The notes beneath the pieces are model-generated. The model did not search any database. It was given only the letters and a program-made list of their open reading frames with translations, and was not told where the DNA came from. This document shows positions 1 through 64,000 of a DNA stretch of 64,000 nt, piece after piece (within the stretch, counting starts at the first letter, position 1; each line of letters starts with the position of its first letter). The position numbers were made by a program, and so were the translations under genes. This DNA is from Chryseobacterium sp. JV274 (GTDB lineage: Bacteria > Bacteroidota > Bacteroidia > Flavobacteriales > Weeksellaceae), in assembly GCF_903969135.1 (NCBI RefSeq), contig NZ_LR824569.1, positions 3,679,001 through 3,743,000 of the forward strand, written 5' to 3'.

Positions 1-232
1 CGGGGTGATTTTTTGTAAGCCAGGCAGCGGTTTCAAAACCATCCATAATCGGCATACTGATGTCTAAAAGAATAATATCAGGAATTGAATTGCCTTCTTC
101 AAGTTTTTGGATGAGGTCTTTTCCGTTTTCGCATACATAGATTACTTCAAATTCATTGAAATTTCCAATAATCCCTTCCAGAGCCTTAGCTATAAGTATA
201 TGATCGTCAACAATTACAATAGATTTCTTCAT
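1..232 (-). CDS. NarL/LuxR-type response regulator, receiver domain (partial)
   Basis: Only the first 77 or so residues are in the window; the gene runs off the left edge. The N-terminus MKKSIVIVDDHILIAKALEG carries the acidic DD pair of a CheY-like receiver, and the phospho-acceptor Asp lies in LLDISMP. The start codon overlaps the stop of the histidine kinase by an ATGA junction, so the two are translationally coupled and form a cognate pair. The kinase type (HisKA_3) predicts a C-terminal LuxR/GerE helix-turn-helix beyond the edge, which is inference. Target genes cannot be read from this window. Confidence 0.85.
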   Translation of the reverse strand, partial: MKKSIVIVDDHILIAKALEGIIGNFNEFEVIYVCENGKDLIQKLEEGNSIPDIILLDISMPIMDGFETAAWLTKNHP

Positions 233-1014
233 GACTGTTTTTTTAAGATAATATTGAGTTGGGTTCCCGTATTTTCATGGCTTTCCATGTGAAAACTGGC
301 TCCTATGATTTCTGCTCTGTTTTTCATATTGGTAAGACCTATTCCGTTGGACTTAATCTGCGAAGTATCAAATCCGGTTCCGTCATCACGAATATTAAGT
401 TCCCAAAGGATATCTTCAGAGGTATTGAGGGTGATAAAAATATTTTTACAACCGGAATGTTTTATACTATTCTGAATAAACTCCTGGGTGATTCTGAGCA
501 ATACATTTTTATGAACAAAGCCTAAGTCGAGTTGCTTAAAATTATGTTCAAAGCTTACATGACACTTTTTGAAAGAATTGGTATTGTCTACCTCCTCCTG
601 TATCAAAGTTACAATTTCCTTCTGGTTGATGTTGTCATCAGTCAGTGTTTTTGACAAACTTCTAAGATCTTGCAATGACTGGTTGATGATCTGAGATACC
701 TGATCAATTCTTTCGTTTGCTTCAGGAACCTTATTTTCATAAAGCATCTGCTGTACATAGAGACTTACCAGTGTCAGTTTTTGACCGATGTTGTCATGCA
801 GTTCCCGACCGATCTGCTGCATGGTGGCTTGTTGGATCTCCAGTTGGGTAGACAAAAGCTCTCTCTGATGAAGTTCATTTTTCATCTCGATTTCATTCAG
901 ATATTCTCTTTTTCGCTGTCTGTAACTTCGGATATAGATTAATACAGCTGTTACAAACATCACAAAGAGTATGTTGAATAGAATTATAACTATTAAGAGT
1001 TCTGTTTTCCCCAT
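229..1014 (-). CDS. Sensor histidine kinase, HisKA_3/NarX-LiaS type
   Basis: A 261-residue kinase with one N-terminal membrane helix (about residues 6-29), a short coiled-coil linker, and an H-box RELHDNIGQ with the phospho-accepting His near residue 73. A HATPase_c domain follows, with an N-box (EFIQNSIKHSG), DDGTGFD and a GIGLTNMKNRAEIIG G-box. It has no periplasmic sensor domain, so it probably senses through the membrane or through a partner. The ATG at 1014 was chosen over an upstream TTG at 1086 because it begins just before the membrane helix. It overlaps the upstream membrane-protein gene by 22 nt and the regulator by 4 nt, so all three are probably one transcript. Stimulus unknown. 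Confidence 0.9.
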   Translation of the reverse strand: MGKTELLIVIILFNILFVMFVTAVLIYIRSYRQRKREYLNEIEMKNELHQRELLSTQLEIQQATMQQIGRELHDNIGQKLTLVSLYVQQMLYENKVPEANERIDQVSQIINQSLQDLRSLSKTLTDDNINQKEIVTLIQEEVDNTNSFKKCHVSFEHNFKQLDLGFVHKNVLLRITQEFIQNSIKHSGCKNIFITLNTSEDILWELNIRDDGTGFDTSQIKSNGIGLTNMKNRAEIIGASFHMESHENTGTQLNIILKKQS

Positions 1015-1637
1015 ATAAATGAACTTGCAAATAAGATATACATCACTGAAACTGAGATCAGGAAATAACTGAAATAGATATCCCAAATTTCCTTGTATTT
1101 TACCAGAAGTGATAAAAATGCCATGAAGGGTAATGTTCCTATATATGATAGCGTAATTCCAAGATTAATATAAAACATTTTGTTTTTATTGAAATTGAGA
1201 ATCTCTTGTGAAGTAATTTGTTTGTAATACTCCATGATTACCAAAAGCATCAAAATAAGACAGCCAAAAGTATAGTTGAAAGCAAATACAATTTTACTTT
1301 TGGAAAAATATAATTCATTGGGAATAAATGAAAGCAGATATAAAATGGATATTATCCAAAATAGCTTGGGCTTTCCTAAAGATTTCGCAGCATATAGCCA
1401 GTAAAAAAATATAAACTGGATTGGCATTAAAAGATAGTTATAGTACTGAGCTTTGGTAAAATGAACAAAACTTCCCCACTTGCCATAAGCTTCCCCAAGA
1501 AAAATAAATACCAGATAAAACACAAAAAGTTTCCAATGTTGTTCTTTTAAACGGTTATAATGGAAAATTGCTATGACTGCAGCAAGTCCTTCAGCCCAAA
1601 GCAGACTTTTTTGTGCAAATTCCTGGAATTCTGTCAT
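993..1637 (-). CDS. Multi-pass membrane protein of unknown function
   Basis: A 214-residue protein with about six hydrophobic segments and almost no soluble region. I recognise no family motif. It ends 22 nt inside the kinase gene, which has only one membrane helix and no sensor domain. A role as membrane partner or sensor of that kinase is therefore possible, but this is inference from overlap alone. The start ATG at 1635-1637 is followed by MTEFQEFAQKSLLWAEG, an amphipathic stretch before the first helix. Confidence 0.7.
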   Translation of the reverse strand: MTEFQEFAQKSLLWAEGLAAVIAIFHYNRLKEQHWKLFVFYLVFIFLGEAYGKWGSFVHFTKAQYYNYLLMPIQFIFFYWLYAAKSLGKPKLFWIISILYLLSFIPNELYFSKSKIVFAFNYTFGCLILMLLVIMEYYKQITSQEILNFNKNKMFYINLGITLSYIGTLPFMAFLSLLVKYKEIWDIYFSYFLISVSVMYILFASSFIWGKQNS

Positions 1638-1664
1638 ACAGTTCTAAATATGATATATTTACAA

Positions 1665-2195
1665 TTAATAAGACTGACCGATAGGAGCTTTTGGCGGGAC
1701 AAGTATTCCGTTATTTTCTCCAAGACTGGTATCATCATCTTCTCCCGTGACTTTGTTGGATTTGTTGGCTAATGCAAAAGATTTTCCTTCTGCACTTTGA
1801 AAAGGATTGAAATCATAATCAATAAGTTCTCCTGTTTCATCGGCTTTTTTTAATGTTGGGACCATTACTAGAGTGTGCCTTCCTGCGTATTCTATCGGAA
1901 CAGGGTGTGATTCCATAATAGACCAGTTTTCCTGTTTCGGATAAGTAGCATAATAAAATCTGATCCCTAAATCTTCCGTAGATGTAGCTGGGTTTGCTTT
2001 GGCGGCTTCAGCTTCAATATTGGCAATAAAACTTTTTAATTTCGGAAGGTCAAACCAAATGGAATGAGCGTCATCTATTCCTAATGCGGTATTAATAGCA
2101 TTGAGATGATTTTGACGGTAATTGTCAATCAGAGCCTGGATAAGACTATTTGACATTGTTCCAGGTTGTAGCGGATTATTTGATTCTGTATTCAT
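1665..2195 (-). CDS. Conserved-looking hypothetical cytoplasmic protein
   Basis: A 176-residue soluble protein without signal peptide or membrane segment. The middle contains GIRFYYATYPKQENW and HTLVMVPT, with the look of a small alpha/beta domain, and the C-terminal 45 residues are polar and low in complexity. I do not recognise a family. It lies 27 nt upstream of the membrane-protein gene in the same orientation, so it may head the operon that ends in the two-component pair. Function unknown. Confidence 0.65.
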   Translation of the reverse strand: MNTESNNPLQPGTMSNSLIQALIDNYRQNHLNAINTALGIDDAHSIWFDLPKLKSFIANIEAEAAKANPATSTEDLGIRFYYATYPKQENWSIMESHPVPIEYAGRHTLVMVPTLKKADETGELIDYDFNPFQSAEGKSFALANKSNKVTGEDDDTSLGENNGILVPPKAPIGQSY

Positions 2196-2370
2196 AGCTT
2201 AGCAGTATTTTACGGATGAAATTCAATTAATATGCAAATCTCGGAAAAAATATGCTAGAAAATGTATTCGCGAACAGGGAATTATACTGTTATTTTTACC
2301 GTGTTTTTACGGATTGTATGTGAAGTATAATAGTTTTGGGAGAAAGAAAGGCCAGATTGATCCCATAAAA

Positions 2371-2391
2371 AAACGGAGAAGATCTCCGTTT
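2371..2391 (-). terminator. Rho-independent terminator of the 2.4-kb peptide gene
   Basis: A 9-bp perfect stem, AAACGGAGA paired with TCTCCGTTT, with a 3-nt loop. On the minus strand the stem is followed by a T-rich stretch. It sits directly after the stop of the small six-cysteine peptide gene, so that peptide is probably transcribed on its own short mRNA. Confidence 0.75.
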
Positions 2392-2394
2392 ATA

Positions 2395-2547
2395 TTAAAT
2401 ACATCCGTAATGTTTTGGATCCCTGCAGATTAACCCTGCTGTGCAACATAGGCCGATAGGGCAGTTCCAGTACTCATCACATGATATCATTGATGGAAGT
2501 ACTCCGCCTTCAATTTTCTTTAATTCGTTTCTTTTTAGCTTTTTCAT
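2395..2547 (-). CDS. Small six-cysteine secreted peptide with double-glycine leader
   Basis: A 50-residue peptide. Residues 1-15 (MKKLKRNELKKIEGG) are a charged leader ending in Gly-Gly, of the type annotated as bacteriocin-like in Chryseobacterium. The 35-residue core has six cysteines at 23, 29, 34, 35, 41 and 49, giving a C-C-CC-C-C order. Cleavage after GG by a C39-peptidase ABC transporter and export are expected from the leader; the transporter at 51-53 kb is a candidate. The ATG at 2547 is used because longer in-frame extensions add an unrelated hydrophobic stretch. There is no modification enzyme next to it. The core shares NCPIGLCC with the peptide at 23.6 kb (NPCPPGSCC). Confidence 0.8.
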   Translation of the reverse strand: MKKLKRNELKKIEGGVLPSMISCDEYWNCPIGLCCTAGLICRDPKHYGCI

Positions 2548-2689
2548 ACTGATTTTGGTATTAGTTATTGATTTGTAAGCTAAATATAGTATTATTTCAC
2601 TTAACAAGGATAAAAAAAGATGTTGAATTATTAGGCAGAAAAAAATTATTAAGAAGAATCCCAAAGACTTTTTATTTCAAAGGTGTGGA

Positions 2690-3595
2690 CTATTCCTGCA
2701 TTTTAAAGTCGCGGATGTCAATTAATTGTAGTGTTTTGTCATTGATTTTCAGTTCTATTCGGGAGGTTACCGTCCAATAGGTTACAAACCATATAGAAAC
2801 CTTGTCATCATTTTTAAATTTTTGAATGGTTTTCTGGGCATATTTTAAATAATTTGCTGTCATTTCTTTGGCCTGAATATCGCTTATCCCGTCATTATTC
2901 CTTTTGATATTATTAAGTATATATTGTTGTATTAATTGGTCACTGGCTGCAATCACCTTGGCTTTGCTGTGTTTGAAGTCTTTTTCCCAGTCAGCTTCAA
3001 ACAAAAGTTTTCCAATAACATTATATTCTTTTGAAAGTCCCGTTATCTCTTTTTCAGCTCCTTCCTGTGACGGAAGAATGAAGGAATCGGTTCTTTTCAG
3101 TTGTCCATTGCTGTTGAAGTATTGATTAGCTGTAGCAATTTTTTTATTATGAAGATATTCACTGTCTGTATCTTTTGCAAATGAATATTCTATTGTTAAA
3201 TCTTTATTATTGAAAAGAATCAGTTTTGAATCATCAGAATAGTAAAAATCATATCCTTTCCTGTTCTTGGTGAAGTAGGCATATTGCAGATAATATTGTC
3301 TGTTACTTTCTGCATTCTGAAGCACTTCTTTGGTAATTGCAGATGGATCAACTCCTTTTCTGATCCATTCCTGTCTTATGATCTCGTGCTTTATGATATT
3401 TACACTATCCAGTTTTCTTTTTGAATAATAGAATCTGCCTTCATGAACAATATCAGGGTTATGTTTTATTGCATCAAGATATTCTGTACGCATATTCTGG
3501 TAATCGGTGAGTGAAAATGGAGATGTCAGTTTATTCTGAGCGTTGACCGGAAGCGAGATCAAGAAAAATGATAAGGTGATTAATTTTATATACAT
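2690..3595 (-). CDS. Secreted protein of unknown function
   Basis: A 301-residue protein with a clear Sec signal peptide (MYIKLITLSFFLISLPVNAQ), so it is exported to the periplasm or outer membrane. The mature part is polar, rich in Lys, Tyr and Asn, and has repeated short beta-strand phrases (FYYSKRKLDS, YDFYYSDDSKL, IEYSFAKD), suggesting an all-beta domain. It has no T9SS tail and no lipobox. The ATG at 3595 was preferred over a TTG two codons upstream. It follows clpB in the same orientation but is separated from it by a terminator. I recognise no family. Confidence 0.7.
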   Translation of the reverse strand: MYIKLITLSFFLISLPVNAQNKLTSPFSLTDYQNMRTEYLDAIKHNPDIVHEGRFYYSKRKLDSVNIIKHEIIRQEWIRKGVDPSAITKEVLQNAESNRQYYLQYAYFTKNRKGYDFYYSDDSKLILFNNKDLTIEYSFAKDTDSEYLHNKKIATANQYFNSNGQLKRTDSFILPSQEGAEKEITGLSKEYNVIGKLLFEADWEKDFKHSKAKVIAASDQLIQQYILNNIKRNNDGISDIQAKEMTANYLKYAQKTIQKFKNDDKVSIWFVTYWTVTSRIELKINDKTLQLIDIRDFKMQE

Positions 3596-3632
3596 CAGCA
3601 AAAAAAATAGTTTTTAAAAGTAGAGAAAAAAA

Positions 3633-3664
3633 ATAAGTGCTGCAGATTTCTCTACAGCACTTAT
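3633..3664 (-). terminator. Terminator of clpB
   Basis: A 10-bp perfect stem, ATAAGTGCTG paired with CAGCACTTAT, with a 12-nt loop. On the minus strand the stem is followed by a run of seven T. It lies 33 nt beyond the clpB stop. Confidence 0.75.
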
Positions 3665-3696
3665 CCACAAAAATAATGTATATGAAAAAAACTATT

Positions 3697-6291
3697 TTAT
3701 TGTTCAGTAGGTCTGAAAACCAAACCGGTTTCTACAAAATAATCCAGTGTGATTCTGTCTCCGTCATTTACTTTACCGGCAAGAATCTCTTTAGACAATT
3801 TGTTCAGAACCTCCTGCTGAATCACTCTTTTCAATGGTCTTGCCCCGAAAGCAGGATCATAACCTTTATTCATCAGATAATCTACAGCATCCTGAGTGAA
3901 AGTCATAATGATGTTTCGTTTCGATAACATTTCATTAAATCCTCTCAACTGATACTGAACGATTTTTCCGATTTCTTTTTTTCTTAAAGGCTGGAACAGT
4001 ACAATTTCATCAATTCTGTTCAGGAATTCCGGACGCAGGGTTTGTTTTAAAAGATCAAAAACTTCATCTTTTGTTTTGTCCACAATTTCATCCTGATTTT
4101 CCTCTGTAAGATTCTCAAAATTCTCCTGAATAAGGTGTGAGCCTAAATTCGAGGTCATAATGATGATTGAATTTTTGAAATTTACCACACGTCCCTTATT
4201 GTCTGTCAGACGTCCGTCGTCCAAAACCTGAAGCAGGGTATTGAAAACATCCGGATGGGCTTTTTCGATCTCGTCCAAAAGCACTACAGAATAGGGTCTT
4301 CTTCTTACCGCTTCAGTCAATTGTCCGCCTTCGTCATATCCTACATATCCCGGAGGTGCTCCTACCAATCTTGAAACACTGTGACGTTCCTGATATTCAC
4401 TCATATCAATTCTCGTCATATTGTTTTCATCATCGAATAAGAATTCTGCCAATGCTTTTGCAAGCTCGGTCTTACCAACTCCGGTTGTCCCCAGGAATAA
4501 GAAAGATCCGATAGGCTTTTTATCATCGCTCAATCCGGCTCTGTTCCTTCTGATAGCATCAGCAACTGCCTGAATCGCTTCATCCTGCCCAACCACTCTG
4601 TGGTGGAGTTCAGATTCCAGGTTTAATAATTTATCTCTTTCGGATTGTAATAATTTAGTTACAGGAATACCTGTCCATTTGCCAATCACTTCAGAGATAT
4701 TTTCTGCAGTAACTTCTTCTTTGATCAGTTCATTCTGATGGTTTTGCATTTCAAGCTCCATCTTGGTAAATTCTTCCTCCTTTTCACGAAGTTTTCCGTA
4801 TTGGATTTCCGCTACTTTTGCATAATCTCCAGATCTGGAAGCTCTTTCTGCTTCATGTTTCAGAGATTCAATATCTTTTTTGATCTGGGTAAGATCTTCA
4901 CTTTTCTGTTTTTCTTTCAGCCATTTCGCATTGATCTCATTTCTCTGTTCGGAAATTTTAGCAATATCCTCTTTCAGATGATCAATTTTGGTCTGGTTGC
5001 CTTCCCTTGAAATGGCTGCCAATTCAATTTCCAGCTGCATCAGTTTCCTGTCAAGAACGTCCAGCTCTTCCGGCTTGGAATTGATTTCCATTCTCAGTTT
5101 GGCAGAAGCTTCATCAATAAGGTCGATCGCTTTATCCGGTAAGAAACGGTCTGAAATATATCTTTGAGACATTTCCACAGCAGCAATAATTGCCTCATCT
5201 TTGATTCTTACCTTATGGTGAGCTTCATATTTATCTTTAATACCACGAAGGATGGAAATAGCAGATTCAGTATCCGGTTCTTCCACCATTACTTTCTGAA
5301 AACGTCTTTCCAGCGCTTTATCTTTTTCAAAATACTTTTGGTACTCATTCAAAGTAGTTGCTCCAATTGCTCTCAATTCACCTCTTGCCAAAGCAGGTTT
5401 TAATATGTTGGCAGCATCCATCGCTCCTTCACCACCGCCGGCACCCACCAATGTGTGGATTTCGTCGATGAAAAGTATAATCTGTCCATCAGCTTTGGTG
5501 ACTTCATTCACAACGGATTTCAGACGTTCCTCAAACTCACCTTTGTATTTGGCTCCGGCGATCAAAGCTCCCATATCCAATGAGAATAATGTTTTATCCA
5601 TCAGATTTTCAGGAACGTCACCGTTGATAATTCTGTGGGCAATTCCTTCGGCAATGGCTGTTTTACCTACACCCGGCTCCCCGATAAGGATTGGGTTGTT
5701 TTTTGTTCTTCTGGAAAGGATCTGTAAAACCCTTCTGATTTCTTCATCACGCCCGATTACAGGGTCCAGTTTGCCTTCTGCCGCTAACTCGTTGAAGTTT
5801 TTAGCATATTTATTTAAGGACTGGTATGTTTCTTCTGAGCTAGCAGAAGTTGCTTTACTTCCTTTTCTTAATTCTTTGATAGCACCTTCCAGCAGATTTT
5901 TGGTTACACCCATATCTTTCAGCATCTTGGATACTTCAGAGCTGGTCTCCAAAAGAGATAGCCATAAATGTTCAATCGTTACATATTCGTCACCCATTTT
6001 CTTAGCGATATTGGGTGCATCCAGCAATACTTTGTTGGCAGATTGTGAAAGGTAAATGTTTCCTCCCTGTACTTTTGGAAGTTTTTCTAAATTTTCACGG
6101 TTACGCTCTCTTACTAAATTGGCATCTGCTTCAGATTTTTTAAGTAAGAAAGGCGATATATTTTCATCTACCTGGAAGATTCCTTCAAGGAGGTGTTGAG
6201 GTTCGATACTTTGGTTGCCCAATTCCATAGCAATCTGTTGTGCTGCCTGGATGGCTTCCTGTGATTTTACTGTATATTGGTTCAAGTTCAT
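3697..6291 (-). CDS. clpB: ATP-dependent disaggregase ClpB
   Basis: An 864-residue Hsp100 chaperone that, with DnaK, extracts and refolds proteins from aggregates in the cytoplasm. All domains are present: a Clp N-domain (about 1-145), a first AAA+ module with Walker A GEPGVGKTA near residue 205 and Walker B LFIDEIHTLVGAG, a long Glu/Lys-rich coiled-coil middle domain (about 405-525), and a second AAA+ module with GTTGVGKTE near 605, GYVGYDEGG and a D2-small domain. Length matches the family. The coiled-coil insert separates it from ClpA and ClpC. It is a single gene with its own terminator. No CIRCE-type operator was seen upstream, so heat regulation cannot be read here. Confidence 0.98.
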   Translation of the reverse strand: MNLNQYTVKSQEAIQAAQQIAMELGNQSIEPQHLLEGIFQVDENISPFLLKKSEADANLVRERNRENLEKLPKVQGGNIYLSQSANKVLLDAPNIAKKMGDEYVTIEHLWLSLLETSSEVSKMLKDMGVTKNLLEGAIKELRKGSKATSASSEETYQSLNKYAKNFNELAAEGKLDPVIGRDEEIRRVLQILSRRTKNNPILIGEPGVGKTAIAEGIAHRIINGDVPENLMDKTLFSLDMGALIAGAKYKGEFEERLKSVVNEVTKADGQIILFIDEIHTLVGAGGGEGAMDAANILKPALARGELRAIGATTLNEYQKYFEKDKALERRFQKVMVEEPDTESAISILRGIKDKYEAHHKVRIKDEAIIAAVEMSQRYISDRFLPDKAIDLIDEASAKLRMEINSKPEELDVLDRKLMQLEIELAAISREGNQTKIDHLKEDIAKISEQRNEINAKWLKEKQKSEDLTQIKKDIESLKHEAERASRSGDYAKVAEIQYGKLREKEEEFTKMELEMQNHQNELIKEEVTAENISEVIGKWTGIPVTKLLQSERDKLLNLESELHHRVVGQDEAIQAVADAIRRNRAGLSDDKKPIGSFLFLGTTGVGKTELAKALAEFLFDDENNMTRIDMSEYQERHSVSRLVGAPPGYVGYDEGGQLTEAVRRRPYSVVLLDEIEKAHPDVFNTLLQVLDDGRLTDNKGRVVNFKNSIIIMTSNLGSHLIQENFENLTEENQDEIVDKTKDEVFDLLKQTLRPEFLNRIDEIVLFQPLRKKEIGKIVQYQLRGFNEMLSKRNIIMTFTQDAVDYLMNKGYDPAFGARPLKRVIQQEVLNKLSKEILAGKVNDGDRITLDYFVETGLVFRPTEQ

Positions 6292-6661
6292 ATTTTATAT
6301 ATTTTTGGTAATGATTTGTTCAAAGTTTAGTTTTTAAAAAACATCAAGAAACTAAATTTTAAGGCTCAGTTTCTTAATGTCATCAATTATTTAATCATTT
6401 ATTCGATGACTATATCGCAAAAACTGTTCAATTATTAAATTTACAAAAAAATAGGACAAATTTTCCGGATATTGTATTTTTAACGGAAAATTAACTTGAC
6501 AAAATTTCCGATTTCGTAATTATTTCTTTGAAATTCATGAACAAATAGTCAGAATCAGGTAAAATAGCCAATCAATGAAACTGAAGTTGAAGAGCCTTGT
6601 GCTTTTTATGATCAAAAAAGGAGCAGTTTAAATCAGAATAATTACTTTTGCATTTTACCAG
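6292..6661. other. 370-bp divergent intergenic region between clpB and the paa regulator
   Basis: AT-rich region holding the promoters of two divergent genes. On the minus strand, CTAAACTTTGAAC close upstream of clpB resembles a -7 element. On the plus strand, TACTTTTG at 6643-6650 matches the Bacteroidota -7 consensus and ends only 11 nt before the regulator start codon, which would give a very short leader. I see no coding potential, RNA gene or strong palindrome in the rest. Confidence 0.5.
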
Positions 6662-7240
6662 ATGGAACTAAAAGAAAAACAGAGAAAAATATTAGACGTA
6701 GCAGTAGAACTTTTCAAAGAGAAAGGGTATATGGGAAGCTCAGTAAGAGACCTGGCTACGAAACTCAATATCAAAGCAGCATCGCTGTACGCACATATCC
6801 GTTCAAAGGAAGAAATTCTGGAATGGATTTGTTTTGGCATTGCTCAGGAGTTTTTTGATGAGCTTCAGAAAGTAAAAAATACAGATATTACTCCAAGAGA
6901 AAAACTAAATCTGTTACTGGATAAGCATCTGTCTGTTGTTCTTAAAAACCGTGATGTCACTCATATTTATTCTAATGAATGGAGACATCTGGAAGAAAAG
7001 CTTCCCGAGTTTGTAGAGTTAAGAAAAAATTATCAGCAGGAAGTTGAAAAACTCATTTCTGAGATCTACAGTGCAGAAAACTGGGAACTGAAATCACCAT
7101 CATTTACAACAAGATTTATTCTTCATACTTTAAACAATTCTTATTTCTGGTTCAAAAGAAGCAGTGATTCTACTGATGAAATCACTGAAGAAATCAGGGA
7201 GAAAATCCTTTTTGGATTACTTGGAAACCAGAAGATATAG
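6662..7240 (+). CDS. TetR-family regulator, probable paa repressor
   Basis: A 192-residue one-component regulator. Residues about 8-55 form a TetR N-terminal helix-turn-helix (ILDVAVELFKEKGYMGSSVR, then DLATKLNIKAASLYAHIRSK). The remainder is the helical ligand-binding domain, whose ligand in paa-linked relatives is an aromatic acyl-CoA; that assignment is inference here. It is followed by paaK in the same orientation after 172 nt. A perfect 14-bp palindrome at the predicted paaK transcription start is the best candidate operator. Expected role: repression of the paa genes until phenylacetyl-CoA accumulates. Confidence 0.85.
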   Translation: MELKEKQRKILDVAVELFKEKGYMGSSVRDLATKLNIKAASLYAHIRSKEEILEWICFGIAQEFFDELQKVKNTDITPREKLNLLLDKHLSVVLKNRDVTHIYSNEWRHLEEKLPEFVELRKNYQQEVEKLISEIYSAENWELKSPSFTTRFILHTLNNSYFWFKRSSDSTDEITEEIREKILFGLLGNQKI

Positions 7241-7356
7241 TCTTTCGCAAGTAGAAATCATTAGTACATTTTACATTATACTTTTTACAAGAAAAGAAAT
7301 CCCGCGTTACTTTTCTTATTTAGAATCATTCAAAATATGACAAAAGTCATAAAAAT

Positions 7357-7387
7357 TTTGCCAGCTTATAAAATCTTTTTAAATTTA
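7357..7387 (+). promoter_or_regulatory. Promoter of the paa operon
   Basis: TTTG at 7357-7360 and TAAATTTA at 7380-7387 are separated by exactly 19 nt, the spacing of the Bacteroidota -33/-7 promoter. The last base of the -7 element differs from the consensus G. Transcription should begin near 7393, inside the palindrome described separately. Confidence 0.65.
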
Positions 7388-7390
7388 CAC

Positions 7391-7404
7391 CTAACAAATG
7401 TTAG
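7391..7404. promoter_or_regulatory. 14-bp palindrome, candidate TetR/PaaR operator
   Basis: CTAACAAATGTTAG is a perfect inverted repeat (CTAACA, AA, TGTTAG). It overlaps the predicted transcription start and ends 8 nt before the paaK start codon. A repressor bound here would block initiation. The adjacent TetR-family gene is the natural candidate for binding it; binding itself is inference. I found no second exact copy in the window. Confidence 0.6.
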
Positions 7405-7412
7405 TTAGTTTT

Positions 7413-8729
7413 ATGGATTTTTCAGTTGAATATCTGGAGCTGGGTCAGTTGAGACAGCTTCAATCCGACCGGTTGATGAGTTTGATCAGCTATTTGGGGG
7501 AGAAGTCGGAATTTTATAAAAAGAAATTTGATGAATTACAAATATCTCCACAGGATATAAGGTCGATTGAAGATATCAGGAAACTTCCTATTACTTACAA
7601 ACAGGATTTAAGAGATAACTACCCATTTGGTTTATTTACCGTTCCTAAAAATGAGCTTCAGCGTATTCATTGCTCAAGCGGAACAACAGGAAAGCCAACG
7701 GTGGTAGGATATACAAAAGAAGATGTGGACCTTTTCAGTGAAGTGGTGGCCAGATCTTTACATGCTGCAGGAGCGAAACCGGGAATGCAGCTGCACAACG
7801 CTTATGGGTATGGAATTTTCACAGGAGGATTAGGGCTTCATTACGGAGCAGAGAAACTGGGGATGAGTGTTCTTCCTATTTCGGGAGGAATGACGGCGAG
7901 ACAGGTAGATCTGATTGTAGATTTTAAGCCGGAAGTGATTTGCTGCTCTCCATCATATGCTTTGACTATTGCAGATGAATTTGCCAGAAGAGGAATTTCT
8001 GCAGATGAAATCAGTCTTCAATATGCTGTGTTAGGCTCAGAACCATGGACGGAAATTATCAGAGGTCATATTGAAGAAAAATTAGGGGTTCATGCAACCA
8101 ATATCTATGGGTTGAGCGAAATTATCGGCCCGGGAGTTTCAATGGAGGATTTCGAGGAAAAAGGAGGTTCTTATATCTGGGAAGATCATTTTTACCCTGA
8201 AATTTTAGATCCGGTTACCAAACAGCCGGTTTCTTTTGGAGAAGAAGGGGTGTTGGTGATTACAACGTTAACGAAAAAAGCAATGCCGCTTCTTCGTTAC
8301 TGGACCAATGATATCACAAGCCTTTATTATGATGAAAATGCTAAAAGAACGATGGTGAAAATGAAACCCATTGTCGGAAGAGCAGATGATATGCTGATTG
8401 TAAGAGGTGTAAATGTCTATCCAAGCCAGATTGAAGAGGCTTTCTCTTATGTGGAAGGAGTAGTGCCTAATTATTATCTAACGCCTATCGAAAAGGAACA
8501 TATGTGTATCGCTTTGGATATTGATGTTGAAATAGACGATGAGCTGGTAAAGACGCAGAAAATAGAAGCAAATACCGATGATTATTTTAATTTTGTCGGG
8601 AACTTTGGAAAAAACATAGAAAACGAAATAAAAAAACGGGTAGGAATCACAACGAAAGTGAAAGTTCATGCCCAGGACAGCCTGCCAAAGTGCGAAGGTG
8701 GAAAAATTAATAGAATACTTAAAAAATAA
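7413..8729 (+). CDS. paaK: Phenylacetate-CoA ligase
   Basis: A 438-residue cytoplasmic AMP-forming ligase that activates phenylacetate to phenylacetyl-CoA, the first step of the pathway. The phosphate-binding loop SSGTTGKPT is at residues 88-96. AYGYGIFTGGLGLHYGAEKLG and NIYGLSEIIGPGVS are typical of the PaaK branch, and the C-terminal RADDMLIVRGVNVYP motif belongs to the AMP-binding C domain. The ATG at 7413 was chosen because an in-frame ATG at 7398 lies inside the operator palindrome. The stop overlaps the paaE start by one base. Length and motifs are normal for the family. Confidence 0.96.
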   Translation: MDFSVEYLELGQLRQLQSDRLMSLISYLGEKSEFYKKKFDELQISPQDIRSIEDIRKLPITYKQDLRDNYPFGLFTVPKNELQRIHCSSGTTGKPTVVGYTKEDVDLFSEVVARSLHAAGAKPGMQLHNAYGYGIFTGGLGLHYGAEKLGMSVLPISGGMTARQVDLIVDFKPEVICCSPSYALTIADEFARRGISADEISLQYAVLGSEPWTEIIRGHIEEKLGVHATNIYGLSEIIGPGVSMEDFEEKGGSYIWEDHFYPEILDPVTKQPVSFGEEGVLVITTLTKKAMPLLRYWTNDITSLYYDENAKRTMVKMKPIVGRADDMLIVRGVNVYPSQIEEAFSYVEGVVPNYYLTPIEKEHMCIALDIDVEIDDELVKTQKIEANTDDYFNFVGNFGKNIENEIKKRVGITTKVKVHAQDSLPKCEGGKINRILKK

Positions 8730-9814
8730 TGAATTCATTTTATAAACTTAAAACAGTTAAAGTTCAGAAAGATACTTCCGAAGCAGTCAGTGTGGCGGTA
8801 GAAATCCCTGAAGAACTGAAAGATAAATTCAGGTTCAAACAAGGGCAGTATCTGAATTTCCGAATGATGATCAACGGAAATGAAGAAAGACGTTCTTACT
8901 CTATCTGTAATGCTCCGAGCGAGAAAAGCAATACGCTGGAAGTATTGGTAAAGCTGCTTGAAGGCGGAAAAGTATCAGGCTATTTCAATGAGCATCTTCA
9001 CATGGATGAAATCCTGGAAGTAATGCCTCCGATGGGTGGTTTTAATACCTCTTATCATCCTACAAACGTAAAAACTTACGTTGGTTTGGCTGCAGGAAGC
9101 GGAATTACTCCTGTTTTATCCAATATTAAAGAAAGCCTTTATCAGGAACCCAACAGTACTGCTTACCTGTTTTACAGCAACAGAAGTATGAATCATATTT
9201 TAAGGAAAGCGGAAATTGACAGATTGGTAGAACATTTCAATGGCAGACTGAAGGTGATTTACCTGGTAAGCCGTGAAAAACATGAAGATCCTGTTTTTGA
9301 AGGAAGAATTTCTTCCGAGAAATTGGAACAGTTATTTGAAAGATATACAGATATTGATGTAAGAGAAGCTACCTATTTCATTTGCGGACCTGCAGAAATG
9401 ATTAAAGGGATTGCAGACTACCTGAAAAAAGATAAAAAAGTACCTGCTATCCAGGTATTATTTGAATATTTCACTGCTCCTGATGAAGAAAATACGGAGG
9501 AAATGAGTGATGAATTCAAGGCAATTGCCAATATTGAAAGTATGGTAACGGTAATTATTGATGATGATGAATATTCGTTCCACCTTAATTCTAAAAAAGA
9601 GAGTATCTTAGATAAAGCATTGAAAGACAATCTTCCTGTACCTTTTGCATGTAAAGGAGGAGTGTGCTGTACGTGTAAAGCGGAAGTTTTGGAAGGAGAA
9701 GTTTTCATGGAGAAAAACTACGCGCTTACCGAAGATGAAGTAGCCAGAGGCTTCGTTCTTACCTGTCAATGTCACCCGACAACGAATGTGGTGATGCTTA
9801 ATTATGATGTTTAA
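8729..9814 (+). CDS. paaE: Phenylacetyl-CoA epoxidase reductase subunit PaaE
   Basis: A 361-residue reductase that passes electrons from NADPH to the PaaABC di-iron epoxidase. It has an N-terminal FAD-binding beta-barrel with RRSYSICNAP (FAD motif RxYS), a middle NAD(P)-binding domain with GLAAGSGITPV and FICGPAEM, and a C-terminal plant-type [2Fe-2S] ferredoxin domain with ligands Cys308, Cys313, Cys316 and Cys346. Domain order and length match known PaaE. It starts on the last base of the paaK stop. Here paaE precedes paaA, unlike the enterobacterial order in which it follows paaD. Confidence 0.95.
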   Translation: MNSFYKLKTVKVQKDTSEAVSVAVEIPEELKDKFRFKQGQYLNFRMMINGNEERRSYSICNAPSEKSNTLEVLVKLLEGGKVSGYFNEHLHMDEILEVMPPMGGFNTSYHPTNVKTYVGLAAGSGITPVLSNIKESLYQEPNSTAYLFYSNRSMNHILRKAEIDRLVEHFNGRLKVIYLVSREKHEDPVFEGRISSEKLEQLFERYTDIDVREATYFICGPAEMIKGIADYLKKDKKVPAIQVLFEYFTAPDEENTEEMSDEFKAIANIESMVTVIIDDDEYSFHLNSKKESILDKALKDNLPVPFACKGGVCCTCKAEVLEGEVFMEKNYALTEDEVARGFVLTCQCHPTTNVVMLNYDV

Positions 9815-9824
9815 TTTTTTGTAA

Positions 9825-9852
9825 AATGTAAAACGTATAATGTAAAACGTAT
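9825..9852. repeat. Exact tandem duplication of a 14-mer in the paaE-paaA gap
   Basis: AATGTAAAACGTAT occurs twice head to tail with no mismatch. The same 91-bp gap also has TTTTGTAAAATGT near its start and ACATTTTAC near its end in inverted orientation, so the transcript can fold into a loose hairpin. The gap belongs to the family of word-like intergenic hairpins in this cluster. Confidence 0.7.
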
Positions 9853-9905
9853 ATCGAAAATACATTGTACAACCAACATTTTACTTTAGTACAAAAAACA
9901 AAAAA

Positions 9906-10844
9906 ATGGACTTAGAAAAATTTGTACAATATGTACATGACGAAAATAAAGTAGAACCAAAAGATGTAATGCCCGATGATTACAGAAAATTATTGGTTCG
10001 TCAGATTTCACAGCACGCCCATTCTGAAATTGTAGGAATGCTGCCGGAAGCCAACTGGATCTCCAGAGCTCCTTCATTGAGAAGAAAAATGGCTCTTTTA
10101 GCAAAAGTTCAGGATGAGGCAGGCCACGGTTTATACCTTTATTCTGCAACAGAAACGTTAGGAAACGGAACTATCAGAGCTGATAGAGACGCTACTTATG
10201 ATGATATGCTGGAAGGAAAAGCAAAGTACTCAAGTATCTTTAATTATCCAACGCTAAGCTGGGCGGATATCGGTGCAATCGGCTGGCTGGTAGATGGTGC
10301 AGCCATTATGAATCAGGTAATGCTGATGGGGAATTCTTACGGTCCTTATTCCAGAGCGATGGTGAAAATCTGTAAAGAAGAATCTTTCCACCAAAGACAG
10401 GGATATGAGATTCTAATGGCACTTTGCCGTGGTACCAAACAGCAGAAAGAAATGGCTCAGGCTTCATTAAACCGTTTCTGGTGGCCGGCTCTAATGATGT
10501 TCGGACCTAATGATGACAGCTCGCCAAACTCTAAGATCTCTATGAATTACAGAGTAAAAAGAGAAAGTAATGATAACCTTCGTCAGAGATTTATCGACGT
10601 TACTGTTTCTCAGGCTGAATTCTTAGGATTGACTGTTCCGGATAAAGACCTGAAATGGAATGAAGAAAGACAACATTATGATTTCGGAGAACTTCCTTGG
10701 GATGAATTTATGGAAATCTTAAAAGGAAACGGACCTTGCAATAAAAAGCGTATCGAAACCAAGAGAAAAGCTCAAAGAGAAAACTCTTGGGTGAAAGAAG
10801 CAGCGGTAGCTTTTGCGGAAAAACAACAAAAAGAAGTAATATAA
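9906..10844 (+). CDS. paaA: Phenylacetyl-CoA epoxidase catalytic subunit PaaA
   Basis: A 312-residue ferritin-like di-iron subunit that forms ring-1,2-epoxyphenylacetyl-CoA with O2. The iron ligands known for the family are visible: Glu in HSEIVGM (about 41), QDEAGHG (Glu71, His74) and [12 protein letters not shown] further on. The sequence aligns colinearly with enterobacterial PaaA with an offset of one residue. It acts in a complex with PaaB, PaaC, PaaD and PaaE encoded around it. It is followed by a 105-bp gap occupied by a palindromic element. Confidence 0.97.
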
Positions 10845-10947
10845 TAATGTAACAATATACCAATGTAGAAATGTAACAATCATTGTCATGCTGAGCTTGT
10901 CGAAGCATCTCATTGTTAAACTGGTACATTGATACATTGTTAAATTA
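10845..10947. repeat. Palindromic intergenic element with conserved core (copy 1, paaA-paaB)
   Basis: Two 36-bp arms (10845-10880 and 10912-10947) are inverted copies of each other with 29 of 36 positions matching without gaps. Between them is a 31-bp core containing TGTCATGCTGAGCTTGTCGA and GAAGCATCTC. The core recurs at 20093-20123. The element fills almost the whole gap, starting right after the paaA stop and ending 8 nt before the paaB ATG. It resembles a non-autonomous, REP- or MITE-like element. Confidence 0.75.
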
Positions 10948-10955
10948 ATTTGACT

Positions 10956-11237
10956 ATGGCAAATTTAGATATGTGGGAAGTGTTTATTCAAACTAAACCG
11001 GGATTATCTCACAAACACGTTGGAATTGTACAGGCACCAACAGCAGAAATGGCTTTGCAGAATGCAAGAGACGTTTATACAAGAAGAAAAGAAGGAACTT
11101 CTGTTTGGGTAGTTCCAAGCAAATATATTGTGACTTCGGAAGGTGTGGATAAAGAAGCATTCTTCGATCCGGCTGATGACAAGCTATACCGTCACCCGAC
11201 GTTCTATGATATTCCAAACGATGTAAAAAATATGTAA
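10956..11237 (+). CDS. paaB: Phenylacetyl-CoA epoxidase subunit PaaB
   Basis: A 93-residue structural subunit of the PaaABCDE epoxidase. MWEVFIQTKPGLSHKHVG at the start and YTRRKEGTSVWVVPS in the middle are typical of the PaaB family, as is the small size. The ATG at 10956 (MANLDMW) was chosen over a TTG two codons upstream. It bridges PaaAC heterodimers in known complexes. It lies between paaA and paaC, each gap holding an intergenic hairpin. Confidence 0.95.
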   Translation: MANLDMWEVFIQTKPGLSHKHVGIVQAPTAEMALQNARDVYTRRKEGTSVWVVPSKYIVTSEGVDKEAFFDPADDKLYRHPTFYDIPNDVKNM

Positions 11238-11248
11238 TAAGACTTTCG

Positions 11249-11314
11249 AGATAATAGACAGATAGATAAAAGACCTTAAGGTTTACTCGTCTATTTTCTA
11301 TCCATCTATCATCT
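11249..11314. repeat. Intergenic hairpin between paaB and paaC
   Basis: Arms at 11249-11274 and 11289-11314 are inverted copies with 21 of 26 positions matching and a 14-nt loop. Each arm is built from degenerate repeats of a short word (ATAGA/AGATA on one side, TCTAT/CTATC on the other). It is too long and imperfect for a classic terminator and has no T-run. It may act in mRNA processing or stability inside the paa operon, or be a mobile palindrome; the sequence does not decide. Confidence 0.65.
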
Positions 11315-11338
11315 ATCCGTCTTTAAATTGATTAAACA

Positions 11339-12088
11339 ATGAACCCATTATATAATTATTTATTAAAACTCGCAGACGACAGTTTCATTATGGGACAGCG
11401 TTTGTCTGCATGGTGTGGTGAAGGTCCTTATTTGGAGGAAGATATTGCATTGACAAACATTGCGCTGGATGAACTAGGACAGGCTAATAACTTTTATGTT
11501 TATGCTTCAAGAGTAATAGATAACGGTAAAAGTGAAGACGATTTAGCCTTTTTAAGATACGAACACGAATATGTAAATGCACACTGGACGGAACTTCCAA
11601 ACGAAGATTATGCTCAGACCATTCTGAAAGTGTACGTTTTTTCAGTGTATCAGAAACTGATGTACGAGGCATTGTCAAACTCTGCAGATGAAGAACTTTC
11701 GGCTATAGCACAAAAATCATTAAAAGAAGTAAGATATCATTATACTCATGCTGCATCCTGGATGAAAATCTTCGCACAGGGAACAGAAAAAAGTAAATTC
11801 CGTGTCGTAAAAGCAATTGAAGATATCTGGGAATATACAAAAGGTCTTTTTGCCAAAACAGAAGGTGAAGATGATCTTATTGCTTTAAACATCGTTCCGA
11901 ATGCAGATGCTCTTTACGAAGAATTTCTTGTCATTACGAAGAAAGATTTTGCTGATTTCGGTTTAGAATATCCTGAAAACCCCTTCATGCAGCCTAAATC
12001 AAGAACAGGATATCATACAGAATATTTCGGATTTATTCTTTGTGAGCTTCAGTATATGCAGAGAGCGTATCCTGGATGTACCTGGTAA
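11339..12088 (+). CDS. paaC: Phenylacetyl-CoA epoxidase structural subunit PaaC
   Basis: A 249-residue ferritin-like subunit that pairs with PaaA but does not carry the active di-iron site. The opening NYLLKLADDSFIMGQRLSAW and ALDELGQANNFYVYAS are characteristic of PaaC, and the C-terminal GYHTEYFGFILCELQYMQRAYPG is also typical. Length is normal. It is followed after 6 nt by an alpha/beta hydrolase gene that interrupts the usual paaC-paaD junction. Confidence 0.95.
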   Translation: MNPLYNYLLKLADDSFIMGQRLSAWCGEGPYLEEDIALTNIALDELGQANNFYVYASRVIDNGKSEDDLAFLRYEHEYVNAHWTELPNEDYAQTILKVYVFSVYQKLMYEALSNSADEELSAIAQKSLKEVRYHYTHAASWMKIFAQGTEKSKFRVVKAIEDIWEYTKGLFAKTEGEDDLIALNIVPNADALYEEFLVITKKDFADFGLEYPENPFMQPKSRTGYHTEYFGFILCELQYMQRAYPGCTW

Positions 12089-12094
12089 TAAGTC

Positions 12095-12904
12095 ATGAAG
12101 AAGATGCTTCTGGGGATATTGGCTTTTTTTCTTGCAGCATATGTGATAGTATGTGTTGGAATCTATTTCTATCAGGAGAAAATTATTTTTTATCCTGAAA
12201 AATTACCGGAAAACTATAAATTTAAATTTGAGGGTGATTTTGAAGAAATAACAATCAAAACACAGGATAATAAGCATTTGAACTCTGTTCTGTTTAAAGC
12301 TCAAAACCCAAAAGGAGTCATCTTTTATCTTCATGGAAATGGAGGATCAATAAATGGCTGGGGAGAAGTAGCTCAGTTATATCGCAGTATGAATTATGAT
12401 ACGTTTATGCTTGATTATCGGGGCTACGGAAAAAGTGAAGATAAAATTAATAGTAAAGATCAGCTTTTCTCGGATGTTGAAAGTGCTTACAAAGAGCTTT
12501 TGAAAAAATATCCGGAGAACAAAATTATTATTTTAGGATATTCTGTAGGAACAGGGCTGGCTGCAAAATTAGCATCAATGCATAACGCAAGATTATTGAT
12601 TTTACAGGCACCTTATTATAGTATAGAAGATGAAATGAGTCAGAAATTCTCATTTCTTCCGAAATTTCTACTGAAATATAATTTTGAAACTGGTGAATAT
12701 TTAAAAAACGTTAAGTCGCCGGTAGTTATTTTTCATGGTGATAAAGATGAGGTTATTAATTATAAAGCATCTTTAAAACTTAAAGATAATTTCAAAAAAG
12801 ATGACAGCTTGATTATATTAAAGAATCAGTCTCACAACGGAATAACAGATAATTTGGATTATCAGAACAGAATGAAAGTAATTCTTGATTCTGATAAAAA
12901 ATAA
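12095..12904 (+). CDS. Alpha/beta hydrolase inserted between paaC and paaD
   Basis: A 269-residue protein with an N-terminal membrane anchor (about residues 4-26) followed by an S33-type alpha/beta hydrolase domain. Motifs seen: oxyanion region LHGNGGSINGW, nucleophile elbow GYSVGTG with Ser150, acid HGDKDEV near 216-218 and His247 in NQSHNG. The fold resembles the BEM46/FrsA-like extracytoplasmic hydrolases. Spacing of 6 nt to paaC and 3 nt to paaD shows it is cotranscribed with the epoxidase genes, although it is not part of the standard pathway. A housekeeping thioesterase or esterase role is possible; the substrate is unknown. Confidence 0.85.
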   Translation: MKKMLLGILAFFLAAYVIVCVGIYFYQEKIIFYPEKLPENYKFKFEGDFEEITIKTQDNKHLNSVLFKAQNPKGVIFYLHGNGGSINGWGEVAQLYRSMNYDTFMLDYRGYGKSEDKINSKDQLFSDVESAYKELLKKYPENKIIILGYSVGTGLAAKLASMHNARLLILQAPYYSIEDEMSQKFSFLPKFLLKYNFETGEYLKNVKSPVVIFHGDKDEVINYKASLKLKDNFKKDDSLIILKNQSHNGITDNLDYQNRMKVILDSDKK

Positions 12905-12907
12905 AAT

Positions 12908-13372
12908 ATGAATCAGCTTTTAGATTTATTAAAAACAATTCCCGATCCGGAAATTCCGGTTATTGATATTGTAGAATTAGGAATTGTAAGAGATGCACAG
13001 GTCACAGGTGAAAATACATGTGAAGTAATCATTACGCCTACTTATTCTGCCTGTCCTGCTATGTTTACCATTGAGGAGGATATTATCAAAATGATGAAAG
13101 AAAACGGTTGGGATGCAAAAGTAGTGACCAAGATGTTTCCGATCTGGACAACAGATTGGTTAACGGATGAAGCGAGGGAAAAACTCCGTGTCTACGGAAT
13201 CACACCTCCCGAAAAAGGAGCAGACGAACATCACATCGGAAAACCGAAAAAATGTCCGCGCTGTGGTTCTGAGCATACCAAACAGATCAGCAGATTTGGA
13301 TCTACCTTGTGTAAGGCATCTTATCAATGCTTAGACTGTCTGGAGCCATTTGATTATTTTAAATGTCATTGA
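12908..13372 (+). CDS. paaD: Epoxidase assembly subunit PaaD
   Basis: A 154-residue protein with an N-terminal DUF59/MIP18 domain (TIPDPEIPVIDIVELGIVRD) and a C-terminal zinc-finger-like segment with CPRCGSEHTK, LCKASYQC and LDCLEPFDYFKCH. It is needed for maturation of the PaaABC complex, probably for iron or Fe-S handling. The DPEIPV and ACPA motifs match PaaD. It is the last epoxidase gene; a 141-bp gap follows before paaG. Confidence 0.94.
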   Translation: MNQLLDLLKTIPDPEIPVIDIVELGIVRDAQVTGENTCEVIITPTYSACPAMFTIEEDIIKMMKENGWDAKVVTKMFPIWTTDWLTDEAREKLRVYGITPPEKGADEHHIGKPKKCPRCGSEHTKQISRFGSTLCKASYQCLDCLEPFDYFKCH

Positions 13373-13513
13373 TGAGTAATCAACCAATCTGCATAAAATT
13401 TACGCCTATGCAAAGCATAACGAAGGATTTGTTAGATTGTCAAATTATTAGACTGTTACATTAATTTATATTGTTAAATTAGTGCGTCGTTAAATAATAA
13501 ATTAATAAAAACT
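13373..13513. other. Gap between paaD and paaG with one-armed repeat
   Basis: A 141-bp AT-rich spacer. It contains a short perfect hairpin (ATGC, AAA, GCAT) and then a run of degenerate words of the type TTGTTAGATTGTCAAATTA and ACTGTTACATTAATTT. These look like a single arm of the palindromic elements found in neighbouring gaps, without a clear opposite arm. No promoter with proper spacing was recognised. Confidence 0.4.
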
Positions 13514-14314
13514 ATGTATACACAACTTGATATTGAAACGCATTTTGACGGGAAGCTTAAAATCGCATATCTTAATCAACCGGAAACAATGAACGCCCTT
13601 ACCAAGCCGGCTTTATCAGATCTTAGAGATTTTGTTAAAGAATGCAGTGAAGACGAAACGGTAAGATGTGTTGCTATTTCCGGAAGGGGAAGAGCGTTTT
13701 GCTCAGGTCAGAATCTGGATGAAGCCTTTGTGGTAGGTAAAGAACACCATGATCATGACATCATTAGAAAAATTGTGGTAGACTATTATAACCCTTTAGT
13801 GTTAGAAGTTACCCGTTGCAAAAAACCGGTTATCGCTTTAGTAAACGGTCCTGCAGTGGGAGCTGGAGCAATGTTGGCTTTAATCTCTGACTTCGTTTTA
13901 GCGAATGAGAAAGCATATTTTGCTCAGGCATTTTCAAATATCGGTTTAATTCCTGATACAGGAGGAACGTACTTCTTACCGAAACTTTTAGGTAGACAAT
14001 TAGCCAATTATTTAGCATTTACAGGTAAAAAATTATCTGCAGAAGAATCTAAAACTCATGGTCTTGTCGCTGAAGTTTTCACTGAAGAAGAATTCGTTCC
14101 AAAATCTATGGAAATCCTTGAAAGAATGGCGAATATGCCTACAGCTGCTCTTAAGCTTACCAAAAAAGCTTTTGCCAATTCTTATACCAATACTTTGAAA
14201 GAACAGCTTGAGCTGGAAGGAGATCTTCAGCAGGAAGCTGCAGGCACAGAAGACTTCATTGAAGGAGTAAATGCCTTTTTACAGAAAAGAAAACCTAATT
14301 ATAAAGGAAGATAA
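13514..14314 (+). CDS. paaG: 2-(1,2-epoxy-1,2-dihydrophenyl)acetyl-CoA isomerase PaaG
   Basis: A 266-residue crotonase-family enzyme that converts the ring-1,2-epoxide to the oxepin-CoA and later isomerises a dehydrosuberyl-CoA intermediate. The oxyanion segments GRGRAFCSGQNLDE and GPAVGAGAMLAL and the signature SNIGLIPDTGGTYFLPKLLG match PaaG closely, as does the C-terminal EGVNAFLQKRKPNYKG. The PaaG-like Asp in LIPDTGG replaces the Glu of ordinary enoyl-CoA hydratases. It is cytoplasmic, upstream of paaH. Confidence 0.92.
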   Translation: MYTQLDIETHFDGKLKIAYLNQPETMNALTKPALSDLRDFVKECSEDETVRCVAISGRGRAFCSGQNLDEAFVVGKEHHDHDIIRKIVVDYYNPLVLEVTRCKKPVIALVNGPAVGAGAMLALISDFVLANEKAYFAQAFSNIGLIPDTGGTYFLPKLLGRQLANYLAFTGKKLSAEESKTHGLVAEVFTEEEFVPKSMEILERMANMPTAALKLTKKAFANSYTNTLKEQLELEGDLQQEAAGTEDFIEGVNAFLQKRKPNYKGR

Positions 14315-14325
14315 ATTTCGTATTA

Positions 14326-14379
14326 ATGTATTCATGTAAAGTGTATTAATGATTTTTAAAACGATTTACATGAATACAT
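14326..14379. repeat. Intergenic hairpin between paaG and paaH
   Basis: A perfect 15-bp inverted repeat: ATGTATTCATGTAAA (14326-14340) pairs with TTTACATGAATACAT (14365-14379) around a 24-nt loop. The flanks repeat the words ATTAATGTA and TACATTAAT, so pairing extends with gaps. Same architecture as the hairpins in the other paa gaps, different sequence. Confidence 0.7.
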
Positions 14380-14407
14380 TTTACATTAATACATTGTACA
14401 AATAAAA

Positions 14408-15538
14408 ATGAATATTGGAATTATTGGGGCAGGAACCATGGGTGTAGGAATTGCTCAGGTGGCTGCAACAGCAGGCTGCAAAGTAGTTTTATTCGACGCT
14501 AATGCTCCGCAAATTGATAAAGCGCTTTCTGGTTTAGAAAAGACCCTTCAAAAGCTGGCTGAGAAAGGTAAAATCTCTCAGGAAAAAGCAGCAGAAATCA
14601 GAAACAATATCGTAAAAGGTGAGGCACTGCAGGATTTAAAAGATTCTGATTTGGTGATTGAAGCGATTATTGAAAACAAAGACATTAAAACCAAAGTGTT
14701 TACAGAACTTGAAAACTATGTTTCAGAAAGTTGTATACTCAGTTCCAATACCTCATCTATTTCTATCACCTCTCTTGGTGCAGAACTAAAGAAACCGGAG
14801 CGTTTCATCGGAATTCACTTTTTCAATCCGGCTCCGTTGATGCCTTTAGTGGAAGTTATTCCATCCTTATTAACAGAAAATACATTAGCAGAAAAAATAT
14901 ACAACCTCATGAAAGAATGGGGGAAGACTCCTGTTATTGCGAAAGATATTCCAGGGTTCATAGTCAACAGAATTGCCAGACCTTACTATGGGGAAGGGCT
15001 GAGAATTGTTGAAGAAAATATCGCTACACCGGAACAGGTGGATGACGCAATGAAAACACTGGGGAACTTCAAAATGGGACCTTTTGAATTAATGGATCTT
15101 ATCGGAGTAGATGTAAACTTTGCCGTAACAACAACGGTCTATAAAGATTATTTCTACGATCCGAAATATAAACCATCATTACTTCAGCAAAGAATGTCTG
15201 AAGCAAAACTTCATGGCAGAAAAACAGGAAAAGGTTTCTACGATTATAGCGAAGGAGCAGAAAAACCTCTTGCTCAGAAAGATGATTCTTTATATCAGCA
15301 GATCTTTTTAAGAATCATTTCCATGCTGATCAACGAAGCGGTTGAAGCCAAAAGATTAGGCGTTGCTAATGACGAAGATATAGAACTGGCAATGCAGAAG
15401 GGAGTAAACTATCCAAAAGGATTATTAGGCTGGGGCAAAGAAATCGGATATACAAAAATCTCTGAAACCTTACAGAGCCTTTACGAAGAATATCAGGAAG
15501 AGAGATACAGACAAAGTCCTTTACTGAGAAAATTGTAA
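14408..15538 (+). CDS. paaH: 3-hydroxyacyl-CoA dehydrogenase PaaH
   Basis: A 376-residue NAD-dependent dehydrogenase that oxidises 3-hydroxyadipyl-CoA to 3-oxoadipyl-CoA. It has an N-terminal Rossmann fold with GIIGAGTMGVGIAQ, then SSNTSSISITSLG and IGIHFFNPAPLMPLVEVI carrying the catalytic His, and a PGFIVNRIARPYYGE motif leading into the C-terminal dimerisation domain. It has a second partial C-terminal domain (LINEAVEAKRLGVA) but is shorter than the 475-residue enterobacterial PaaH. No crotonase domain is fused. Confidence 0.92.
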   Translation: MNIGIIGAGTMGVGIAQVAATAGCKVVLFDANAPQIDKALSGLEKTLQKLAEKGKISQEKAAEIRNNIVKGEALQDLKDSDLVIEAIIENKDIKTKVFTELENYVSESCILSSNTSSISITSLGAELKKPERFIGIHFFNPAPLMPLVEVIPSLLTENTLAEKIYNLMKEWGKTPVIAKDIPGFIVNRIARPYYGEGLRIVEENIATPEQVDDAMKTLGNFKMGPFELMDLIGVDVNFAVTTTVYKDYFYDPKYKPSLLQQRMSEAKLHGRKTGKGFYDYSEGAEKPLAQKDDSLYQQIFLRIISMLINEAVEAKRLGVANDEDIELAMQKGVNYPKGLLGWGKEIGYTKISETLQSLYEEYQEERYRQSPLLRKL

Positions 15539-15556
15539 AGATTAATAACTTTTATT

Positions 15557-15784
15557 ATGAGTAGGTCAAGGAGAAAAACGCCCATAACAGGAATTACAAC
15601 TGCTGTGACAGAAAAGGAAAATAAAAGAAATGCTAATCGGAAACTGAGAAGATTAAACAAAATCAAAATTCACAAAAGAGATTATGATTTGTTTCTATTA
15701 AGAGAGATATCCAATGTCTGGGGATTCGATAAAGATGGTAAACGTTATTTAAAAGATGCCAGCAAAAGATGTTTAATGAAATAA
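15557..15784 (+). CDS. Small basic hypothetical protein
   Basis: A 75-residue, strongly basic protein beginning MSRSRRKTPITGITTA, followed by an Arg/Lys/Asn-rich stretch and a short aromatic C-terminus. It resembles small conserved bacterial proteins of unknown role that could bind nucleic acid, which is inference from charge alone. It is 18 nt after paaH and 21 nt before the next gene, so it probably rides on the paa transcript without a known pathway role. Confidence 0.6.
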   Translation: MSRSRRKTPITGITTAVTEKENKRNANRKLRRLNKIKIHKRDYDLFLLREISNVWGFDKDGKRYLKDASKRCLMK

Positions 15785-15805
15785 AAAGAAAATATAATTA
15801 TTTTC

Positions 15806-16114
15806 ATGAATATAGAAGAATTCAGAGCTGAGCTAGAAACCAGGCTTTTAATTGAGAAACAATACTTAACTCAGGAAGCCTCCTCTGTAAATGCTGAGGA
15901 AAGGCTTGAGCTGTTAGGAAAGTTTAATGAAAAATATAAGGAGCTGATTAAAAGATTAGCTATTGAAAATGGAATTGATTTAAACGAATCATATCCCTCT
16001 GAAAATACATCAGACTCAGAAAATCTTACATATGAGCAAATCATTCTGGGTAAAACGATGGGTGTTTATGACAGATTATCCGATGAGCTGTATGAAGAAA
16101 TAACAAACATATAA
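15806..16114 (+). CDS. Small hypothetical helical protein
   Basis: A 102-residue acidic protein without signal or membrane segment. Predominantly helical by composition (many Glu, Leu, Lys), with a Ser/Asn-rich linker near residues 64-74. I do not recognise a family. It sits between the small basic gene and the PaaI thioesterase, with a 9-nt gap to the latter, so it is part of the paa transcription unit by position. Confidence 0.55.
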   Translation: MNIEEFRAELETRLLIEKQYLTQEASSVNAEERLELLGKFNEKYKELIKRLAIENGIDLNESYPSENTSDSENLTYEQIILGKTMGVYDRLSDELYEEITNI

Positions 16115-16123
16115 TTAACAGAA

Positions 16124-16537
16124 ATGAATCCAAGACAAGTAGCAGATTATATGTTCAATCAGGATTATTTTTCCCAATGGATGAATATCAAGATGATTGA
16201 AGTAAAAGAAAATTACTGTTTAATAGAAATGCCCATCAAAAAAGACATGATTAACGGGCTTAAAACTGTTCATGGCGGCGTTACCTTTGCTTTTGCAGAC
16301 TCTGCACTGGCATTTTCATCCAACAATACCGGAGATGCTGCTGTAGCACTGAACTGTATCATCAATTTTACCAAAGCAGGAAAAGAAGGTGATGTTTTCA
16401 GAGCAGAAAGTGTGTTGGTGAATGACACGAGAAAAACAGCCGTTTATGACATTCAGATTACCAATCAAAATCAGGAGCTGGTTGCAAAATTTGTAGGAAC
16501 GGTCTACAAAATCGGGAAGAAAGTAACTGATTTATAA
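16124..16537 (+). CDS. paaI: PaaI-type acyl-CoA thioesterase
   Basis: A 137-residue hotdog-fold thioesterase. The motif NGLKTVHGGVTFAFADSALA contains the HGG and the catalytic Asp of the PaaI/4HBT family, and the core beta strands end in YDIQITNQNQELVAKFVGTVY. In the paa pathway it hydrolyses stalled ring-hydroxylated phenylacetyl-CoA intermediates to free CoA. Length matches the family. Cytoplasmic; cotranscription with the preceding genes is likely from the 9-nt gap. Confidence 0.92.
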   Translation: MNPRQVADYMFNQDYFSQWMNIKMIEVKENYCLIEMPIKKDMINGLKTVHGGVTFAFADSALAFSSNNTGDAAVALNCIINFTKAGKEGDVFRAESVLVNDTRKTAVYDIQITNQNQELVAKFVGTVYKIGKKVTDL

Positions 16538-16567
16538 AAACTAAAACCAGACACCAAATTAAACAAA

Positions 16568-17263
16568 ATGAGAAAAATAATTACATTGTTTTTCGGGATT
16601 TCAACCCTTTTGATCAATGCTCAGCAGAAAGTAAATGAAACTTTAAAAAAAGAACTTGATGGCATCATGAAAGTGGATCAGGGATACAGAATGCTTTTTG
16701 ATACCGAGATAACTCCGGAGAAAAAAGAACAGCTGCTGAAAGATCTGAATATTGACAAGGAAGAGTTCAAAAAGAAAAGCTGGCAGCTGGTGGCAGAACA
16801 TGATAGCCTGAATATAAAGAAAATTGAAAGTATTATTGCTCAATATGGTTATCCCGGAAAAACACTGGTTGGAGAACCTACGAATCAGGCAGCTTGGTAT
16901 GTAATTCAGCATTCAACCAAAATTGGAAAATATCTGCCTCTCATTAAGGAAGCTGGGAAAAAGAAAGAAATTCCGTTCACATGGGTTGCCATGATGGAAG
17001 ATAGATATCTGATGCAGGAGGACAAAGAACAGATCTATGGAACGCAGGGAAAAGGTGAAATGACAAAAGATAAAGACGGAAAACAAATCTTTGTCAATTT
17101 TGTATGGCCAGTCAAAGATCTTAAAAATGTAAATAAAAGAAGAAAAGAAGCAGGGTTTGATTCCACCTTTGAAGAAAGCGTCCAAAGAATGTATGGGAAG
17201 GACTTCAAATATGAACCCTATACTTTAAAACAGGTTTTAGAACTAAGAAATAAAAACAAATAA
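16568..17263 (+). CDS. Secreted DUF6624-like protein within the paa cluster
   Basis: A 231-residue protein with a Sec signal peptide (first 19 residues, ending in LINAQ). The mature part contains YGYPGKTLVGEPTNQAAWYV, VIQHSTKIGKYLPLIKEAG and YLMQEDKEQIYGTQG, phrases characteristic of the DUF6624 family, whose function is unknown. It lies 30 nt after paaI. No catalytic role in phenylacetate degradation is evident; it may be a passenger gene. Confidence 0.7.
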   Translation: MRKIITLFFGISTLLINAQQKVNETLKKELDGIMKVDQGYRMLFDTEITPEKKEQLLKDLNIDKEEFKKKSWQLVAEHDSLNIKKIESIIAQYGYPGKTLVGEPTNQAAWYVIQHSTKIGKYLPLIKEAGKKKEIPFTWVAMMEDRYLMQEDKEQIYGTQGKGEMTKDKDGKQIFVNFVWPVKDLKNVNKRRKEAGFDSTFEESVQRMYGKDFKYEPYTLKQVLELRNKNK

Positions 17264-17322
17264 ATAAAAAAGATAGCGTATAATTTTCAAATTATCCATT
17301 ATCCTATTTTCAAAGTAAAATT

Positions 17323-18528
17323 ATGAACAACGTATACATCATAGACTATGTCAGAACTCCCATCTCAAAACTGCAGGGAGGATTATCAGAAGTAAGAGCA
17401 GATGATCTGGCAGCTATTGTGATCAAAGAAGTGGTTGCTAGAAATCCTGAAGTTCCTGTAGGGGAAATTGAAGACGTTATTTTCGGATGTGCCAATCAGG
17501 CGGGAGAAGATAACAGAAACGTTGCAAGAATGGGACTTTTACTGGCTGGTCTTCCTTATAAAATCGGAGGAGAGACTGTTAACAGACTATGTGCTTCCGG
17601 AATGTCTGCTGTAGCAAATGCATTCCGCTCCATTGCTGCAGGAGAAGGGGAAATTTATATTGCAGGAGGAGTCGAGCATATGACGCGTTCTCCTTATGTG
17701 ATGTCAAAACCAAGTGCTGCTTTCGGAAGAGACAGCCAGATGTTTGATACCACTTTCGGATGGCGTTTCATCAACCCTAAAATGAAAGAATTGTACGGAG
17801 TTGACGGAATGGGAGAAACTGCTGAAAACTTAGCAGATATCCACCAGATCAGCAGAGAAGATCAGGATAAATTTGCCCTTTGGTCTCAGCAGAAAGCAAC
17901 GAAAGCTCAGGAAAGCGGAAGGCTTGCAGAAGAAATTGTAAAAGTTGAAATTCCTCAGAGAAAAGGGGATCCTGTTGTTTTCGAAAAAGATGAATTTATC
18001 AAGCCGACGTCTTCTATGGAAGGGCTGACAAAACTTCGTCCGGCTTTCAGAAAAGAAGGAACGGTAACTGCTGGTAACGCTTCAGGAATGAATGACGGAG
18101 CCGCTGCTTTGATTCTAGCAAGCGAAGAAGCCGTTAAAAAATATGGTTTAAAACCAAAAGCAAAAATTCTGGGATCTTCCGTAGCAGGTGTTGAACCAAG
18201 AATTATGGGAATTGGTCCTGTAGAAGCAGCTCAAAAAGTATTGAAAAGATTAAATCTTTCTCTTGAAGATATGGATATCATCGAGCTCAACGAAGCATTT
18301 GCTGCACAGGCGCTGGCTGTAACCAGAAGCTTAGGGTTGAAAGATGATGATTCAAGAATAAACCCGAACGGAGGTGCTATTGCGATTGGCCACCCACTGG
18401 GAGTTTCCGGAGCCAGAATTGTAGGTTCTGCCGCAATAGAGCTTCAGAAGCAGGATAAAAAATATGCTTTGTGTACCCTTTGTATCGGTGTCGGACAGGG
18501 ATATGCAATGGTAATCGAAAAAGTGTAA
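17323..18528 (+). CDS. paaJ: 3-oxoadipyl-CoA / 3-oxo-5,6-dehydrosuberyl-CoA thiolase
   Basis: A 401-residue thiolase that carries out the beta-ketothiolysis steps releasing acetyl-CoA and succinyl-CoA at the end of the paa route. Catalytic residues are visible: the acyl-accepting Cys in RLCASGMSAV, His in GGAIAIGHPLGVSGARI, and Cys in LCTLCIGVGQGYAM. The length and the PaaJ/PcaF-like start fit. Substrate assignment comes from the neighbourhood, since thiolase subfamilies are hard to separate by eye. Confidence 0.9.
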   Translation: MNNVYIIDYVRTPISKLQGGLSEVRADDLAAIVIKEVVARNPEVPVGEIEDVIFGCANQAGEDNRNVARMGLLLAGLPYKIGGETVNRLCASGMSAVANAFRSIAAGEGEIYIAGGVEHMTRSPYVMSKPSAAFGRDSQMFDTTFGWRFINPKMKELYGVDGMGETAENLADIHQISREDQDKFALWSQQKATKAQESGRLAEEIVKVEIPQRKGDPVVFEKDEFIKPTSSMEGLTKLRPAFRKEGTVTAGNASGMNDGAAALILASEEAVKKYGLKPKAKILGSSVAGVEPRIMGIGPVEAAQKVLKRLNLSLEDMDIIELNEAFAAQALAVTRSLGLKDDDSRINPNGGAIAIGHPLGVSGARIVGSAAIELQKQDKKYALCTLCIGVGQGYAMVIEKV

Positions 18529-18539
18529 TCAATTAAAAA

Positions 18540-18592
18540 AGATAAAAGATATAGAGTCAGGAAAAATGTCTGACATCTGAAATCTACTATCT
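18540..18592. repeat. Intergenic hairpin between thiolase and paaY
   Basis: An imperfect inverted repeat: AGATAAAAGATATAGAGTCAG at the left and CTGACATCTGAAATCTACTATCT at the right, with a 9-nt loop (18561-18569). The arms are built from degenerate GATA/TATC words, as in the paaB-paaC gap. There is no T-run, so it is not a standard terminator. Confidence 0.55.
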
Positions 18593-18606
18593 GATCTCTA
18601 ACAAAT

Positions 18607-19200
18607 ATGAACATCTACTCATACCATGGGATTCGTCCCATTATAAAACCATCTGCTTACATTCATCCGCAGGCAGTCATTATCGGGAACGTAGAAATAG
18701 GAGAAGAAGTATATATTGGTCCCAATGCGGTGATCCGTGGCGACTGGGGAAAAATTATCATTAAAGATGGAGCCAACGTACAGGAAAATTGTACCCTTCA
18801 TGTTTTCCCGAATATAGAAACCATTTTAGAAGAGTCTGCCCATATCGGACATGGAGCAATTATTCATTCTGGTCACATTGGAAAAAATTGTCTGATTGGA
18901 ATGAATTCCGTTGTGATGGACAAAGCCTATATCGGTGATGAGAGTATCGTGGGAGCATTGGCTTTTGTACCGGCTAATTTCAGATGTGAACCAAGGAAAC
19001 TGATCGTTGGAAGCCCTGCAAAAATTATCCGTGACGTTTCCGACGAAATGATACACTGGAAAACAGAAGGAACAAAACTTTATCAGGAGTTGGCAAGAGA
19101 AGGAAAAGAAGCTATTCTGCCTTGTGAGCCTTTTACTGAATATGTTCAGCAGATTCCAACGAAAATTGTTGATTACAGCATTTGGGATGATATAAAATAA
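18607..19200 (+). CDS. paaY: Hexapeptide-repeat protein, PaaY / gamma-carbonic-anhydrase-like
   Basis: A 197-residue left-handed beta-helix protein. Hexapeptide turns such as VIIGNVEIGEEVYIGPNAVI and IGDESIVGALAFVPAN are clear, with His residues in ENCTLHVFP and HIGHGAIIHSGHIG positioned like the zinc ligands of gamma carbonic anhydrases. In enterobacteria PaaY is a thioesterase that helps to clear toxic paa intermediates. The C-terminal HWKTEGTKLYQELAREG is also PaaY-like. It lies between the thiolase and an esterase. Confidence 0.85.
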   Translation: MNIYSYHGIRPIIKPSAYIHPQAVIIGNVEIGEEVYIGPNAVIRGDWGKIIIKDGANVQENCTLHVFPNIETILEESAHIGHGAIIHSGHIGKNCLIGMNSVVMDKAYIGDESIVGALAFVPANFRCEPRKLIVGSPAKIIRDVSDEMIHWKTEGTKLYQELAREGKEAILPCEPFTEYVQQIPTKIVDYSIWDDIK

Positions 19201-19219
19201 TGACCATTTAAAATTAAAT

Positions 19220-20047
19220 ATGATTAAAAAAATTGCACTTATATGCAGCATGGTGTTGGCGATGAATGGTGTGGTATCAGCACAGACTGTTACAACAAAA
19301 CCGCTTACAATCGGAGAAGTGAGGACGATCAAGTCCAAAACGTTAAATGAAGACAGAACGTTGAATATTTATCTTCCACAAGGCTATGATAAAACAAAAT
19401 CATACCCGGTGATCTATCTGTTGGATGGAAGTATGAATGAAGATTTTATTCACGTGACAGGATTAGTACAATTCTTTAATCAGATGTATTCCATGCCGGA
19501 AACCATCGTGGTAGGAGTTGCTAATGTAGACAGAAAAAGGGATTTTACTTTTCATACGGATTTAAAAGACTTGCAGAAAGACTATCCTACAACAGGACAT
19601 TCTGATAAGTTTATAGCATTCCTTGAAAAAGAATTAAAACCTTATGTGGAAAGTCAGTTCAAAACTACAGACAAATACCTTTTCGGTCAATCTTTAGGAG
19701 GGCTTTTGGCCACAGAAATCCTTTTGAAAAAACCGGAAATGTTCAACAACTACTTTATCATTAGCCCAAGTTTGTGGTGGGATGACGAAAGCCTTTTAAA
19801 ACAAGCTCCACAATTACTTTCAAAATCTCCGGATACGAAGAAATTCATTTATGTTTCTGTAGGAAAAGGAGAGCATCCGGTGATGGTAAAAGATGCCGAA
19901 GCTTTCTATGACGTTTTAAAAAAGGCAGGAAAGAAAAACTGGACGGTAGAATATAAAATGATGGAAACAGACAATCATGCAACTATTCTTCACAGAAGTT
20001 TATATGAAGGATTAGTGAAAATGTTTCCGTATCAGGAACCGAAATAA
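19220..20047 (+). CDS. Secreted alpha/beta-fold esterase, Fes/IroE-like
   Basis: A 275-residue protein with a Sec signal peptide (about residues 1-21, ending in VVSAQ). It belongs to the esterase D/enterochelin-esterase-like superfamily: TLNIYLPQGYDKTKSYPVIY and YLLDGSMNEDF precede the nucleophile elbow GQSLGG with Ser158, and the C-terminal His is in MMETDNHATILH. It is 19 nt after paaY. Because it is exported it cannot act on CoA esters in the cytoplasm. It might release aromatic acids from esters outside the cell, which is inference. Confidence 0.85.
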   Translation: MIKKIALICSMVLAMNGVVSAQTVTTKPLTIGEVRTIKSKTLNEDRTLNIYLPQGYDKTKSYPVIYLLDGSMNEDFIHVTGLVQFFNQMYSMPETIVVGVANVDRKRDFTFHTDLKDLQKDYPTTGHSDKFIAFLEKELKPYVESQFKTTDKYLFGQSLGGLLATEILLKKPEMFNNYFIISPSLWWDDESLLKQAPQLLSKSPDTKKFIYVSVGKGEHPVMVKDAEAFYDVLKKAGKKNWTVEYKMMETDNHATILHRSLYEGLVKMFPYQEPK

Positions 20048-20060
20048 ATAATAAATCTAA

Positions 20061-20158
20061 TAATATGACAATGTAAGCTGTAATAGTCACACTTGTCATG
20101 CTGAGCGTAGTCGAAGCATCTCACTGGTAAATTATTACACCATTACATTGATAAATTA
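20061..20158. repeat. Palindromic intergenic element with conserved core (copy 2, before paaZ)
   Basis: Arms at 20061-20086 and 20133-20158 are inverted relatives sharing TAAT, CAATGTAA and TGTAATA blocks with one gap. The core at 20093-20123 contains TGTCATGCTGAGCGTAGTCG and GAAGCATCTCA, matching the copy at 10883-10912 except for a few central bases. It fills the gap between the esterase and paaZ and ends 8 nt before the paaZ start, the same spacing as copy 1 before paaB. Confidence 0.75.
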
Positions 20159-20166
20159 AATATTTT

Positions 20167-22662
20167 ATGGAAAAGTTAAAAAACTATATCTACGGAGAAT
20201 GGGTAGAAGGTACCGGAAACGGAATGCCTTTGTACAATGCCGTTACAGGAGAACAGGTAGCTGTTTCCGACACAGAAGGGCTTAATTTTGAACAGGCTCT
20301 TGACTATGGAAGAACAGTAGGATACAAAAACCTTTCTTCAATGACTTTCTACGACCGTGGTGAAATGTTGAAAAAAGTAGCACTTTACCTGCTGGAAAGA
20401 AAGAAAAAATATTACGACTTATCATATAAAACAGGAGCTACACATGTAGATTCATGGGTGGATATTGAAGGAGGTTTCGGAACTTTCTTTACCTATTCCG
20501 GATTGGCAAAAAGAATGCTTCCCAATACATCATTTTGGGTAGATGGAGATACTCAGAAAATTTCAGCTAACGGAACTTTCTTGGGAACTCATATTTTAAC
20601 ACCTAGTGAAGGTGTTTCTGTACAAATCAATGCCTATAACTTTCCGGTATGGGGAATGCTGGAAAAGCTTTCTACTTCCTTATTGGCAGGTGTTCCTTCT
20701 ATTGTGAAGCCATCTCCTTTCGGATCTTATCTTACCAATGCGGTATTTCAAGATATGATTGAAAGTGGAGTATTACCTGAAGGAGCTGTTCAGTTAGTTT
20801 GTGGAGAACCAGGAAATATTTTGGATTATGTACAGGATGGAGACTCTGTATTATTTACAGGTTCTGCCCATACAGGTAGAAAATTAAAATCTCTTCCTTC
20901 TATTGCAGGAAATGCAGTCCGTTTCAATATGGAAGCAGATTCCCTGAACTGTTCTATCCTTGGATTGGAAGCAAAACCGGGAACTCCGGAATTTGACTTA
21001 TTCATCAAAGAGGTTCGTAACGAAATGACCACAAAAGCAGGACAGAAATGTACAGCGATCAGAAGAATTATCGTTCCGGAACATTTAATCGGTGACGTTC
21101 AGAATGCTTTGTCTAAAGCTTTGGATCAGACTAAAATCGGAAACCCATTAAGCAGAGAAACCAAAATGGGATCTTTGGTGGGAAGACAGCAGTACGAAGA
21201 AGTTCTGAGAAAAGTAAATATTTTAAAATCAGAAACAGAACTTGTCTATGACGGAAAACACGAGCTGGTAGATGCCAATTATGAAAACGGTGCATTTATG
21301 AGCCCGAAACTATTCCTGAACGACAAGCCTTTTGAAAAAAATATCTCTCACGATGTAGAAGCTTTCGGGCCGGTATCTACATTGATGCCGTATAAAGATG
21401 CTGAAGAAGCAGCTGCGTTGGCAAAAAGAGGAAAAGGAAGTTTGGTAGGTTCAATCATTTCTCATGACGAGAATTTTATCGCAGAAACCTCTTGGAAAAT
21501 GGCCTCCCAACACGGAAGAATCTTTGTGCTGAACAGGGATAACGCCAAAGAAAGTACAGGCCACGGTTCTCCACTTCCTACATTAATGCACGGAGGTCCT
21601 GGTAGAGCTGGAGGTGGTGAGGAAATGGGCGGACTAAGCGGTCTTCATTTCTTCTTACAGAAAACAGCTATTCAGGGATCACCGGATGTACTGAAAGCAA
21701 TTACCAAGATCTACCAGCAGGGAGCAGAGAAAAAATTCTCAGACAAACATCCTTTCCAAAAGTATTTTGAAGAAGTGGAAGTAGGAGATTCTTTGGAAAC
21801 TGCAGGAAGAACTGTTACCGATGCAGATATTGTTAACTTTTCCAATGTTTCGTGGGATCATTTCTATGCCCATACTGATGCAACGAGTTTATCAGGAACC
21901 ATCTTTGATAAGACGGTAGCTCACGGATATTTCATCCTTTCAGCAGCGGCAGGATTATTCGTTTCAGGTAAAAAAGGACCTGTTATTGCCAATTACGGAT
22001 TAGAAGAATGTAGTTTCTTCAAACCTGTATATGCTGGAGATACGATCACTGTTTATTTAACAGCAAAAGAAAAAATCAACAGAGGAGTAAAAGGAAGAAA
22101 CATTCCTTCCGGTGTTGTAAAATGGCTGGTTGAAGTGGTGAACCAAAGAGATGAGGTGGTTTGTGTAGCAACAATTTTGACATTGGTTGCAAAACAATCT
22201 CCTTTCATTGATCTGAATGTGAAAAATGTTCAGAAAATGTTGAATGGATTAACAGAAAGCACTCCTGCGCTTTGGGGAAAAATGTCTCCACAGCAAATGA
22301 TAGAACATCTTGAACAGGCTCTTCTGGTAAGTTTTGGTGAACCTGAAGCAGAGAAATGTTTCACCCCGGAGGAAAATCTTGAAAAATGGCAGGATTCTCT
22401 TTACAATCATAGAGCAATGCCAAAAGAATTTACAGCTCCTTTCCTTCCGAAGGATGGCTCACTTCCGGAACCAACACACAGAAATCTGGAAGCCGCAAAA
22501 CAATCATTCATGGATAACCTGAAGAAATTTGTGATCTATTACAAAGAAAATCCACAGGCAGAACACATGAATTATGTATTCGGAAAACTGAATAAAGAAA
22601 TGTGGGAACTGATGCACAAAAAGCATTTTACGCACCACTTCCAGCAGTTTGGATTGATTTAA
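20167..22662 (+). CDS. paaZ: Bifunctional oxepin-CoA hydrolase/semialdehyde dehydrogenase PaaZ with extra C-terminal DUF1569-like domain
   Basis: An 831-residue enzyme that opens the oxepin-CoA ring and oxidises the resulting semialdehyde. Residues about 1-520 are an aldehyde dehydrogenase with VQINAYNFPVWG, FTGSAHTGRKL and the catalytic Cys in KAGQKCTAIRR. Residues about 540-685 are a MaoC-type hydratase with Asp and His in SWDHFYAHTDA. Enterobacterial PaaZ ends there (about 680 residues). This protein continues for about 145 residues with LWGKMSPQQMIEHLEQ and a terminal MHKKHFTHHFQQFGL, typical of DinB-like DUF1569 proteins. It is the last gene of the paa run and is followed by a strong terminator. 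Confidence 0.95.
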   Translation: MEKLKNYIYGEWVEGTGNGMPLYNAVTGEQVAVSDTEGLNFEQALDYGRTVGYKNLSSMTFYDRGEMLKKVALYLLERKKKYYDLSYKTGATHVDSWVDIEGGFGTFFTYSGLAKRMLPNTSFWVDGDTQKISANGTFLGTHILTPSEGVSVQINAYNFPVWGMLEKLSTSLLAGVPSIVKPSPFGSYLTNAVFQDMIESGVLPEGAVQLVCGEPGNILDYVQDGDSVLFTGSAHTGRKLKSLPSIAGNAVRFNMEADSLNCSILGLEAKPGTPEFDLFIKEVRNEMTTKAGQKCTAIRRIIVPEHLIGDVQNALSKALDQTKIGNPLSRETKMGSLVGRQQYEEVLRKVNILKSETELVYDGKHELVDANYENGAFMSPKLFLNDKPFEKNISHDVEAFGPVSTLMPYKDAEEAAALAKRGKGSLVGSIISHDENFIAETSWKMASQHGRIFVLNRDNAKESTGHGSPLPTLMHGGPGRAGGGEEMGGLSGLHFFLQKTAIQGSPDVLKAITKIYQQGAEKKFSDKHPFQKYFEEVEVGDSLETAGRTVTDADIVNFSNVSWDHFYAHTDATSLSGTIFDKTVAHGYFILSAAAGLFVSGKKGPVIANYGLEECSFFKPVYAGDTITVYLTAKEKINRGVKGRNIPSGVVKWLVEVVNQRDEVVCVATILTLVAKQSPFIDLNVKNVQKMLNGLTESTPALWGKMSPQQMIEHLEQALLVSFGEPEAEKCFTPEENLEKWQDSLYNHRAMPKEFTAPFLPKDGSLPEPTHRNLEAAKQSFMDNLKKFVIYYKENPQAEHMNYVFGKLNKEMWELMHKKHFTHHFQQFGLI

Positions 22663-22681
22663 CTCAGGAAAATATAAATTT

Positions 22682-22713
22682 AAAATCCCTTTCAGTAATT
22701 GAAAGGGATTTTT
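22682..22713 (+). terminator. Terminator after paaZ
   Basis: A 13-bp perfect stem, AAAATCCCTTTCA paired with TGAAAGGGATTTT, with a 5-nt loop and a short T-run. It lies 20 nt past the paaZ stop and marks the end of the paa transcription unit. Confidence 0.85.
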
Positions 22714-22762
22714 ATTTCAAATATGACCGGAAATATATAAATTCAGGAATATTTTTTTAATC

Positions 22763-23482
22763 ATGAAACCTTTAAACATTTCTATTGTCTTTTGTTCTTT
22801 TTTACTTTTACTCTTTTTTTCCTGTTCTGGAAATCCGAAACCTGATAAAAAAGGTTATTTTTCTGAAGAAAAATTTGTTGATAGCCTGAATGTTGGACGG
22901 AAGGGTAAAACCAAAGTCGAGATTGAAAAATTCCGGCATGTCAAGAATGGTGATGTGTTTGTTACCTTGAATTTTTATGATCTAAAAGATATCTGGGTGG
23001 AAACTAAAGGTTCAATATTTCATACCTGGGAATTAAAGAACAGTTTTAAATTTATCAAAGATGGAGTAACCGGTTTAGACGTTCAGATAAGTGACTTTAA
23101 TAATGATGGCTTCAATGATATGACTTACCAAAGCGGAATAGCTGGAAGAGGAGGAAATATTGTAATGACCTTATTTTTATATGAACCGAAAAATAAAGAT
23201 TTTATCCACATCAAAAATTCAGATAATTATCCAAACCTAAGTTTTAATTCAAAACTAAATTGTATCAATTCTGTAATTTTAACAGGCTCTACCACAACCG
23301 CATTTCTAAAAATTAAAAAAGATTCTCTGGATGAATTTGCACGAGTAGATGTTTCTGATAAAATAGTGGTGGAAGAAAAAGATTCTACAGGCAAGTTTAA
23401 AATTATTGAAGAAAAACTATTCAAAGGAAAGGATGATGATTTTTATAAAATTTTTAGAAACTACAAACCTTTAGAATATTGA
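22763..23482 (+). CDS. Lipoprotein of unknown function
   Basis: A 239-residue protein with a hydrophobic signal and a lipobox ending in FFSCSG (Cys21), so it is probably a lipid-anchored periplasmic or outer membrane protein. The middle contains LDVQISDFNNDGFNDMTYQSG, which looks like an FG-GAP/EF-hand-like Asp-Asn calcium loop of a VCBS type repeat. The C-terminal part is Lys/Asp-rich. I do not recognise the family beyond this. It is a single gene after the paa terminator. Confidence 0.7.
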   Translation: MKPLNISIVFCSFLLLLFFSCSGNPKPDKKGYFSEEKFVDSLNVGRKGKTKVEIEKFRHVKNGDVFVTLNFYDLKDIWVETKGSIFHTWELKNSFKFIKDGVTGLDVQISDFNNDGFNDMTYQSGIAGRGGNIVMTLFLYEPKNKDFIHIKNSDNYPNLSFNSKLNCINSVILTGSTTTAFLKIKKDSLDEFARVDVSDKIVVEEKDSTGKFKIIEEKLFKGKDDDFYKIFRNYKPLEY

Positions 23483-23615
23483 TAGGCTTATTTTATATAG
23501 AGGAGGATGTTCATTATTTCAGTTAGTTATATTTTTTTTGCTTAAAAATACCTAACTTTAATAGGCGAAATCCGAAAAGCATATAGAGTAGGAGAAAACA
23601 TCAAAACTGACCACT

Positions 23616-23777
23616 ATGAAAAACTTAAAAAAACTTTCAAGACATGAGTTGAGATCTCTTAAAGGATCCGGGCCAAACTGGTCTTGTGTCCTTAATCCTT
23701 GTCCTCCCGGAAGCTGCTGCCTTCCTGGAAGATGGCCTGATATTGCCAGAGCATGTTATATATGTGCCGATTCTTAG
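23616..23777 (+). CDS. Small six-cysteine secreted peptide, leader ending KGSG
   Basis: A 53-residue peptide too short for ordinary gene finding. The leader MKNLKKLSRHELRSLKGSG is of the same type as the peptide at 50.9 kb (MKNLKKLSRKELTFVSGG), but the Gly-Gly site is replaced by Gly-Ser-Gly. The core has six cysteines at 24, 29, 34, 35, 47 and 50, in C-C-CC-C-C order, with NPCPPGSCCLPG matching the layout of the peptide at 2.4 kb. It has its own terminator and no neighbouring maturation gene. Likely exported by a C39-type ABC transporter in trans; activity unknown. Confidence 0.75.
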   Translation: MKNLKKLSRHELRSLKGSGPNWSCVLNPCPPGSCCLPGRWPDIARACYICADS

Positions 23778-23801
23778 ATTTTTTTTAACTTAAAACAATA
23801 C

Positions 23802-23836
23802 ATAAAGCTGCAATTCCTCGTGATTTGCGGCTTTAT
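23802..23836 (+). terminator. Terminator of the 23.6-kb peptide gene
   Basis: Stem ATAAAGCTGCAA paired with TTGCGGCTTTAT, with one G-T wobble and a 10-nt loop, followed by TTTTAT. It lies 24 nt after the peptide stop codon, showing that the peptide is a separate short transcript. Confidence 0.7.
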
Positions 23837-23930
23837 TTTATAATCTTTTGTTAAAACATCTTTCCTGTTTGATGCACTTAGATTTATTCATTACTTTCAA
23901 ACCTGAAATCAATTCATAAAATAAAAAATA

Positions 23931-24696
23931 ATGAACGAAAACTGGATACAAAAATGGGAAGAAGTGAAAAATATTCTGGTTTGTCCTACAGATCTGGAAG
24001 CGTATTTTACTTCTGATAAAATTCTGGGAAAGAAATTAGAGACGATGGAAATTGGAAATGTTTCTCTTCCTTCCGGAAAAGTGGTAGTAAGAGATCCTTT
24101 GGTTTCTTTAAATGCAAATCAGTCACCTTATTTTATTCAGACTCCGAAGGGGAATTTTCCTGTGACTATTGCCGTGGTAAAATCTGAAGATTGGGGGGAC
24201 AGGTATGCTGTTGTAAAGGTTGAATTTACCAAAGAAAAGCCTGTTATTTACAGAGAAGCATTAGTCGGGATTGAAGAATTGGAGGGGGTAACCGAAGATG
24301 ATTTTTTTTGGTTTCGGAGTAGATGCAGGTTTGGGGTGTATTACTGATAAAGAAGTACTTCCTTTTGTAGATAAATTTGTAGATGGAATAGCTGTCGACA
24401 ATGTTTATGATGATTATTTCGCTGAGCTTTTCTCACAAAGCTATAAAGAACATCCCAATAATCAGAGGGAAGCAGGTGACTGGATCAATTGGACGGTCCC
24501 GGGTACCAGTTATCAGATTCCGATGTTTGCAAGTGGTTTTGGCGATGGTAGCTATCCCGTTTACTTTGCTTATGATGACAATGAAGAAATCTGTGGTTTA
24601 TACATTCAGTTTATTGATATTGAGTTGGCTTTAAGTGATGAGGATGAGGATGAAGATGAGAGTGAACCTGACAATTTTGTTTTTCTTAAAAACTAA
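23931..24696 (+). pseudogene. DUF4241-family gene broken by a frameshift in a run of eight T
   Basis: Two overlapping reading frames together encode one protein of about 254 residues. The first frame (23931-24347) ends shortly after EGVTEDDFFW. The second (read from about 24298 to 24696) continues GFGVDAGLGCITDKEVLPFV, which is the DUF4241 hallmark VDAG-G region. The break is at a homopolymer of eight T (24302-24309). With seven T the frame reads DDFFGFGVDAGLGC without interruption. It could be a real pseudogene, a slippage-prone contingency site or a sequencing error. The C-terminus has an acidic DEDEDEDESE tail. DUF4241 proteins have no established biochemical role. It is followed after 2 nt by the glycosylase gene. 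Confidence 0.8.
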
Positions 24697-24698
24697 AT

Positions 24699-25394
24699 AT
24701 GAACAAAACTTTTGCAGACCACATCATTGAATTCAATGAAAACCTTAGTTATAAAGGAAGCCTTCCTGAAGGTTTTGAAGTTTTGAATCCCTATCTGGAT
24801 AATCCTGAAACATTAACGGTGATGCAAAAGTTTTATCACAAGTATTATAATGATTCCACTCAGCGAAAATTTATGATCGGAATCAATCCCAGCCGTCATG
24901 GAGCAGGGGTAACCGGAGTTCCGTTTACAGATACCAAAAGACTTGAAAGTATTTGTGGAATAAAAATGAAATCAGCCCATACCCATGAAGTTTCTTCTGT
25001 TTTCATGTATGATATGATTGAAGAGTATGGAGGTGTAGATCTTTTTTACAAAGACATTTATATCAATTCTCCATTTCCGCTGGCCATCGTGAGAAAAACA
25101 AAAAACGGATGGCTTAATGCCAATTACTATGATGATAAAAAGCTGTTTGAAGCTGTAAAAGACTTTATGATCGAATCTTTGAAGAAACATATCAGTCTTA
25201 GTCTCGATACGTCAGAGGTATTTGTTCTGGGTAAAAAAAATGCTGACTTTATTTTAACACTAAACAAAGAAGCAAAACTGTTTGATACCTTGACTGTTCT
25301 TGAACATCCCAGATATATTCAGCAGTATAAATCGAAAGAAAAACAGCTGTATATAGACAAATATATTCTGGCATTGAAAAAACAAAACCCTTAA
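24699..25394 (+). CDS. SMUG2-like uracil-DNA glycosylase family protein (DUF4918 type)
   Basis: A 231-residue protein of the uracil-DNA glycosylase superfamily. The active-site-like loop GINPSRHGAGVTGVPFTDTK and the C-terminal EHPRYIQQYK (the His-Pro loop that intercalates into DNA) are typical of the Bacteroidota SMUG2/DUF4918 group. It would remove uracil or related damaged bases in base excision repair; this is by family, not shown here. It starts 2 nt after the broken DUF4241 gene, so it may be translationally coupled to it. Confidence 0.85.
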   Translation: MNKTFADHIIEFNENLSYKGSLPEGFEVLNPYLDNPETLTVMQKFYHKYYNDSTQRKFMIGINPSRHGAGVTGVPFTDTKRLESICGIKMKSAHTHEVSSVFMYDMIEEYGGVDLFYKDIYINSPFPLAIVRKTKNGWLNANYYDDKKLFEAVKDFMIESLKKHISLSLDTSEVFVLGKKNADFILTLNKEAKLFDTLTVLEHPRYIQQYKSKEKQLYIDKYILALKKQNP

Positions 25395-25412
25395 TAAAAC
25401 ATTAAGGGTTTT
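25384..25412 (+). terminator. Terminator of the glycosylase gene
   Basis: A perfect 12-bp stem, AAAACCCTTAAT paired with ATTAAGGGTTTT, with a 5-nt loop. The stop codon of the glycosylase lies inside the left arm. It could also serve the convergent minus-strand T9SS gene. Confidence 0.8.
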
Positions 25413-25468
25413 GTCATTCATGAATTAGAATCTTTATGGGATATGGAACTATATAAAATTTTCTGAAT

Positions 25469-26290
25469 TTAGTTTTTAATAACTTTGGTTGATTCTGTTG
25501 CTGTTTTGATAATATAAACTCCTTTTGGAAGCTCTGAAATATTGATTTCATTATTTCCCTTCTGAGTTTGTACTGTTTTCAGCGTTTTACCATCCAGACT
25601 GTAGATTTTAGCTTCACTGGCTTTTTCTGTTGTGATAGAAATAGGTCCGTTGGTTGGGTTAGGATAAACAGTCAAGTCTTTTTTAATGCTTTTAGCTTCC
25701 GAAGTACCCAATACCAGATTGCTGTCTTTTACCCAGGTGAAAGCATCAATGGCTACATATCGGTATAATCCGTTCGCAGTGATCTGCAGCTCATCAATCA
25801 CAATGTTTGAGTAATTTTGTCCATTTAAATTAGTTAGGTCAATCAGGGTGTATCCGTTCGTACTCCCTAAACTTGTCGCAAATCCGCTGGTTTTTGTTTG
25901 GGTAAATTTTGTGACTCCGCTGAGTTTTCCGGTTACAGTTAGTGTTCCTGCTACATTGAGATCGAGGTTCAACGCAGAAAGATACATCCAGAATCGGTTT
26001 ACTTTAAATAAATTAGAAGTTGTTTTAATACTGAAAGAGGGAGGAGACTGGGTATCGTTGGAATTGTCAATGTATCTGTTGTCATTAGCTGTTCCATTCC
26101 AGCCTGTACCTGGGTAATTTCCTTGAATATCGAAAACACTTACATGTGAAATGATATTGAAAATGACTCCATTGTCGGTGAAGCTTGTACTTCCGTGCGA
26201 TTCCGTTTCAAATTGTTCTGTACTGGTCTGCCCGAATGTGATAATTGAAATGAGCAGACTACAAATTGTTAAAAAAGTAGTGCTTTTCAT
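25469..26290 (-). CDS. Secreted protein with T9SS type A sorting domain
   Basis: A 273-residue protein with a Sec signal peptide (MKSTTFLTICSLLISIITFG) and a C-terminal T9SS sorting domain (LTVYPNPTNGPISI, KIYSLDGKTLKTV, ELPKGVYIIKT). It would be moved across the outer membrane and attached to the surface or released. The middle (about residues 20-195) is an all-beta, Asn/Thr-rich region without a motif I recognise. The ATG at 26290 was chosen over an upstream alternative because it begins directly with the signal peptide. It follows a tail-collar protein gene on the same strand. Confidence 0.85.
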   Translation of the reverse strand: MKSTTFLTICSLLISIITFGQTSTEQFETESHGSTSFTDNGVIFNIISHVSVFDIQGNYPGTGWNGTANDNRYIDNSNDTQSPPSFSIKTTSNLFKVNRFWMYLSALNLDLNVAGTLTVTGKLSGVTKFTQTKTSGFATSLGSTNGYTLIDLTNLNGQNYSNIVIDELQITANGLYRYVAIDAFTWVKDSNLVLGTSEAKSIKKDLTVYPNPTNGPISITTEKASEAKIYSLDGKTLKTVQTQKGNNEINISELPKGVYIIKTATESTKVIKN

Positions 26291-26327
26291 GATTTTTTTT
26301 GTTTTAAATATTAGGTTATTGTGAATA

Positions 26328-26879
26328 TTAATCTCTTGGAGGGTAAATGCCTTCAACGCAGATGATATAATTTAAACCCAGATAAGGAGGCATATTATTC
26401 ACCGGTAAATTTTGTCCTATAAAGGCAATGCTTTGTCCGTTAATCACGGTATCAGGATTAGAATCATTTACAAAGCTGGATACCACGTTGAAATCTCTTC
26501 CCACCTGTGTTCCTGAGATCGCAATAGATGATGTAGCAGTAGGTGTTGATGAGTTGGCATTCTTATTAGCTACTTTCAATTGGAATCCACCTGCGATGCT
26601 AGGAAGATTTGAGGTTAAAAGAGTATTCTGTGTAGTACCGGATACCACTCCCAAAGGATAGAACTGGTTGGCGTTTACATTTCCTGCTCCTAAGGCCATA
26701 CGCCCTTTTAAGTTAGGTAACGCAAAAGTACTGATACCATCTCCTCCGTAAGTTGTTCCTAAAATAGAGAATAGGGCTGAATTTCTTGAAATGCTTATTA
26801 AGCTTCCGTCGCAAAACATCCAGCCTCTAGGTGCGAAATTTCCTGCAAATAATTTTACAATTCCAATGTACTCTTCCAT
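26328..26879 (-). CDS. Tail-collar domain protein, MdpB-like
   Basis: A 183-residue protein with the phage tail collar/microcystin-dependent protein signature: GIVKLFAGNFAPRGWMFCDG near the start, FSILGTTYGGDGISTFALPNLKGRM in the middle and a C-terminal PPYLGLNYIICVEGIYP. Such proteins in Bacteroidota are usually chromosomal singletons or small clusters of surface or secreted proteins rather than prophage genes. No other phage gene is near. It is 37 nt upstream of the T9SS protein gene, so they may be cotranscribed. Confidence 0.9.
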   Translation of the reverse strand: MEEYIGIVKLFAGNFAPRGWMFCDGSLISISRNSALFSILGTTYGGDGISTFALPNLKGRMALGAGNVNANQFYPLGVVSGTTQNTLLTSNLPSIAGGFQLKVANKNANSSTPTATSSIAISGTQVGRDFNVVSSFVNDSNPDTVINGQSIAFIGQNLPVNNMPPYLGLNYIICVEGIYPPRD

Positions 26880-27101
26880 AATAATGATATTTAGTTTTAA
26901 ATTTCTTACTCTGTTATGGGCTTTTCAGATTCCGCCTTTGGTTATTATTCTAAGCCAAAGGAACGATTAATAAGAAGGGAGTGCTAGAGTAGAAAATACC
27001 AAATTATAGATTCCGTATTTCTACGTAAGGGGAATCTTATAAATGGTATATCTATAATAGAAATTATTATCTTTAAGTTTCTCTGAAAGAGCTGTATTTC
27101 G

Positions 27102-27109
27102 TATTTTTG
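27102..27109 (+). promoter_or_regulatory. -7 promoter element of the enoyl-CoA hydratase gene
   Basis: TATTTTTG matches TAnnTTTG and lies 22 nt upstream of the start codon. The expected upstream TTTG is represented only by GTTT around 27077, so the promoter is of moderate quality. Confidence 0.45.
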
Positions 27110-27131
27110 TAAGAATCCAATAAAAATAAAA

Positions 27132-27896
27132 ATGAGCGAATTTGTAGCATCAGAAATTAAAAATAATATTGCTGAGATCAGTTTCGGAACACCCAAAAGC
27201 AATTCTCTTCCGGGAGCTATTTTAGAAAAACTGGCAGAAACCATTCTTGAAGAGGGAGCGAAAGATGAGGTGAAAGCTATTTTAGTAAAAAGTGCAGGTG
27301 AAAAAGCTTTCTGCGCAGGAGCAAGTTTTGATGAGCTTTTAGCTATTGAAGAACTGGAAGCTTCCACACAATTCTTTGGTGGTTTTGCAAAAGTGTTGAA
27401 TGCTATGAGAAACTGCGGAAAAATCGTAGTAGTAAGAGTTCAGGGAAAAACAACTGGCGGAGGAGTTGGAATTGCTTGTGGAGCAGATTATTGTTTTGCA
27501 ACGAAAGATTCGGCTTTAGCACTTACTGAGATCAATCTTGGAATAGGACCTTTTGTAATAGGACCTTATGTAGAGAGAAAGATCGGAAAGTCACAATTCT
27601 CTGCGATGGCTATTGATGCAGACTTCAGATCTGCTGAATGGGCTGAGCAGCATAATGTCTATCATTCCGTATCAGATTCTATTCAGGAGATGGATGAGAA
27701 ACTGGAGAATTTTTTACAGACTTTAGCGTCAAGAAACAGTGAAGCTTTAGCATTAATTAAAAAAGTGTCATGGGAGGGAACAGACCACTTCAACGAATTG
27801 ATGCCGGCGAGAATTCATATGAGCGCAAGTCTTATCCTGGAAGATTCAGCCAAGAAAAATATTCAGTCTATTAAAGAAAAGTTGAGAGCGAAATAA
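27132..27896 (+). CDS. Enoyl-CoA hydratase/isomerase family protein, candidate PaaF
   Basis: A 254-residue crotonase-fold enzyme. The oxyanion-hole segments KAFCAGASFDELLAIE and GKTTGGGVGIACGADYCFA are present, and the second catalytic Glu is in ALTEINLGIGPFVIGP. The paa run upstream lacks an obvious paaF (2,3-dehydroadipyl-CoA hydratase). This stand-alone gene 4.5 kb downstream could supply that step, but it could equally belong to branched-chain amino acid degradation. The assignment to PaaF is inference. It has its own promoter and terminator. Confidence 0.85.
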   Translation: MSEFVASEIKNNIAEISFGTPKSNSLPGAILEKLAETILEEGAKDEVKAILVKSAGEKAFCAGASFDELLAIEELEASTQFFGGFAKVLNAMRNCGKIVVVRVQGKTTGGGVGIACGADYCFATKDSALALTEINLGIGPFVIGPYVERKIGKSQFSAMAIDADFRSAEWAEQHNVYHSVSDSIQEMDEKLENFLQTLASRNSEALALIKKVSWEGTDHFNELMPARIHMSASLILEDSAKKNIQSIKEKLRAK

Positions 27897-27942
27897 ATTT
27901 CTTCTTTATTAAAAAAAATAATAAGATTCTAATCTATACATG

Positions 27943-27976
27943 ATCCGGCGAAACATTTGTTTCGCCGGATTTTTTT
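27943..27976 (+). terminator. Terminator of the hydratase gene
   Basis: A 13-bp perfect stem, ATCCGGCGAAACA paired with TGTTTCGCCGGAT, with a 2-nt loop and a following run of T. It is one of the strongest terminators in the window. Confidence 0.9.
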
Positions 27977-28249
27977 ATGTCTTTTGTATTTCAATATTGC
28001 ATTATTCAAAAGTTATTCTTTAGTATTTGTAGAATTGATTTGGTTTAATTATTTGGGTGTTTTAATATTCTTTTGTTAATTAAATCGTTATTTTGGTTTC
28101 TATTTGATGTGTTTTTAACTTATTTTACGACATTTTCTTCTTTTTAATAAACTTATTTAACTCAATTTTAACATATTTTTTTAATAAATAGTCAAATTTT
28201 GATTAAAATTTTAAATTGATTAAATTTAATTAATTAAAATATCATTTTC

Positions 28250-28284
28250 TTTGCGTTTTCAATAGTTTTTATTGTATATATTTG
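28250..28284 (+). promoter_or_regulatory. Promoter of susC/susD
   Basis: TTTG at 28250-28253 and a perfect -7 element TATATTTG at 28277-28284. The spacer is 23 nt, a little longer than the usual 19, so the true -33 element may be weaker and closer. The start codon region begins 18 nt downstream. Confidence 0.5.
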
Positions 28285-28302
28285 CTTTCATACTGTTAAA
28301 AT

Positions 28303-31263
28303 ATGTTAAATATGAAAATGAAATTAATATTGAGTACTGCTGTGCTGTTCTTTGTAGGGGGACATCTGGTGGAGGCTCAAAAAACAAAACGTGACACAAT
28401 ACCGCAGGATACTAAGATTGATGAGATCGTTGTGGTAGCTTATGGAAGCCAGAAAAGGGAAACTATGGTAGGTTCCAATACCGAAGTAAAAGCTAAACAA
28501 TTTGCAGACCGGCCCATAACGAGTATCGGACAAGCTTTAGACGGAGCGAGTGCCGGGGTTAAAGTAAGTACCGGTACAGGACAGCCGGGAAGTTCGCCAA
28601 GTATTCAAATCCGTGGAATAGGTTCTTATGGTATTACAACAAATCCTTTATATGTAGTAGATGGGACTATATATACCGGTTCTCTTGCTGCTATCAATCC
28701 CAATGATATTGCTTCATTCAATATCCTGAAAGATGCTGCCTCTACCTCGTTGTATGGTTCTGCAGCCGCTAATGGAGTTGTTTTGATTACCACAAAATCA
28801 GGTAGAAAAGGAAAAGATGCTTTCAACTTTAGTATGAGTACCGGAGCGGTAGGAAGATCAATCCCGGAATATGACAGAATAAATGTTTATCAATATTATC
28901 CGCTTATCTGGGAGTCAATAAGAAATGGCAGAATGACCTCAATACCTGGTACGACTATAACTGATGCGAATGCTTATGCTACAGCACAGTTGATTTCCGG
29001 AGTTTTGAAAACCAATGTTTTTAATGTCCCTGATAATCAGTTAGTAGTCAATGGTGTTTTAAATCCTGATGCTAAACTTAAATATACAGATTTAGACTGG
29101 CAGAAACCTTTGATGAATACGGGTTTCAGACAGAATTATGAGTTGAATTACAGTGGAGGGAGTAATACAACGACATACTTTTCTTCAGTAGGATATACCA
29201 ATGAAACAGGATATCTTATCAAATCAGATTTTGAAAGATTTACAGCAAGATTGAAAGTAGATTCACAAGTTAAAAGCTGGTTGAAATTAGGAACAAGTAT
29301 CAGTGGAGTATCTTCTAATGGAAACAATTCCGTGGAAGGTGTGGATAATAATTCCGCTTATATCAACCCATACAGATGGACAAGAACGATGGGGCCTATT
29401 TACAGTCCTTATGCTCATGATCCTAATACATTTGCAACCCTTTATGACAGTGCAGGGAACATCGTATATGATCCGGGAAGTGCCAGAGGTGCTGATGCAG
29501 CGGCGGGAAGAAACGTAATTCAGGAAACGCTTTTAAATAAAGATCTTTCTAAAAATTACTACATCATTTCCAGAGCCTATGCTGAAATCAAAGTAGATCC
29601 GTATCTTACTTTATCTACCAATGTAGGGTACGACATCAGAAATAACAGAAGAAGTACCTATGGAAATAAAATTATCGGAGATGCAGCTCCGGGAGGTTCA
29701 GCAGAGAAGTATAGCTTTACGGAGCAGACTTTTACCTGGAATCAGCTCTTAAACTATAAAAGAAAATTCAACGATCATAATTTTGAATTCCTTTTAGGAC
29801 ATGAAAGCTATAAATTCATGTATGAATATCTGTACGGATATAAAAAAGGCCAGATTGTTGACGATAATGATGAGTTGATCAACTTTGTAACGCCTGCAAC
29901 ACTTACTTCCCGTACAGACAATTATAGAAAAGAAGGGGTGTTTTCAAGATTGAATTATGATTACAAATCAAAATATTTACTTTCAGGATCTATCCGTTGG
30001 GATGGCTCATCCAGATTTGCCAAAGATGTAAGATGGGATTCATTCTGGTCTGTTGGTGCAGGATGGAGAATAAAAGGAGAAGAGTTCTTAAGTAATTCTA
30101 ACCTTGTCAGTGAACTGAAATTGAGAGGTTCATATGGTGAAGTTGGAAACGACAGAACAGACAGTTATTATATGTACAAAAGTACTTATACCTTAGGGTA
30201 TAATAATGCTCAGGAACCTGGAATCTTATTTGGTTTCTTAGCAGATCCTACCATAACCTGGGAAGCTAATAAGCAAACTGATGTAGGGATTGATTTTGGA
30301 TTTTTAAATAACAGAATTACAGGATCTGTAGAATACTATAACAGAGTTACTGAAGATTTGATCTTCCCCGTTCCTCTTCCAGTTTCTGCAGGTGTTCCGG
30401 ATAATACGATCAGTAGAAATGTGGGAACAATGTATAACCGTGGATTTGAATTCAGTATTAATGCGGACGTTATTAAAACTCAAAATTTCACATGGAATAT
30501 CAATGCGAATGCATCAACACTTAAAAACCAGGTTACAGAACTTACTGATGGGATCACGGAAATCATCAATGGAACGAAGAAAGTTTCTGTAGGACACTCA
30601 ATATATGATTATTGGTTAAGACAGTGGTATGGAGTAGATCCGGCGGATGGTTCACCTTTATTCCTGGTTGCTGATGCATTTGCTAATACAACAGCGGCTG
30701 ATATCAGAACGGTGAATGGCCAAAAAGTTACCACCAATTTTAATAAAGCAAAGTATGATTATTCCGGAACTGCAATTCCTGATTTGTTTGGAAGTTTTGG
30801 AACAGCGATTACTTATAAGCAGTGGTCATTGTCGGCAATGTTTACTTATCAGTTAGGCGGAAAAACCTATGACTCTAATTATGCGGCATTAATGTCTGCT
30901 TACTCACAAGGAGGAGCTTTAAGTACAGATATTCTGGATAGATGGACTACTCCGGGGCAGATTACAGATGTGCCTGCATTGAACTCGTCAACATATACAA
31001 GTTCAAATGCCGGTAATTCTTCAAGATGGCTGGTGAGCTCAGATTTTATAACATTGAGACAGGCTACATTAAGTTATAGCTTTGCTCCGGAAACTTTATC
31101 TCAACTTGGAGTATCAGGATTAAGAATTCTTGTTTCTGGTGAAAATTTATGGAGTAAAACAGCCAGAAAAGGATTGGAGCCAGCTCAGGCAGCCAACGGT
31201 ACTGCATCAAACAGATATACTCCGGCGAGAGTGGTAACGATAGGGTTTAATGTGTCATTTTAA
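28303..31263 (+). CDS. SusC/RagA-type TonB-dependent outer membrane transporter
   Basis: A 986-residue outer membrane receptor. After a signal peptide (to about residue 25, ending HLVEAQ) the sequence goes almost directly into the plug domain (DEIVVVAYGSQKRETMVGS, then IQIRGIGSYGITTNPLYVVD and LKDAASTSLYGSAAANGVVL). The usual N-terminal carboxypeptidase-regulatory-like domain of about 80 residues is missing. A 22-strand barrel ends in ARVVTIGFNVSF. With the SusD-like partner directly downstream it imports an unknown oligosaccharide or peptide using TonB energy. Start codons at 28303, 28312 and 28318 are all possible. Confidence 0.95.
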   Translation: MLNMKMKLILSTAVLFFVGGHLVEAQKTKRDTIPQDTKIDEIVVVAYGSQKRETMVGSNTEVKAKQFADRPITSIGQALDGASAGVKVSTGTGQPGSSPSIQIRGIGSYGITTNPLYVVDGTIYTGSLAAINPNDIASFNILKDAASTSLYGSAAANGVVLITTKSGRKGKDAFNFSMSTGAVGRSIPEYDRINVYQYYPLIWESIRNGRMTSIPGTTITDANAYATAQLISGVLKTNVFNVPDNQLVVNGVLNPDAKLKYTDLDWQKPLMNTGFRQNYELNYSGGSNTTTYFSSVGYTNETGYLIKSDFERFTARLKVDSQVKSWLKLGTSISGVSSNGNNSVEGVDNNSAYINPYRWTRTMGPIYSPYAHDPNTFATLYDSAGNIVYDPGSARGADAAAGRNVIQETLLNKDLSKNYYIISRAYAEIKVDPYLTLSTNVGYDIRNNRRSTYGNKIIGDAAPGGSAEKYSFTEQTFTWNQLLNYKRKFNDHNFEFLLGHESYKFMYEYLYGYKKGQIVDDNDELINFVTPATLTSRTDNYRKEGVFSRLNYDYKSKYLLSGSIRWDGSSRFAKDVRWDSFWSVGAGWRIKGEEFLSNSNLVSELKLRGSYGEVGNDRTDSYYMYKSTYTLGYNNAQEPGILFGFLADPTITWEANKQTDVGIDFGFLNNRITGSVEYYNRVTEDLIFPVPLPVSAGVPDNTISRNVGTMYNRGFEFSINADVIKTQNFTWNINANASTLKNQVTELTDGITEIINGTKKVSVGHSIYDYWLRQWYGVDPADGSPLFLVADAFANTTAADIRTVNGQKVTTNFNKAKYDYSGTAIPDLFGSFGTAITYKQWSLSAMFTYQLGGKTYDSNYAALMSAYSQGGALSTDILDRWTTPGQITDVPALNSSTYTSSNAGNSSRWLVSSDFITLRQATLSYSFAPETLSQLGVSGLRILVSGENLWSKTARKGLEPAQAANGTASNRYTPARVVTIGFNVSF

Positions 31264-31274
31264 ATAATTAAGTA

Positions 31275-32798
31275 ATGAAAAATATCAAAAAACAATATAT
31301 AAAATGGGCTGTTGTTCTTTCAGTCTTTACAGGAATGGTTTCATGTGAAAGTGATTATCTTGAAACAGATCCTACGACTGCAGCCTCTGAAGAAGCGGCT
31401 TACTCAAGTGCAGCGAACCTTATGGCGATTGTAAACGGGATGCATAGAGATATGTACTCAAGACAAAATGATAGTCAGGGCCAGAATGGTCAGGGAGGTA
31501 TCATGATTATGATGGATGCCTTGGCTGATGATCTTGTATTTCCATCTACAGGAAACGGCTGGTATGTATCAACAGTAAGATGGCAGGATCAGGTGAATGA
31601 AAGTGGGTCCAATGATTTTTACCCTTACCAGTTTTACTATGCGTTGATCAGAAATGCAAATTTAGTTATTGCTAATGGTCCTTCAGTTCCTACGCCAACT
31701 GCTGCTGATGCTGCTACTATTAAAACAGCAATTGGTGAAGCATATGCTTTCAGAGCTTTCTGTTATTATATGCTGGTTCAGATTTATGGTAAAAGATATG
31801 TGCCGGGTGCTAACAATACTCAACTTGGGGTTCCAATAAGGCTAGTGGCGAATGAAATACCTTTAGCAAGGAATACAGTTGAAGAGGTGTATACCCAGAT
31901 CAACAAAGATCTTAATGAAGCAGCGACGAGACTTGCAGGAGTTACCAGAGCTACAAAATCGCATTTCAATGACAAAGTGGTTTTAGGATTAAGAGCCAGA
32001 ATTGCATTGACACAGGGGAATTACGCTGCTGCTGTAACGGCTGCTCAGTCTGCTCGTGCAGGATTCGATTTGATGGATAAGACGGCTTATACTGCTGGAT
32101 TCAACAATCTGGCAGGAAACAGTGAGTGGATGTGGGGAGCTACAATCATAGCAGATCAGGGAGATACATTTTCGAATTTTGGGGCATATATGTCAAGAAA
32201 CTTTAACTCAACCAATATTCGCCAGGCTCCAAAAGCGATTAATAGTAAGTTATACCAGATGTTTCTCAATAAAAAAGATGTTAGAATTGATAATTTTGAT
32301 CCGACAGGAGCACACACAGCTCTTGCTTTGCCTTCAACATATTCTAAATTTCCGTATACAAGTCAGAAATTTATAGCTGCAAGTCAGGCCGACAGCAGAG
32401 TTGATGTACCTTATATGAGGGCTGCTGAAATGTATCTCATAGAAGCAGAGGCTTTAGCAAAATTAGGTGACGAGGCAGGATCAAAAGTAGCATTGAATAC
32501 ATTAGGTAAAAGAAGATTTACTGATCCTGATGTTAATAATTATGTAGGGACTTCAGCTACAGGAGCTGCGTATCTTACAGAAGTACTTAACACTAGAAGG
32601 ATTGAACTATGGGGTGAAGGTTTCAGATTCCTGGATCTGAAAAGACTTAATCAAGGTTTAGATAGAACAGGAGCGAACCATTCTTCTGTGGTTACTAATA
32701 ACGTTATGACAGTTGCCAATACAGATTTACGTTGGGAATTCCTGATTCCAAGAACTGAGATCAATGCAAATCCATTGATTGTTCAAAACCCACTATAA
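31275..32798 (+). CDS. SusD/RagB-type nutrient-binding lipoprotein
   Basis: A 507-residue surface lipoprotein with lipobox GMVSCES (Cys about 25). It has the SusD family TPR-like fold: an N-terminal SusD-like part with YYALIRNANLVIANG and EAYAFRAFCYYMLVQIYG, and the C-terminal PYMRAAEMYLIEAEALAKLG, ELWGEGFRFLDLKRLNQGL and LRWEFLIPRTEINANP. It caps the SusC channel and binds the ligand. It starts 11 nt after susC. There is no glycosidase, sulfatase or peptidase next to the pair, so the substrate cannot be inferred. Confidence 0.96.
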   Translation: MKNIKKQYIKWAVVLSVFTGMVSCESDYLETDPTTAASEEAAYSSAANLMAIVNGMHRDMYSRQNDSQGQNGQGGIMIMMDALADDLVFPSTGNGWYVSTVRWQDQVNESGSNDFYPYQFYYALIRNANLVIANGPSVPTPTAADAATIKTAIGEAYAFRAFCYYMLVQIYGKRYVPGANNTQLGVPIRLVANEIPLARNTVEEVYTQINKDLNEAATRLAGVTRATKSHFNDKVVLGLRARIALTQGNYAAAVTAAQSARAGFDLMDKTAYTAGFNNLAGNSEWMWGATIIADQGDTFSNFGAYMSRNFNSTNIRQAPKAINSKLYQMFLNKKDVRIDNFDPTGAHTALALPSTYSKFPYTSQKFIAASQADSRVDVPYMRAAEMYLIEAEALAKLGDEAGSKVALNTLGKRRFTDPDVNNYVGTSATGAAYLTEVLNTRRIELWGEGFRFLDLKRLNQGLDRTGANHSSVVTNNVMTVANTDLRWEFLIPRTEINANPLIVQNPL

Positions 32799-32825
32799 AA
32801 ACAACAAATTTTAATATATTCTGAG

Positions 32826-32850
32826 AACCTCGCTTTTGGCGGGGTTTTCT
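32826..32850 (+). terminator. Terminator after susD
   Basis: An 8-bp stem, AACCTCGC paired with GCGGGGTT with one wobble pair, a 5-nt loop and a following T-rich stretch. It ends the susCD transcript. Confidence 0.8.
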
Positions 32851-32948
32851 TTTTGTTAAAACGAATGTCAGTTGCTGCAGAGTCATCACAATTTCCTGAT
32901 AGAAAGGGCTGTTTTGCTGTACTTTAAATAAATAACAACGGCTTTTGT

Positions 32949-33137
32949 TCAGGTCTTATATTGAGAATAATCTTCAGGGTTCACCAGGATTCCAAAAAGT
33001 GAACAGCCACCCAGGATGGCAGGCATTATGCGGGCTAGTTTTCTTTGCTCTTCTTCAATTTTTTTTACTTCCTCATCACTCAGAGGGATATTTTCCTCCA
33101 ATTGTACCTGCGGACAGTCTATTGGTATTTCTGACAT
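32949..33137 (-). CDS. Small hypothetical protein
   Basis: A 62-residue protein: an acidic, Glu-rich helical N-terminal half (LSDEEVKKIEEEQRKLARIM) followed by a short hydrophobic patch AILGGCSLFGILV and a polar tail ending DYSQYKT. It has two cysteines, one early and one after a Gly-Gly. It does not carry the Chryseobacterium-type leader, so I do not group it with the six-cysteine peptides. Reading frame and composition look coding, but homology is not recognised. It is convergent with susD and divergent from the next gene. Confidence 0.45.
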   Translation of the reverse strand: MSEIPIDCPQVQLEENIPLSDEEVKKIEEEQRKLARIMPAILGGCSLFGILVNPEDYSQYKT

Positions 33138-33224
33138 AGTAAGTCAATTAAATTATATTTTCTTAAAGTTAAGAATTGCCGAAATGGGATATGAAAAAAA
33201 GATTAATAAAATTTAAAATAATTA

Positions 33225-33255
33225 ATTGGCAGATTCAAAATAAATTATAACTTTG
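33225..33255 (+). promoter_or_regulatory. Promoter of the 33.3-kb membrane/regulator operon
   Basis: ATTG at 33225-33228 and TAACTTTG (perfect TAnnTTTG) at 33248-33255 are 19 nt apart. The right part of the -7 element overlaps the left half of the 17-bp palindrome at 33250-33266, so a protein bound to the palindrome would block this promoter. Confidence 0.6.
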
Positions 33256-33266
33256 TAATTCAAAGT
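33250..33266. promoter_or_regulatory. Operator-like palindrome ACTTTG-N5-CAAAGT, copy 1
   Basis: ACTTTGTAATTCAAAGT has perfect 6-bp arms around TAATT. It lies 7 nt before the start codon of the first membrane gene. The same 17 bp occur in reverse orientation at 34830-34846 (ACTTTGAATTACAAAGT). A winged-helix regulator is encoded between the two, so this is probably its operator; binding is inference. Confidence 0.7.
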
Positions 33267-33273
33267 TCTTTTT

Positions 33274-33891
33274 ATGGAAACAAAAAACTATCACGAAGAC
33301 TTATCCCATATCCGTTCCATGATGGAGCGGTCTTCCAGATTCATTTCTTTAAGTGGGTTATCCGGAGTTGTTGCCGGATTAACGGCAATTATTGGGGCTA
33401 TATATGTGTATTTTGTTTTTCAGAGGGAAGGAATCAGCTATTTTGATGGAGACAGAAATATTCTCGGTCCGGCTTTGGTGAAAGAGCTTGTGCTGATTGG
33501 CATCATAATTCTGGTTGTTGCGATCCTTAGTGGTTATATTTTTACCGCCAATAAAAGCAAAAAGAAAGGGGTGAAGATCTGGGATGTTACTACAAAACGG
33601 CTTTTGATTACCTTTGCAGTTCCTTTAGTGGCAGGAGGCGTTTTTTGTCTTGCGCTTCTTTATCATCATCTTTTTGTTTTCATAGCTCCGGCTACTCTGA
33701 TTTTTTATGGATTGGCTCTGGTGGCCGCAGAACGATATACATTAACGGATGTGAAATATCTGGGGTATTTTGAGATTGTCTTAGGACTTATTTCTTTATT
33801 TATCCTAGGCTGGGGATTAGTATTCTGGGCTATTGGTTTCGGAGTTTTGCATATTGTTTATGGATTGATTATGCATAAGAAGTATAAGTAA
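33274..33891 (+). CDS. Multi-pass membrane protein of unknown function
   Basis: A 205-residue protein. The first 25 residues are polar and cytoplasmic (ETKNYHEDLSHIRSMMERSS). About six membrane helices follow, with a Lys/Arg-rich loop (TANKSKKKGVKIWDVTTKR). This type is widespread in Bacteroidota next to small winged-helix regulators, from general knowledge; no function is known. It is the first gene of an operon with an operator-like palindrome at its promoter. Confidence 0.8.
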   Translation: METKNYHEDLSHIRSMMERSSRFISLSGLSGVVAGLTAIIGAIYVYFVFQREGISYFDGDRNILGPALVKELVLIGIIILVVAILSGYIFTANKSKKKGVKIWDVTTKRLLITFAVPLVAGGVFCLALLYHHLFVFIAPATLIFYGLALVAAERYTLTDVKYLGYFEIVLGLISLFILGWGLVFWAIGFGVLHIVYGLIMHKKYK

Positions 33892-33895
33892 TCAA

Positions 33896-34504
33896 GTGAA
33901 TAGTTTTTTCAAATATCTACTGATAATTTTTTCTGTAATTGGAGGAGTATTTTTGATGGGTTCTATTGTAACGGTTTTAATGATTGGTTGTGCCTTTGGA
34001 AGTTTTGATAAAAGTTATTCGGTAACTGAATTAAAGGATGAATATTATTCAAAAGAAACTGAAATTAAAGATCTGATAAATTATTATAACAAAATCAAAC
34101 CTAAAAATTATTCTGTAGATATAGAATTTAAAAATGATAAAATATTTGAAAGATTAAGGATAACATCTAAAGATTCGTCCAATGTGATTTATCAAGACTG
34201 GAATCTAAATTCTAATGTTTTATTTACAGAAAAGCTTAAAGGCTTAGTAGGATGGAACGAAAGCCAGGTTGCAGTATTGAAAAATAAATTAGATAAAGCA
34301 AACTGTATTTCTGTAGAAGATGGAGAACCTTTAAAAATAGGTTTTAAAAGAAGTGGCTTGGGAATGTTTTCTTTTAATATTTTTCAAAAAATAAAGACTG
34401 ACCGAAGTAAATATAATGATGGTTGTGAATATGTATTGGTAAACAGAAATTTAGCTTTTCAATACGGAGGAGGAGCGATCGGAAATCAATGCTTTCCCCA
34501 ATAA
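33896..34504 (+). CDS. Hypothetical protein with one N-terminal membrane helix
   Basis: A 202-residue protein that begins with GTG 4 nt after the previous stop. Residues about 5-32 form a membrane helix or uncleaved signal (ending in LMIGCAFG, a weak lipobox). The rest is extracytoplasmic, Lys/Asn/Asp-rich, with ENLK-type beta strands and a C-terminal VLVNRNLAFQYGGGAIGNQC. No family recognised. Position between the membrane gene and the regulator suggests it belongs to the same operon. Confidence 0.65.
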   Translation: MNSFFKYLLIIFSVIGGVFLMGSIVTVLMIGCAFGSFDKSYSVTELKDEYYSKETEIKDLINYYNKIKPKNYSVDIEFKNDKIFERLRITSKDSSNVIYQDWNLNSNVLFTEKLKGLVGWNESQVAVLKNKLDKANCISVEDGEPLKIGFKRSGLGMFSFNIFQKIKTDRSKYNDGCEYVLVNRNLAFQYGGGAIGNQCFPQ

Positions 34505-34516
34505 AAATTAAAAATT

Positions 34517-34807
34517 ATGATCAAAATAAATCAACTCAATAAAGAATTCGAAAGCCGTGTAAGACTGGGCATCATGTCCGTTCTTATGGTCAACGACTGG
34601 GTTGATTTTTCAGAAATGAAGGCTTTATTGGAAATTACAGATGGAAATCTTGCCAGTCACAGCAATGCGTTGGAGAAAGCAGGATATATTGAAGTAAAAA
34701 AAGAATTTGTCGGGAAGAAGCCCAAAACCTCTTATCGTGTTACACAGAGTGGAAGACAAGCATTTACCGAACATTTGGATGCTCTTGAAAAATTATTGGG
34801 ACGATAG
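34517..34807 (+). CDS. Winged-helix transcriptional regulator (HTH_27/MarR-like)
   Basis: A 96-residue one-domain regulator. The helix-turn-helix is in VDFSEMKALLEITDGNLASHSNALEKAGYIEV and the wing in KKEFVGKKPKTSYRVTQSG, as in the PF13601-type winged helix proteins. It has no ligand or metal site that I can see. It is the third gene of its operon. Identical inverted 17-bp palindromes lie at the operon's own promoter and directly downstream of this gene before the next block, which suggests autoregulation and control of both blocks. Confidence 0.9.
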   Translation: MIKINQLNKEFESRVRLGIMSVLMVNDWVDFSEMKALLEITDGNLASHSNALEKAGYIEVKKEFVGKKPKTSYRVTQSGRQAFTEHLDALEKLLGR

Positions 34808-34827
34808 TCCTATATTTTTTTGAAAAT

Positions 34828-34846
34828 TAACTTTGAATTACAAAGT
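34828..34846 (+). promoter_or_regulatory. Second copy of the 17-bp palindrome with overlapping -7 element
   Basis: ACTTTGAATTACAAAGT at 34830-34846 is the exact reverse complement of the 33.25-kb palindrome. As in copy 1, TAACTTTG (34828-34835) reads across its left half as a -7 element. The next ATG is at 34872. It sits between the regulator gene and the second block of membrane genes, so that block likely has its own regulated promoter. Confidence 0.65.
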
Positions 34847-34871
34847 ACTTTATAATTTAAATTTTAATAAA

Positions 34872-35162
34872 ATGATAACACAAAAACAAAAAACAGTCAC
34901 AATTTATGCCCTTCCATTGGTTTTACTGTGTATTCCATTGTTGGGAAATTTACTTTCTAAAGAAGTAAACTGGTCAGCTTCAGATTTTCTCATAGCAGGA
35001 GCATTACTCTTTACAACAGCTTTTTTGATCAACATGGTCAGAAATAAAATTAAAAAACAAAGTCAGAAAGTTTTGATCTGCATTTTCATTCTGCTGGCTC
35101 TTGCGTTGATCTGGGTGGAGCTTGCTGTAGGCATTTTTGGAAGTCCGTTTGCCGGAAATTAA
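34872..35162 (+). CDS. Small membrane protein, three helices
   Basis: A 96-residue hydrophobic protein with three predicted membrane helices and a basic loop (RNKIKKQSQK). The ATG at 34872 is used because the upstream in-frame start at 34833 would lie inside the operator. No family recognised. It is the first gene behind the second palindrome. Confidence 0.65.
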   Translation: MITQKQKTVTIYALPLVLLCIPLLGNLLSKEVNWSASDFLIAGALLFTTAFLINMVRNKIKKQSQKVLICIFILLALALIWVELAVGIFGSPFAGN

Positions 35163-35187
35163 TTGGTTGGATTACTTATTAAAAAAA

Positions 35188-35520
35188 ATGATGAAAGATT
35201 CAGAAATAATAAATCAAAAAATGGTAAAAGGCCAGGAAATTCTATACCTCGGTAAGTCTCTGTTTGCAGTGTTTGTGGTGTTGGGGAGCATGTGTCTTAT
35301 TGGATACCTGACAACAAAGATGGAAGAATTTGCAATAGGAGGATATATGCTGCTAATTTTTGGAACATATTTGAACTTACTGGCAATACTAGGTCTGTTG
35401 ATCTATGGCTTAGTATACAGATCAAGATTGAATGAATGTCTGAAAGCTATTGGAATTCTTTTGATCAATATACCCATTGCAATTCTTTATACAGCCATAG
35501 GGCTTAATAGTCTGCATTAA
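35188..35520 (+). CDS. Small membrane protein, four helices (paralogue of the 36.0-kb gene)
   Basis: A 110-residue protein starting at MMKDSEIINQ. It has a polar N-terminus, then three to four membrane helices, ending in AIGILLINIPIAILYTAIGL. That ending resembles SVLLLLVNIPITVLYLYIL of the protein at 36.03 kb, and both have LGKSLF/LGKRSF before the first helix. The two are probably paralogues flanking the Coq4-like gene. An earlier in-frame start overlaps the previous gene and was not used. Function unknown. Confidence 0.6.
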   Translation: MMKDSEIINQKMVKGQEILYLGKSLFAVFVVLGSMCLIGYLTTKMEEFAIGGYMLLIFGTYLNLLAILGLLIYGLVYRSRLNECLKAIGILLINIPIAILYTAIGLNSLH

Positions 35521-35532
35521 AATAAATACACT

Positions 35533-36018
35533 ATGAAAAAAATACGCATTCAGTTTTTGCTTTTTGTGTACGACAAAACTCAAAAATTATACAGAAAATA
35601 CTTTAAAAAGAAAAAAAGACAATGGCAGTTCAATGAAAAACAGCTGTTGGAATTTCAGGAAGATTCCCTGGGAAGAAAACTTGGTGAATTTTACAGAAAA
35701 CACGGCTTTTCAATGATCCCCAAAATGGAAAACCATGATGTACACCACCTGATCACCGGTTGTGGGACCAACTTTGAAGATGAAATAGCCATGCAGTACC
35801 TGTTGTTAGGAAATGGTAAGCTCAATGCACATCTTTTGGCCGCAATCGTATTAGGAACAATTATTCTGCCTGAATATGTGAAAATTTATATCAGGGCCTA
35901 TAGAAAGGGACAGAATATGCGCGCCTTTTATCACTGGGATTTTGAAGGATTGTTGAACCAGAAGTATGAACACGTAATGGATTTTATTCAACAGAAAGAA
36001 ACTGTTGTTCTTCATTAA
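35533..36018 (+). CDS. Coq4-like protein
   Basis: A 161-residue protein with the metal-binding motif of the Coq4 family: HDVHH followed by 11 residues and Glu (HDxxHx11E), in NHDVHHLITGCGTNFEDEIA. The surrounding EFYRKHGFSMIPKM and the C-terminal FYHWDFEGLL also resemble Coq4 relatives in Bacteroidota. Coq4 acts in ubiquinone synthesis in eukaryotes, but flavobacteria use menaquinone, so a different substrate is likely. It is cytoplasmic or membrane-peripheral. It lies between two small paralogous membrane proteins. Confidence 0.75.
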   Translation: MKKIRIQFLLFVYDKTQKLYRKYFKKKKRQWQFNEKQLLEFQEDSLGRKLGEFYRKHGFSMIPKMENHDVHHLITGCGTNFEDEIAMQYLLLGNGKLNAHLLAAIVLGTIILPEYVKIYIRAYRKGQNMRAFYHWDFEGLLNQKYEHVMDFIQQKETVVLH

Positions 36019-36029
36019 AACGAATTACC

Positions 36030-36347
36030 ATGAGGAAAATAAAATTCAGCCCGCTTGGGAAAAGATCATTCATCATTTCTTTTCTGTTGGGAACGCTTCT
36101 ACTGGCTGCATTTTGGTTGCTAAGAGCAGAATTTTTTATTGAGCTTGGCTTTTATTATGTACTGGTAACCGCTGTGATTAATATGTTTATTCTTCTGCAT
36201 GAGCTTATTATCTATCTTACTGATGTTTCAGATCAGAAAGCATCCGGCAATTCAGTTTTACTTTTACTTGTCAATATTCCGATAACAGTCTTGTATCTCT
36301 ATATATTGACGCAGTTTAGCTGGCTCGATGAGGTTCTCAAAATCTAA
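36030..36347 (+). CDS. Small membrane protein, three helices
   Basis: A 105-residue protein with a basic N-terminus (MRKIKFSPLGKRSF) and three to four membrane helices. Its C-terminal half resembles that of the 35.19-kb protein (NIPIT-LY). It is 11 nt downstream of the Coq4-like gene. Function unknown. Confidence 0.6.
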   Translation: MRKIKFSPLGKRSFIISFLLGTLLLAAFWLLRAEFFIELGFYYVLVTAVINMFILLHELIIYLTDVSDQKASGNSVLLLLVNIPITVLYLYILTQFSWLDEVLKI

Positions 36348-36384
36348 CTCTTTTAATCTTTTAATTTTTCAATCTTTAAATATC

Positions 36385-37755
36385 ATGAAAACACATCACT
36401 ATATATTTCTTACCGCCATCCTGTTTGTCATTGTCTTCTACGATCAGGATATGGGACTGAACCTTGGAATTCTGGGAATCATTTATGCCGTATTAACCCT
36501 GTTTAAGATTCCGGAGAAAAATAAAACAAGAACCCTGTATATTCTTTTTGCAACAAGCATTTTATCCAGTATTGCATTTGCGTGGTATGGAGATTTCCCT
36601 TCCTTTATTGCGGTGGTCAGTTCGCTGCTTTTGCTGGGATATAAATCAAAGAACAGAAGGCTGAAAATTCTCTTTTTGATTCCGGTTTTTATTGTGAATT
36701 GCTGCACTTCATTCTGCCGTTTTTTCAGTTTTGATGAATGGCTTCCCAAAAAGAATGTTCCCGGATTGTGGCAAAAGACATTCGCTTTCATTGTCATTCC
36801 GCTGGTGCTGGTTTCCGTTTTCTTTGGAATTTATTCCGCTGGAAGTGATCATTTTGCTGCCCTTTTCACAGATTATGAACTGGATATTAATCTGTGGCAG
36901 GTATTCTGTCTCTTTGTATTGGGTTTTTTTATTGCCTTCAATTACTGGAACTACGCTGTGGAAAAACTCATCTACAAAAACAACCACTTTTTGGATAATG
37001 AGTTTCAAAAAGATTCCCGGATACCGAAGGCTACCTATTCCTTTCTCGATCTCAGTGCCGAAAGAATGAGCGGAGTTATCTCTTTTGTTATGCTGAATAT
37101 TTTACTGGTCTTTTTTATTATTACTTACAATTATGAACAGTTTTATGAAGCCGTAAAAACACCCGTTCAGCTTTCAGAAGAAACCCATGAAAGAGTGAAT
37201 GCGGTAATTATGTCTATCATAATGGCTATTCTGGTTATCATGTTTTATTTTAAATCAGGATTTAATTTTGATCCGAAAGCAGGATTATTAAAAATCTTAG
37301 CCAAAATCTGGATTTTCCTCAATGTTATCCTTGTCGTGTCAGCCGCTGTTAAAAATTATGAGTACATCGTGAATTATGCATTCACTTATAAAAGACTGGG
37401 CGTTTTTGCTTTCCTGCTTTTATCAATAGTGGGTCTTGCTTTGACCTTTATTAAAATTCAAAAGAAGAAAAGAAACATATTCCTTGTCAATACAATGGTT
37501 TGGTATTTCTATGGAACCATTTTAGTATGCAGTTACTTCAATTGGGGAGGCTTCATTACTTCACAGAATATGAAAAGAAAAGATTTTGCAGTCAACTACC
37601 ATTTAACTTCTATCAATTTCAGCGAAAAAGCCCTGTTGAGGTATGCAGAAGAAAAAAATGATCAGAAACTTAAAAAGACCTTGCAGGCGAAAGTGAAAAA
37701 AGAAACCTCCAAAACATTCCTTTCAAAGATTATTTACTATCAAACCATTCAATAG
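36385..37755 (+). CDS. DUF4173/DUF4153-like polytopic membrane protein
   Basis: A 456-residue membrane protein with about 11-12 helices, beginning MKTHHYIFLTAILFVIVFYDQD. The pattern of a helical core followed by RLGVFAFLLLSIVGLALTFIKI and a soluble C-terminal tail (NYHLTSINFSEKALLRYAEEKND) is that of DUF4173-type proteins. The ATG at 36385 was preferred to an upstream start that overlaps the previous gene. The role is unknown; related proteins sit next to small regulators in many Bacteroidota. Confidence 0.75.
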   Translation: MKTHHYIFLTAILFVIVFYDQDMGLNLGILGIIYAVLTLFKIPEKNKTRTLYILFATSILSSIAFAWYGDFPSFIAVVSSLLLLGYKSKNRRLKILFLIPVFIVNCCTSFCRFFSFDEWLPKKNVPGLWQKTFAFIVIPLVLVSVFFGIYSAGSDHFAALFTDYELDINLWQVFCLFVLGFFIAFNYWNYAVEKLIYKNNHFLDNEFQKDSRIPKATYSFLDLSAERMSGVISFVMLNILLVFFIITYNYEQFYEAVKTPVQLSEETHERVNAVIMSIIMAILVIMFYFKSGFNFDPKAGLLKILAKIWIFLNVILVVSAAVKNYEYIVNYAFTYKRLGVFAFLLLSIVGLALTFIKIQKKKRNIFLVNTMVWYFYGTILVCSYFNWGGFITSQNMKRKDFAVNYHLTSINFSEKALLRYAEEKNDQKLKKTLQAKVKKETSKTFLSKIIYYQTIQ

Positions 37756-37761
37756 CCGATC

Positions 37762-38451
37762 ATGAAAAAGCTCGTTGCCTCTTCAAGGTTTAAAATCAAT
37801 ATGCTGCTGATATTGATGACTGTATTCTGTTTCAGTCTCTCTGCCTTCAGATATTATATAAGTGATACAAAGGTGTTTTTGTTTCTCAACTGGAATCTTT
37901 TTCTGGCATGGATTCCTTTATTACTAAGCTCTTTTATCCTTGCTTTTAATATCAAAAGTAAAATATCACTGATCTTTATTATTGTCGTCTGGATTTTGTT
38001 CTTCCCCAATTCACCCTATATTCTCACAGACCTCTTTCATCTGAGGGCGAGAAATTCAATACCGATATGGTATGATCTGATTGTCATTCTTTCCTATGCG
38101 TGGACGGGTCTGATCTGTGGTTTTATAAGTCTTAATGATATTGAAAAAATCCTTTCTGCTTATGGTAAGAGAAGCAGTATCAATGGGGTGATTATATTCT
38201 TTCTTTTCATGAGCAGTTTTGGAGTTTATTTGGGAAGATTTCTGAGATGGAACAGCTGGGATGTGCTCAATAATCCTTTTGGTCTGTTCTCTGATATTAT
38301 AGTACGGTTTATTTATCCGCTGGAATATACCAAGACATGGGGTGTTACTGTTTTGATGGGAATTATGCTCAATTTTATGTATTTTACATTTAAATGGGTT
38401 GAAACAAATAACGAAAGAGAATTGAAGCCGGAAAATAATTTAGTAGAGTAG
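37762..38451 (+). CDS. DUF1361 membrane protein
   Basis: A 229-residue protein with about six helices and the DUF1361 hallmark region FFPNSPYILTDLFHLRAR followed by IPIWYDLIVILSYAWTGLICG. Function of the family is unknown. It begins 6 nt after the DUF4173-like gene and ends the membrane-protein block. Confidence 0.85.
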   Translation: MKKLVASSRFKINMLLILMTVFCFSLSAFRYYISDTKVFLFLNWNLFLAWIPLLLSSFILAFNIKSKISLIFIIVVWILFFPNSPYILTDLFHLRARNSIPIWYDLIVILSYAWTGLICGFISLNDIEKILSAYGKRSSINGVIIFFLFMSSFGVYLGRFLRWNSWDVLNNPFGLFSDIIVRFIYPLEYTKTWGVTVLMGIMLNFMYFTFKWVETNNERELKPENNLVE

Positions 38452-38523
38452 GATTGGAACAGTTTTAGCATTTAATAGAGCTCACCAGAATGATATGTTG
38501 GTACATTCTTAAACTTAATTATT

Positions 38524-39063
38524 ATGAAAAAAAGCTTATTGTTGATTCCATTGATTATTATTTCATGTAAAAAAGAACCTGCCGTGACAGCAGTTAAGGA
38601 CAAGGATTCTACAATCGTAACAGAAATGCCGGATTCCGTTGTAAAAGCAGATTCTGCAGCATTGAGAAAAAGAGATTCAATTATTAACAATGCTCCCGCT
38701 ACCAAAGAAGTTTTGCGTAAAGGTGTAATGAGAACTGAAAAAGAAAGGCAGATCATAAGAACTGCGGATGCTACCCAGCTTCCTTTTACATTGGGAGAAG
38801 AATTTAAAAAAGATGATCAGGAATTGGTTTTAAAACTGACCCATTACGACCGCCCGAATATCAAAGCAAAAATTTCAACCAAAGAGAAAGATTTCAATAT
38901 CCGTTTCAATCAGATCAAACTTCCTAATGGAGACTACGATGGACCTTTCGGAAGAGAAATCACTTATGATACTCCGGGAAAAGGCGAAGTATGGCTGATT
39001 ATCGGGAAAAGTAATATGGCTTCCGGAAATACCAAGGGAAGTTTTACCATAAGTGTGGAGTAA
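38524..39063 (+). CDS. Lipoprotein of unknown function
   Basis: A 179-residue protein with a short lipoprotein signal (LLIPLIIISCKK, Cys13). After a low-complexity Asp/Ser/Ala-rich linker (about 20-75) comes a compact beta domain (LGEEFKKDDQELVLKLTHYD to GEVWLIIGKSNMASGNTKGSF). No family recognised. It is followed by another lipoprotein gene in the same orientation. Confidence 0.7.
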   Translation: MKKSLLLIPLIIISCKKEPAVTAVKDKDSTIVTEMPDSVVKADSAALRKRDSIINNAPATKEVLRKGVMRTEKERQIIRTADATQLPFTLGEEFKKDDQELVLKLTHYDRPNIKAKISTKEKDFNIRFNQIKLPNGDYDGPFGREITYDTPGKGEVWLIIGKSNMASGNTKGSFTISVE

Positions 39064-39124
39064 GACCAAATCAATTTGGTACAATTTCTGCAAACTAAAC
39101 TATGAAGTTTAAAAATTTAAAATT

Positions 39125-39637
39125 ATGAAAAATATAGTTCTAACAGCAATGGCCGCTTCAGCTGTACTCGTAAGTTGCGGAACCGTACAGTCGCTGGTTC
39201 AGAATACATTTCCCTACACAACGAATGTTTTAATTTCTACAGGTGTTCCTGCAGATAAAGAAGTTTCTTCCACTGCAACAGCTACCAATGTACAGACATG
39301 GTTTGGAGGAAATAACAATGCAAAGATTAAAGACGTAAGAATTTCAGACGCCAAAATTTCTGTGGCTTCCCCTTCAGGAGGAAATCTGAGTGCATTCAAA
39401 ACGGTTAAAATATATGTTTCATCCAACGGAACAGGAGAAAGATTGATTGCTTCACGTTCCAATATATCGACCAACTCTTCCAGCTTAAATTTGGATCTGA
39501 ATGATACAGGATTTCTGGATGAAATTGTAAAAAGCTCAGGATTGACAGTAAGAACAGTCTATGAACTGAAGAATCAAACCTCTTCAGACATGAACATTAA
39601 AGTAGCCCTGAATTTCAGCAGCGTTCCTGCGAAATAA
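39125..39637 (+). CDS. Lipoprotein of unknown function
   Basis: A 170-residue protein with lipobox AVLVSCGT (Cys18). The mature part is rich in Ser, Thr and Asn and has beta-strand phrases (FKTVKIYVSSNGTGERLI, LNLDLNDTGFLDEIV, MNIKVALNFSSVPA), consistent with an all-beta fold. No enzymatic motif is seen. It ends the plus-strand run and is followed by a strong terminator. Confidence 0.7.
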   Translation: MKNIVLTAMAASAVLVSCGTVQSLVQNTFPYTTNVLISTGVPADKEVSSTATATNVQTWFGGNNNAKIKDVRISDAKISVASPSGGNLSAFKTVKIYVSSNGTGERLIASRSNISTNSSSLNLDLNDTGFLDEIVKSSGLTVRTVYELKNQTSSDMNIKVALNFSSVPAK

Positions 39638-39658
39638 CCGGATAAAAATTGATAATAA

Positions 39659-39690
39659 AAACCCTCTTTCAGTATTCTGAAAGAGGGTTT
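39659..39690 (+). terminator. Bidirectional terminator between the lipoprotein and subtilase genes
   Basis: A 14-bp perfect stem, AAACCCTCTTTCAG paired with CTGAAAGAGGGTTT, with a 4-nt loop. It lies between two convergent genes and can serve both. Confidence 0.85.
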
Positions 39691-39720
39691 AATGTGAAGT
39701 AAAATGTATAAAAAATCTTA

Positions 39721-41379
39721 TTATAGTTTTGTGAATTTCTCAACAACCCTTCTTTGGCCTTCATTAATATTGATGATATATTGACCCATTGGCAGTTGTG
39801 AAATATCAATTTTTTCATTAGGCAAAACAGCACTTTTGATCACTGTACGCCCCTGAAGATTGATGATTTCAAAATCCAGCTTTTTGTTTTCTGTACTTTG
39901 AATAGCAAGAGTACTGCTGGATGGATTAGGGTAGATTTTAACCTCCAGCGGAGACAATGTTTTTACAGGGGTAGCAAATTTACTTTCCAATTGCAGTATC
40001 GCATTTTTTACATTAGGAAGAGGTCCGATTTTCTGACCGGTTACAGTTCCTCCCTGAGGAATTCCTGTAGAAATCAAGAGGTTTTTCATCGCAGAGGGTG
40101 TCAGGTTCTGACCTGTAGTCTGACGATAGAAAGACTGAATTAAAATAGCTGCAGAAGATACTACAGGGGTTGCAGAACTTGTCCCACTAAAATAATTATA
40201 AGTCCTGTTGTTATCATTATCATATTTGGCATAAGAACCATAGCCTGCAGCAAGAACACTGCTTCCCCAGCCCTGAACATCCACTCTGTTTCCATAAGTA
40301 CTGAAGCTTAATTTTGAATGGGTGGTATTGGGAGACCCTGCTCCTACAATGATAGCACCGCTATTTCCTCTGGCAAGATAAGTTGCATAAAACGGATCAT
40401 CCAGATTCTGATTTCCGTTACCTGCAGCGGCAATGATAATAATTCCTGAATCGGTAGCTGCTTTCGTAAGATCCCAGATTACTTTGTCATACTCTGCAGG
40501 ACAATACTGGCCGTCTTTTCCTCCTGTCTGCATTTCATATAAAATAATGTCGCCTGACTGGGAAGCATTAATAGATCTGCTCACAGCGGAAGCTCTGTTG
40601 TATCCCACAGTGGTCCATTCCATATATCCTTTTATTTCAGAAGTACTGTAGGCAGCACCCGTAAGCCCAATGTTATCTTTTATTGAACCTAAAATACTCA
40701 CCACTGCAGTTCCGTGGTCACGGTAGTTATTATTAGCTAATCCTGCATTCGGAGAATATCCCGGTTCAAGCTGTATAGAATTTTGGTTGGTAAGCATCTC
40801 ATGAGTTTTGTAAAAACCATATTCAACATCCCTTACACGAATATTCTGTCCGGTGATTCCTCTTGACCAAGCATATTTTGCATTGATTCCCGGATTGTCA
40901 TTCAGATAAGTCTGAATACTTTCCAGATCAGGTGTGGCTACAAAAGCATTTACCAAAGGAGGTTCAATAGGAGCCGCACTCATCACAGATACATATTCTA
41001 TTTCAGGGAATCTTTCAAGACTGTGAATGATTTTTTGAGTAGTTTCTTCGTTTTGAAGAGGCAGATCAGCCTTATAAATTCTTTTCAGCTTTTCTACAGA
41101 TTCTGAGGAGTTTCCAATTGCTTTGCTGCTTCTGGCCATTTCATAAAGTTTGCGGTCTGTAAAATCCAGATCGTACTTAAATGAAATGTTATTTTCTCTT
41201 GAAAATCTCTCCAGATCAGCATTTCTGCTGAATGCAGTTTTTTCTGAATTGATGCCTTTTGAAAAGCATACATAGATGATTGAATTTTGATCCTGATTAA
41301 GTTTGGGCTGGCTTTCCTGACCAAAAGATAGGGAAGAGCAGAACGCAAACAATGCGAAAAGGTTGATTTTTGTTTTCAT
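39721..41379 (-). CDS. Subtilisin-like (S8) secreted protease with T9SS type A tail
   Basis: A 552-residue exported protease. Signal peptide to about residue 20, then an N-terminal propeptide-like region, then the S8 catalytic domain: Asp in RVRDVEYGF, His in NYRDHGTAVVSIL, oxyanion Asn in IAAAGNGNQN and Ser in FSGTSSATPVVSSA. The C-terminal 75 residues are a T9SS sorting domain (KIYPNPSSSTLAI, INLQGRTVIKS, LPMGQYIINI). It is secreted through the outer membrane and probably used for protein degradation. Single gene with no obvious partner. Confidence 0.93.
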   Translation of the reverse strand: MKTKINLFALFAFCSSLSFGQESQPKLNQDQNSIIYVCFSKGINSEKTAFSRNADLERFSRENNISFKYDLDFTDRKLYEMARSSKAIGNSSESVEKLKRIYKADLPLQNEETTQKIIHSLERFPEIEYVSVMSAAPIEPPLVNAFVATPDLESIQTYLNDNPGINAKYAWSRGITGQNIRVRDVEYGFYKTHEMLTNQNSIQLEPGYSPNAGLANNNYRDHGTAVVSILGSIKDNIGLTGAAYSTSEIKGYMEWTTVGYNRASAVSRSINASQSGDIILYEMQTGGKDGQYCPAEYDKVIWDLTKAATDSGIIIIAAAGNGNQNLDDPFYATYLARGNSGAIIVGAGSPNTTHSKLSFSTYGNRVDVQGWGSSVLAAGYGSYAKYDNDNNRTYNYFSGTSSATPVVSSAAILIQSFYRQTTGQNLTPSAMKNLLISTGIPQGGTVTGQKIGPLPNVKNAILQLESKFATPVKTLSPLEVKIYPNPSSSTLAIQSTENKKLDFEIINLQGRTVIKSAVLPNEKIDISQLPMGQYIININEGQRRVVEKFTKL

Positions 41380-41581
41380 ACGATTTTGTTAAATGGTTGT
41401 AAATCAGTTTTGATTTATCCCAAAAATAATAATAAAATAAAAACAAATCACATTTTTGTGAATTTATTTTTTGTTTTTTTATTTCTCCTTTGTATAAAGA
41501 CTCTTATCAATTTTTTATGATAAACTTCACCGCTTTTGAAACCTGTGGGGTTGGGAAAATAGACCTTCTATGATTACAAAA

Positions 41582-41606
41582 AACCATCCAGGATCACTGA
41601 ATGGTT
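41582..41606 (-). terminator. Terminator after the dtd-linked membrane gene
   Basis: Stem AACCATCCAG paired with CTGAATGGTT with one mismatch, a 5-nt loop, and on the minus strand a following T-rich stretch. It lies 26 nt beyond the stop of the minus-strand gene at 41632. Confidence 0.6.
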
Positions 41607-41631
41607 GTGTTGAGGTATGTAGGTTTAATTT

Positions 41632-42237
41632 TTAAAAATCATCAAACCAGTTTAATGTGTTCTTATGGTAAATTACTTTCTGCTTATTCATGATCCGGTA
41701 CTGAATACCCATACTGTCCTGATTGACATTGATGAGTTTTGCTTTCTGGATCGGCAGGCTTTTATCATCTAAATAAGTCTCATTAGAAGACCATACTATT
41801 TTTTCTATAATGCTTGAATAAGGAATTCTTGAGATTTGTTTTTCAAAGATTCCTTCTTTCTTGTAAATCGTAATAAGCGGTTTGTAAAGTGCTCCCGGAC
41901 GTCCTCTTTCCATTCTGTAAGTATCATTCAGGTGAATTCGCTGGTCACAGCCTATAGTTGAAAAATAATGGAGGATGCCAAAAAAGGGAATCATCATAGG
42001 TAAAATGCTGAGAACGATTCCTGAGATTAAAAGACCAAAATATACTTTAATCACTTTTTTATTCCAAAACCTGATAATGATAAAAATGGTCATCAACAGC
42101 CAGAGCCAGTTAATGATTTTATCAACGTAATATCCGGCGAAGCTATAGTTGTTCAGGCTTAATACTATTCCAAACAGGAAAATTAAAGTCACTGCAAGAT
42201 AAGCAATGACTATATTTTTGTTACTCATTTCTGTCAT
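41632..42237 (-). CDS. Membrane protein of unknown function
   Basis: A 201-residue protein with three to four N-terminal helices (to about residue 90) and a soluble C-terminal half (RMERGRPGALYKPLITIYKKEG, then EKIVWSSNETYLDDKSLP). No family recognised. The start codon directly abuts the dtd stop codon, so it is translationally coupled to dtd; an alternative start three codons inside (MSNKN) would leave a small gap. Confidence 0.65.
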   Translation of the reverse strand: MTEMSNKNIVIAYLAVTLIFLFGIVLSLNNYSFAGYYVDKIINWLWLLMTIFIIIRFWNKKVIKVYFGLLISGIVLSILPMMIPFFGILHYFSTIGCDQRIHLNDTYRMERGRPGALYKPLITIYKKEGIFEKQISRIPYSSIIEKIVWSSNETYLDDKSLPIQKAKLINVNQDSMGIQYRIMNKQKVIYHKNTLNWFDDF

Positions 42238-42687
42238 TTAGCCTTTGGTAACCGAATCCATTACGATCGTGACAGGTCCATCGTTGACCAGAGAAACCTT
42301 CATGTCCGCTCCGAAGATTCCACTTTCCATCTTTAATCCGGATTGCGCTATTTCTTCTTTAAAATAATCAAAAAGAGGTATAGCTTTATCAGGTTTTGCT
42401 GCTTTTATGAAAGACGGGCGATTGCCTTTTTTGTAATCTGCAATCAATGTAAATTGGCTGATGCAAAGGATTTCTCCTGAAATATCTTTGACAGAAAGAT
42501 TAAGTTTACCCTCTTCATCTCCAAAGATTCTTAGGTTTAAAACCTTCTGTACAAGCCAGTCTGCATCTGTTTTTTCATCATTTTCATCCACACCTACCAG
42601 CAGCATTAATCCTTTTCCGATTTCACCAACAATTTTTCCGTCTACTTTTACACTGGCTTCAGAGACTCTCTGTATAACGATCTTCAT
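42238..42687 (-). CDS. dtd: D-aminoacyl-tRNA deacylase
   Basis: A 149-residue enzyme that removes D-amino acids (and glycine from tRNA-Ala) from mischarged tRNAs in the cytoplasm. Key motifs are present: MKIVIQRVSEASVKVDG at the start, the SQFTL motif, and the Gly-cisPro motif NDGPVTI near the C-terminus. Length is typical. Middle gene of a three-gene minus-strand run with a lipoprotein upstream and a membrane protein downstream. Confidence 0.97.
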   Translation of the reverse strand: MKIVIQRVSEASVKVDGKIVGEIGKGLMLLVGVDENDEKTDADWLVQKVLNLRIFGDEEGKLNLSVKDISGEILCISQFTLIADYKKGNRPSFIKAAKPDKAIPLFDYFKEEIAQSGLKMESGIFGADMKVSLVNDGPVTIVMDSVTKG

Positions 42688-42695
42688 TTTGTATT

Positions 42696-43151
42696 CTAAT
42701 AATAAACATTTAAAGTTTTGCTTGGAGCATCATAGTTGGAAGGGTAGGTTTTAGGCGGCAGAGATGTTTTAGCTCCAGCTTCTGGCTGCCCCGTACTTAA
42801 GATCCATCTTGTGTTGTCCTGCGGGCAGATAATAGCGATATTATCCTTTACCTCAAGGGTTGTATTATTATCAGGACATATGTGAGGAGCATTTCTGTCG
42901 TATACCTTAAATCCATTTGCAGTTCGGACAATAATCAGTCCTCTTGTTCCGGACTGCTGTTCATTCACATAAATCCAGCCGTTAATATTGTTCAAAGCAT
43001 AGTAGGCAGGCAGGTTTAGATTAAGGGATACATTAATGGGAGTATTGGGGAAACAGTTCACAGTATCTTCTCTGCTTCCACAAGAGATTATAGTTAAGTT
43101 ACTGAAAATCAATATACTGAAAATGGATAAGATTGAAAAAGTTTTTTTCAT
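42696..43151 (-). CDS. Lipoprotein with degenerate Rieske-like fold
   Basis: A 151-residue lipoprotein (lipobox TIISCGS, Cys24). The region RNAPHICPDNNTTLEVKDNIAIICPQDNTRWILSTGQPEAG follows the layout of a Rieske [2Fe-2S] domain (first Cys loop, short hairpin, second CP loop, then G-P-A-like turn), but the two His ligands are missing: the canonical CxH and CxxH are CPD and CPQD. It therefore probably does not bind a Rieske cluster. Such proteins occur in flavobacteria with unknown function. It is 8 nt upstream of dtd. Confidence 0.65.
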   Translation of the reverse strand: MKKTFSILSIFSILIFSNLTIISCGSREDTVNCFPNTPINVSLNLNLPAYYALNNINGWIYVNEQQSGTRGLIIVRTANGFKVYDRNAPHICPDNNTTLEVKDNIAIICPQDNTRWILSTGQPEAGAKTSLPPKTYPSNYDAPSKTLNVYY

Positions 43152-43260
43152 TTCAATTTAAATTTTTATATATTTGTAAAAATAAAACGATTACAACACG
43201 AAAACATTGTCCGGCAAATGTCGGATTATTTTTTTATACTAAAACTAAATTTTGAAAATT

Positions 43261-43731
43261 ATGGCAAGCTATGTAACTAAGGAGGGCCTAGAGAAAATGA
43301 AAGCTGAGCTGGAACAGTTGGAAACTGTAGAGAGACCAAAAATCACTCAGCAGATCGCGGAAGCAAGGGACAAAGGTGATTTGTCAGAAAATGCAGAGTA
43401 CGATGCAGCTAAAGAGGCTCAGGGGATGCTTGAAATGAGAATTTCTAAGCTGAAAGACGTTATCTCTACTTCTAAAATTATAGACGAAAGCCAATTAGAT
43501 ACTTCAAAAGTTTCCATCTTAACAACAGTGAAACTTAAAAATAATGCTACCAAGCAAGAGCAGGTATTTACATTGGTACCGGATAACGAAAGTGACCTGA
43601 AGACAGGAAGAATTTCTGTAAACACTCCTATTGCAAAAGGTCTGTTGGGAAAAGCTGTGGGCGAAACTGCCGAAATTACTTTACCAAACGGAAACAAACT
43701 GTCTTTTGAAGTATTAGACATTTCTTTATAG
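43261..43731 (+). CDS. greA: Transcript cleavage factor GreA
   Basis: A 156-residue protein that rescues backtracked RNA polymerase by stimulating RNA cleavage. It has the N-terminal coiled coil with the acidic tip (RDKGDLSENAEYDAAKEAQ) and the C-terminal FKBP-like domain (SVNTPIAKGLLGKAVGETAEI). The ATG at 43261 (MASYVTKEG) was chosen over a start three codons upstream. A HIT-family gene follows 55 nt downstream. Confidence 0.97.
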   Translation: MASYVTKEGLEKMKAELEQLETVERPKITQQIAEARDKGDLSENAEYDAAKEAQGMLEMRISKLKDVISTSKIIDESQLDTSKVSILTTVKLKNNATKQEQVFTLVPDNESDLKTGRISVNTPIAKGLLGKAVGETAEITLPNGNKLSFEVLDISL

Positions 43732-43786
43732 TCTGATACAGTTTCTATTTCTAAACTTCTAATATCTACCCCTAACTTCTGATAAA

Positions 43787-44176
43787 ATGAGCACTATATT
43801 CACAAAGATCATCAATGGCGAGATTCCCTCCTATAAGATTGCAGAAAATGAAAACTTTATTGCGTTCTTAGATGCAATGCCTTTGGTGAAAGGACATACT
43901 TTAGTAGTTCCGAAAAAAGAAGTGGATTTGATTTTTGATCTTGAAAGTGAAGAATACAAAAACCTTTGGGGATTTGCTCAAGAGGTAGCCAAGAAGATCA
44001 AAACTGCAATTCCATGTGTAAGAGTAGGAGTAGCGGTGGTAGGACTTGAAGTTCCTCATGCACACATCCATCTGATTCCTTTAAACAAGGTGGAAGACAT
44101 GAATTTTAGAAATGAAAGATTAAAATTAACGAACGAAGAATATACAGAGATTCAACACTCAATTATTAATTCTTAA
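43787..44176 (+). CDS. HIT-family hydrolase (Hint/PKCI-like)
   Basis: A 129-residue nucleotide hydrolase. The C-terminal histidine triad HAHIHL (in VPHAHIHLIPL) and the N-terminal IFTKIINGEIPSYKIAEN and LDAMPLVKGHTLVVPK match the family. It probably cleaves AMP-lysine or AMP-phosphoramidate compounds. It lies just downstream of greA and is followed by a terminator. Confidence 0.94.
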   Translation: MSTIFTKIINGEIPSYKIAENENFIAFLDAMPLVKGHTLVVPKKEVDLIFDLESEEYKNLWGFAQEVAKKIKTAIPCVRVGVAVVGLEVPHAHIHLIPLNKVEDMNFRNERLKLTNEEYTEIQHSIINS

Positions 44177-44181
44177 CAATC

Positions 44182-44217
44182 AGAAAATCGTAAAAAAGTA
44201 ATTTTTTACGATTTTCT
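44182..44217 (+). terminator. Terminator of greA-HIT
   Basis: A 16-bp perfect but AT-rich stem, AGAAAATCGTAAAAAA paired with TTTTTTACGATTTTCT, with a 4-nt loop. It lies 6 nt past the HIT stop codon. Confidence 0.75.
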
Positions 44218-44243
44218 TTAACATATACATATTATTATATCAT

Positions 44244-45431
44244 ATGAACTCAAACCAATGTTCTTTCTGTGGCAGAAAAAGAAATGAAGTACAGATGCTG
44301 ATTTCTGGCCAGAATGGTTTTATTTGTGAAAATTGTATAGAGCAGGCGCACGCTATTGTAAAAGATGGTGCATCCAAAACAGGATATTCACCTGCCGACA
44401 GTATGGCTGAACTTAAAAAGCCAAAAGAGATCAAAGAATTTCTTGATCAGTATGTGATCGGGCAGGATCAGGCAAAAAAACAGCTTTCTATTGCTGTATA
44501 TAATCATTATAAGAGATTACTCCACGCTCAGGACGAAAACAGAGAAGTGGAACTTGAAAAGTCAAATATCATCATGATAGGTGAAACGGGAACAGGTAAA
44601 ACTCTTTTGGCAAAAACTATCGCCAGAGAACTGAATGTTCCTTTCTGTATTGTAGATGCCACTATTTTAACGGAAGCAGGATATGTAGGAGAGGATGTTG
44701 AAAGTATTCTGTCCAGACTTCTGATGGTCGCAGATTATGATGTGGAAAAAGCAGAAAAAGGAATTGTCTTTATCGATGAGATTGATAAGATCGCAAGAAA
44801 ATCAGACAACCCGAGTATTACAAGAGACGTTTCCGGAGAAGGAGTACAGCAGGGATTATTGAAACTGCTGGAAGGAAGTATCGTCAATGTTCCGCCGCAG
44901 GGAGGTAGAAAACATCCAGATCAGAAATATATCCAGGTCAATACTCAGAATATCCTGTTTATTGCCGGTGGTGCTTTTGACGGAATTAAAGAGATTATTG
45001 AAAGAAGAATGAACAAGCAGGCAATAGGGTTCAGTTCTGAGAAAATCAATAAAACCGGTGAAGACGAATATATATTAACAAATATTAATGCAATTGATCT
45101 TCGTACTTTCGGATTAATTCCGGAACTTTTAGGAAGATTTCCAATCATCACTTACCTCGATAAACTCACGAAAGAGACCTTGGTAAGAATTATGAAAGAG
45201 CCAAAAAATTCAATTGTGAATCAATTTGTGGAACTTTTTAAGATGGATGGTACAGATTTGGTAATAACAGATGGTGCAATTGAAAGAATCGTAGAGGAAA
45301 CTATTGAAAAAGGATTAGGCGCAAGAGGGTTGAGAGGTACTACCGAAAAAGTTCTAGAAGACTATATGTTTTCAATAGGAGAGGACAAAGAGATCACCTT
45401 GACGGAAGATAATGTTTTGATTAATAGATAA
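44244..45431 (+). CDS. clpX: ATP-dependent Clp protease ATP-binding subunit ClpX
   Basis: A 395-residue AAA+ unfoldase that feeds substrates to ClpP. It has an N-terminal C4 zinc-binding domain (CSFCGRKRNEV, then ICENCIEQAH), Walker A GETGTGKT near residue 116, Walker B GIVFIDEIDKIAR, and the pore and RKH-type loops (GEGVQQGLLKLLEGS, GLIPELLGRFP). Length is slightly shorter than in Escherichia coli (424). clpP is not in this window. It has its own upstream gap after a terminator. Confidence 0.97.
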   Translation: MNSNQCSFCGRKRNEVQMLISGQNGFICENCIEQAHAIVKDGASKTGYSPADSMAELKKPKEIKEFLDQYVIGQDQAKKQLSIAVYNHYKRLLHAQDENREVELEKSNIIMIGETGTGKTLLAKTIARELNVPFCIVDATILTEAGYVGEDVESILSRLLMVADYDVEKAEKGIVFIDEIDKIARKSDNPSITRDVSGEGVQQGLLKLLEGSIVNVPPQGGRKHPDQKYIQVNTQNILFIAGGAFDGIKEIIERRMNKQAIGFSSEKINKTGEDEYILTNINAIDLRTFGLIPELLGRFPIITYLDKLTKETLVRIMKEPKNSIVNQFVELFKMDGTDLVITDGAIERIVEETIEKGLGARGLRGTTEKVLEDYMFSIGEDKEITLTEDNVLINR

Positions 45432-45459
45432 AATATTTTTTTTTTAAGAAAAATAATAA

Positions 45460-45467
45460 TACCTTTG
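45460..45467 (+). promoter_or_regulatory. -7 promoter element of the T9SS protein gene
   Basis: TACCTTTG is a perfect TAnnTTTG and is followed by GCGG, as in strong flavobacterial promoters. The start codon is 38 nt downstream. The -33 region is a T-tract without a clear TTTG. Confidence 0.55.
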
Positions 45468-45505
45468 CGGGTGAAGATTGTATTAACACACAAATAATTT
45501 ATACA

Positions 45506-47488
45506 ATGAGAAAAAGTTTATTTGCTATAGGTCTTTTAGCAATTAGTTACTCTGTTCAGGCGCAGATACTATGTCATGTTGACACTAATGCTAATATGTA
45601 TGTGAGCGAAGGCACCCTAGTTTATAGCGGTGGAGGTGTACAGACAAAAGGTAATGGTCTTTTGGACGTACATGGAAATATCATGGTTGTAGGATCTGCT
45701 ACGGATAGTTTTAAGACAATTGATGCTGGCGGTGCTGATAAGACTGACGGTGGAAATATCATCTTAAGACTTAATACTCCTGCTTCTTTTGCTACTTCCA
45801 CGTATGGTCAGCTGTACATTGACGGATTATCCCAATCCAACATTTCAGGTATTGTTACCAAAGAATACAGAACTACAAGTAACGGTACAGGTAATTATTT
45901 CCAGCAAGTTGCTTTGCCTTTCTCTGGTAAAGCTTACAATTCATTATCTACTGAAGTTGGTAAAACTTTCAATACCGGAAGATATGACAATCCAATTCTT
46001 AAGTGGGATAATGCGAATGCTGTTTCTATTACCACGTTGAATCTAGCTCCTACCTCAACTACTTGGGATGCTTCAGGTTATTATATGCTAAAGGTTAAAA
46101 ATAATGACTGGAATCCAAGCGCTCCTGCATCAGGAACCGTATTCAATATTAACGGGAAACCATATGCGCCATATGCGGGTGCTGTAACATTACAGAACGC
46201 AGGGAAGTCTAATGTGGGAGCCTCTAATGTTGTGTTCGGAACTAACGGTAACGCTCTAAACCAATACAATGAGAAGTACAATACTTATCTTGATGATAGT
46301 TTTGAGTTTACTACGAATGCATGGTCTGGAACATTCGGCCAAAATTTTTACCAATTCGGAAACCCTTTCCTTACCAATTTAGATTTAGCTAACATTGGAT
46401 ATACTGAAAGTGTTACAGGATCTGATGGAAATGCTGTGAAAAATATCTGGGGTATTGAATATGACCCAGGTACAATTGTGACTCTTCCAAGTGGTTCTAC
46501 TTATGCTACATCTGCTAAGGTAGTTACTTTCTTACCTACAGGTGACGGAGTAGCTCCAGCTATTGGTGACGTAGATTTACTTGTAATCAAACCTATGCAG
46601 TCATTTAAAATAAAGTTAAGAGACAATACGGCTCAGACTTTAAATTTTAATACACTGAGAAGATTCAAATCTACTGCAAGAACAGCAGGTATCAATTATG
46701 ATGTAACAGCAGCTAGAATGGCTGGCACTGGCAAGAATATAACCAATACTGTAAAACAGCTTGGTGTAATCGGTCTTGATGCTAATGGAAAAGAACTTTC
46801 CAGAACATACTATGTTGTTTCTCCATCATTAACAACAGGGCACCAGATTTCTGCCGCAACTTCAGTTCAGTCTTCAGCGGGTAAAAATATCATCGGTACT
46901 TTTGAAGAATCATTGAATGGTGGGTATGATAATAATTATACTAACTATTGGTTATATATTAACGAAGCTAATGAGAGTAACTTCCAGGGGAAAAATGTTA
47001 AGTTAGTTAACTACTATCTGGATCAGGTGAAATCTTATAAATTCGAGATCAGAGAAAATGCAGTGCTAATCCCAGCTGGTGCACACCAGTTATCTTCAGG
47101 ACTTGGGTTCTATTATAAAGCCGAAAACGGAAACTTAATAGAAGCTAAACAAGGAGATGTTATAGCGGTGACAAATGAAGAAGCTAATTTGTATTATGGA
47201 GAACCAAGTAATATTACTTTAGCAGTAGATAAAAACAATACTACTGCATCAAGAACACTTGTAGTGTATGATCCATCTATTACAAATTACATTGTAAGAT
47301 TTGATCCAAAATGGAAAAAAGCAGATATTCAAGTTTATGATATGAGCGGTAAACTAGTAATCTCTAAAAAAGCGGTTGATGCATCCAGAGATTTTGTAAT
47401 CGAGCTTGATGGCTCAGTTAAAAATTCATATGTTGTAAAAATCGTTTCTGATAAGGGAGAAACTGTTAACACTAAAATCTTAAAATAA
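45506..47488 (+). CDS. Large secreted protein with T9SS-type C-terminal domain
   Basis: A 660-residue protein with a Sec signal peptide (MRKSLFAIGLLAISYSVQAQ). The long middle region is Asn/Thr/Gly-rich and beta-stranded, with no catalytic motif that I recognise. The last 80 residues (VVYDPSITNYIVRFDP, IQVYDMSGKLVISKK, SYVVKIVSDKGETVNTKILK) look like a T9SS sorting domain. It may be a surface adhesin or matrix protein. It is followed after 5 nt by a small membrane protein, so the two are cotranscribed. Confidence 0.85.
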   Translation: MRKSLFAIGLLAISYSVQAQILCHVDTNANMYVSEGTLVYSGGGVQTKGNGLLDVHGNIMVVGSATDSFKTIDAGGADKTDGGNIILRLNTPASFATSTYGQLYIDGLSQSNISGIVTKEYRTTSNGTGNYFQQVALPFSGKAYNSLSTEVGKTFNTGRYDNPILKWDNANAVSITTLNLAPTSTTWDASGYYMLKVKNNDWNPSAPASGTVFNINGKPYAPYAGAVTLQNAGKSNVGASNVVFGTNGNALNQYNEKYNTYLDDSFEFTTNAWSGTFGQNFYQFGNPFLTNLDLANIGYTESVTGSDGNAVKNIWGIEYDPGTIVTLPSGSTYATSAKVVTFLPTGDGVAPAIGDVDLLVIKPMQSFKIKLRDNTAQTLNFNTLRRFKSTARTAGINYDVTAARMAGTGKNITNTVKQLGVIGLDANGKELSRTYYVVSPSLTTGHQISAATSVQSSAGKNIIGTFEESLNGGYDNNYTNYWLYINEANESNFQGKNVKLVNYYLDQVKSYKFEIRENAVLIPAGAHQLSSGLGFYYKAENGNLIEAKQGDVIAVTNEEANLYYGEPSNITLAVDKNNTTASRTLVVYDPSITNYIVRFDPKWKKADIQVYDMSGKLVISKKAVDASRDFVIELDGSVKNSYVVKIVSDKGETVNTKILK

Positions 47489-47493
47489 ACCAC

Positions 47494-47715
47494 ATGAAAA
47501 CTATTAATAAACTAGTATTAGCTCTTTTTCTTTTTGCTATAACTTTAGCAAATGCAGCCCCACCACAACCACAACCAGCTCCAACAGGAAGTGGAAATGG
47601 AGGAAATGGTACCGGAGCACCAGCGCCTATTGATATGTACGTATATATACTTGGTATTGTAGCAATTGTATTTATTGTTTACTTTACAAAAAAGTACAAA
47701 AGCGTAAAAGCATAA
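47494..47715 (+). CDS. Small exported Pro-rich protein with C-terminal membrane helix
   Basis: A 73-residue protein: signal peptide (MKTINKLVLALFLFAITLANA), then a Pro/Gln/Gly linker (PPQPQPAPTGSGNGGNGTG), one membrane helix (IDMYVYILGIVAIVFIVYF) and a short basic tail. This architecture is common next to secreted proteins in Chryseobacterium; its role is unknown. It is coupled to the T9SS protein and followed by a terminator. Confidence 0.75.
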   Translation: MKTINKLVLALFLFAITLANAAPPQPQPAPTGSGNGGNGTGAPAPIDMYVYILGIVAIVFIVYFTKKYKSVKA

Positions 47716-47735
47716 AATTTTATTAAAATAATATT

Positions 47736-47765
47736 AAACTCTCTGATTAATCAGAGAGTTTTTTT
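47736..47765 (+). terminator. Terminator after the T9SS/small-protein pair
   Basis: A 26-bp perfect palindrome, AAACTCTCTGATT paired with AATCAGAGAGTTT, followed by a run of T. It lies 20 nt after the stop codon and ends before the next gene. Confidence 0.85.
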
Positions 47766-47776
47766 ATTTTTACTCT

Positions 47777-49069
47777 ATGAAAAAGATTTATACGCTATCT
47801 GCGGTTTTGGCTGCATTTGCTCTGCAGGCTCAATTTACAGTTACCATTCAAACTCCGGCAGACTTTAAAGATCAGGACGCTATTCTATATACATTAAACG
47901 GTTCGAAAGATATTATTGTTACCAAAGAACAAAGTAAGAATAGTACATGGACTTTTAAATACCCAAGCAGTTATATGGGAATGATGAAAGTCTATTTCCC
48001 GGGCTCTAATAATACAGTAAGCTTTATTTCAGAAAATAAAAATGTCAATGTTAAACTGGATATCCAGAATAATAAAGTTAAAGATGTTACCTATCTAGAT
48101 GAAGCGAACAACCTGATGAGTAAGCAGCAGGAAGGCTCACAAAAGAAAGAGCTTATTTTGCCGGCTTTAGCACAGATTAAAGAATATTATAAAGATAATA
48201 CAGACTTTGGAAAAGCACTGAAAACAGAGATCGACAGACTTTCCGGTACTTCCAGCTCTATTGATGCCGCTCAACATCCATTTATTACCTATTATAACAC
48301 GAATTACAGTAAATTTATTTCCCCTTCACAAGATGCCACCAAAAAAGTAGATCAGGAGGAAATAATCAACTTTCTGGACAAGTCAAATGATATGCTGGAG
48401 ACTTCCTCATTACTAAGACCAGTGTTAGTATCTTATCTGAACTCCGGAGGAAATACCAATGTTGCTGCTTCTGTTGATAAACTCTTAGACCGATTAAAAG
48501 TGGAAACTCCAAGAGGGCAGACTGTTTTATCAGAACTGATCGATATTTTTGATGTGTATGAGATGGATGAGTACAAGAGCAAATATTTGTCACTTGCCAA
48601 AAATCTTAAGTGTACCATCACTGACAGACTTGCATCTACACTGAAATCGAATGCCAACATTGAAATGGGAGCTGCTTTCCCTAACTATAAGTTCCAGGCA
48701 CCAGTAAATACTACTGCGAAGTCATTATATGATATAAAGGCTGATAAAAAGGTTATTGTGTTTTGGTCATCCACATGCTCACACTGCGAAAGTGAACTTC
48801 CGAAACTTCTGGAAAAATATAATGATCTGAAATCAAAAAATATTCAGGTTGTAGGGTTTTCTTTAGATGTTGACAAAAATTCTTATACTAAAAAGATTGC
48901 TGCATTTCCTTGGGTGAATGACTCCGAATTGAGAGGGTGGAACAGCAGTTACACGGATATGTACAATATTCATGCAACTCCGACGTATTTTATTTTAGAT
49001 GCTAACAATAAGATTATCAACAAACCAGATCATGTTGGTGATGTTTTGGAATATTTTAAGTTAAAATAA
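47777..49069 (+). CDS. TlpA-like thioredoxin-family lipidless exported protein
   Basis: A 430-residue exported protein. A signal peptide (to about residue 19) is followed by about 290 residues of Bacteroidota-type N-terminal region (DUF4369-like: FTVTIQTPADFKDQDAILYT). A C-terminal thioredoxin domain has the redox motif CSHC in FWSSTCSHCESELPKLL and the cis-Pro loop in HATPTYFILDANN. It would reduce disulfides in the periplasm, perhaps during secretion of cysteine-containing proteins. It is the last gene before the tRNA. Confidence 0.85.
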   Translation: MKKIYTLSAVLAAFALQAQFTVTIQTPADFKDQDAILYTLNGSKDIIVTKEQSKNSTWTFKYPSSYMGMMKVYFPGSNNTVSFISENKNVNVKLDIQNNKVKDVTYLDEANNLMSKQQEGSQKKELILPALAQIKEYYKDNTDFGKALKTEIDRLSGTSSSIDAAQHPFITYYNTNYSKFISPSQDATKKVDQEEIINFLDKSNDMLETSSLLRPVLVSYLNSGGNTNVAASVDKLLDRLKVETPRGQTVLSELIDIFDVYEMDEYKSKYLSLAKNLKCTITDRLASTLKSNANIEMGAAFPNYKFQAPVNTTAKSLYDIKADKKVIVFWSSTCSHCESELPKLLEKYNDLKSKNIQVVGFSLDVDKNSYTKKIAAFPWVNDSELRGWNSSYTDMYNIHATPTYFILDANNKIINKPDHVGDVLEYFKLK

Positions 49070-49070
49070 T

Positions 49071-49101
49071 TTTGGAGGTAAAGAAATATTTTCTATATTT
49101 G
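49071..49101 (+). promoter_or_regulatory. tRNA promoter
   Basis: TTTG at 49071-49074 and the perfect -7 element TATATTTG at 49094-49101 are 19 nt apart. The tRNA begins 13 nt after the -7 element. It is the clearest full-consensus promoter in the window and was used to calibrate the others. Confidence 0.75.
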
Positions 49102-49113
49102 CACCACCAAAAA

Positions 49114-49187
49114 GGCGAGGTAGCTCAGTTGGTTAGAGCGCAGGATTCATAACCCTGAGGTCACGGGTTCAATTCCCGTCTTCGCTA
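49114..49187 (+). tRNA. tRNA with CAT anticodon, probably elongator Met
   Basis: A 74-nt cloverleaf: acceptor stem GGCGAGG with CTTCGCT (G-T at the end), D-arm GCTCAGTTGGTTAGAGC, anticodon loop TTCATAA, T-arm with GGTTCAATTCC, discriminator A. CCA is not encoded. The anticodon CAT and the absence of a 1-72 mismatch and of GGG/CCC in the anticodon stem make initiator Met unlikely. Elongator Met is favoured, Ile with a modified C cannot be excluded. The anticodon stem ends in an A-C pair next to the loop. Confidence 0.9.
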
Positions 49188-49190
49188 CAA

Positions 49191-49225
49191 AAAACCGCAA
49201 TCATTAAATCAATGATTGCGGTTTT
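49191..49225 (+). terminator. Terminator of the tRNA gene
   Basis: A 15-bp perfect stem, AAAACCGCAATCATT paired with AATGATTGCGGTTTT, with a 5-nt loop and a T-rich tail. It begins 4 nt after the tRNA. Confidence 0.9.
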
Positions 49226-49595
49226 ATTTTTTAGAATAACTGCAAATTTATCTTTTTATTTCTCCCCAATTTTTTCATTTTTTAAAATTATCGTCTTTCA
49301 ATAGAAAATTAAGGGAACTATCCAGTTTTCGATCTTATCATATTCTTTTATTGGAATGTTTTAAAACAGGAGATCATTGTTTTCCCTGTATTCGCTTTCT
49401 TACCGGCTTTTTTTGATTGATCTATTGATGTACGATCGAAACCTCCCTTCGCAGAATAAAGCCCGTAATGAATGAACTATACTACTTTGGATTTTATGTA
49501 CATTACTTTAAATGGAGCTAATCTGAAGTACTATAATAAAAAAAGCCGTTTTACAATCTGCAAAACGGCTTTTATTTTTTTATCTAAGTTCTTTA
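49226..49595. other. 370-bp region between tRNA and hlyD-like gene
   Basis: AT-rich region with low coding potential on both strands. On the minus strand, 49348-49476 reads as an open stretch of 42 codons (including YGLYSAKGGFDRTSIDQSKK) without start codon, which could be the remnant of a lost gene near the tRNA. Near the right end is a terminator (49541-49573). I see nothing else. Confidence 0.35.
49541..49573 (-). terminator. Terminator of the peptide-export locus
   Basis: A 12-bp perfect stem, AAAAGCCGTTTT paired with AAAACGGCTTTT, with a 9-nt loop and T-rich flanks on both strands. It lies 22 nt past the end of the HlyD-like gene. Confidence 0.8.
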
Positions 49596-50894
49596 TCAGA
49601 CCTGATATCCAAGCAGCTTTCTGATTTGATAGAAGAATCTTTCAATCAATCGAAGATCTTGTGTTACGATCTCTGCACTGCCCCTAAGTTCTTTATCGAA
49701 TGTAAGCGTTTTGTTGTAACTTGTTTTTAATCCTTTTGGCAAAATAACATCTACATAATAATTTCCTTTATCATCAGGAATAAGAGAGATATTCTGTACT
49801 TTTCCTTCGATGATACCATATTCCTGGAATCGATAGTTATCTAGTTTAATCAATACTTTTTCGCCCGGAATGATCTTTCCTGAGTTTACGGTAGGAACAG
49901 ACATTCTGCCTACCAACTGCTCTTTATTTTTAGGAAGAATAGAAAGAATAGGTTCACCCGATTTTACAAACTGATTTTCACCAAAAAACTGCTGGAAACT
50001 GGCAACACCATCTGTAGATGATATAACAAGATAATTCAGTTCCCATTGTTTCAATGATTTTCTCAGTTGCTCAAGAAGCTGTAAAGTTTGTGAAGAGTAT
50101 GTAATTCTGTCTTTTTCTGTGTTAATGGCCGTTCCGCTTTTAGTTTTATTAAGATTGGAAACCCCTTCATCCATTTGTGATATGGAGATTTTAAGATTTT
50201 CAAGATTTTGCTGGGCCTGAAGATATTTGATCTTTTCATTTTCAAGTTCCATAGCAGAAATAACTCCTTGATTGAAAAGTTCCTGAGACCTGTTGAAGTT
50301 TTTCTTAGTCAGATCATATTTTATTGATTCCAGGTTTTTCTGTTGTTTTAAGGTAGCAATTCGTATGCGGTATTCAGAAATACTCTGATTGGCTGCCAGG
50401 TTTTCCGGAGCATAAGGCTGTAATCTTGTAAAAAGGGCTTCATCCTGAAATGCTTTTGCAAAACTATTGTATTCACCCTGTAATTCTCCCAACTTGAACC
50501 TTGAAGCCTGAGCAAGAGGGAAGCTATATAAATTATCAGGAGTAATGGAATCTACCAGTTTTTTCAACTCTAAAATATCCTTATAGTTGGCTGCTGACTG
50601 CATTACCATCAGAACATCATTCTTTTTAACTTGCTGATGGTCTTTTATGAATATTTTTTCAATTTTGGAACTTGTCCTTGCTTCAATCTTCTCTGGAGGA
50701 TTCTGCGAAGTTACAATAATAGGAGCCGGTACAAATTCCGGATATTTTATGATGTAACTCATCAAGAGAATCAGCAGGAGAATAATAAATATAACAGTAT
50801 TTCCCCAGCGTATCATCCAATGCGGGGGCTGGGTAAGAATATCCTGTACGCTTTCTGAGCGGAGTTCAATATTGTCTAAAACGTCTTCTTTCAT
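49596..50894 (-). CDS. HlyD-family periplasmic adaptor of the peptide exporter
   Basis: A 432-residue membrane fusion protein. A short cytoplasmic N-terminus (to about 27) is followed by one membrane helix (VIFIILLLILLMSYII). A biotinyl-lipoyl-like beta region (IEARTSSKIEKIFIKDHQQV), a long coiled coil with heptads (about 150-260), a second lipoyl half (YLVISSTDGVASFQQFFG) and a C-terminal beta barrel then follow. It links the ABC transporter at 51-53 kb to an outer membrane TolC-like channel, which is not in the window. It ends the operon. Confidence 0.92.
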   Translation of the reverse strand: MKEDVLDNIELRSESVQDILTQPPHWMIRWGNTVIFIILLLILLMSYIIKYPEFVPAPIIVTSQNPPEKIEARTSSKIEKIFIKDHQQVKKNDVLMVMQSAANYKDILELKKLVDSITPDNLYSFPLAQASRFKLGELQGEYNSFAKAFQDEALFTRLQPYAPENLAANQSISEYRIRIATLKQQKNLESIKYDLTKKNFNRSQELFNQGVISAMELENEKIKYLQAQQNLENLKISISQMDEGVSNLNKTKSGTAINTEKDRITYSSQTLQLLEQLRKSLKQWELNYLVISSTDGVASFQQFFGENQFVKSGEPILSILPKNKEQLVGRMSVPTVNSGKIIPGEKVLIKLDNYRFQEYGIIEGKVQNISLIPDDKGNYYVDVILPKGLKTSYNKTLTFDKELRGSAEIVTQDLRLIERFFYQIRKLLGYQV

Positions 50895-50939
50895 TTTTCT
50901 AAGATAAAATTTCCCCCAATATTTCAGGGGGAATATAAT

Positions 50940-51134
50940 TTAACCAAATGGGCAATTCCCGTCATACCACGATGGTGGTGAAGTATCAGCATCCGGTGGA
51001 CATGCAATGTGATGGAGATGGCATGGCATCCAGCTGCCAAGACACCAGGAACCACAGCAATTGTTGTCCGGAATAACTACACCTCCGCTGACAAATGTCA
51101 GTTCTTTTCTCGAAAGTTTTTTTAGATTTTTCAT
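50940..51134 (-). CDS. Double-glycine leader peptide with six core cysteines
   Basis: A 64-residue peptide located between the C39 ABC transporter and the HlyD-like gene, the classical place of a substrate. The leader MKNLKKLSRKELTFVSGG (residues 1-18) ends in Gly-Gly. The 46-residue core has six Cys (26, 27, 31, 38, 45, 61), three His and many Pro/Trp, and no lanthipeptide-type Ser/Thr clustering. No modification enzyme is in the locus, so disulfide formation by the neighbouring VKOR-DsbA protein is the most plausible maturation. Biological activity (toxin, signal or other) cannot be told from sequence. Confidence 0.85.
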   Translation of the reverse strand: MKNLKKLSRKELTFVSGGVVIPDNNCCGSWCLGSWMPCHLHHIACPPDADTSPPSWYDGNCPFG

Positions 51135-51194
51135 GATTAAAATTAGTTTTTGTTTTTCCTACTCTATAAGCTTTTCGGTTCCGCTATATTTTGG

Positions 51195-53390
51195 CTAGCT
51201 TCCTAATTCAAGCTGGTTTCTTACAAGTCTGTAATATTCTCCCCTCAAATCTACAAGATCTGCATGGCTGCCTTCTTCCACAACTTTCCCCTGATCCAGT
51301 ACAATGATTTTATCCGCATGTCTTACCGTGGAAAGTCTGTGGGCAATAACCACTGCTGTTTTCCCTTTGAAAAACTGCTCAAGGTTTTCCATAATTACTT
51401 TCTCATTATTGGCATCCAATGCTGATGTTGCTTCATCAAACAAGATATATTCAGGAGATTTGTAAACAGCTCTTGCAATGAAGAGTCTCTGTTTCTGACC
51501 GCCGCTGACCCCAACACCTTCATTTCCTATTTTCGTATTGTAACTTAACGGAAGGCTTTCAATGAATTCCTTGATATTGGCTATTTCTACAGCACGTCTC
51601 AGTTTTTGTTTGTCAATATGATCTTCACCTACAGCAATGTTATTGGCAATAGTATCGTTGAATACATAGCCTTCCTGCATTACCACTCCGCAATGATCTC
51701 TCCAGTATCTTGGGGAGATATTCTTCATATTGGTGCTTCCGATTCTGATTTCACCCTGGTCAGGATCATAAAACTTCATTAACAGCTTCAACAGGGTTGT
51801 TTTTCCACTTCCACTGGCTCCCACAATAGCTGTAGTCTGCTGATAAGGGATCGTAAGACTTAAATTTTCAAAAACCGGAACATCAGAACCAATATAACGG
51901 AATGACATATCTTTGATCTCGATGTCTTTCTTTGGAACATCTGTAACATACTGCTCATTTTTATCCTCCTCATCATCTTTATCATGAATTTCCCCTAATC
52001 TTTCAAGGGAAATCTTAGCATCCTGAGTCTGCTTGATAAAGTCGATAAGCTGAAGAAGAGGGCTGTTCAACTGTCCGATAATATATTGTACAGAAAGCAT
52101 CATCCCTAAAGTAAGATTTCCGCTCAAAACCAGCTTTGCAGAAAGGAAACTTACCAGTATATCTTTCATCTGGTTGATAAAATTTCCTCCAACAGACTGC
52201 CATTGTTCTAATGAAAGTGATTTTATTCTGATTTTAAACAGTTTTACCTGAAGAAATTCCCAGTCCCATCGTTTCTGTTTTTCTGCATTATGCATTTTAA
52301 TCTCCTGCATACCGTTGATAAGCTCAATCACTTTACTTTGTTCCTGAGAGACCTGAGAGAACCTTTTGTAATCAAGTTCCTTTCTCTTTTTCAGGAAGAA
52401 ACTGATCCAGCCAATATACAATATCGCTCCAACAAGGTAAACAATGAATAATCTGTAATCATAAAACAGTAAAACAATACTGAAGATGATAAGGTTTACC
52501 AGTGAGAAGAGAGTGTTTAACGATGAACTTGTAAGCAGCTGCTCGATTCTGTGGTGGTCATTTATTCGCTGCATGATATCTCCGGTCATTCTCGTATCAA
52601 AGAAACTTATTGGAAGTCTCATAAGCTTGATAAAGAAATCGGAGATGATGGAAATATTAATTCTCGCCGAAAGATGGAGAAGAATCCAGCTTCGTATGGT
52701 TTCAATTCCCATTCTTCCAAGAAATAGCATAATCTGTGCAAGTAAAACGACATAGATAAAATTAATATCCTGGTTCTGGATTCCAACGTCTACAATACTT
52801 TGGGTAAGAAACGGGAATATCAGGGATAATAAACTTCCTCCCAGAAGCCCTATGGCCAGCTGGATTACAAGTCTTTTATATTTAAGGAGATACTTGGAAA
52901 GAAACGTAAAGCTAGCTTTACTTTCTTCAGCATCAAATTCTGTCTGAAAAAATGCTGGTGTTGTTTCAAGAATCAGAACAATTCCTTCTTCTGTATTTTC
53001 GTTTGCATTTTCTCCGATCCAGGATTTGATAAACTCTTCTCTTGTATACGTAATAAGTCCATAACTGGGATCTGAAATATATACTTTATTATTTTTGTCA
53101 ATCTTGTATACAACCACAAAATGGTTTTTATTCCAGTGTGCTATACAAGGAAAAGAAACCTCTTCTGTAAGGGTATTGAAATCTATCTGGACTCCCATAG
53201 ACCGGAATCCGAGGTTTTCTGCCGCATCGCTTAGCCCAAGAAGGCTGCTTCCTTCACGTGTTGTTTCGGAAAGGCTGCGAATCTGCTGCAGAGATATACT
53301 TTTACCATAATACTTACTTACGATCCTGAGACATGTAGGACCGCAGTCTTTGGTATCTGGTTGCTTATAAAAAGGAAACTTTTTTTTCAA
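51195..53390 (-). CDS. Peptidase C39-containing ABC transporter (bacteriocin-type exporter)
   Basis: A 731-residue fused exporter that cleaves double-glycine leaders and exports the core across the inner membrane. The N-terminal C39 peptidase has the catalytic triad and oxyanion residues: Gln10, Cys16 (KDCGPTCLRI), His90 and Asp107 (ISDPSYG). A six-helix membrane domain (about 165-445) is followed by the ATPase domain with Walker A VGASGSGKTTL, signature SGGQKQR and Walker B YILFDEATSALD. All catalytic residues are intact. It is the second gene of the locus; its substrate is the peptide just downstream and possibly the orphan peptides at 2.4 and 23.6 kb. Confidence 0.96.
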   Translation of the reverse strand: MKKKFPFYKQPDTKDCGPTCLRIVSKYYGKSISLQQIRSLSETTREGSSLLGLSDAAENLGFRSMGVQIDFNTLTEEVSFPCIAHWNKNHFVVVYKIDKNNKVYISDPSYGLITYTREEFIKSWIGENANENTEEGIVLILETTPAFFQTEFDAEESKASFTFLSKYLLKYKRLVIQLAIGLLGGSLLSLIFPFLTQSIVDVGIQNQDINFIYVVLLAQIMLFLGRMGIETIRSWILLHLSARINISIISDFFIKLMRLPISFFDTRMTGDIMQRINDHHRIEQLLTSSSLNTLFSLVNLIIFSIVLLFYDYRLFIVYLVGAILYIGWISFFLKKRKELDYKRFSQVSQEQSKVIELINGMQEIKMHNAEKQKRWDWEFLQVKLFKIRIKSLSLEQWQSVGGNFINQMKDILVSFLSAKLVLSGNLTLGMMLSVQYIIGQLNSPLLQLIDFIKQTQDAKISLERLGEIHDKDDEEDKNEQYVTDVPKKDIEIKDMSFRYIGSDVPVFENLSLTIPYQQTTAIVGASGSGKTTLLKLLMKFYDPDQGEIRIGSTNMKNISPRYWRDHCGVVMQEGYVFNDTIANNIAVGEDHIDKQKLRRAVEIANIKEFIESLPLSYNTKIGNEGVGVSGGQKQRLFIARAVYKSPEYILFDEATSALDANNEKVIMENLEQFFKGKTAVVIAHRLSTVRHADKIIVLDQGKVVEEGSHADLVDLRGEYYRLVRNQLELGS

Positions 53391-53578
53391 AACTACTACT
53401 CATTATAAAATGCCGTCAGCGGGTGACGACATTTACTTTAATTCAATTATAATTCAATGAAATGGTAAACCGGAAATAGTCCCATTTGTCACTGTTTTTC
53501 TGCTCTTTTACATCTTATCAGATGTTATTTTTGTTTTTCCTAAGATAGTGAAATTTTCAGATGAATGATATTTATTTA

Positions 53579-55090
53579 CTAAATCTCATCATCTTCTATT
53601 AATTCATCAATAAAGAATAAAATATCTTCACGATCATACTTGTCAGGGAATTGATATCCGTTGATGATAAAAATCGGGGTGAAGTTTAATCCTGCGTTAC
53701 TGTTTTCGGTAGACATCTCTACTAGTGGATTCAGGTTTTCCGATGTTACATTTCCTCCGGAAAGAGCATTGATTTTACTTTCGTCCTTAGTTTCAAACCA
53801 TTCTTCTACAGCATGTAGGAACTCTTTTTCAGGCTTGTTATGGTAGATATGAGTTAAGTCTGAAATAAGCTGTGTGTATTTTTCAGGAGCTCTTTCGGGA
53901 CTGTAATTGAATCTCATCTGTAAAGAGATCGTATCAGGGTATTTTTCCAAAAGGCCTTCTGCCAATTTATGAGCATCCTTACAGAAACCGCAATATGGAT
54001 TGGATACAATAGAAATACGAAGTTTCGCATCTCTTTTTCCGACAGCAAAAGTTTCGGTATTCTGGAATTCGATTTTTGGATTCTGCTCCATCTGGTTTTT
54101 GAACAGCTCATAATTTCTTTTGAATCTAAGGTTTTTCGCATTAGATTTTTGTAGCGCTTCTTTTTGTTCAAGAAGAGTATTGAAATAAATAACGGCAGAG
54201 AATACCAGAGCCCATAAAATGACCGTCAATAAAAGTGTTCCCACACTGAAAGACATATTCTCGAAAAATAAACTGCTTACTACTATTTGTGCTGCAAGTA
54301 TTGAAATAATCAAAAGACATACTCTACAAAACGTTTTTTCTACAAAAGCCTGAATGTATAGAGAATACCCTATTGCAAGGATAGAAACAAAGGTGAATCC
54401 TTTTACAATATAAGCTGTAGCCGGTAAAAATAATCCCAGCACGGTAAGTCCTGCAAAATAGATCAGGGAAAAGTCTGCAAATTTTAACCCTAAAATACTG
54501 GTCTTATCCTGCTTAATAATTTTATCACATGAGTTGACTGTCTGGCTGGCAGCAGCACCTCCACCACATATACTTCCGATTACGGTAGATGTATTCCCGA
54601 ATTTCTGATTGAAGATTTCAAGTGAAATATATACTCCAGCCAGAGAGAGAAGATTGAATAAGGCTTCATAAATGGTTTGGCTTATAAATGAATAAGCGAG
54701 AACAGCTGCAAAAATTAAATAAAGTACCGGCTTGAAATTGAAGGCCAGTTTATTTTCTGCATTTTCGGTCTTTTCAAATAACAGTACAAAATCAGTTGAT
54801 TTGGTATAAAGTTCTTCTTTACCGAAGGTTTTTGCTTTTTCTGAGTATACTGAATAATTGCTTCCTGACTTTTTTACAAGAGAAAATGAATTTTCAACAA
54901 TAGCAATAAATTCTTCCGGAAGTTCGTCCCAATATTCTTTGTCTAGTTCATAAGCATCATTTTTCACCCCCATAAAGTTAAGCGTGTCACTGAAAGCCAA
55001 TGCAGATGGATAATTGGGATGTGAATTGAACTGGAAAATGAATTCCTGTTTATCGAGTTTTAGGTGGTTAATTAGTTTGTCAAAAATCAT
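53579..55090 (-). CDS. VKOR-DsbA fusion with inactive C39-like domain
   Basis: A 503-residue disulfide-forming membrane protein. Residues about 10-105 (SHPNYPSALAFSDTLNFMGV) have the outline of a C39 peptidase fold but lack the catalytic Cys and His. Residues about 118-305 form a vitamin K epoxide reductase domain with five helices and the four redox cysteines Cys175, Cys188, Cys255 and Cys258 (CRVC). Residues about 340-500 are a DsbA/thioredoxin domain with Cys367-Gly-Phe-Cys370 and cis-Pro in LNFTPIFII. It would oxidise cysteines of the exported peptide. It is the first gene of the locus. Confidence 0.92.
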   Translation of the reverse strand: MIFDKLINHLKLDKQEFIFQFNSHPNYPSALAFSDTLNFMGVKNDAYELDKEYWDELPEEFIAIVENSFSLVKKSGSNYSVYSEKAKTFGKEELYTKSTDFVLLFEKTENAENKLAFNFKPVLYLIFAAVLAYSFISQTIYEALFNLLSLAGVYISLEIFNQKFGNTSTVIGSICGGGAAASQTVNSCDKIIKQDKTSILGLKFADFSLIYFAGLTVLGLFLPATAYIVKGFTFVSILAIGYSLYIQAFVEKTFCRVCLLIISILAAQIVVSSLFFENMSFSVGTLLLTVILWALVFSAVIYFNTLLEQKEALQKSNAKNLRFKRNYELFKNQMEQNPKIEFQNTETFAVGKRDAKLRISIVSNPYCGFCKDAHKLAEGLLEKYPDTISLQMRFNYSPERAPEKYTQLISDLTHIYHNKPEKEFLHAVEEWFETKDESKINALSGGNVTSENLNPLVEMSTENSNAGLNFTPIFIINGYQFPDKYDREDILFFIDELIEDDEI

Positions 55091-55104
55091 GTTAATATTT
55101 TTAT

Positions 55105-55135
55105 CTAAAATACACAGATGTTTTAAATATACAAA
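55105..55135 (-). promoter_or_regulatory. Promoter of the peptide-export locus
   Basis: On the minus strand, TTTG (55132-55135) and TATTTTAG (55105-55112) are exactly 19 nt apart; the -7 element is close to TAnnTTTG. The start codon of the VKOR-DsbA gene is 15 nt downstream of the -7 element, so the leader is short. Confidence 0.6.
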
Positions 55136-55750
55136 AATTTTTTTCTTTTATTAGTGAGATATAAACGGCTATTGGTAGATTAGATTTGACTTTCAATATT
55201 TTATTTCACAAAATATGGGTTTCAAATTTAGGATATTCTAATAAAATTATATGATTTTATTGCTGCTTAGTGTAGAATTTATTCATAGTATTATTAGATA
55301 AAGCAGGAGTTTTGGCTTAGAATACGAAATTTTTCAAATGAATTGGTTTTAAGACGTAAGATGCGGTTTCGCAGGCGGTTGTTTAAAAGTTTTCAGGGTT
55401 ATAGTTTACATTCAATTTCATGCGGAAAGCAATGGAATAAATTGGAATAATAAAGGCTATTATTTTTGATCAAAATCTTGACATTTTTACGATATAAATA
55501 GTAGAAATATATATAAAATACGGTGGATAACTCCTTTTTTTAAAATGACGAAAACAGGGTAAAAACCGAATGTTTTTTATTTAAACAAATGTTTGATTCT
55601 ATGGTAATTTAATAGGCTGTACGGGTTTAAACGATGTTTTTCATATCGAATACTGGTGTTGATTGCGATTTGTCAGAATGTGGTGTAAACTCAAAAAAAC
55701 TTAAAAAATCATAAAGTTTTCATAAAGTTTTAAAAAAGGATGTAAATGTT

Positions 55751-55780
55751 TTTGTATTTATAAAATATGTCGTACTTTTA
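55751..55780 (+). promoter_or_regulatory. Promoter of the candidate small RNA
   Basis: TTTG at 55751-55754 and TACTTTTA at 55773-55780, with an 18-nt spacer. The predicted start is near 55786. No coding gene follows on this strand. Confidence 0.55.
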
Positions 55781-55785
55781 CATCG

Positions 55786-55874
55786 CCTTGAATGAGGGAA
55801 CAAGTCAAGGTAATAAATTTTTTTTCATCATTTGTGTTTTTAGAATCGTATCGCCTGATACGATTCTTTTTTTT
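55786..55874 (+). ncRNA. Candidate small RNA with own promoter and terminator
   Basis: A transcript of about 88 nt is predicted from a Bacteroidota promoter to a strong intrinsic terminator. At its 5' end CCTTGA (55786-55791) pairs perfectly with TCAAGG (55805-55810) around a 13-nt loop. A single-stranded AT-rich linker follows. The 3' terminator has an 11-bp perfect stem, AGAATCGTATC (55842-55852) with GATACGATTCT (55857-55867), and eight T. It lies alone on the plus strand between two minus-strand genes. Reading frames inside run through the terminator, so it does not look like a small protein gene. Family unknown. Confidence 0.55.
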
Positions 55875-55876
55875 AT

Positions 55877-56938
55877 TTATTTTTCATAGTTTAAGAGAAG
55901 ATCTATAAAGTAAGAATAGGTGACAGAACCTTCCTGCTGATTGCTTTTCAGGAAGAGATTATTGGCGTATCCAAAAAAATCATCCAGCCAGCCCTGATGA
56001 CTGAGTACAAAATTCTTCTCATACATACGGTCTCTTTTCATTGCAGAAGAATATTGATGTAGAACATTCTTGACGAACTCCGGATCTTCCTCCACAATGA
56101 ACCTTAAAAGGCTTTTTAAAGTGAAAAACTCAGTGCTGTATCTCAACTCAGGATTACTGGAATGAATACCTATTAAATACCCCACAAAATTAGCCTCCTG
56201 TTCTCTGGCAAAACCCAGCTGATGGGAACTTTCATGCGCCGTTGTGAAGGGAATAAATGTGGAAGGTAATTCAGCGTTATATTGAGCTTCAGCAGTAAAG
56301 GGATTGTAATATCCCAAAATACCTGTAAAACTCATTATATTTTTGAATAAACTGGGTTTAATATCCAAAATCTGAGTCGCCCTTTTATTTGAAATATAAG
56401 AAGGTAATTTTGCCTGTTGATGCAGAATTTCCTGTTGTATAGAATTAAGGTTTGTAATGATAAATACTCCTTTGCTGTCTTCCCGGACAGATTGCCTGGT
56501 CAGTTTACATTTTTCAAGGTAAGAGAGAGCCAGTTTTTTAGCCTTTTCCACATCAGGTTCTTTCTGGCTTGAAAGCTTCTTGATGATAGGAGTCTGGAAA
56601 TACAGCATTCCCCAAAAGATCTGATAGATAAAATAAAAAATATTGATGATGATCAGAGTTCTGAGCATAGAATCATGTCTTCGCTGCTTTCTGAATAGCA
56701 TGATGCAATAATACAAAAGGAAAGCACCTAATATGATATAAATAAGGTCTCCTGTAGAAAATGGAATCCAGCTGAACAATGCCTGATGGGTTCCTTTTTG
56801 AAGTTCAAAAAAGCTTTCAAAAAACGAGATCATCACTCTGGATTTTGAGCAAACATAAAACAAAAGAAATTGGGCAAGTAATACACCTGCCCAAAACCTT
56901 TTCTTTTTATATATTGTTTTCGTTATATTAATGACCAT
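55877..56938 (-). CDS. DUF3810 zinc metallopeptidase-like membrane protein
   Basis: A 353-residue membrane protein of the DUF3810 family. Two to three helices at the N-terminus (to about residue 115) are followed by a soluble domain with HESSHQLGFAREQEANFVGY, an HExxH zinc site with a downstream Glu as in M13/M48-like peptidases. Probably a periplasm-facing protease; substrate unknown. The ATG at 56938 overlaps the end of the upstream transporter gene by 11 nt, so the two are coupled. Confidence 0.85.
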   Translation of the reverse strand: MVINITKTIYKKKRFWAGVLLAQFLLFYVCSKSRVMISFFESFFELQKGTHQALFSWIPFSTGDLIYIILGAFLLYYCIMLFRKQRRHDSMLRTLIIINIFYFIYQIFWGMLYFQTPIIKKLSSQKEPDVEKAKKLALSYLEKCKLTRQSVREDSKGVFIITNLNSIQQEILHQQAKLPSYISNKRATQILDIKPSLFKNIMSFTGILGYYNPFTAEAQYNAELPSTFIPFTTAHESSHQLGFAREQEANFVGYLIGIHSSNPELRYSTEFFTLKSLLRFIVEEDPEFVKNVLHQYSSAMKRDRMYEKNFVLSHQGWLDDFFGYANNLFLKSNQQEGSVTYSYFIDLLLNYEK

Positions 56939-58373
56939 TGCCTTTAGATACTTTATCAAGATCAATGCCCTGGGCTTTTAGAATCCCACTCACACGGATC
57001 GCATAGAATGCAAGATAAGCAAAACAAATAACCCCTACGATATAACTGAAATGAATATTCGTAATATCTGCAATATATCCCTGTATAATGCTTACAATAC
57101 CTCCACCCATAATCATCATAATAAGTAATCCTGATCCTTGATTGGTATGTTTTCCAAGCCCGTTAATCGCCAATGCGAATATACATGGCCATAAAGTAGA
57201 GCAGAAAAGACCTACACTGGTAAATGCATAGACAGATACCATTCCTTTAGTGAACATTCCTATCAGTAAAGCGGTAATCCCAGCCAAAGAGAAGATTAAA
57301 AGCATTCTTGCCGGGTTTCCTTTACTTAAGATATCACAAATAATCATGGCAATAATAATGAATCCATATACATAGAATGGAGACAGGTCATGTTTTGCAA
57401 TAGCATTTACAAGTAAAAATACACCAAATGCAAGATAAGGAGCTAAGAACCTTAAGATTTTTTTGAATCCGGCATTCACATCAAATGCTTCTACAGCACC
57501 TGTCCAACGGCCGATCATCAATGATGCCCAGTATAAAGAGATGTAAGGGGCCACATCTTTTGTTTCAAAGCCTAAGTTTTTTTCCATATAAGCCGGAAGA
57601 TTACTGGCTGTGGAAACTTCTACCCCTACATACACGAAGATCGCGATCATTCCCATTACCAATTGAGGATATTGAAATGCTGACTTTCTGTGCTCACCCG
57701 GAGTTGAATCATCTGTGTTTTCAGTATTCGTTGGAGTTACAGCAGGAAGAGAAGAGAATTTAAGCATTAAAGCCACAAGAGCAAAAGCTGCTCCTAATAT
57801 CAGATAGGGAGTTTTTACACTTTCTATACTTGCTTCCGTATTGCCTGCGCTTGCAGAACCAAAAATAGCAAATGCAACAATAAGCGGTCCTATTGTAGTT
57901 CCTAAGTTATTGATTCCCCCAGCCATTGTCAATCTCTGTGATCCTGTTTCTGTAGGACCTACTTCAATAGCAAGTGGATTGGCAACAATCTGTTGAAGAG
58001 AGAAGCCTAAACCTACAATAAATAATCCGGAGATCATTAAAGGGAAAGAATGCATATTGGCAGCCGGGTAAAACAACAGGGTTCCCATTGCTGAAATAAG
58101 AAGCCCCACAATAAGGCCGTTTTTATACCCGATTTTATTGATCAAATCCTGTTTCAGACTCTTTGATATGATCATATAAATTAAAGAACCTACAGTATAC
58201 GCTACATAAAAGCATATCTGTACCAGCATACTTTCAGTTTGAGATAGATTGAAGGCTTTTTGAAAAACGGGGATCAGAATATCATTACTGGCTGCTACAA
58301 ATCCCCAAAAGAAGAATACAGTAACCAATGGAATGAATTGGGCCCAATTGGTTTGTTTAGAATAATTTGACAT
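56928..58373 (-). CDS. Sugar MFS transporter, FucP/NagP-like
   Basis: A 481-residue inner membrane transporter with 12 helices. MSNYSKQTNWAQFIPLVTVFFFWGFVAASND and LNPLAIEVGPTETGSQRL-type segments (here NPLAIEVGPTETGSQ) are characteristic of the FucP/glucose-galactose MFS group. Substrate could be a hexose or N-acetylglucosamine; the nearby BadF-type kinase gene 2 kb upstream fits an amino sugar route, but this is inference. The start at 58373 was preferred over a start eight codons upstream. Confidence 0.92.
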   Translation of the reverse strand: MSNYSKQTNWAQFIPLVTVFFFWGFVAASNDILIPVFQKAFNLSQTESMLVQICFYVAYTVGSLIYMIISKSLKQDLINKIGYKNGLIVGLLISAMGTLLFYPAANMHSFPLMISGLFIVGLGFSLQQIVANPLAIEVGPTETGSQRLTMAGGINNLGTTIGPLIVAFAIFGSASAGNTEASIESVKTPYLILGAAFALVALMLKFSSLPAVTPTNTENTDDSTPGEHRKSAFQYPQLVMGMIAIFVYVGVEVSTASNLPAYMEKNLGFETKDVAPYISLYWASLMIGRWTGAVEAFDVNAGFKKILRFLAPYLAFGVFLLVNAIAKHDLSPFYVYGFIIIAMIICDILSKGNPARMLLIFSLAGITALLIGMFTKGMVSVYAFTSVGLFCSTLWPCIFALAINGLGKHTNQGSGLLIMMIMGGGIVSIIQGYIADITNIHFSYIVGVICFAYLAFYAIRVSGILKAQGIDLDKVSKGNGH

Positions 58374-58403
58374 ATTTATTATAGATTTCACAAACAAATA
58401 TAA

Positions 58404-59141
58404 CTATTTCCTTTCAACGGAATACCTGATTAAAGTTTTTTTTATTTCTTCGTAAGCCTCTGCCTTTAAGTCTTTTGGCGAATTGGTAGGCTCAATGATA
58501 CCATTGAAATACACCTTTACTCTTCCAGGATAGCCTTTTGAGTTTTCAAAAGGGAACATTTCCTTGAGTCCGATAAAGGTATAAACAGCGATAGGAGAGT
58601 TATGTTTTGAGGACAGTATAAATGCTCCGTCCTTAAAGTCATCCAGGATTATAGAAGTATCGTCCGGTACGCCGCCTTCAGGAAAAATGGCAATACTGTT
58701 GCCTTCTTCCATCTTTTCAGCACATCTTCGGTATACATCCGCACGGCTTTTTGCGCTCGTTCTGTCTACCATTACACATATCCTTCTATAAATGGTTCCG
58801 AAAATAGGAATCTTTACCAGTTCTTTCTTCCCTACAAAACATATCGGATGGTTTGGAAACATAATGCAGGTAAGCATAATATCCATGATGGATGTATGAT
58901 TGGAGATAAAAACATAAGGAATACTTTTGTCTTTTTCCTGTTCCGAAAGTTTAATGAGATCATACCGGAAACCCATTCCGTAAAACATTCCGAAACACCA
59001 GATCCTGACAAGTTTATAGCCGTATTTATAATGCTTTTTGTTAAAGGATAAAATATAGACAGGAATTCCAATAATAACTGTCAGGAAAAATGCTAACAGC
59101 AACAGCCAGAATCTCCAGAGATAATTTAAAATTTTTGTCAC
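58404..59141 (-). CDS. 1-acyl-sn-glycerol-3-phosphate acyltransferase-like (PlsC family)
   Basis: A 245-residue membrane-bound acyltransferase that makes phosphatidic acid. The catalytic NHxxxxD motif is in SNHTSIMDIM, and the substrate-binding FPEGG motif is present (IAIFPEGGVPD). N-terminal hydrophobic helix (about 8-32). It is 30 nt upstream of the sugar transporter and 3 nt downstream of a GtrA gene, so it is probably cotranscribed with both. Confidence 0.92.
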   Translation of the reverse strand: MTKILNYLWRFWLLLLAFFLTVIIGIPVYILSFNKKHYKYGYKLVRIWCFGMFYGMGFRYDLIKLSEQEKDKSIPYVFISNHTSIMDIMLTCIMFPNHPICFVGKKELVKIPIFGTIYRRICVMVDRTSAKSRADVYRRCAEKMEEGNSIAIFPEGGVPDDTSIILDDFKDGAFILSSKHNSPIAVYTFIGLKEMFPFENSKGYPGRVKVYFNGIIEPTNSPKDLKAEAYEEIKKTLIRYSVERK

Positions 59142-59144
59142 AGC

Positions 59145-59603
59145 CTAACCGTTAAAAATTACTTTCTTTTTTATCGAATAATTCAGAATGGAAACCAGCA
59201 ATATTGCTGCAATTTTGCTGATCATTTCCGGGCTCAAGGTATAAAAAAATAAATTGATATTATCTTTAAATATGAAACTGTAAAAGACCTGGAAAAAACC
59301 TAGGCTGAGTAACGTTGAAAAGAAAGAAACCACCATAAAATAAACAAACTCTTTTTTCTTTGAGTGTTTTCCTCTTTCAAATACAAACCAGATACTCAGG
59401 AAATAATTGGTAATAATCCCGCAGCTCGTAGAAAAAATGTTGCTTAAAGGATAATGTATACCATGGAAGTTGATTTCTTTTGCAAAGAAATGCGGAAGAT
59501 AGGTACTGAAAATCTTAAAGCTGCCTATTTCTACAATCGCACTCAGTCCTCCTGCAATGATGAAGAACAGAACCTGTTTCTGGCGTAAGAGTATTTCTTT
59601 CAT
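59145..59603 (-). CDS. GtrA-family membrane protein
   Basis: A 152-residue protein with four helices and GtrA features: FFIIAGGLSAIVEIGSF in helix 1 and SILNYSIKKKVIFNG at the C-terminus. GtrA proteins are thought to flip or assist polyprenyl-linked sugars for surface polysaccharides. It is the first gene of the run with plsC and the transporter. Confidence 0.88.
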   Translation of the reverse strand: MKEILLRQKQVLFFIIAGGLSAIVEIGSFKIFSTYLPHFFAKEINFHGIHYPLSNIFSTSCGIITNYFLSIWFVFERGKHSKKKEFVYFMVVSFFSTLLSLGFFQVFYSFIFKDNINLFFYTLSPEMISKIAAILLVSILNYSIKKKVIFNG

Positions 59604-59966
59604 GTAATGAATATAAAAACTAAATATATAAATACATATTGTATAAGACTGAAATGATTTATATCTCAGAATATAAAGGCTTTACTGTATCCCGGCTGTT
59701 AATAACCGTTTTAGAATGCCAATAATGTCAAAGCTTCACAATATGAGTATGCAAATTTATAACTATATGTTAAACACTGAAAAAAGTTGTTAAAATATTT
59801 TTTTTAATTAAAATTATTTCTAATTTTAATATTCAGAATGATGTAATAATGACCTGATAATAAATTCATTTTCAACTTCTTGTGTTGATGGTTTTTTCTA
59901 TCTTGTAGTGCACGATTAAGAGCATATACCCCTACATTTTATGACCCAATTATTAATAATATTTGT
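59604..59966. other. 363-bp AT-rich divergent region
   Basis: Promoter region between gtrA (minus) and a small coiled-coil gene (plus). It is very AT-rich with T-tracts (59797-59817). A TAATATTTG string right before the plus-strand ATG resembles a -7 element but is too close to the start to be convincing. I see no RNA gene or repeat. Confidence 0.4.
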
Positions 59967-60230
59967 ATGAAAAGTCAAAACAAATACAGAAAATTCCAGC
60001 TTCAACAGAAAAATATTGAAGCTCTTGAGAAAGAAAATTCCCGCTTCAAAAGAGTGTATTCAGAATATGAAAATATGTCAGATGAATTGTGGAATCTTGA
60101 AAACTCCAAAGGAGAACCAGTGCCTGATGATTTTATCAATGCAATGGTATTACAGACTTCCTATCTGGAAGATGAAATAGAAGATTGGCTATTGCAGTTC
60201 AACGAAAAAAAGACACAGATTAAACATTAA
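59967..60230 (+). CDS. Small coiled-coil hypothetical protein
   Basis: An 87-residue cytoplasmic protein, highly charged and helical. Residues about 10-50 form a probable coiled coil (QLQQKNIEALEKENSRFKRV), followed by an acidic turn and a second helix. No family recognised. It stands alone between a divergent region and the kinase gene. Confidence 0.55.
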   Translation: MKSQNKYRKFQLQQKNIEALEKENSRFKRVYSEYENMSDELWNLENSKGEPVPDDFINAMVLQTSYLEDEIEDWLLQFNEKKTQIKH

Positions 60231-60315
60231 TGATTTTAGACAGCTTCCAGGTTGTTTATAAACGCTAATTGAAGATAAATTCATAATTTAGCACCCTTAA
60301 ATTAAAATCTAAAAT

Positions 60316-61167
60316 ATGGTTGCTATTGTAGATAGTGGTTCTACTAAATCGGATTGGGTAATACTTGATGACTTTAAGAAAGTTTTTCTGAAAACAGAAA
60401 CAATCGGTTTCAATCCGAATTTTATCAACAGAGAACTTATCGCTCCTGAGATACAGAAAAATAGCAATCTGGTATCGGTTAAAAATTCAATTACCAAAGT
60501 CTTTTTTTATGGTTCCGGATGTGGTGTCAAAAAAAACTGCGAAACCATAGAGGAAGAGCTGAAGAAGGTTTTTGTAAAAGCAGAATTTATTGTGAAGGAA
60601 GATCTGATGGCTGCAGCCTATGCAGCATACAGCGGAAAACCTGCTATCGTGTGCATTCTTGGCACAGGATCAAATTCTTGTTATTTCGACGGTGAAAATG
60701 TAAAGATAGAATTACCTTCATTAGGATTTATTATTGGAGATGAAGGAAGTGGCAGTGCTATAGGAAAACAATTGCTGCGCAGATATTTCATGAAAAAACT
60801 ACCTTCAGACCTTCGTGCCGAATTTGAAGCCAACTATCTGCTTACCGTAGAGGATGCATTGCAAAATATGTATCATACGACAAGACCAAATGCTTATTTG
60901 GCAGACTTTACCAAATTTGTGATCGAAAGAAAAGAGCATCCTTATTTCAGGGATATGGTTTTTGAAGAAATGAAAAACTTTTTTGAATACCAGGTAATCC
61001 CCTATGAAGAAGCTAAAGACGTTGAAATCAATTTTATCGGATCTATCGCTTATTATTATGAAAATATACTACGTTCTGTAGCTACAGAACTTAATTTAAA
61101 TGTGGGACATGTTGTGCAGAAACCAATAGAAAGCTTAGTAGATTACCACATTAAATATATACTTTAA
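60316..61167 (+). CDS. BadF/BadG/BcrA-type ATPase, N-acetylglucosamine kinase-like
   Basis: A 283-residue ASKHA-fold kinase. MVAIVDSGSTKSDWVILDD is the phosphate 1 motif, CILGTGSNSCYFDG phosphate 2, and GFIIGDEGSGSAIGKQLLRR is typical of GlcNAc-kinase-like members in Bacteroidota. It probably phosphorylates an amino sugar, perhaps from peptidoglycan recycling. It is 16 nt upstream of the malic enzyme gene and likely cotranscribed. Confidence 0.88.
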   Translation: MVAIVDSGSTKSDWVILDDFKKVFLKTETIGFNPNFINRELIAPEIQKNSNLVSVKNSITKVFFYGSGCGVKKNCETIEEELKKVFVKAEFIVKEDLMAAAYAAYSGKPAIVCILGTGSNSCYFDGENVKIELPSLGFIIGDEGSGSAIGKQLLRRYFMKKLPSDLRAEFEANYLLTVEDALQNMYHTTRPNAYLADFTKFVIERKEHPYFRDMVFEEMKNFFEYQVIPYEEAKDVEINFIGSIAYYYENILRSVATELNLNVGHVVQKPIESLVDYHIKYIL

Positions 61168-61183
61168 CAAAAAACAAAATTTT

Positions 61184-63475
61184 ATGTCAAGTAACAACAA
61201 TCGTGACGAAAAGAACTTCAGCCAGGCCGCGCTGGATTATCATAAAGCAGAACCCAAAGGAAAAATTGAAGTTATTCCATCAAAGCCACACTCTTCTCAA
61301 AGAGATTTGTCATTGGCTTATTCTCCGGGAGTAGCTGTTCCTTGTATGGAAATTCATGATAAGCCTGAAACTGTGTATGATTATACAGGAAAAGGAAACC
61401 TGGTAGCAGTAATTTCTAACGGTACTGCCGTACTTGGACTGGGAGATATCGGTGCTGAAGCTTCAAAGCCGGTAATGGAAGGGAAAGGACTTTTGTTCAA
61501 GATCTTTGCAGATATCAACGTTTTTGATATTGAGATCGATGAAAAAGATCCGGATAAATTTATTGAAATCGTAAAAGGTATCGCTCCTACTTTCGGAGGG
61601 ATTAACCTGGAAGATATTAAAGCTCCTGAAGCTTTTTATATAGAACAAAAACTGAAAGAGGAATTGAATATTCCTTTGATGCACGATGACCAGCACGGAA
61701 CTGCAATTATCTCTGCAGCAGCATTGATCAATTCTTTGCAGATTGCGAATAAAGATATTGATAAAGTGAAAATGGTAGTCAATGGAGCAGGTGCGGCAGC
61801 TATTGCATGTACCAAGCTTTATATCTCATTAGGATTGAAAAAAGAAAATGTCCTGATGTGTGACAGTAAGGGGGTTATCAACCATAAAAGAGAAAACCTT
61901 ACCCCTGAAAAACTAGATTTCATCGCTCAGACAGATATTGAAACATTAGAAGATGCTGTAAAAGGCTCTGATGTTTTTGTCGGATTATCAAAAGGAAACG
62001 TAATGACTCCGGAAATGCTGTTGAGCATGAACGAAAATCCTATCGTATTCGCTTTAGCTAACCCTGATCCTGAAATTGCTTATGATCTTGCTATTGAAAC
62101 TCGTAAAGATGTAATCCTGGCAACAGGAAGAAGTGATTATCCTAACCAGGTAAACAATGTATTAGGATTCCCTTATATCTTCCGTGGAGCATTGGATGTA
62201 CAGTCTACAGGAATTAATGAAGAAATGAAACTGGCTGCCGTACATGCGATTGCTGATTTAGCAAAAGAACCGGTACCGGAAGCTGTAATTTTAGCATACA
62301 ATGTTCAGAACCTGCAGTTCGGAAGAGACTACTTCATTCCAAAGCCGTTCGATAACAGACTGATCACAAAAGTATCAAGTGCCGTAGCGAAAGCAGCGAT
62401 CGAAAGTGGTGTTGCCAGAAAAACCATTACGGATTTTGAAGAATATGAGCACCAGCTTTTAGACAGAATGGGAAGAGATGAGAGATTGGTAAGAATGATG
62501 CAGAGCCGTGCTAAATCCAATCCGAAAAGAATCACCCTTGGAAATGCTGAAGAATATAACGTATTGAAGGCAGCTCAAATCCTTTATGAAGAAGGAATTG
62601 CTTTTCCAAGTCTTCTGGGAGATAAAAAATACATCAAGGAGCAGATGGAGCGTTACGGAATTACGCTGGATGTTCCAATCATTGATCCAAGTGATGACGA
62701 TCAGAAAGAAAACAGAAAAAAATACAGAGAAACCCTTTGGAAACTTCGTCAGAGAAAAGGAATGAACGAGTACAAAGCGAAGAGATATGTGCGTCAGAGA
62801 GATTATTTCGGACCTCTTATGCTGAAACATGGTGATACCGATGGTCTTATCGTAGGATTCTCTAAAAACTATACTTCAGTTTTACGTCCTGTTTTAGAAG
62901 TTATTGAAAAAGATAAAGGAGTAGATAAAGTAGCGGCAATGATGATGATCCTGTCTGAAAAGAAACCTATTTTCTTCGCAGATACTTCCATCAATCAGAA
63001 TCCTACCTCAGAAGATCTTGTGAATATTGCTAAAATGGCAGAGTTTACAGTAAAATCTTTTGCGATTGAACCAAGAATTGCGATGCTTGGGTTTGAAAAC
63101 TTTGCTGCTATTTCTGAAACTTCCAAGAAAGTGGCTAAAGCAGTGAGCATCCTTCATGAGAAATACCCTAAAATGATTGTAGATGGTGAGATTCAGCCGG
63201 ATTTTGCAATGAATGCAGATCACCTGAGCGATTATCCATTCTCAAAATTAGGAACAACACCAGCGAATACCTTCATCTTCCCTAACCTGGAAAGTGCTAA
63301 TCTTTCTTACAAAATTATAAGAGGGATGAAAGTAGCGCAGGTTATAGGACCTATCTTAATGGGATTAAAGCAGCCGGTACACGTTCTTCAAATGCGTTCA
63401 AGCGTAGACGAAATTGTAAACCTTGCTACGATTGCTGTTCTTGATGCTCAAAGGAGAGAAAAGAAATCAATCTAA
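61184..63475 (+). CDS. maeB: NADP-dependent malic enzyme, MaeB type
   Basis: A 763-residue fused enzyme that converts malate to pyruvate and CO2 with NADP reduction. N-terminal malic domain with [12 protein letters not shown], metal-binding [12 protein letters not shown] and NAD-binding [15 protein letters not shown]-terminal phosphotransacetylase-like domain (from about residue 430) with regulatory role. Length and arrangement match MaeB. It has no partner genes downstream except a terminator and ruvA. Confidence 0.96.
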
Positions 63476-63558
63476 AAATTAAATCGTAATTAGTAATCAC
63501 TAACCTCTAATTAGATTTTCTTATTAAAAAATGACACTTTAAACCGTGTTGAGATAAT

Positions 63559-63585
63559 AAAAGACTCCATATTTTGGAGTCTTTT
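63559..63585 (+). terminator. Terminator after malic enzyme
   Basis: An 11-bp perfect stem, AAAAGACTCCA paired with TGGAGTCTTTT, with a 5-nt loop and T-rich tail. It separates maeB from ruvA. Confidence 0.8.
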
Positions 63586-63675
63586 GCTTTTATGTTAATT
63601 CATTGAATTCTTATTTGAAAATTAAGTTAAAAATCATTCGCACGTTAAATGAAAACATTAATTAGTTTAAATTGC

Positions 63676-63683
63676 TATATTTG
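63676..63683 (+). promoter_or_regulatory. -7 promoter element of ruvA
   Basis: TATATTTG is a perfect TAnnTTTG 20 nt before the ruvA start codon. No good TTTG is seen at the expected distance upstream. Confidence 0.5.
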
Positions 63684-63702
63684 GGAGTTTTAAAAATTAA
63701 TA

Positions 63703-64000
63703 ATGATATTTTCTTTACAAGGTAACGTTCAAGAACTTACGCCTACCTACGCGGTCATCAATGTACAAGGAGTTGGTTACTACGTGGGAATCAGTTTGAT
63801 GACCTCACAGATGCTGGTTTTGAATCAGCAGACTTTCTTATTTATCCAGCAGATCATCCGCGAAGATGCTCATCTTCTCTTTGGATTTAACACACGTTCA
63901 GAAAAAGAAATGTTCAATCTGTTAATAAGCGTTAATGGAGTGGGTGCTGTTTCAGCATTGATTCTGCTGTCAACATTAAGCCTTGATGAGATCGCTTCTG
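63703..64000 (+). CDS. ruvA: Holliday junction DNA helicase subunit RuvA (partial)
   Basis: The first 99 residues of RuvA. MIFSLQGNVQELTPTYAVIN and VQGVGYYVGISLMTSQML form the N-terminal OB-fold, and NLLISVNGVGAVSALILLS is the first helix-hairpin-helix DNA-binding motif. The gene continues beyond the right edge. RuvA tetramers hold the junction for RuvB. Confidence 0.95.
   Translation, partial: MIFSLQGNVQELTPTYAVINVQGVGYYVGISLMTSQMLVLNQQTFLFIQQIIREDAHLLFGFNTRSEKEMFNLLISVNGVGAVSALILLSTLSLDEIAS

Follow-up and report, generated by a model that had tools for sequence, protein, structure and literature searches.

A VKOR-DsbA fusion and a C39 exporter as a candidate maturation and export hub for dispersed cysteine-rich peptides in Chryseobacterium

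Four genes in a conserved order

The window, i.e. the whole stretch of 64,000 nucleotides from Chryseobacterium sp. JV274 that was analysed, holds a locus of four minus-strand genes for a VKOR-DsbA protein, a C39-ABC exporter, a double-glycine (GG) leader peptide and an HlyD-type adaptor. Their coordinates in the list of open reading frames (ORFs), together with domain profiles, confirm what an earlier note on this DNA had reported. Between the four genes the ORF list has no further sizeable gene and none for a separate five-transmembrane (five-TM) protein, and by our reading there is no LanB or LanC among the ORFs that surround the locus.

53579..55090, minus: three-domain membrane disulfide oxidase, 503 aa (a dead C39 fold at the N terminus, then the VKOR core and a domain like DsbA/ScsC)
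51195..53390, minus: C39 peptidase-containing ABC exporter, 731 aa, TTG start as listed (Pfam domains)
53013..53378, minus: the exporter's C39 leader-peptidase domain, intact (Pfam residues 5-126; aligned Cys, His and Asp motifs)
50940..51134, minus: GG-leader peptide, 64 aa (leader 51081-51134, 18 aa; core 50943-51080, 46 aa, six Cys)
49596..50894, minus: HlyD-type membrane fusion adaptor, 432 aa (HlyD_3, 43.3 bits against a cut-off of 22.2)

With Pfam scores of 125.3 (Peptidase_C39), 112.6 (ABC_membrane) and 105.7 bits (ABC_tran) and with its Cys, His and Asp motifs in place, the exporter has the intact leader peptidase ascribed to it before, and related loci encode full-length ABC ORFs at 85-99% identity. 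The adaptor assignment stands as well on the HlyD_3 score; against the type I secretion HlyD model TIGR01843 the protein reaches 96.5 bits, under the cut-off of 208.65. Borne out, too, is the 64-residue peptide with six core Cys. Its leader scores 21.1 bits, just below the cut-off of 23.5, with NCBIfam NF047798 (leader_Chryseo, ‘bacteriocin-like protein’), which spans 18 leader positions only, already models this leader type and gives its name to some database entries.

The order VKOR fusion, C39-ABC and HlyD, with peptides in between, is complete at 75 of 80 named related loci, and HlyD is the final gene in 75/80. The earlier note took lack of conservation of the peptide between transporter and adaptor in related strains as grounds against its reading, a point answered in part: some GG peptide fills this slot in 43 of the 75 complete loci, and the window's own peptide family (CCGSWC) is present in 23 of the 80. 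Because it recurs in these 23 loci and because 22 distinct equal-length copies differ mostly at the third codon position (485 differences vs 213 and 152), the CCGSWC peptide is more than a chance ORF. Among 125 peptides at the named loci, 100 have six Cys, 24 have four and one has none; no odd count occurs in the 116 distinct cores, the single core without Cys being probably a false match.

Precursors dispersed over the genome

The window holds two more GG peptides with six Cys, which the earlier note missed, as it did the genome-wide set they belong to and the C39-like domain at the N terminus of the VKOR protein (see below).

23616..23777, plus: dispersed peptide with six Cys in the core and a GG leader of the family found at the locus (leader 32.4 bits; ORF)
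2395..2547, minus: dispersed peptide with a GG leader and, in the core, six Cys ordered C-C-CC-C-C (leader 18.8 bits, below cut-off; ORF, start set at the ATG preceding the leader)

Genome-wide, leader_Chryseo gives 57 matches, 35 of them above the cut-off (one of these only with in-frame neighbours), while 14 control genomes searched at the same loose E-value yield weak matches in eight and matches above the cut-off in none. Removal of one 420-aa enzyme leaves 56 GG-leader peptides at 38 places. The leaders mostly follow the canonical pattern, in which positions -12 and -7 are L, -4 is I/V and both -2 and -1 are G. Their core Cys count is even in 54 of 56 and in 43 of 45 sequence clusters, and Cys makes up 13.6% of core residues vs 0.75% in the window proteins. 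Ordinary window proteins with 2-9 Cys (n=33) divide into 22 even and 11 odd, so some even bias arises without special cause. Of the 29 six-Cys cores, nine show the cystine-knot-like order C-C-CC-C-C, where shuffling gives a mean of 2.4 (2 of 2000 shuffles reached 9), a count that considers nothing but Cys order in a set with related and hence non-independent copies. Upstream of 19 out of 54 peptides we also observed TAnnTTTG (mean 7.2 and maximum 14 in 200 single-base shuffles), which is suggestive of a shared promoter.

That the peptide cores carry disulfides is, to our minds, very probable indeed. Paired Cys might instead hold metal or clusters, or become thioethers; even counts fit metal sites too and the genome carries what we take to be a LanB/LanC-type cluster. 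However, a disulfide-forming enzyme is encoded at the locus itself, the four lanthipeptide precursors of this genome are mostly odd in Cys (9, 7, 8 and 9), and next to the peptides only generic enzyme families recur, all of which makes metal or thioether chemistry highly improbable. The neighbour survey covered ORFs of at least 80 aa in 46 stretches of this genome, many of which overlap and most of which are ~3 kb long. It revealed no modification gene recurring at distances of up to ~1.5 kb from the dispersed peptides, and recurring neighbours that might serve in immunity or modification were, besides one peptide, generic families at two or three places each. Together with the gene content of the locus, this is in keeping with simple cleavage, export and disulfide bonding.

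Whether the dispersed precursors are substrates of the locus can be judged from genomes that differ in what they encode. Our genome has only two C39 domains, one being that of the exporter described here; the second C39 exporter presumably sits in the lanthipeptide cluster elsewhere, which has LanB/LanC-like ORFs. Among 98 sampled genomes of the genus, with 2200 leader matches in total, leaders occur in 91 and the VKOR fusion in 94; all 91 leader genomes have the fusion, and leader matches are absent from all four (4/4) that lack it. A single C39 domain is found in 25 of the 98, of which 23 also have the fusion. The median number of leaders in these 23 is 17, and by our reading of match positions the C39 domain and the VKOR gene are no more than about 6 kb apart in 22 of them. 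In the family (148 genomes), 31 have both leader and VKOR fusion, two the leader only, seven VKOR only and 108 neither. We consider it highly likely that the locus is one shared maturation and export hub for disulfide-rich peptides encoded across the genome. The dispersed peptides might leave through the lanthipeptide exporter or another route, or be decaying copies, with the locus exporting only its own peptides; their genes are unlinked to the locus, and the copy at 586559 has no ATG start and five Cys. Such a separation is unlikely, given that the leader type is identical in and outside the locus, that leaders persist beside the fusion and one C39 domain and disappear where the fusion is missing, and that dispersed peptides retain even Cys counts. 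The proposal that the locus cleaves, exports and disulfide-bonds small Cys-rich peptides is supported, but not in the form of a one-peptide locus, as 56 leader peptides apparently share it.

The VKOR fusion and its orientation in the membrane

Profiles for VKOR (PF07884, 36.0 bits, cut-off 27.5) and Thioredoxin_4 (38.3 bits, cut-off 23.2) support the VKOR-DsbA assignment made before, yet the protein is no plain fusion of the two, having a C39-fold N-terminal domain, apparently dead, and reversed charges. It is the one VKOR match above cut-off in the genome, and a DsbB profile run over the whole genome gave nothing above cut-off.

54770..55090, minus: cysteine-free C39-peptidase-fold domain, residues 1-107, proposed to bind leaders
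54179..54736, minus: six membrane helices, an extra helix (119-137) and then the VKOR core (structure model; VKOR alignment from model residue 139; charge test)
53582..54082, minus: DsbA/ScsC-like thioredoxin-fold domain with CGFC

The four catalytic VKOR Cys residues (C175, C188, C255, C258) are invariant. A fold search assigns residues 1-115 to the C39 leader-peptidase fold, and this part has zero Cys, so the catalytic Cys of C39 is missing. It is the fold search from which the C39 likeness comes, since a PDB sequence search with the domain returned no C39 match; a profile comparison with the exporter's own C39 domain gave no match either. The C39-like domain of HlyB likewise lacks the catalytic Cys. 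The fold is shared with the C39 domains of PCAT1 and ComA, a leader-bound GG protease (6mpz) and the HlyB C39-like domain (3zua); unlike those of PCAT1, ComA and HlyB, the domain in the window lies outside a transporter and is joined to a disulfide oxidase. It is a dead C39 domain that possibly binds leaders, and judging by its fold we regard leader binding as fairly probable.

As for orientation, K and R residues average 10 on the active-site side vs 1.2 on the opposite side, in 79/79 named loci (the motif search yielded a VKOR sequence at 79 of the 80); in the core loops alone the values are 7.2 and 1.2, and the pattern is seen in 80 of 80 proteins. Across the phylum, at 26 loci with long ORFs and 14 others, a non-random choice made on ORF length and further judgement (the long L260 turned out conventional and L289, from the other group, a fusion), the reversed charge pattern appears in 24 of 27 fusions whereas 13 of 14 conventional VKORs show the opposite. 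A C39-ABC gene lies at most 6 kb from 18 of the 27 fusions vs none of the 14 conventional VKORs. Both counts leave out L289 and the first row of L297, which are VKOR fusions in an ORF without the N-terminal domain and have a C39-ABC within 6 kb. At ten of 25 fusion loci we found 18 GG ORFs, 16 of them even in Cys, and at the 14 conventional VKOR loci none. By sequence, the active sites of the VKOR fusion are predicted to face the cytosol, opposite to what most of the ordinary VKORs tested show, and since this is what the charges predict, oxidation may precede export. In the structure model, the extra membrane helix would place the dead C39 domain on the active-site side. Work by Hibender et al. 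from 2017 on the archaeal VKOR of Aeropyrum pernix reportedly describes, going by its title, a topology promoting disulfides in two compartments.

The earlier note's reading implies a conventional topology, in which VKOR-DsbA faces the periplasm and oxidises peptides during or after export. The C39-like domain would then serve for docking in the periplasm or, should the first helix not cross the membrane, lie in the cytosol. This topology would match the usual bacterial scheme, where DsbA works in the periplasm and DsbB or VKOR re-oxidises it (PMC11208910), and bacteroidetocin loci require a thiol oxidoreductase and have products that shift upon reduction (PMC6671954). The DsbA-like domain, moreover, looks like periplasmic ScsC. 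Against it are the charges, reversed in 80/80 where conventional VKORs nearly all show the expected pattern; if the protein has six spans, its N-terminal domain of 115 residues, which lacks a signal peptide, would have to cross the membrane, the leader should already be removed by the periplasmic stage, and type I export is generally taken to avoid the periplasm. Periplasmic oxidation therefore seems doubtful to us, though it deserves serious weight, and on the strength of the predicted charges we lean slightly towards oxidation on the cytosolic side of the membrane.

A proposed route and its relation to known systems

Our main reading, to which we give a probability of about 0.55, is that a leader-guided oxidase acts on many precursors and gives them their disulfides, after which a single C39 exporter cuts and secretes them. 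Short precursors with one double-glycine leader type are encoded, as their sequences show, at about 38 places, and the Cys-free C39-fold domain of the VKOR protein may capture the leader in the cytosol. The core would thereby be delivered to the DsbA-like domain on the same membrane side, where mostly two to four disulfides would form by the chemistry expected of these families, and the quinone-linked VKOR core would re-oxidise the DsbA-like domain, on the cytosolic side if the charges are a guide. Going by what the families do elsewhere, the oxidised precursor would pass to the C39-ABC exporter, be cut after GG, and the core would be secreted past the periplasm through exporter, HlyD and an outer-membrane channel encoded elsewhere. 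More tentatively, and at somewhat less than even odds, the inverted VKOR-DsbA with its dead C39 leader reader may represent a new class of peptide-maturation enzyme with Bacteroidota-wide relatives, making disulfides within the reducing cytosol for dozens of unlinked knottin-like and other precursors that share a single C39 transporter.

If true, this would explain disulfide-bonded peptides in a Gram-negative cell although type I export is understood to lead past the periplasm. Disulfide formation inside the cell would be unusual, and such a natural, substrate-selective cytosolic disulfide system might be of use in producing peptides of this kind; a dead protease domain that reads substrates for another enzyme would neatly exemplify the re-use of a domain. 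Peptides so far labelled only ‘bacteriocin-like protein’ in databases would gain a testable route, and by analogy we guess that the products are most likely antibacterial, i.e. bacteriocins. Among the matches listed, in a search mostly outside subscription papers, none united VKOR, C39 and bacteriocin in Bacteroidetes or named these Chryseobacterium peptides, and neither link nor name appears in the accessible parts of PMC6671954, PMC12453122, PMC10352776, PMC8939145 and PMC8546649.

Bacteroidetocin loci, according to Coyne et al. 2019 (PMC6671954), consist of four genes, including one for a five-TM protein, with one peptide per locus; a gel shift indicates disulfides, and deletion of the oxidoreductase weakens activity. 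Like the locus studied here, they are from Bacteroidetes and combine a short paired-Cys GG-leader peptide with a thiol oxidoreductase and a C39-ABC, and by gene content our locus has a peptide core that, like theirs, falls in the 35-50 aa range and holds two or more Cys, as well as the C39-ABC exporter and the thiol oxidoreductase gene. The five-TM protein sets them apart, our VKOR protein itself having six helices, whereas the dead-C39-VKOR-DsbA fusion, many peptide families and dozens of dispersed precursors distinguish the locus in Chryseobacterium, as does HlyD, none being named for bacteroidetocin loci in the accessible text. Another comparison is with the VKOR-thioredoxin fusion of Synechococcus, one of whose loops, judged by eye in the alignment, carries K/R at a place where there is one K in the window protein. 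We know of no connection between that fusion and peptide export. The alignment (PDB 4nv5, 4nv2, 3kp9) starts at its residue 17, which implies that it has neither a C39-fold domain nor an extra first helix ahead of the VKOR core.

The hub genes and their relatives

All four genes that an earlier note had described were found as it described them, as minus-strand genes in a closed genome of 5.23 Mb, and the four-gene locus (the hub) is confirmed:

49596-50894, minus strand, HlyD-type adaptor
50940-51134, minus strand, short precursor with a double-glycine (GG) leader and a Cys-rich core
51195-53390, minus strand, C39-ABC exporter
53579-55090, minus strand, VKOR-DsbA fusion of 503 aa with an N-terminal C39 fold devoid of cysteine ("dead C39")

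The further claim, that this locus cleaves, exports and disulfide-bonds small cysteine-rich peptides, is right in outline, and to our minds the more interesting content is a hub shared by dozens of peptides together with a dead C39 domain carried on a probably inverted oxidase. The exporter's own C39 domain retains its Cys, His and Asp motifs. Conservation of the gene order in related genomes holds, with VKOR, C39-ABC and HlyD complete in 75 of the 80 named hub relatives, nearly all of them Chryseobacterium. Using a profile built from 33 leaders of this strain, we detected at least one leader peptide within 60 of the 75 complete hubs, between VKOR and ABC in 44 and between ABC and HlyD in 43. 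These hub peptides (n=125) carry six Cys in 100 cases, four in 24 and none in one, probably a false match, and odd counts occur in 0 of 116 distinct cores. The window's own hub peptide is a true gene since its CCGSWC family recurs in 23/80 named loci and differences between copies concentrate at third codon positions, a count in which some equal-length copies shifted by one residue inflate the other positions; its leader scores 21.1 bits with the NCBIfam model leader_Chryseo (NF047798), slightly below the 23.5 cut-off.

Among 17 regions taken at VKOR matches in other genera, 10 hold VKOR, ABC and HlyD ORFs jointly and 7 are cut, broken or without one of them. Gene order varies there (ABC, peptides, HlyD, VKOR in L209 and L210). 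Beside the hub, the opposite strand of the window (47494-49069) encodes a TlpA-like thioredoxin protein and a small protein that is rich in proline and has a hydrophobic stretch at its C terminus.

Leader peptides dispersed through genome, genus and family

Run against the whole genome, leader_Chryseo gave 57 matches at a loose E-value, 35 of them above cut-off; in 14 control genomes weak matches occurred in 8 and matches above cut-off in none. Removal of one match, a 420-aa enzyme, left 56 short leader ORFs, which fall into 38 places once genes no more than 5 kb apart are merged. As the model spans 18 leader positions only, the cores were not selected for cysteines; 54/56 hold an even number (2, 4, 6 or 8), or 43/45 after clustering, and ordinary window proteins split into 22 even and 11 odd. 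Of the odd peptides, 586559 (five Cys and, as read here, no ATG start) looks like a decaying copy, with a six-Cys relative at 4855142 (by eye), and 2884434 belongs to a five-Cys family also found in other species. Three loci of this genome each hold four to five GG peptides in tandem:

4493507-4494512, peptides with a knottin-like C-C-CC-C-C order
2174601-2175616
3093090-3093841

Leaders are present in 91/98 sampled genus genomes, reaching 48 per genome, some counts being lower bounds as at most 81 candidates were scored in larger genomes. The fusion occurs in 94/98, its frame being broken in the assembly for G038 and G063 and G053 having a divergent fusion only. It is present in all 91 leader-bearing genomes, and leader matches are absent from all four genomes without it (G011, G057, G060, G079; Fisher P 1e-5, kinship uncorrected). 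G029, G053 and G090 have the fusion without leader matches; regions L113 (G029) and L114 (G090) show VKOR, ABC and HlyD genes clustered, with no genome-wide match to the leader model. A single C39 domain was seen in 25/98 genomes, 23 of them with the fusion and a median leader count of 17; by eye, it lies within ~6 kb of the fusion gene in 22/23, the exception being G018, where the two are on separate contigs. Of 148 family genomes, 31 carry both leaders and fusion and 108 lack both; leaders alone occur in 2 (a single weak match in each) and the fusion alone in 7, two of these being short pieces.

This strain's genome encodes two C39 domains and a single VKOR above cut-off, the hub fusion; DsbB gave no hit above cut-off. 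Two further loci bear on this inventory:

L052 709-8561, near 3.346 Mb, LanB/LanC-type cluster with its own C39 exporter
L050 6147-8737, near 3.944 Mb, a further VKOR-DsbA fusion, also C39-like, with a GG peptide

The second C39 domain lies beside ORFs resembling LanB and LanC, together with four precursors of a different leader type that hold 9, 7, 8 and 9 Cys. The L050 fusion, 28% identical to the hub fusion and below the VKOR cut-off, adjoins its own six-Cys GG peptide. L050 also encodes a secreted-looking 274-aa protein that contains GLPGLI; proteins of similar size adjoin GG peptides in other genera (L204-L214).

Association with export and described systems

Beyond the family, a C39-ABC lies within 6 kb of 18/27 phylum fusion proteins versus 0/14 conventional VKORs (P 3e-5; loci non-random, kinship uncorrected). 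A search for GG ORFs in which core Cys were not required returned 18 at 10/25 phylum fusion loci, 16 of them with even core Cys (4, 6 or 8), and none at the 14 conventional VKOR loci.

The closest described system found is the bacteroidetocin locus, in which a GG peptide with four Cys is accompanied by a TM protein, a thiol oxidoreductase and a C39-ABC; deleting the oxidoreductase lowers activity and reduction shifts the products (PMC6671954). Compared with that description, the present hub differs in its fusion architecture, HlyD and many dispersed peptides. We keep the two apart, in a comparison of gene content, because a separate TM protein is absent here. The leader type is already known at NCBI as 'bacteriocin-like protein'. 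No publication on this combination was among the matches listed, subscription literature lying mostly outside the search.

Membrane orientation of the fusion

Hydropathy gives the hub fusion six helices, and a full-length structure model (pLDDT 74.9, pTM 0.42) puts them at 119-137, 140-163, 204-219, 226-250, 256-273 and from 283. Since the VKOR fold alignment begins at residue 137-139, helix 119-137 is extra, and six spans would bring the C39-like domain, VKOR active site and DsbA-like domain to one side. Lys plus Arg beside the helices average 10 on the active-site side versus 1.2 on the other, with the same sign in 79/79 named hubs. Omitting the N-terminal flank and first helix, the means are 7.2 versus 1.2 (80 hubs), and the sign is kept in 80/80 at three hydropathy cut-offs and in 79/80 at the strictest. 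The L050 fusion matches this pattern (16 vs 3). Six short four-helix VKORs (L228-L233) show 0 versus 4-6, matching a periplasmic active site, and in the whole uncurated sample 6/25 short-tailed proteins are without that periplasmic-type pattern. The curated phylum sample has the reversed pattern in 24/27 fusions (2 ties, 1 opposite) and the normal one in 13/14 conventional VKORs.

Based on the reversed charge pattern, we place the oxidase in the cytosol, and the fusion is predicted to be, probably, an inverted disulfide oxidase that bears its dead C39 domain on the cytosolic side. Such an orientation would suit the dead C39 domain if, as predicted, it reads leaders, since leaders exist solely before cleavage. 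Cytosolic oxidation would also suit an HlyD-type exporter; exporters with HlyD are thought to deliver substrates directly outside. In Aeropyrum pernix, VKOR topology reportedly promotes disulfides in two compartments.

Eight genomes (G004, G022, G032, G047, G056, G068, G085, G228) carry, ~12-23 kb from the hub, a divergent second VKOR fusion split at about the same place into two ORFs, a VKOR part and a thioredoxin part.
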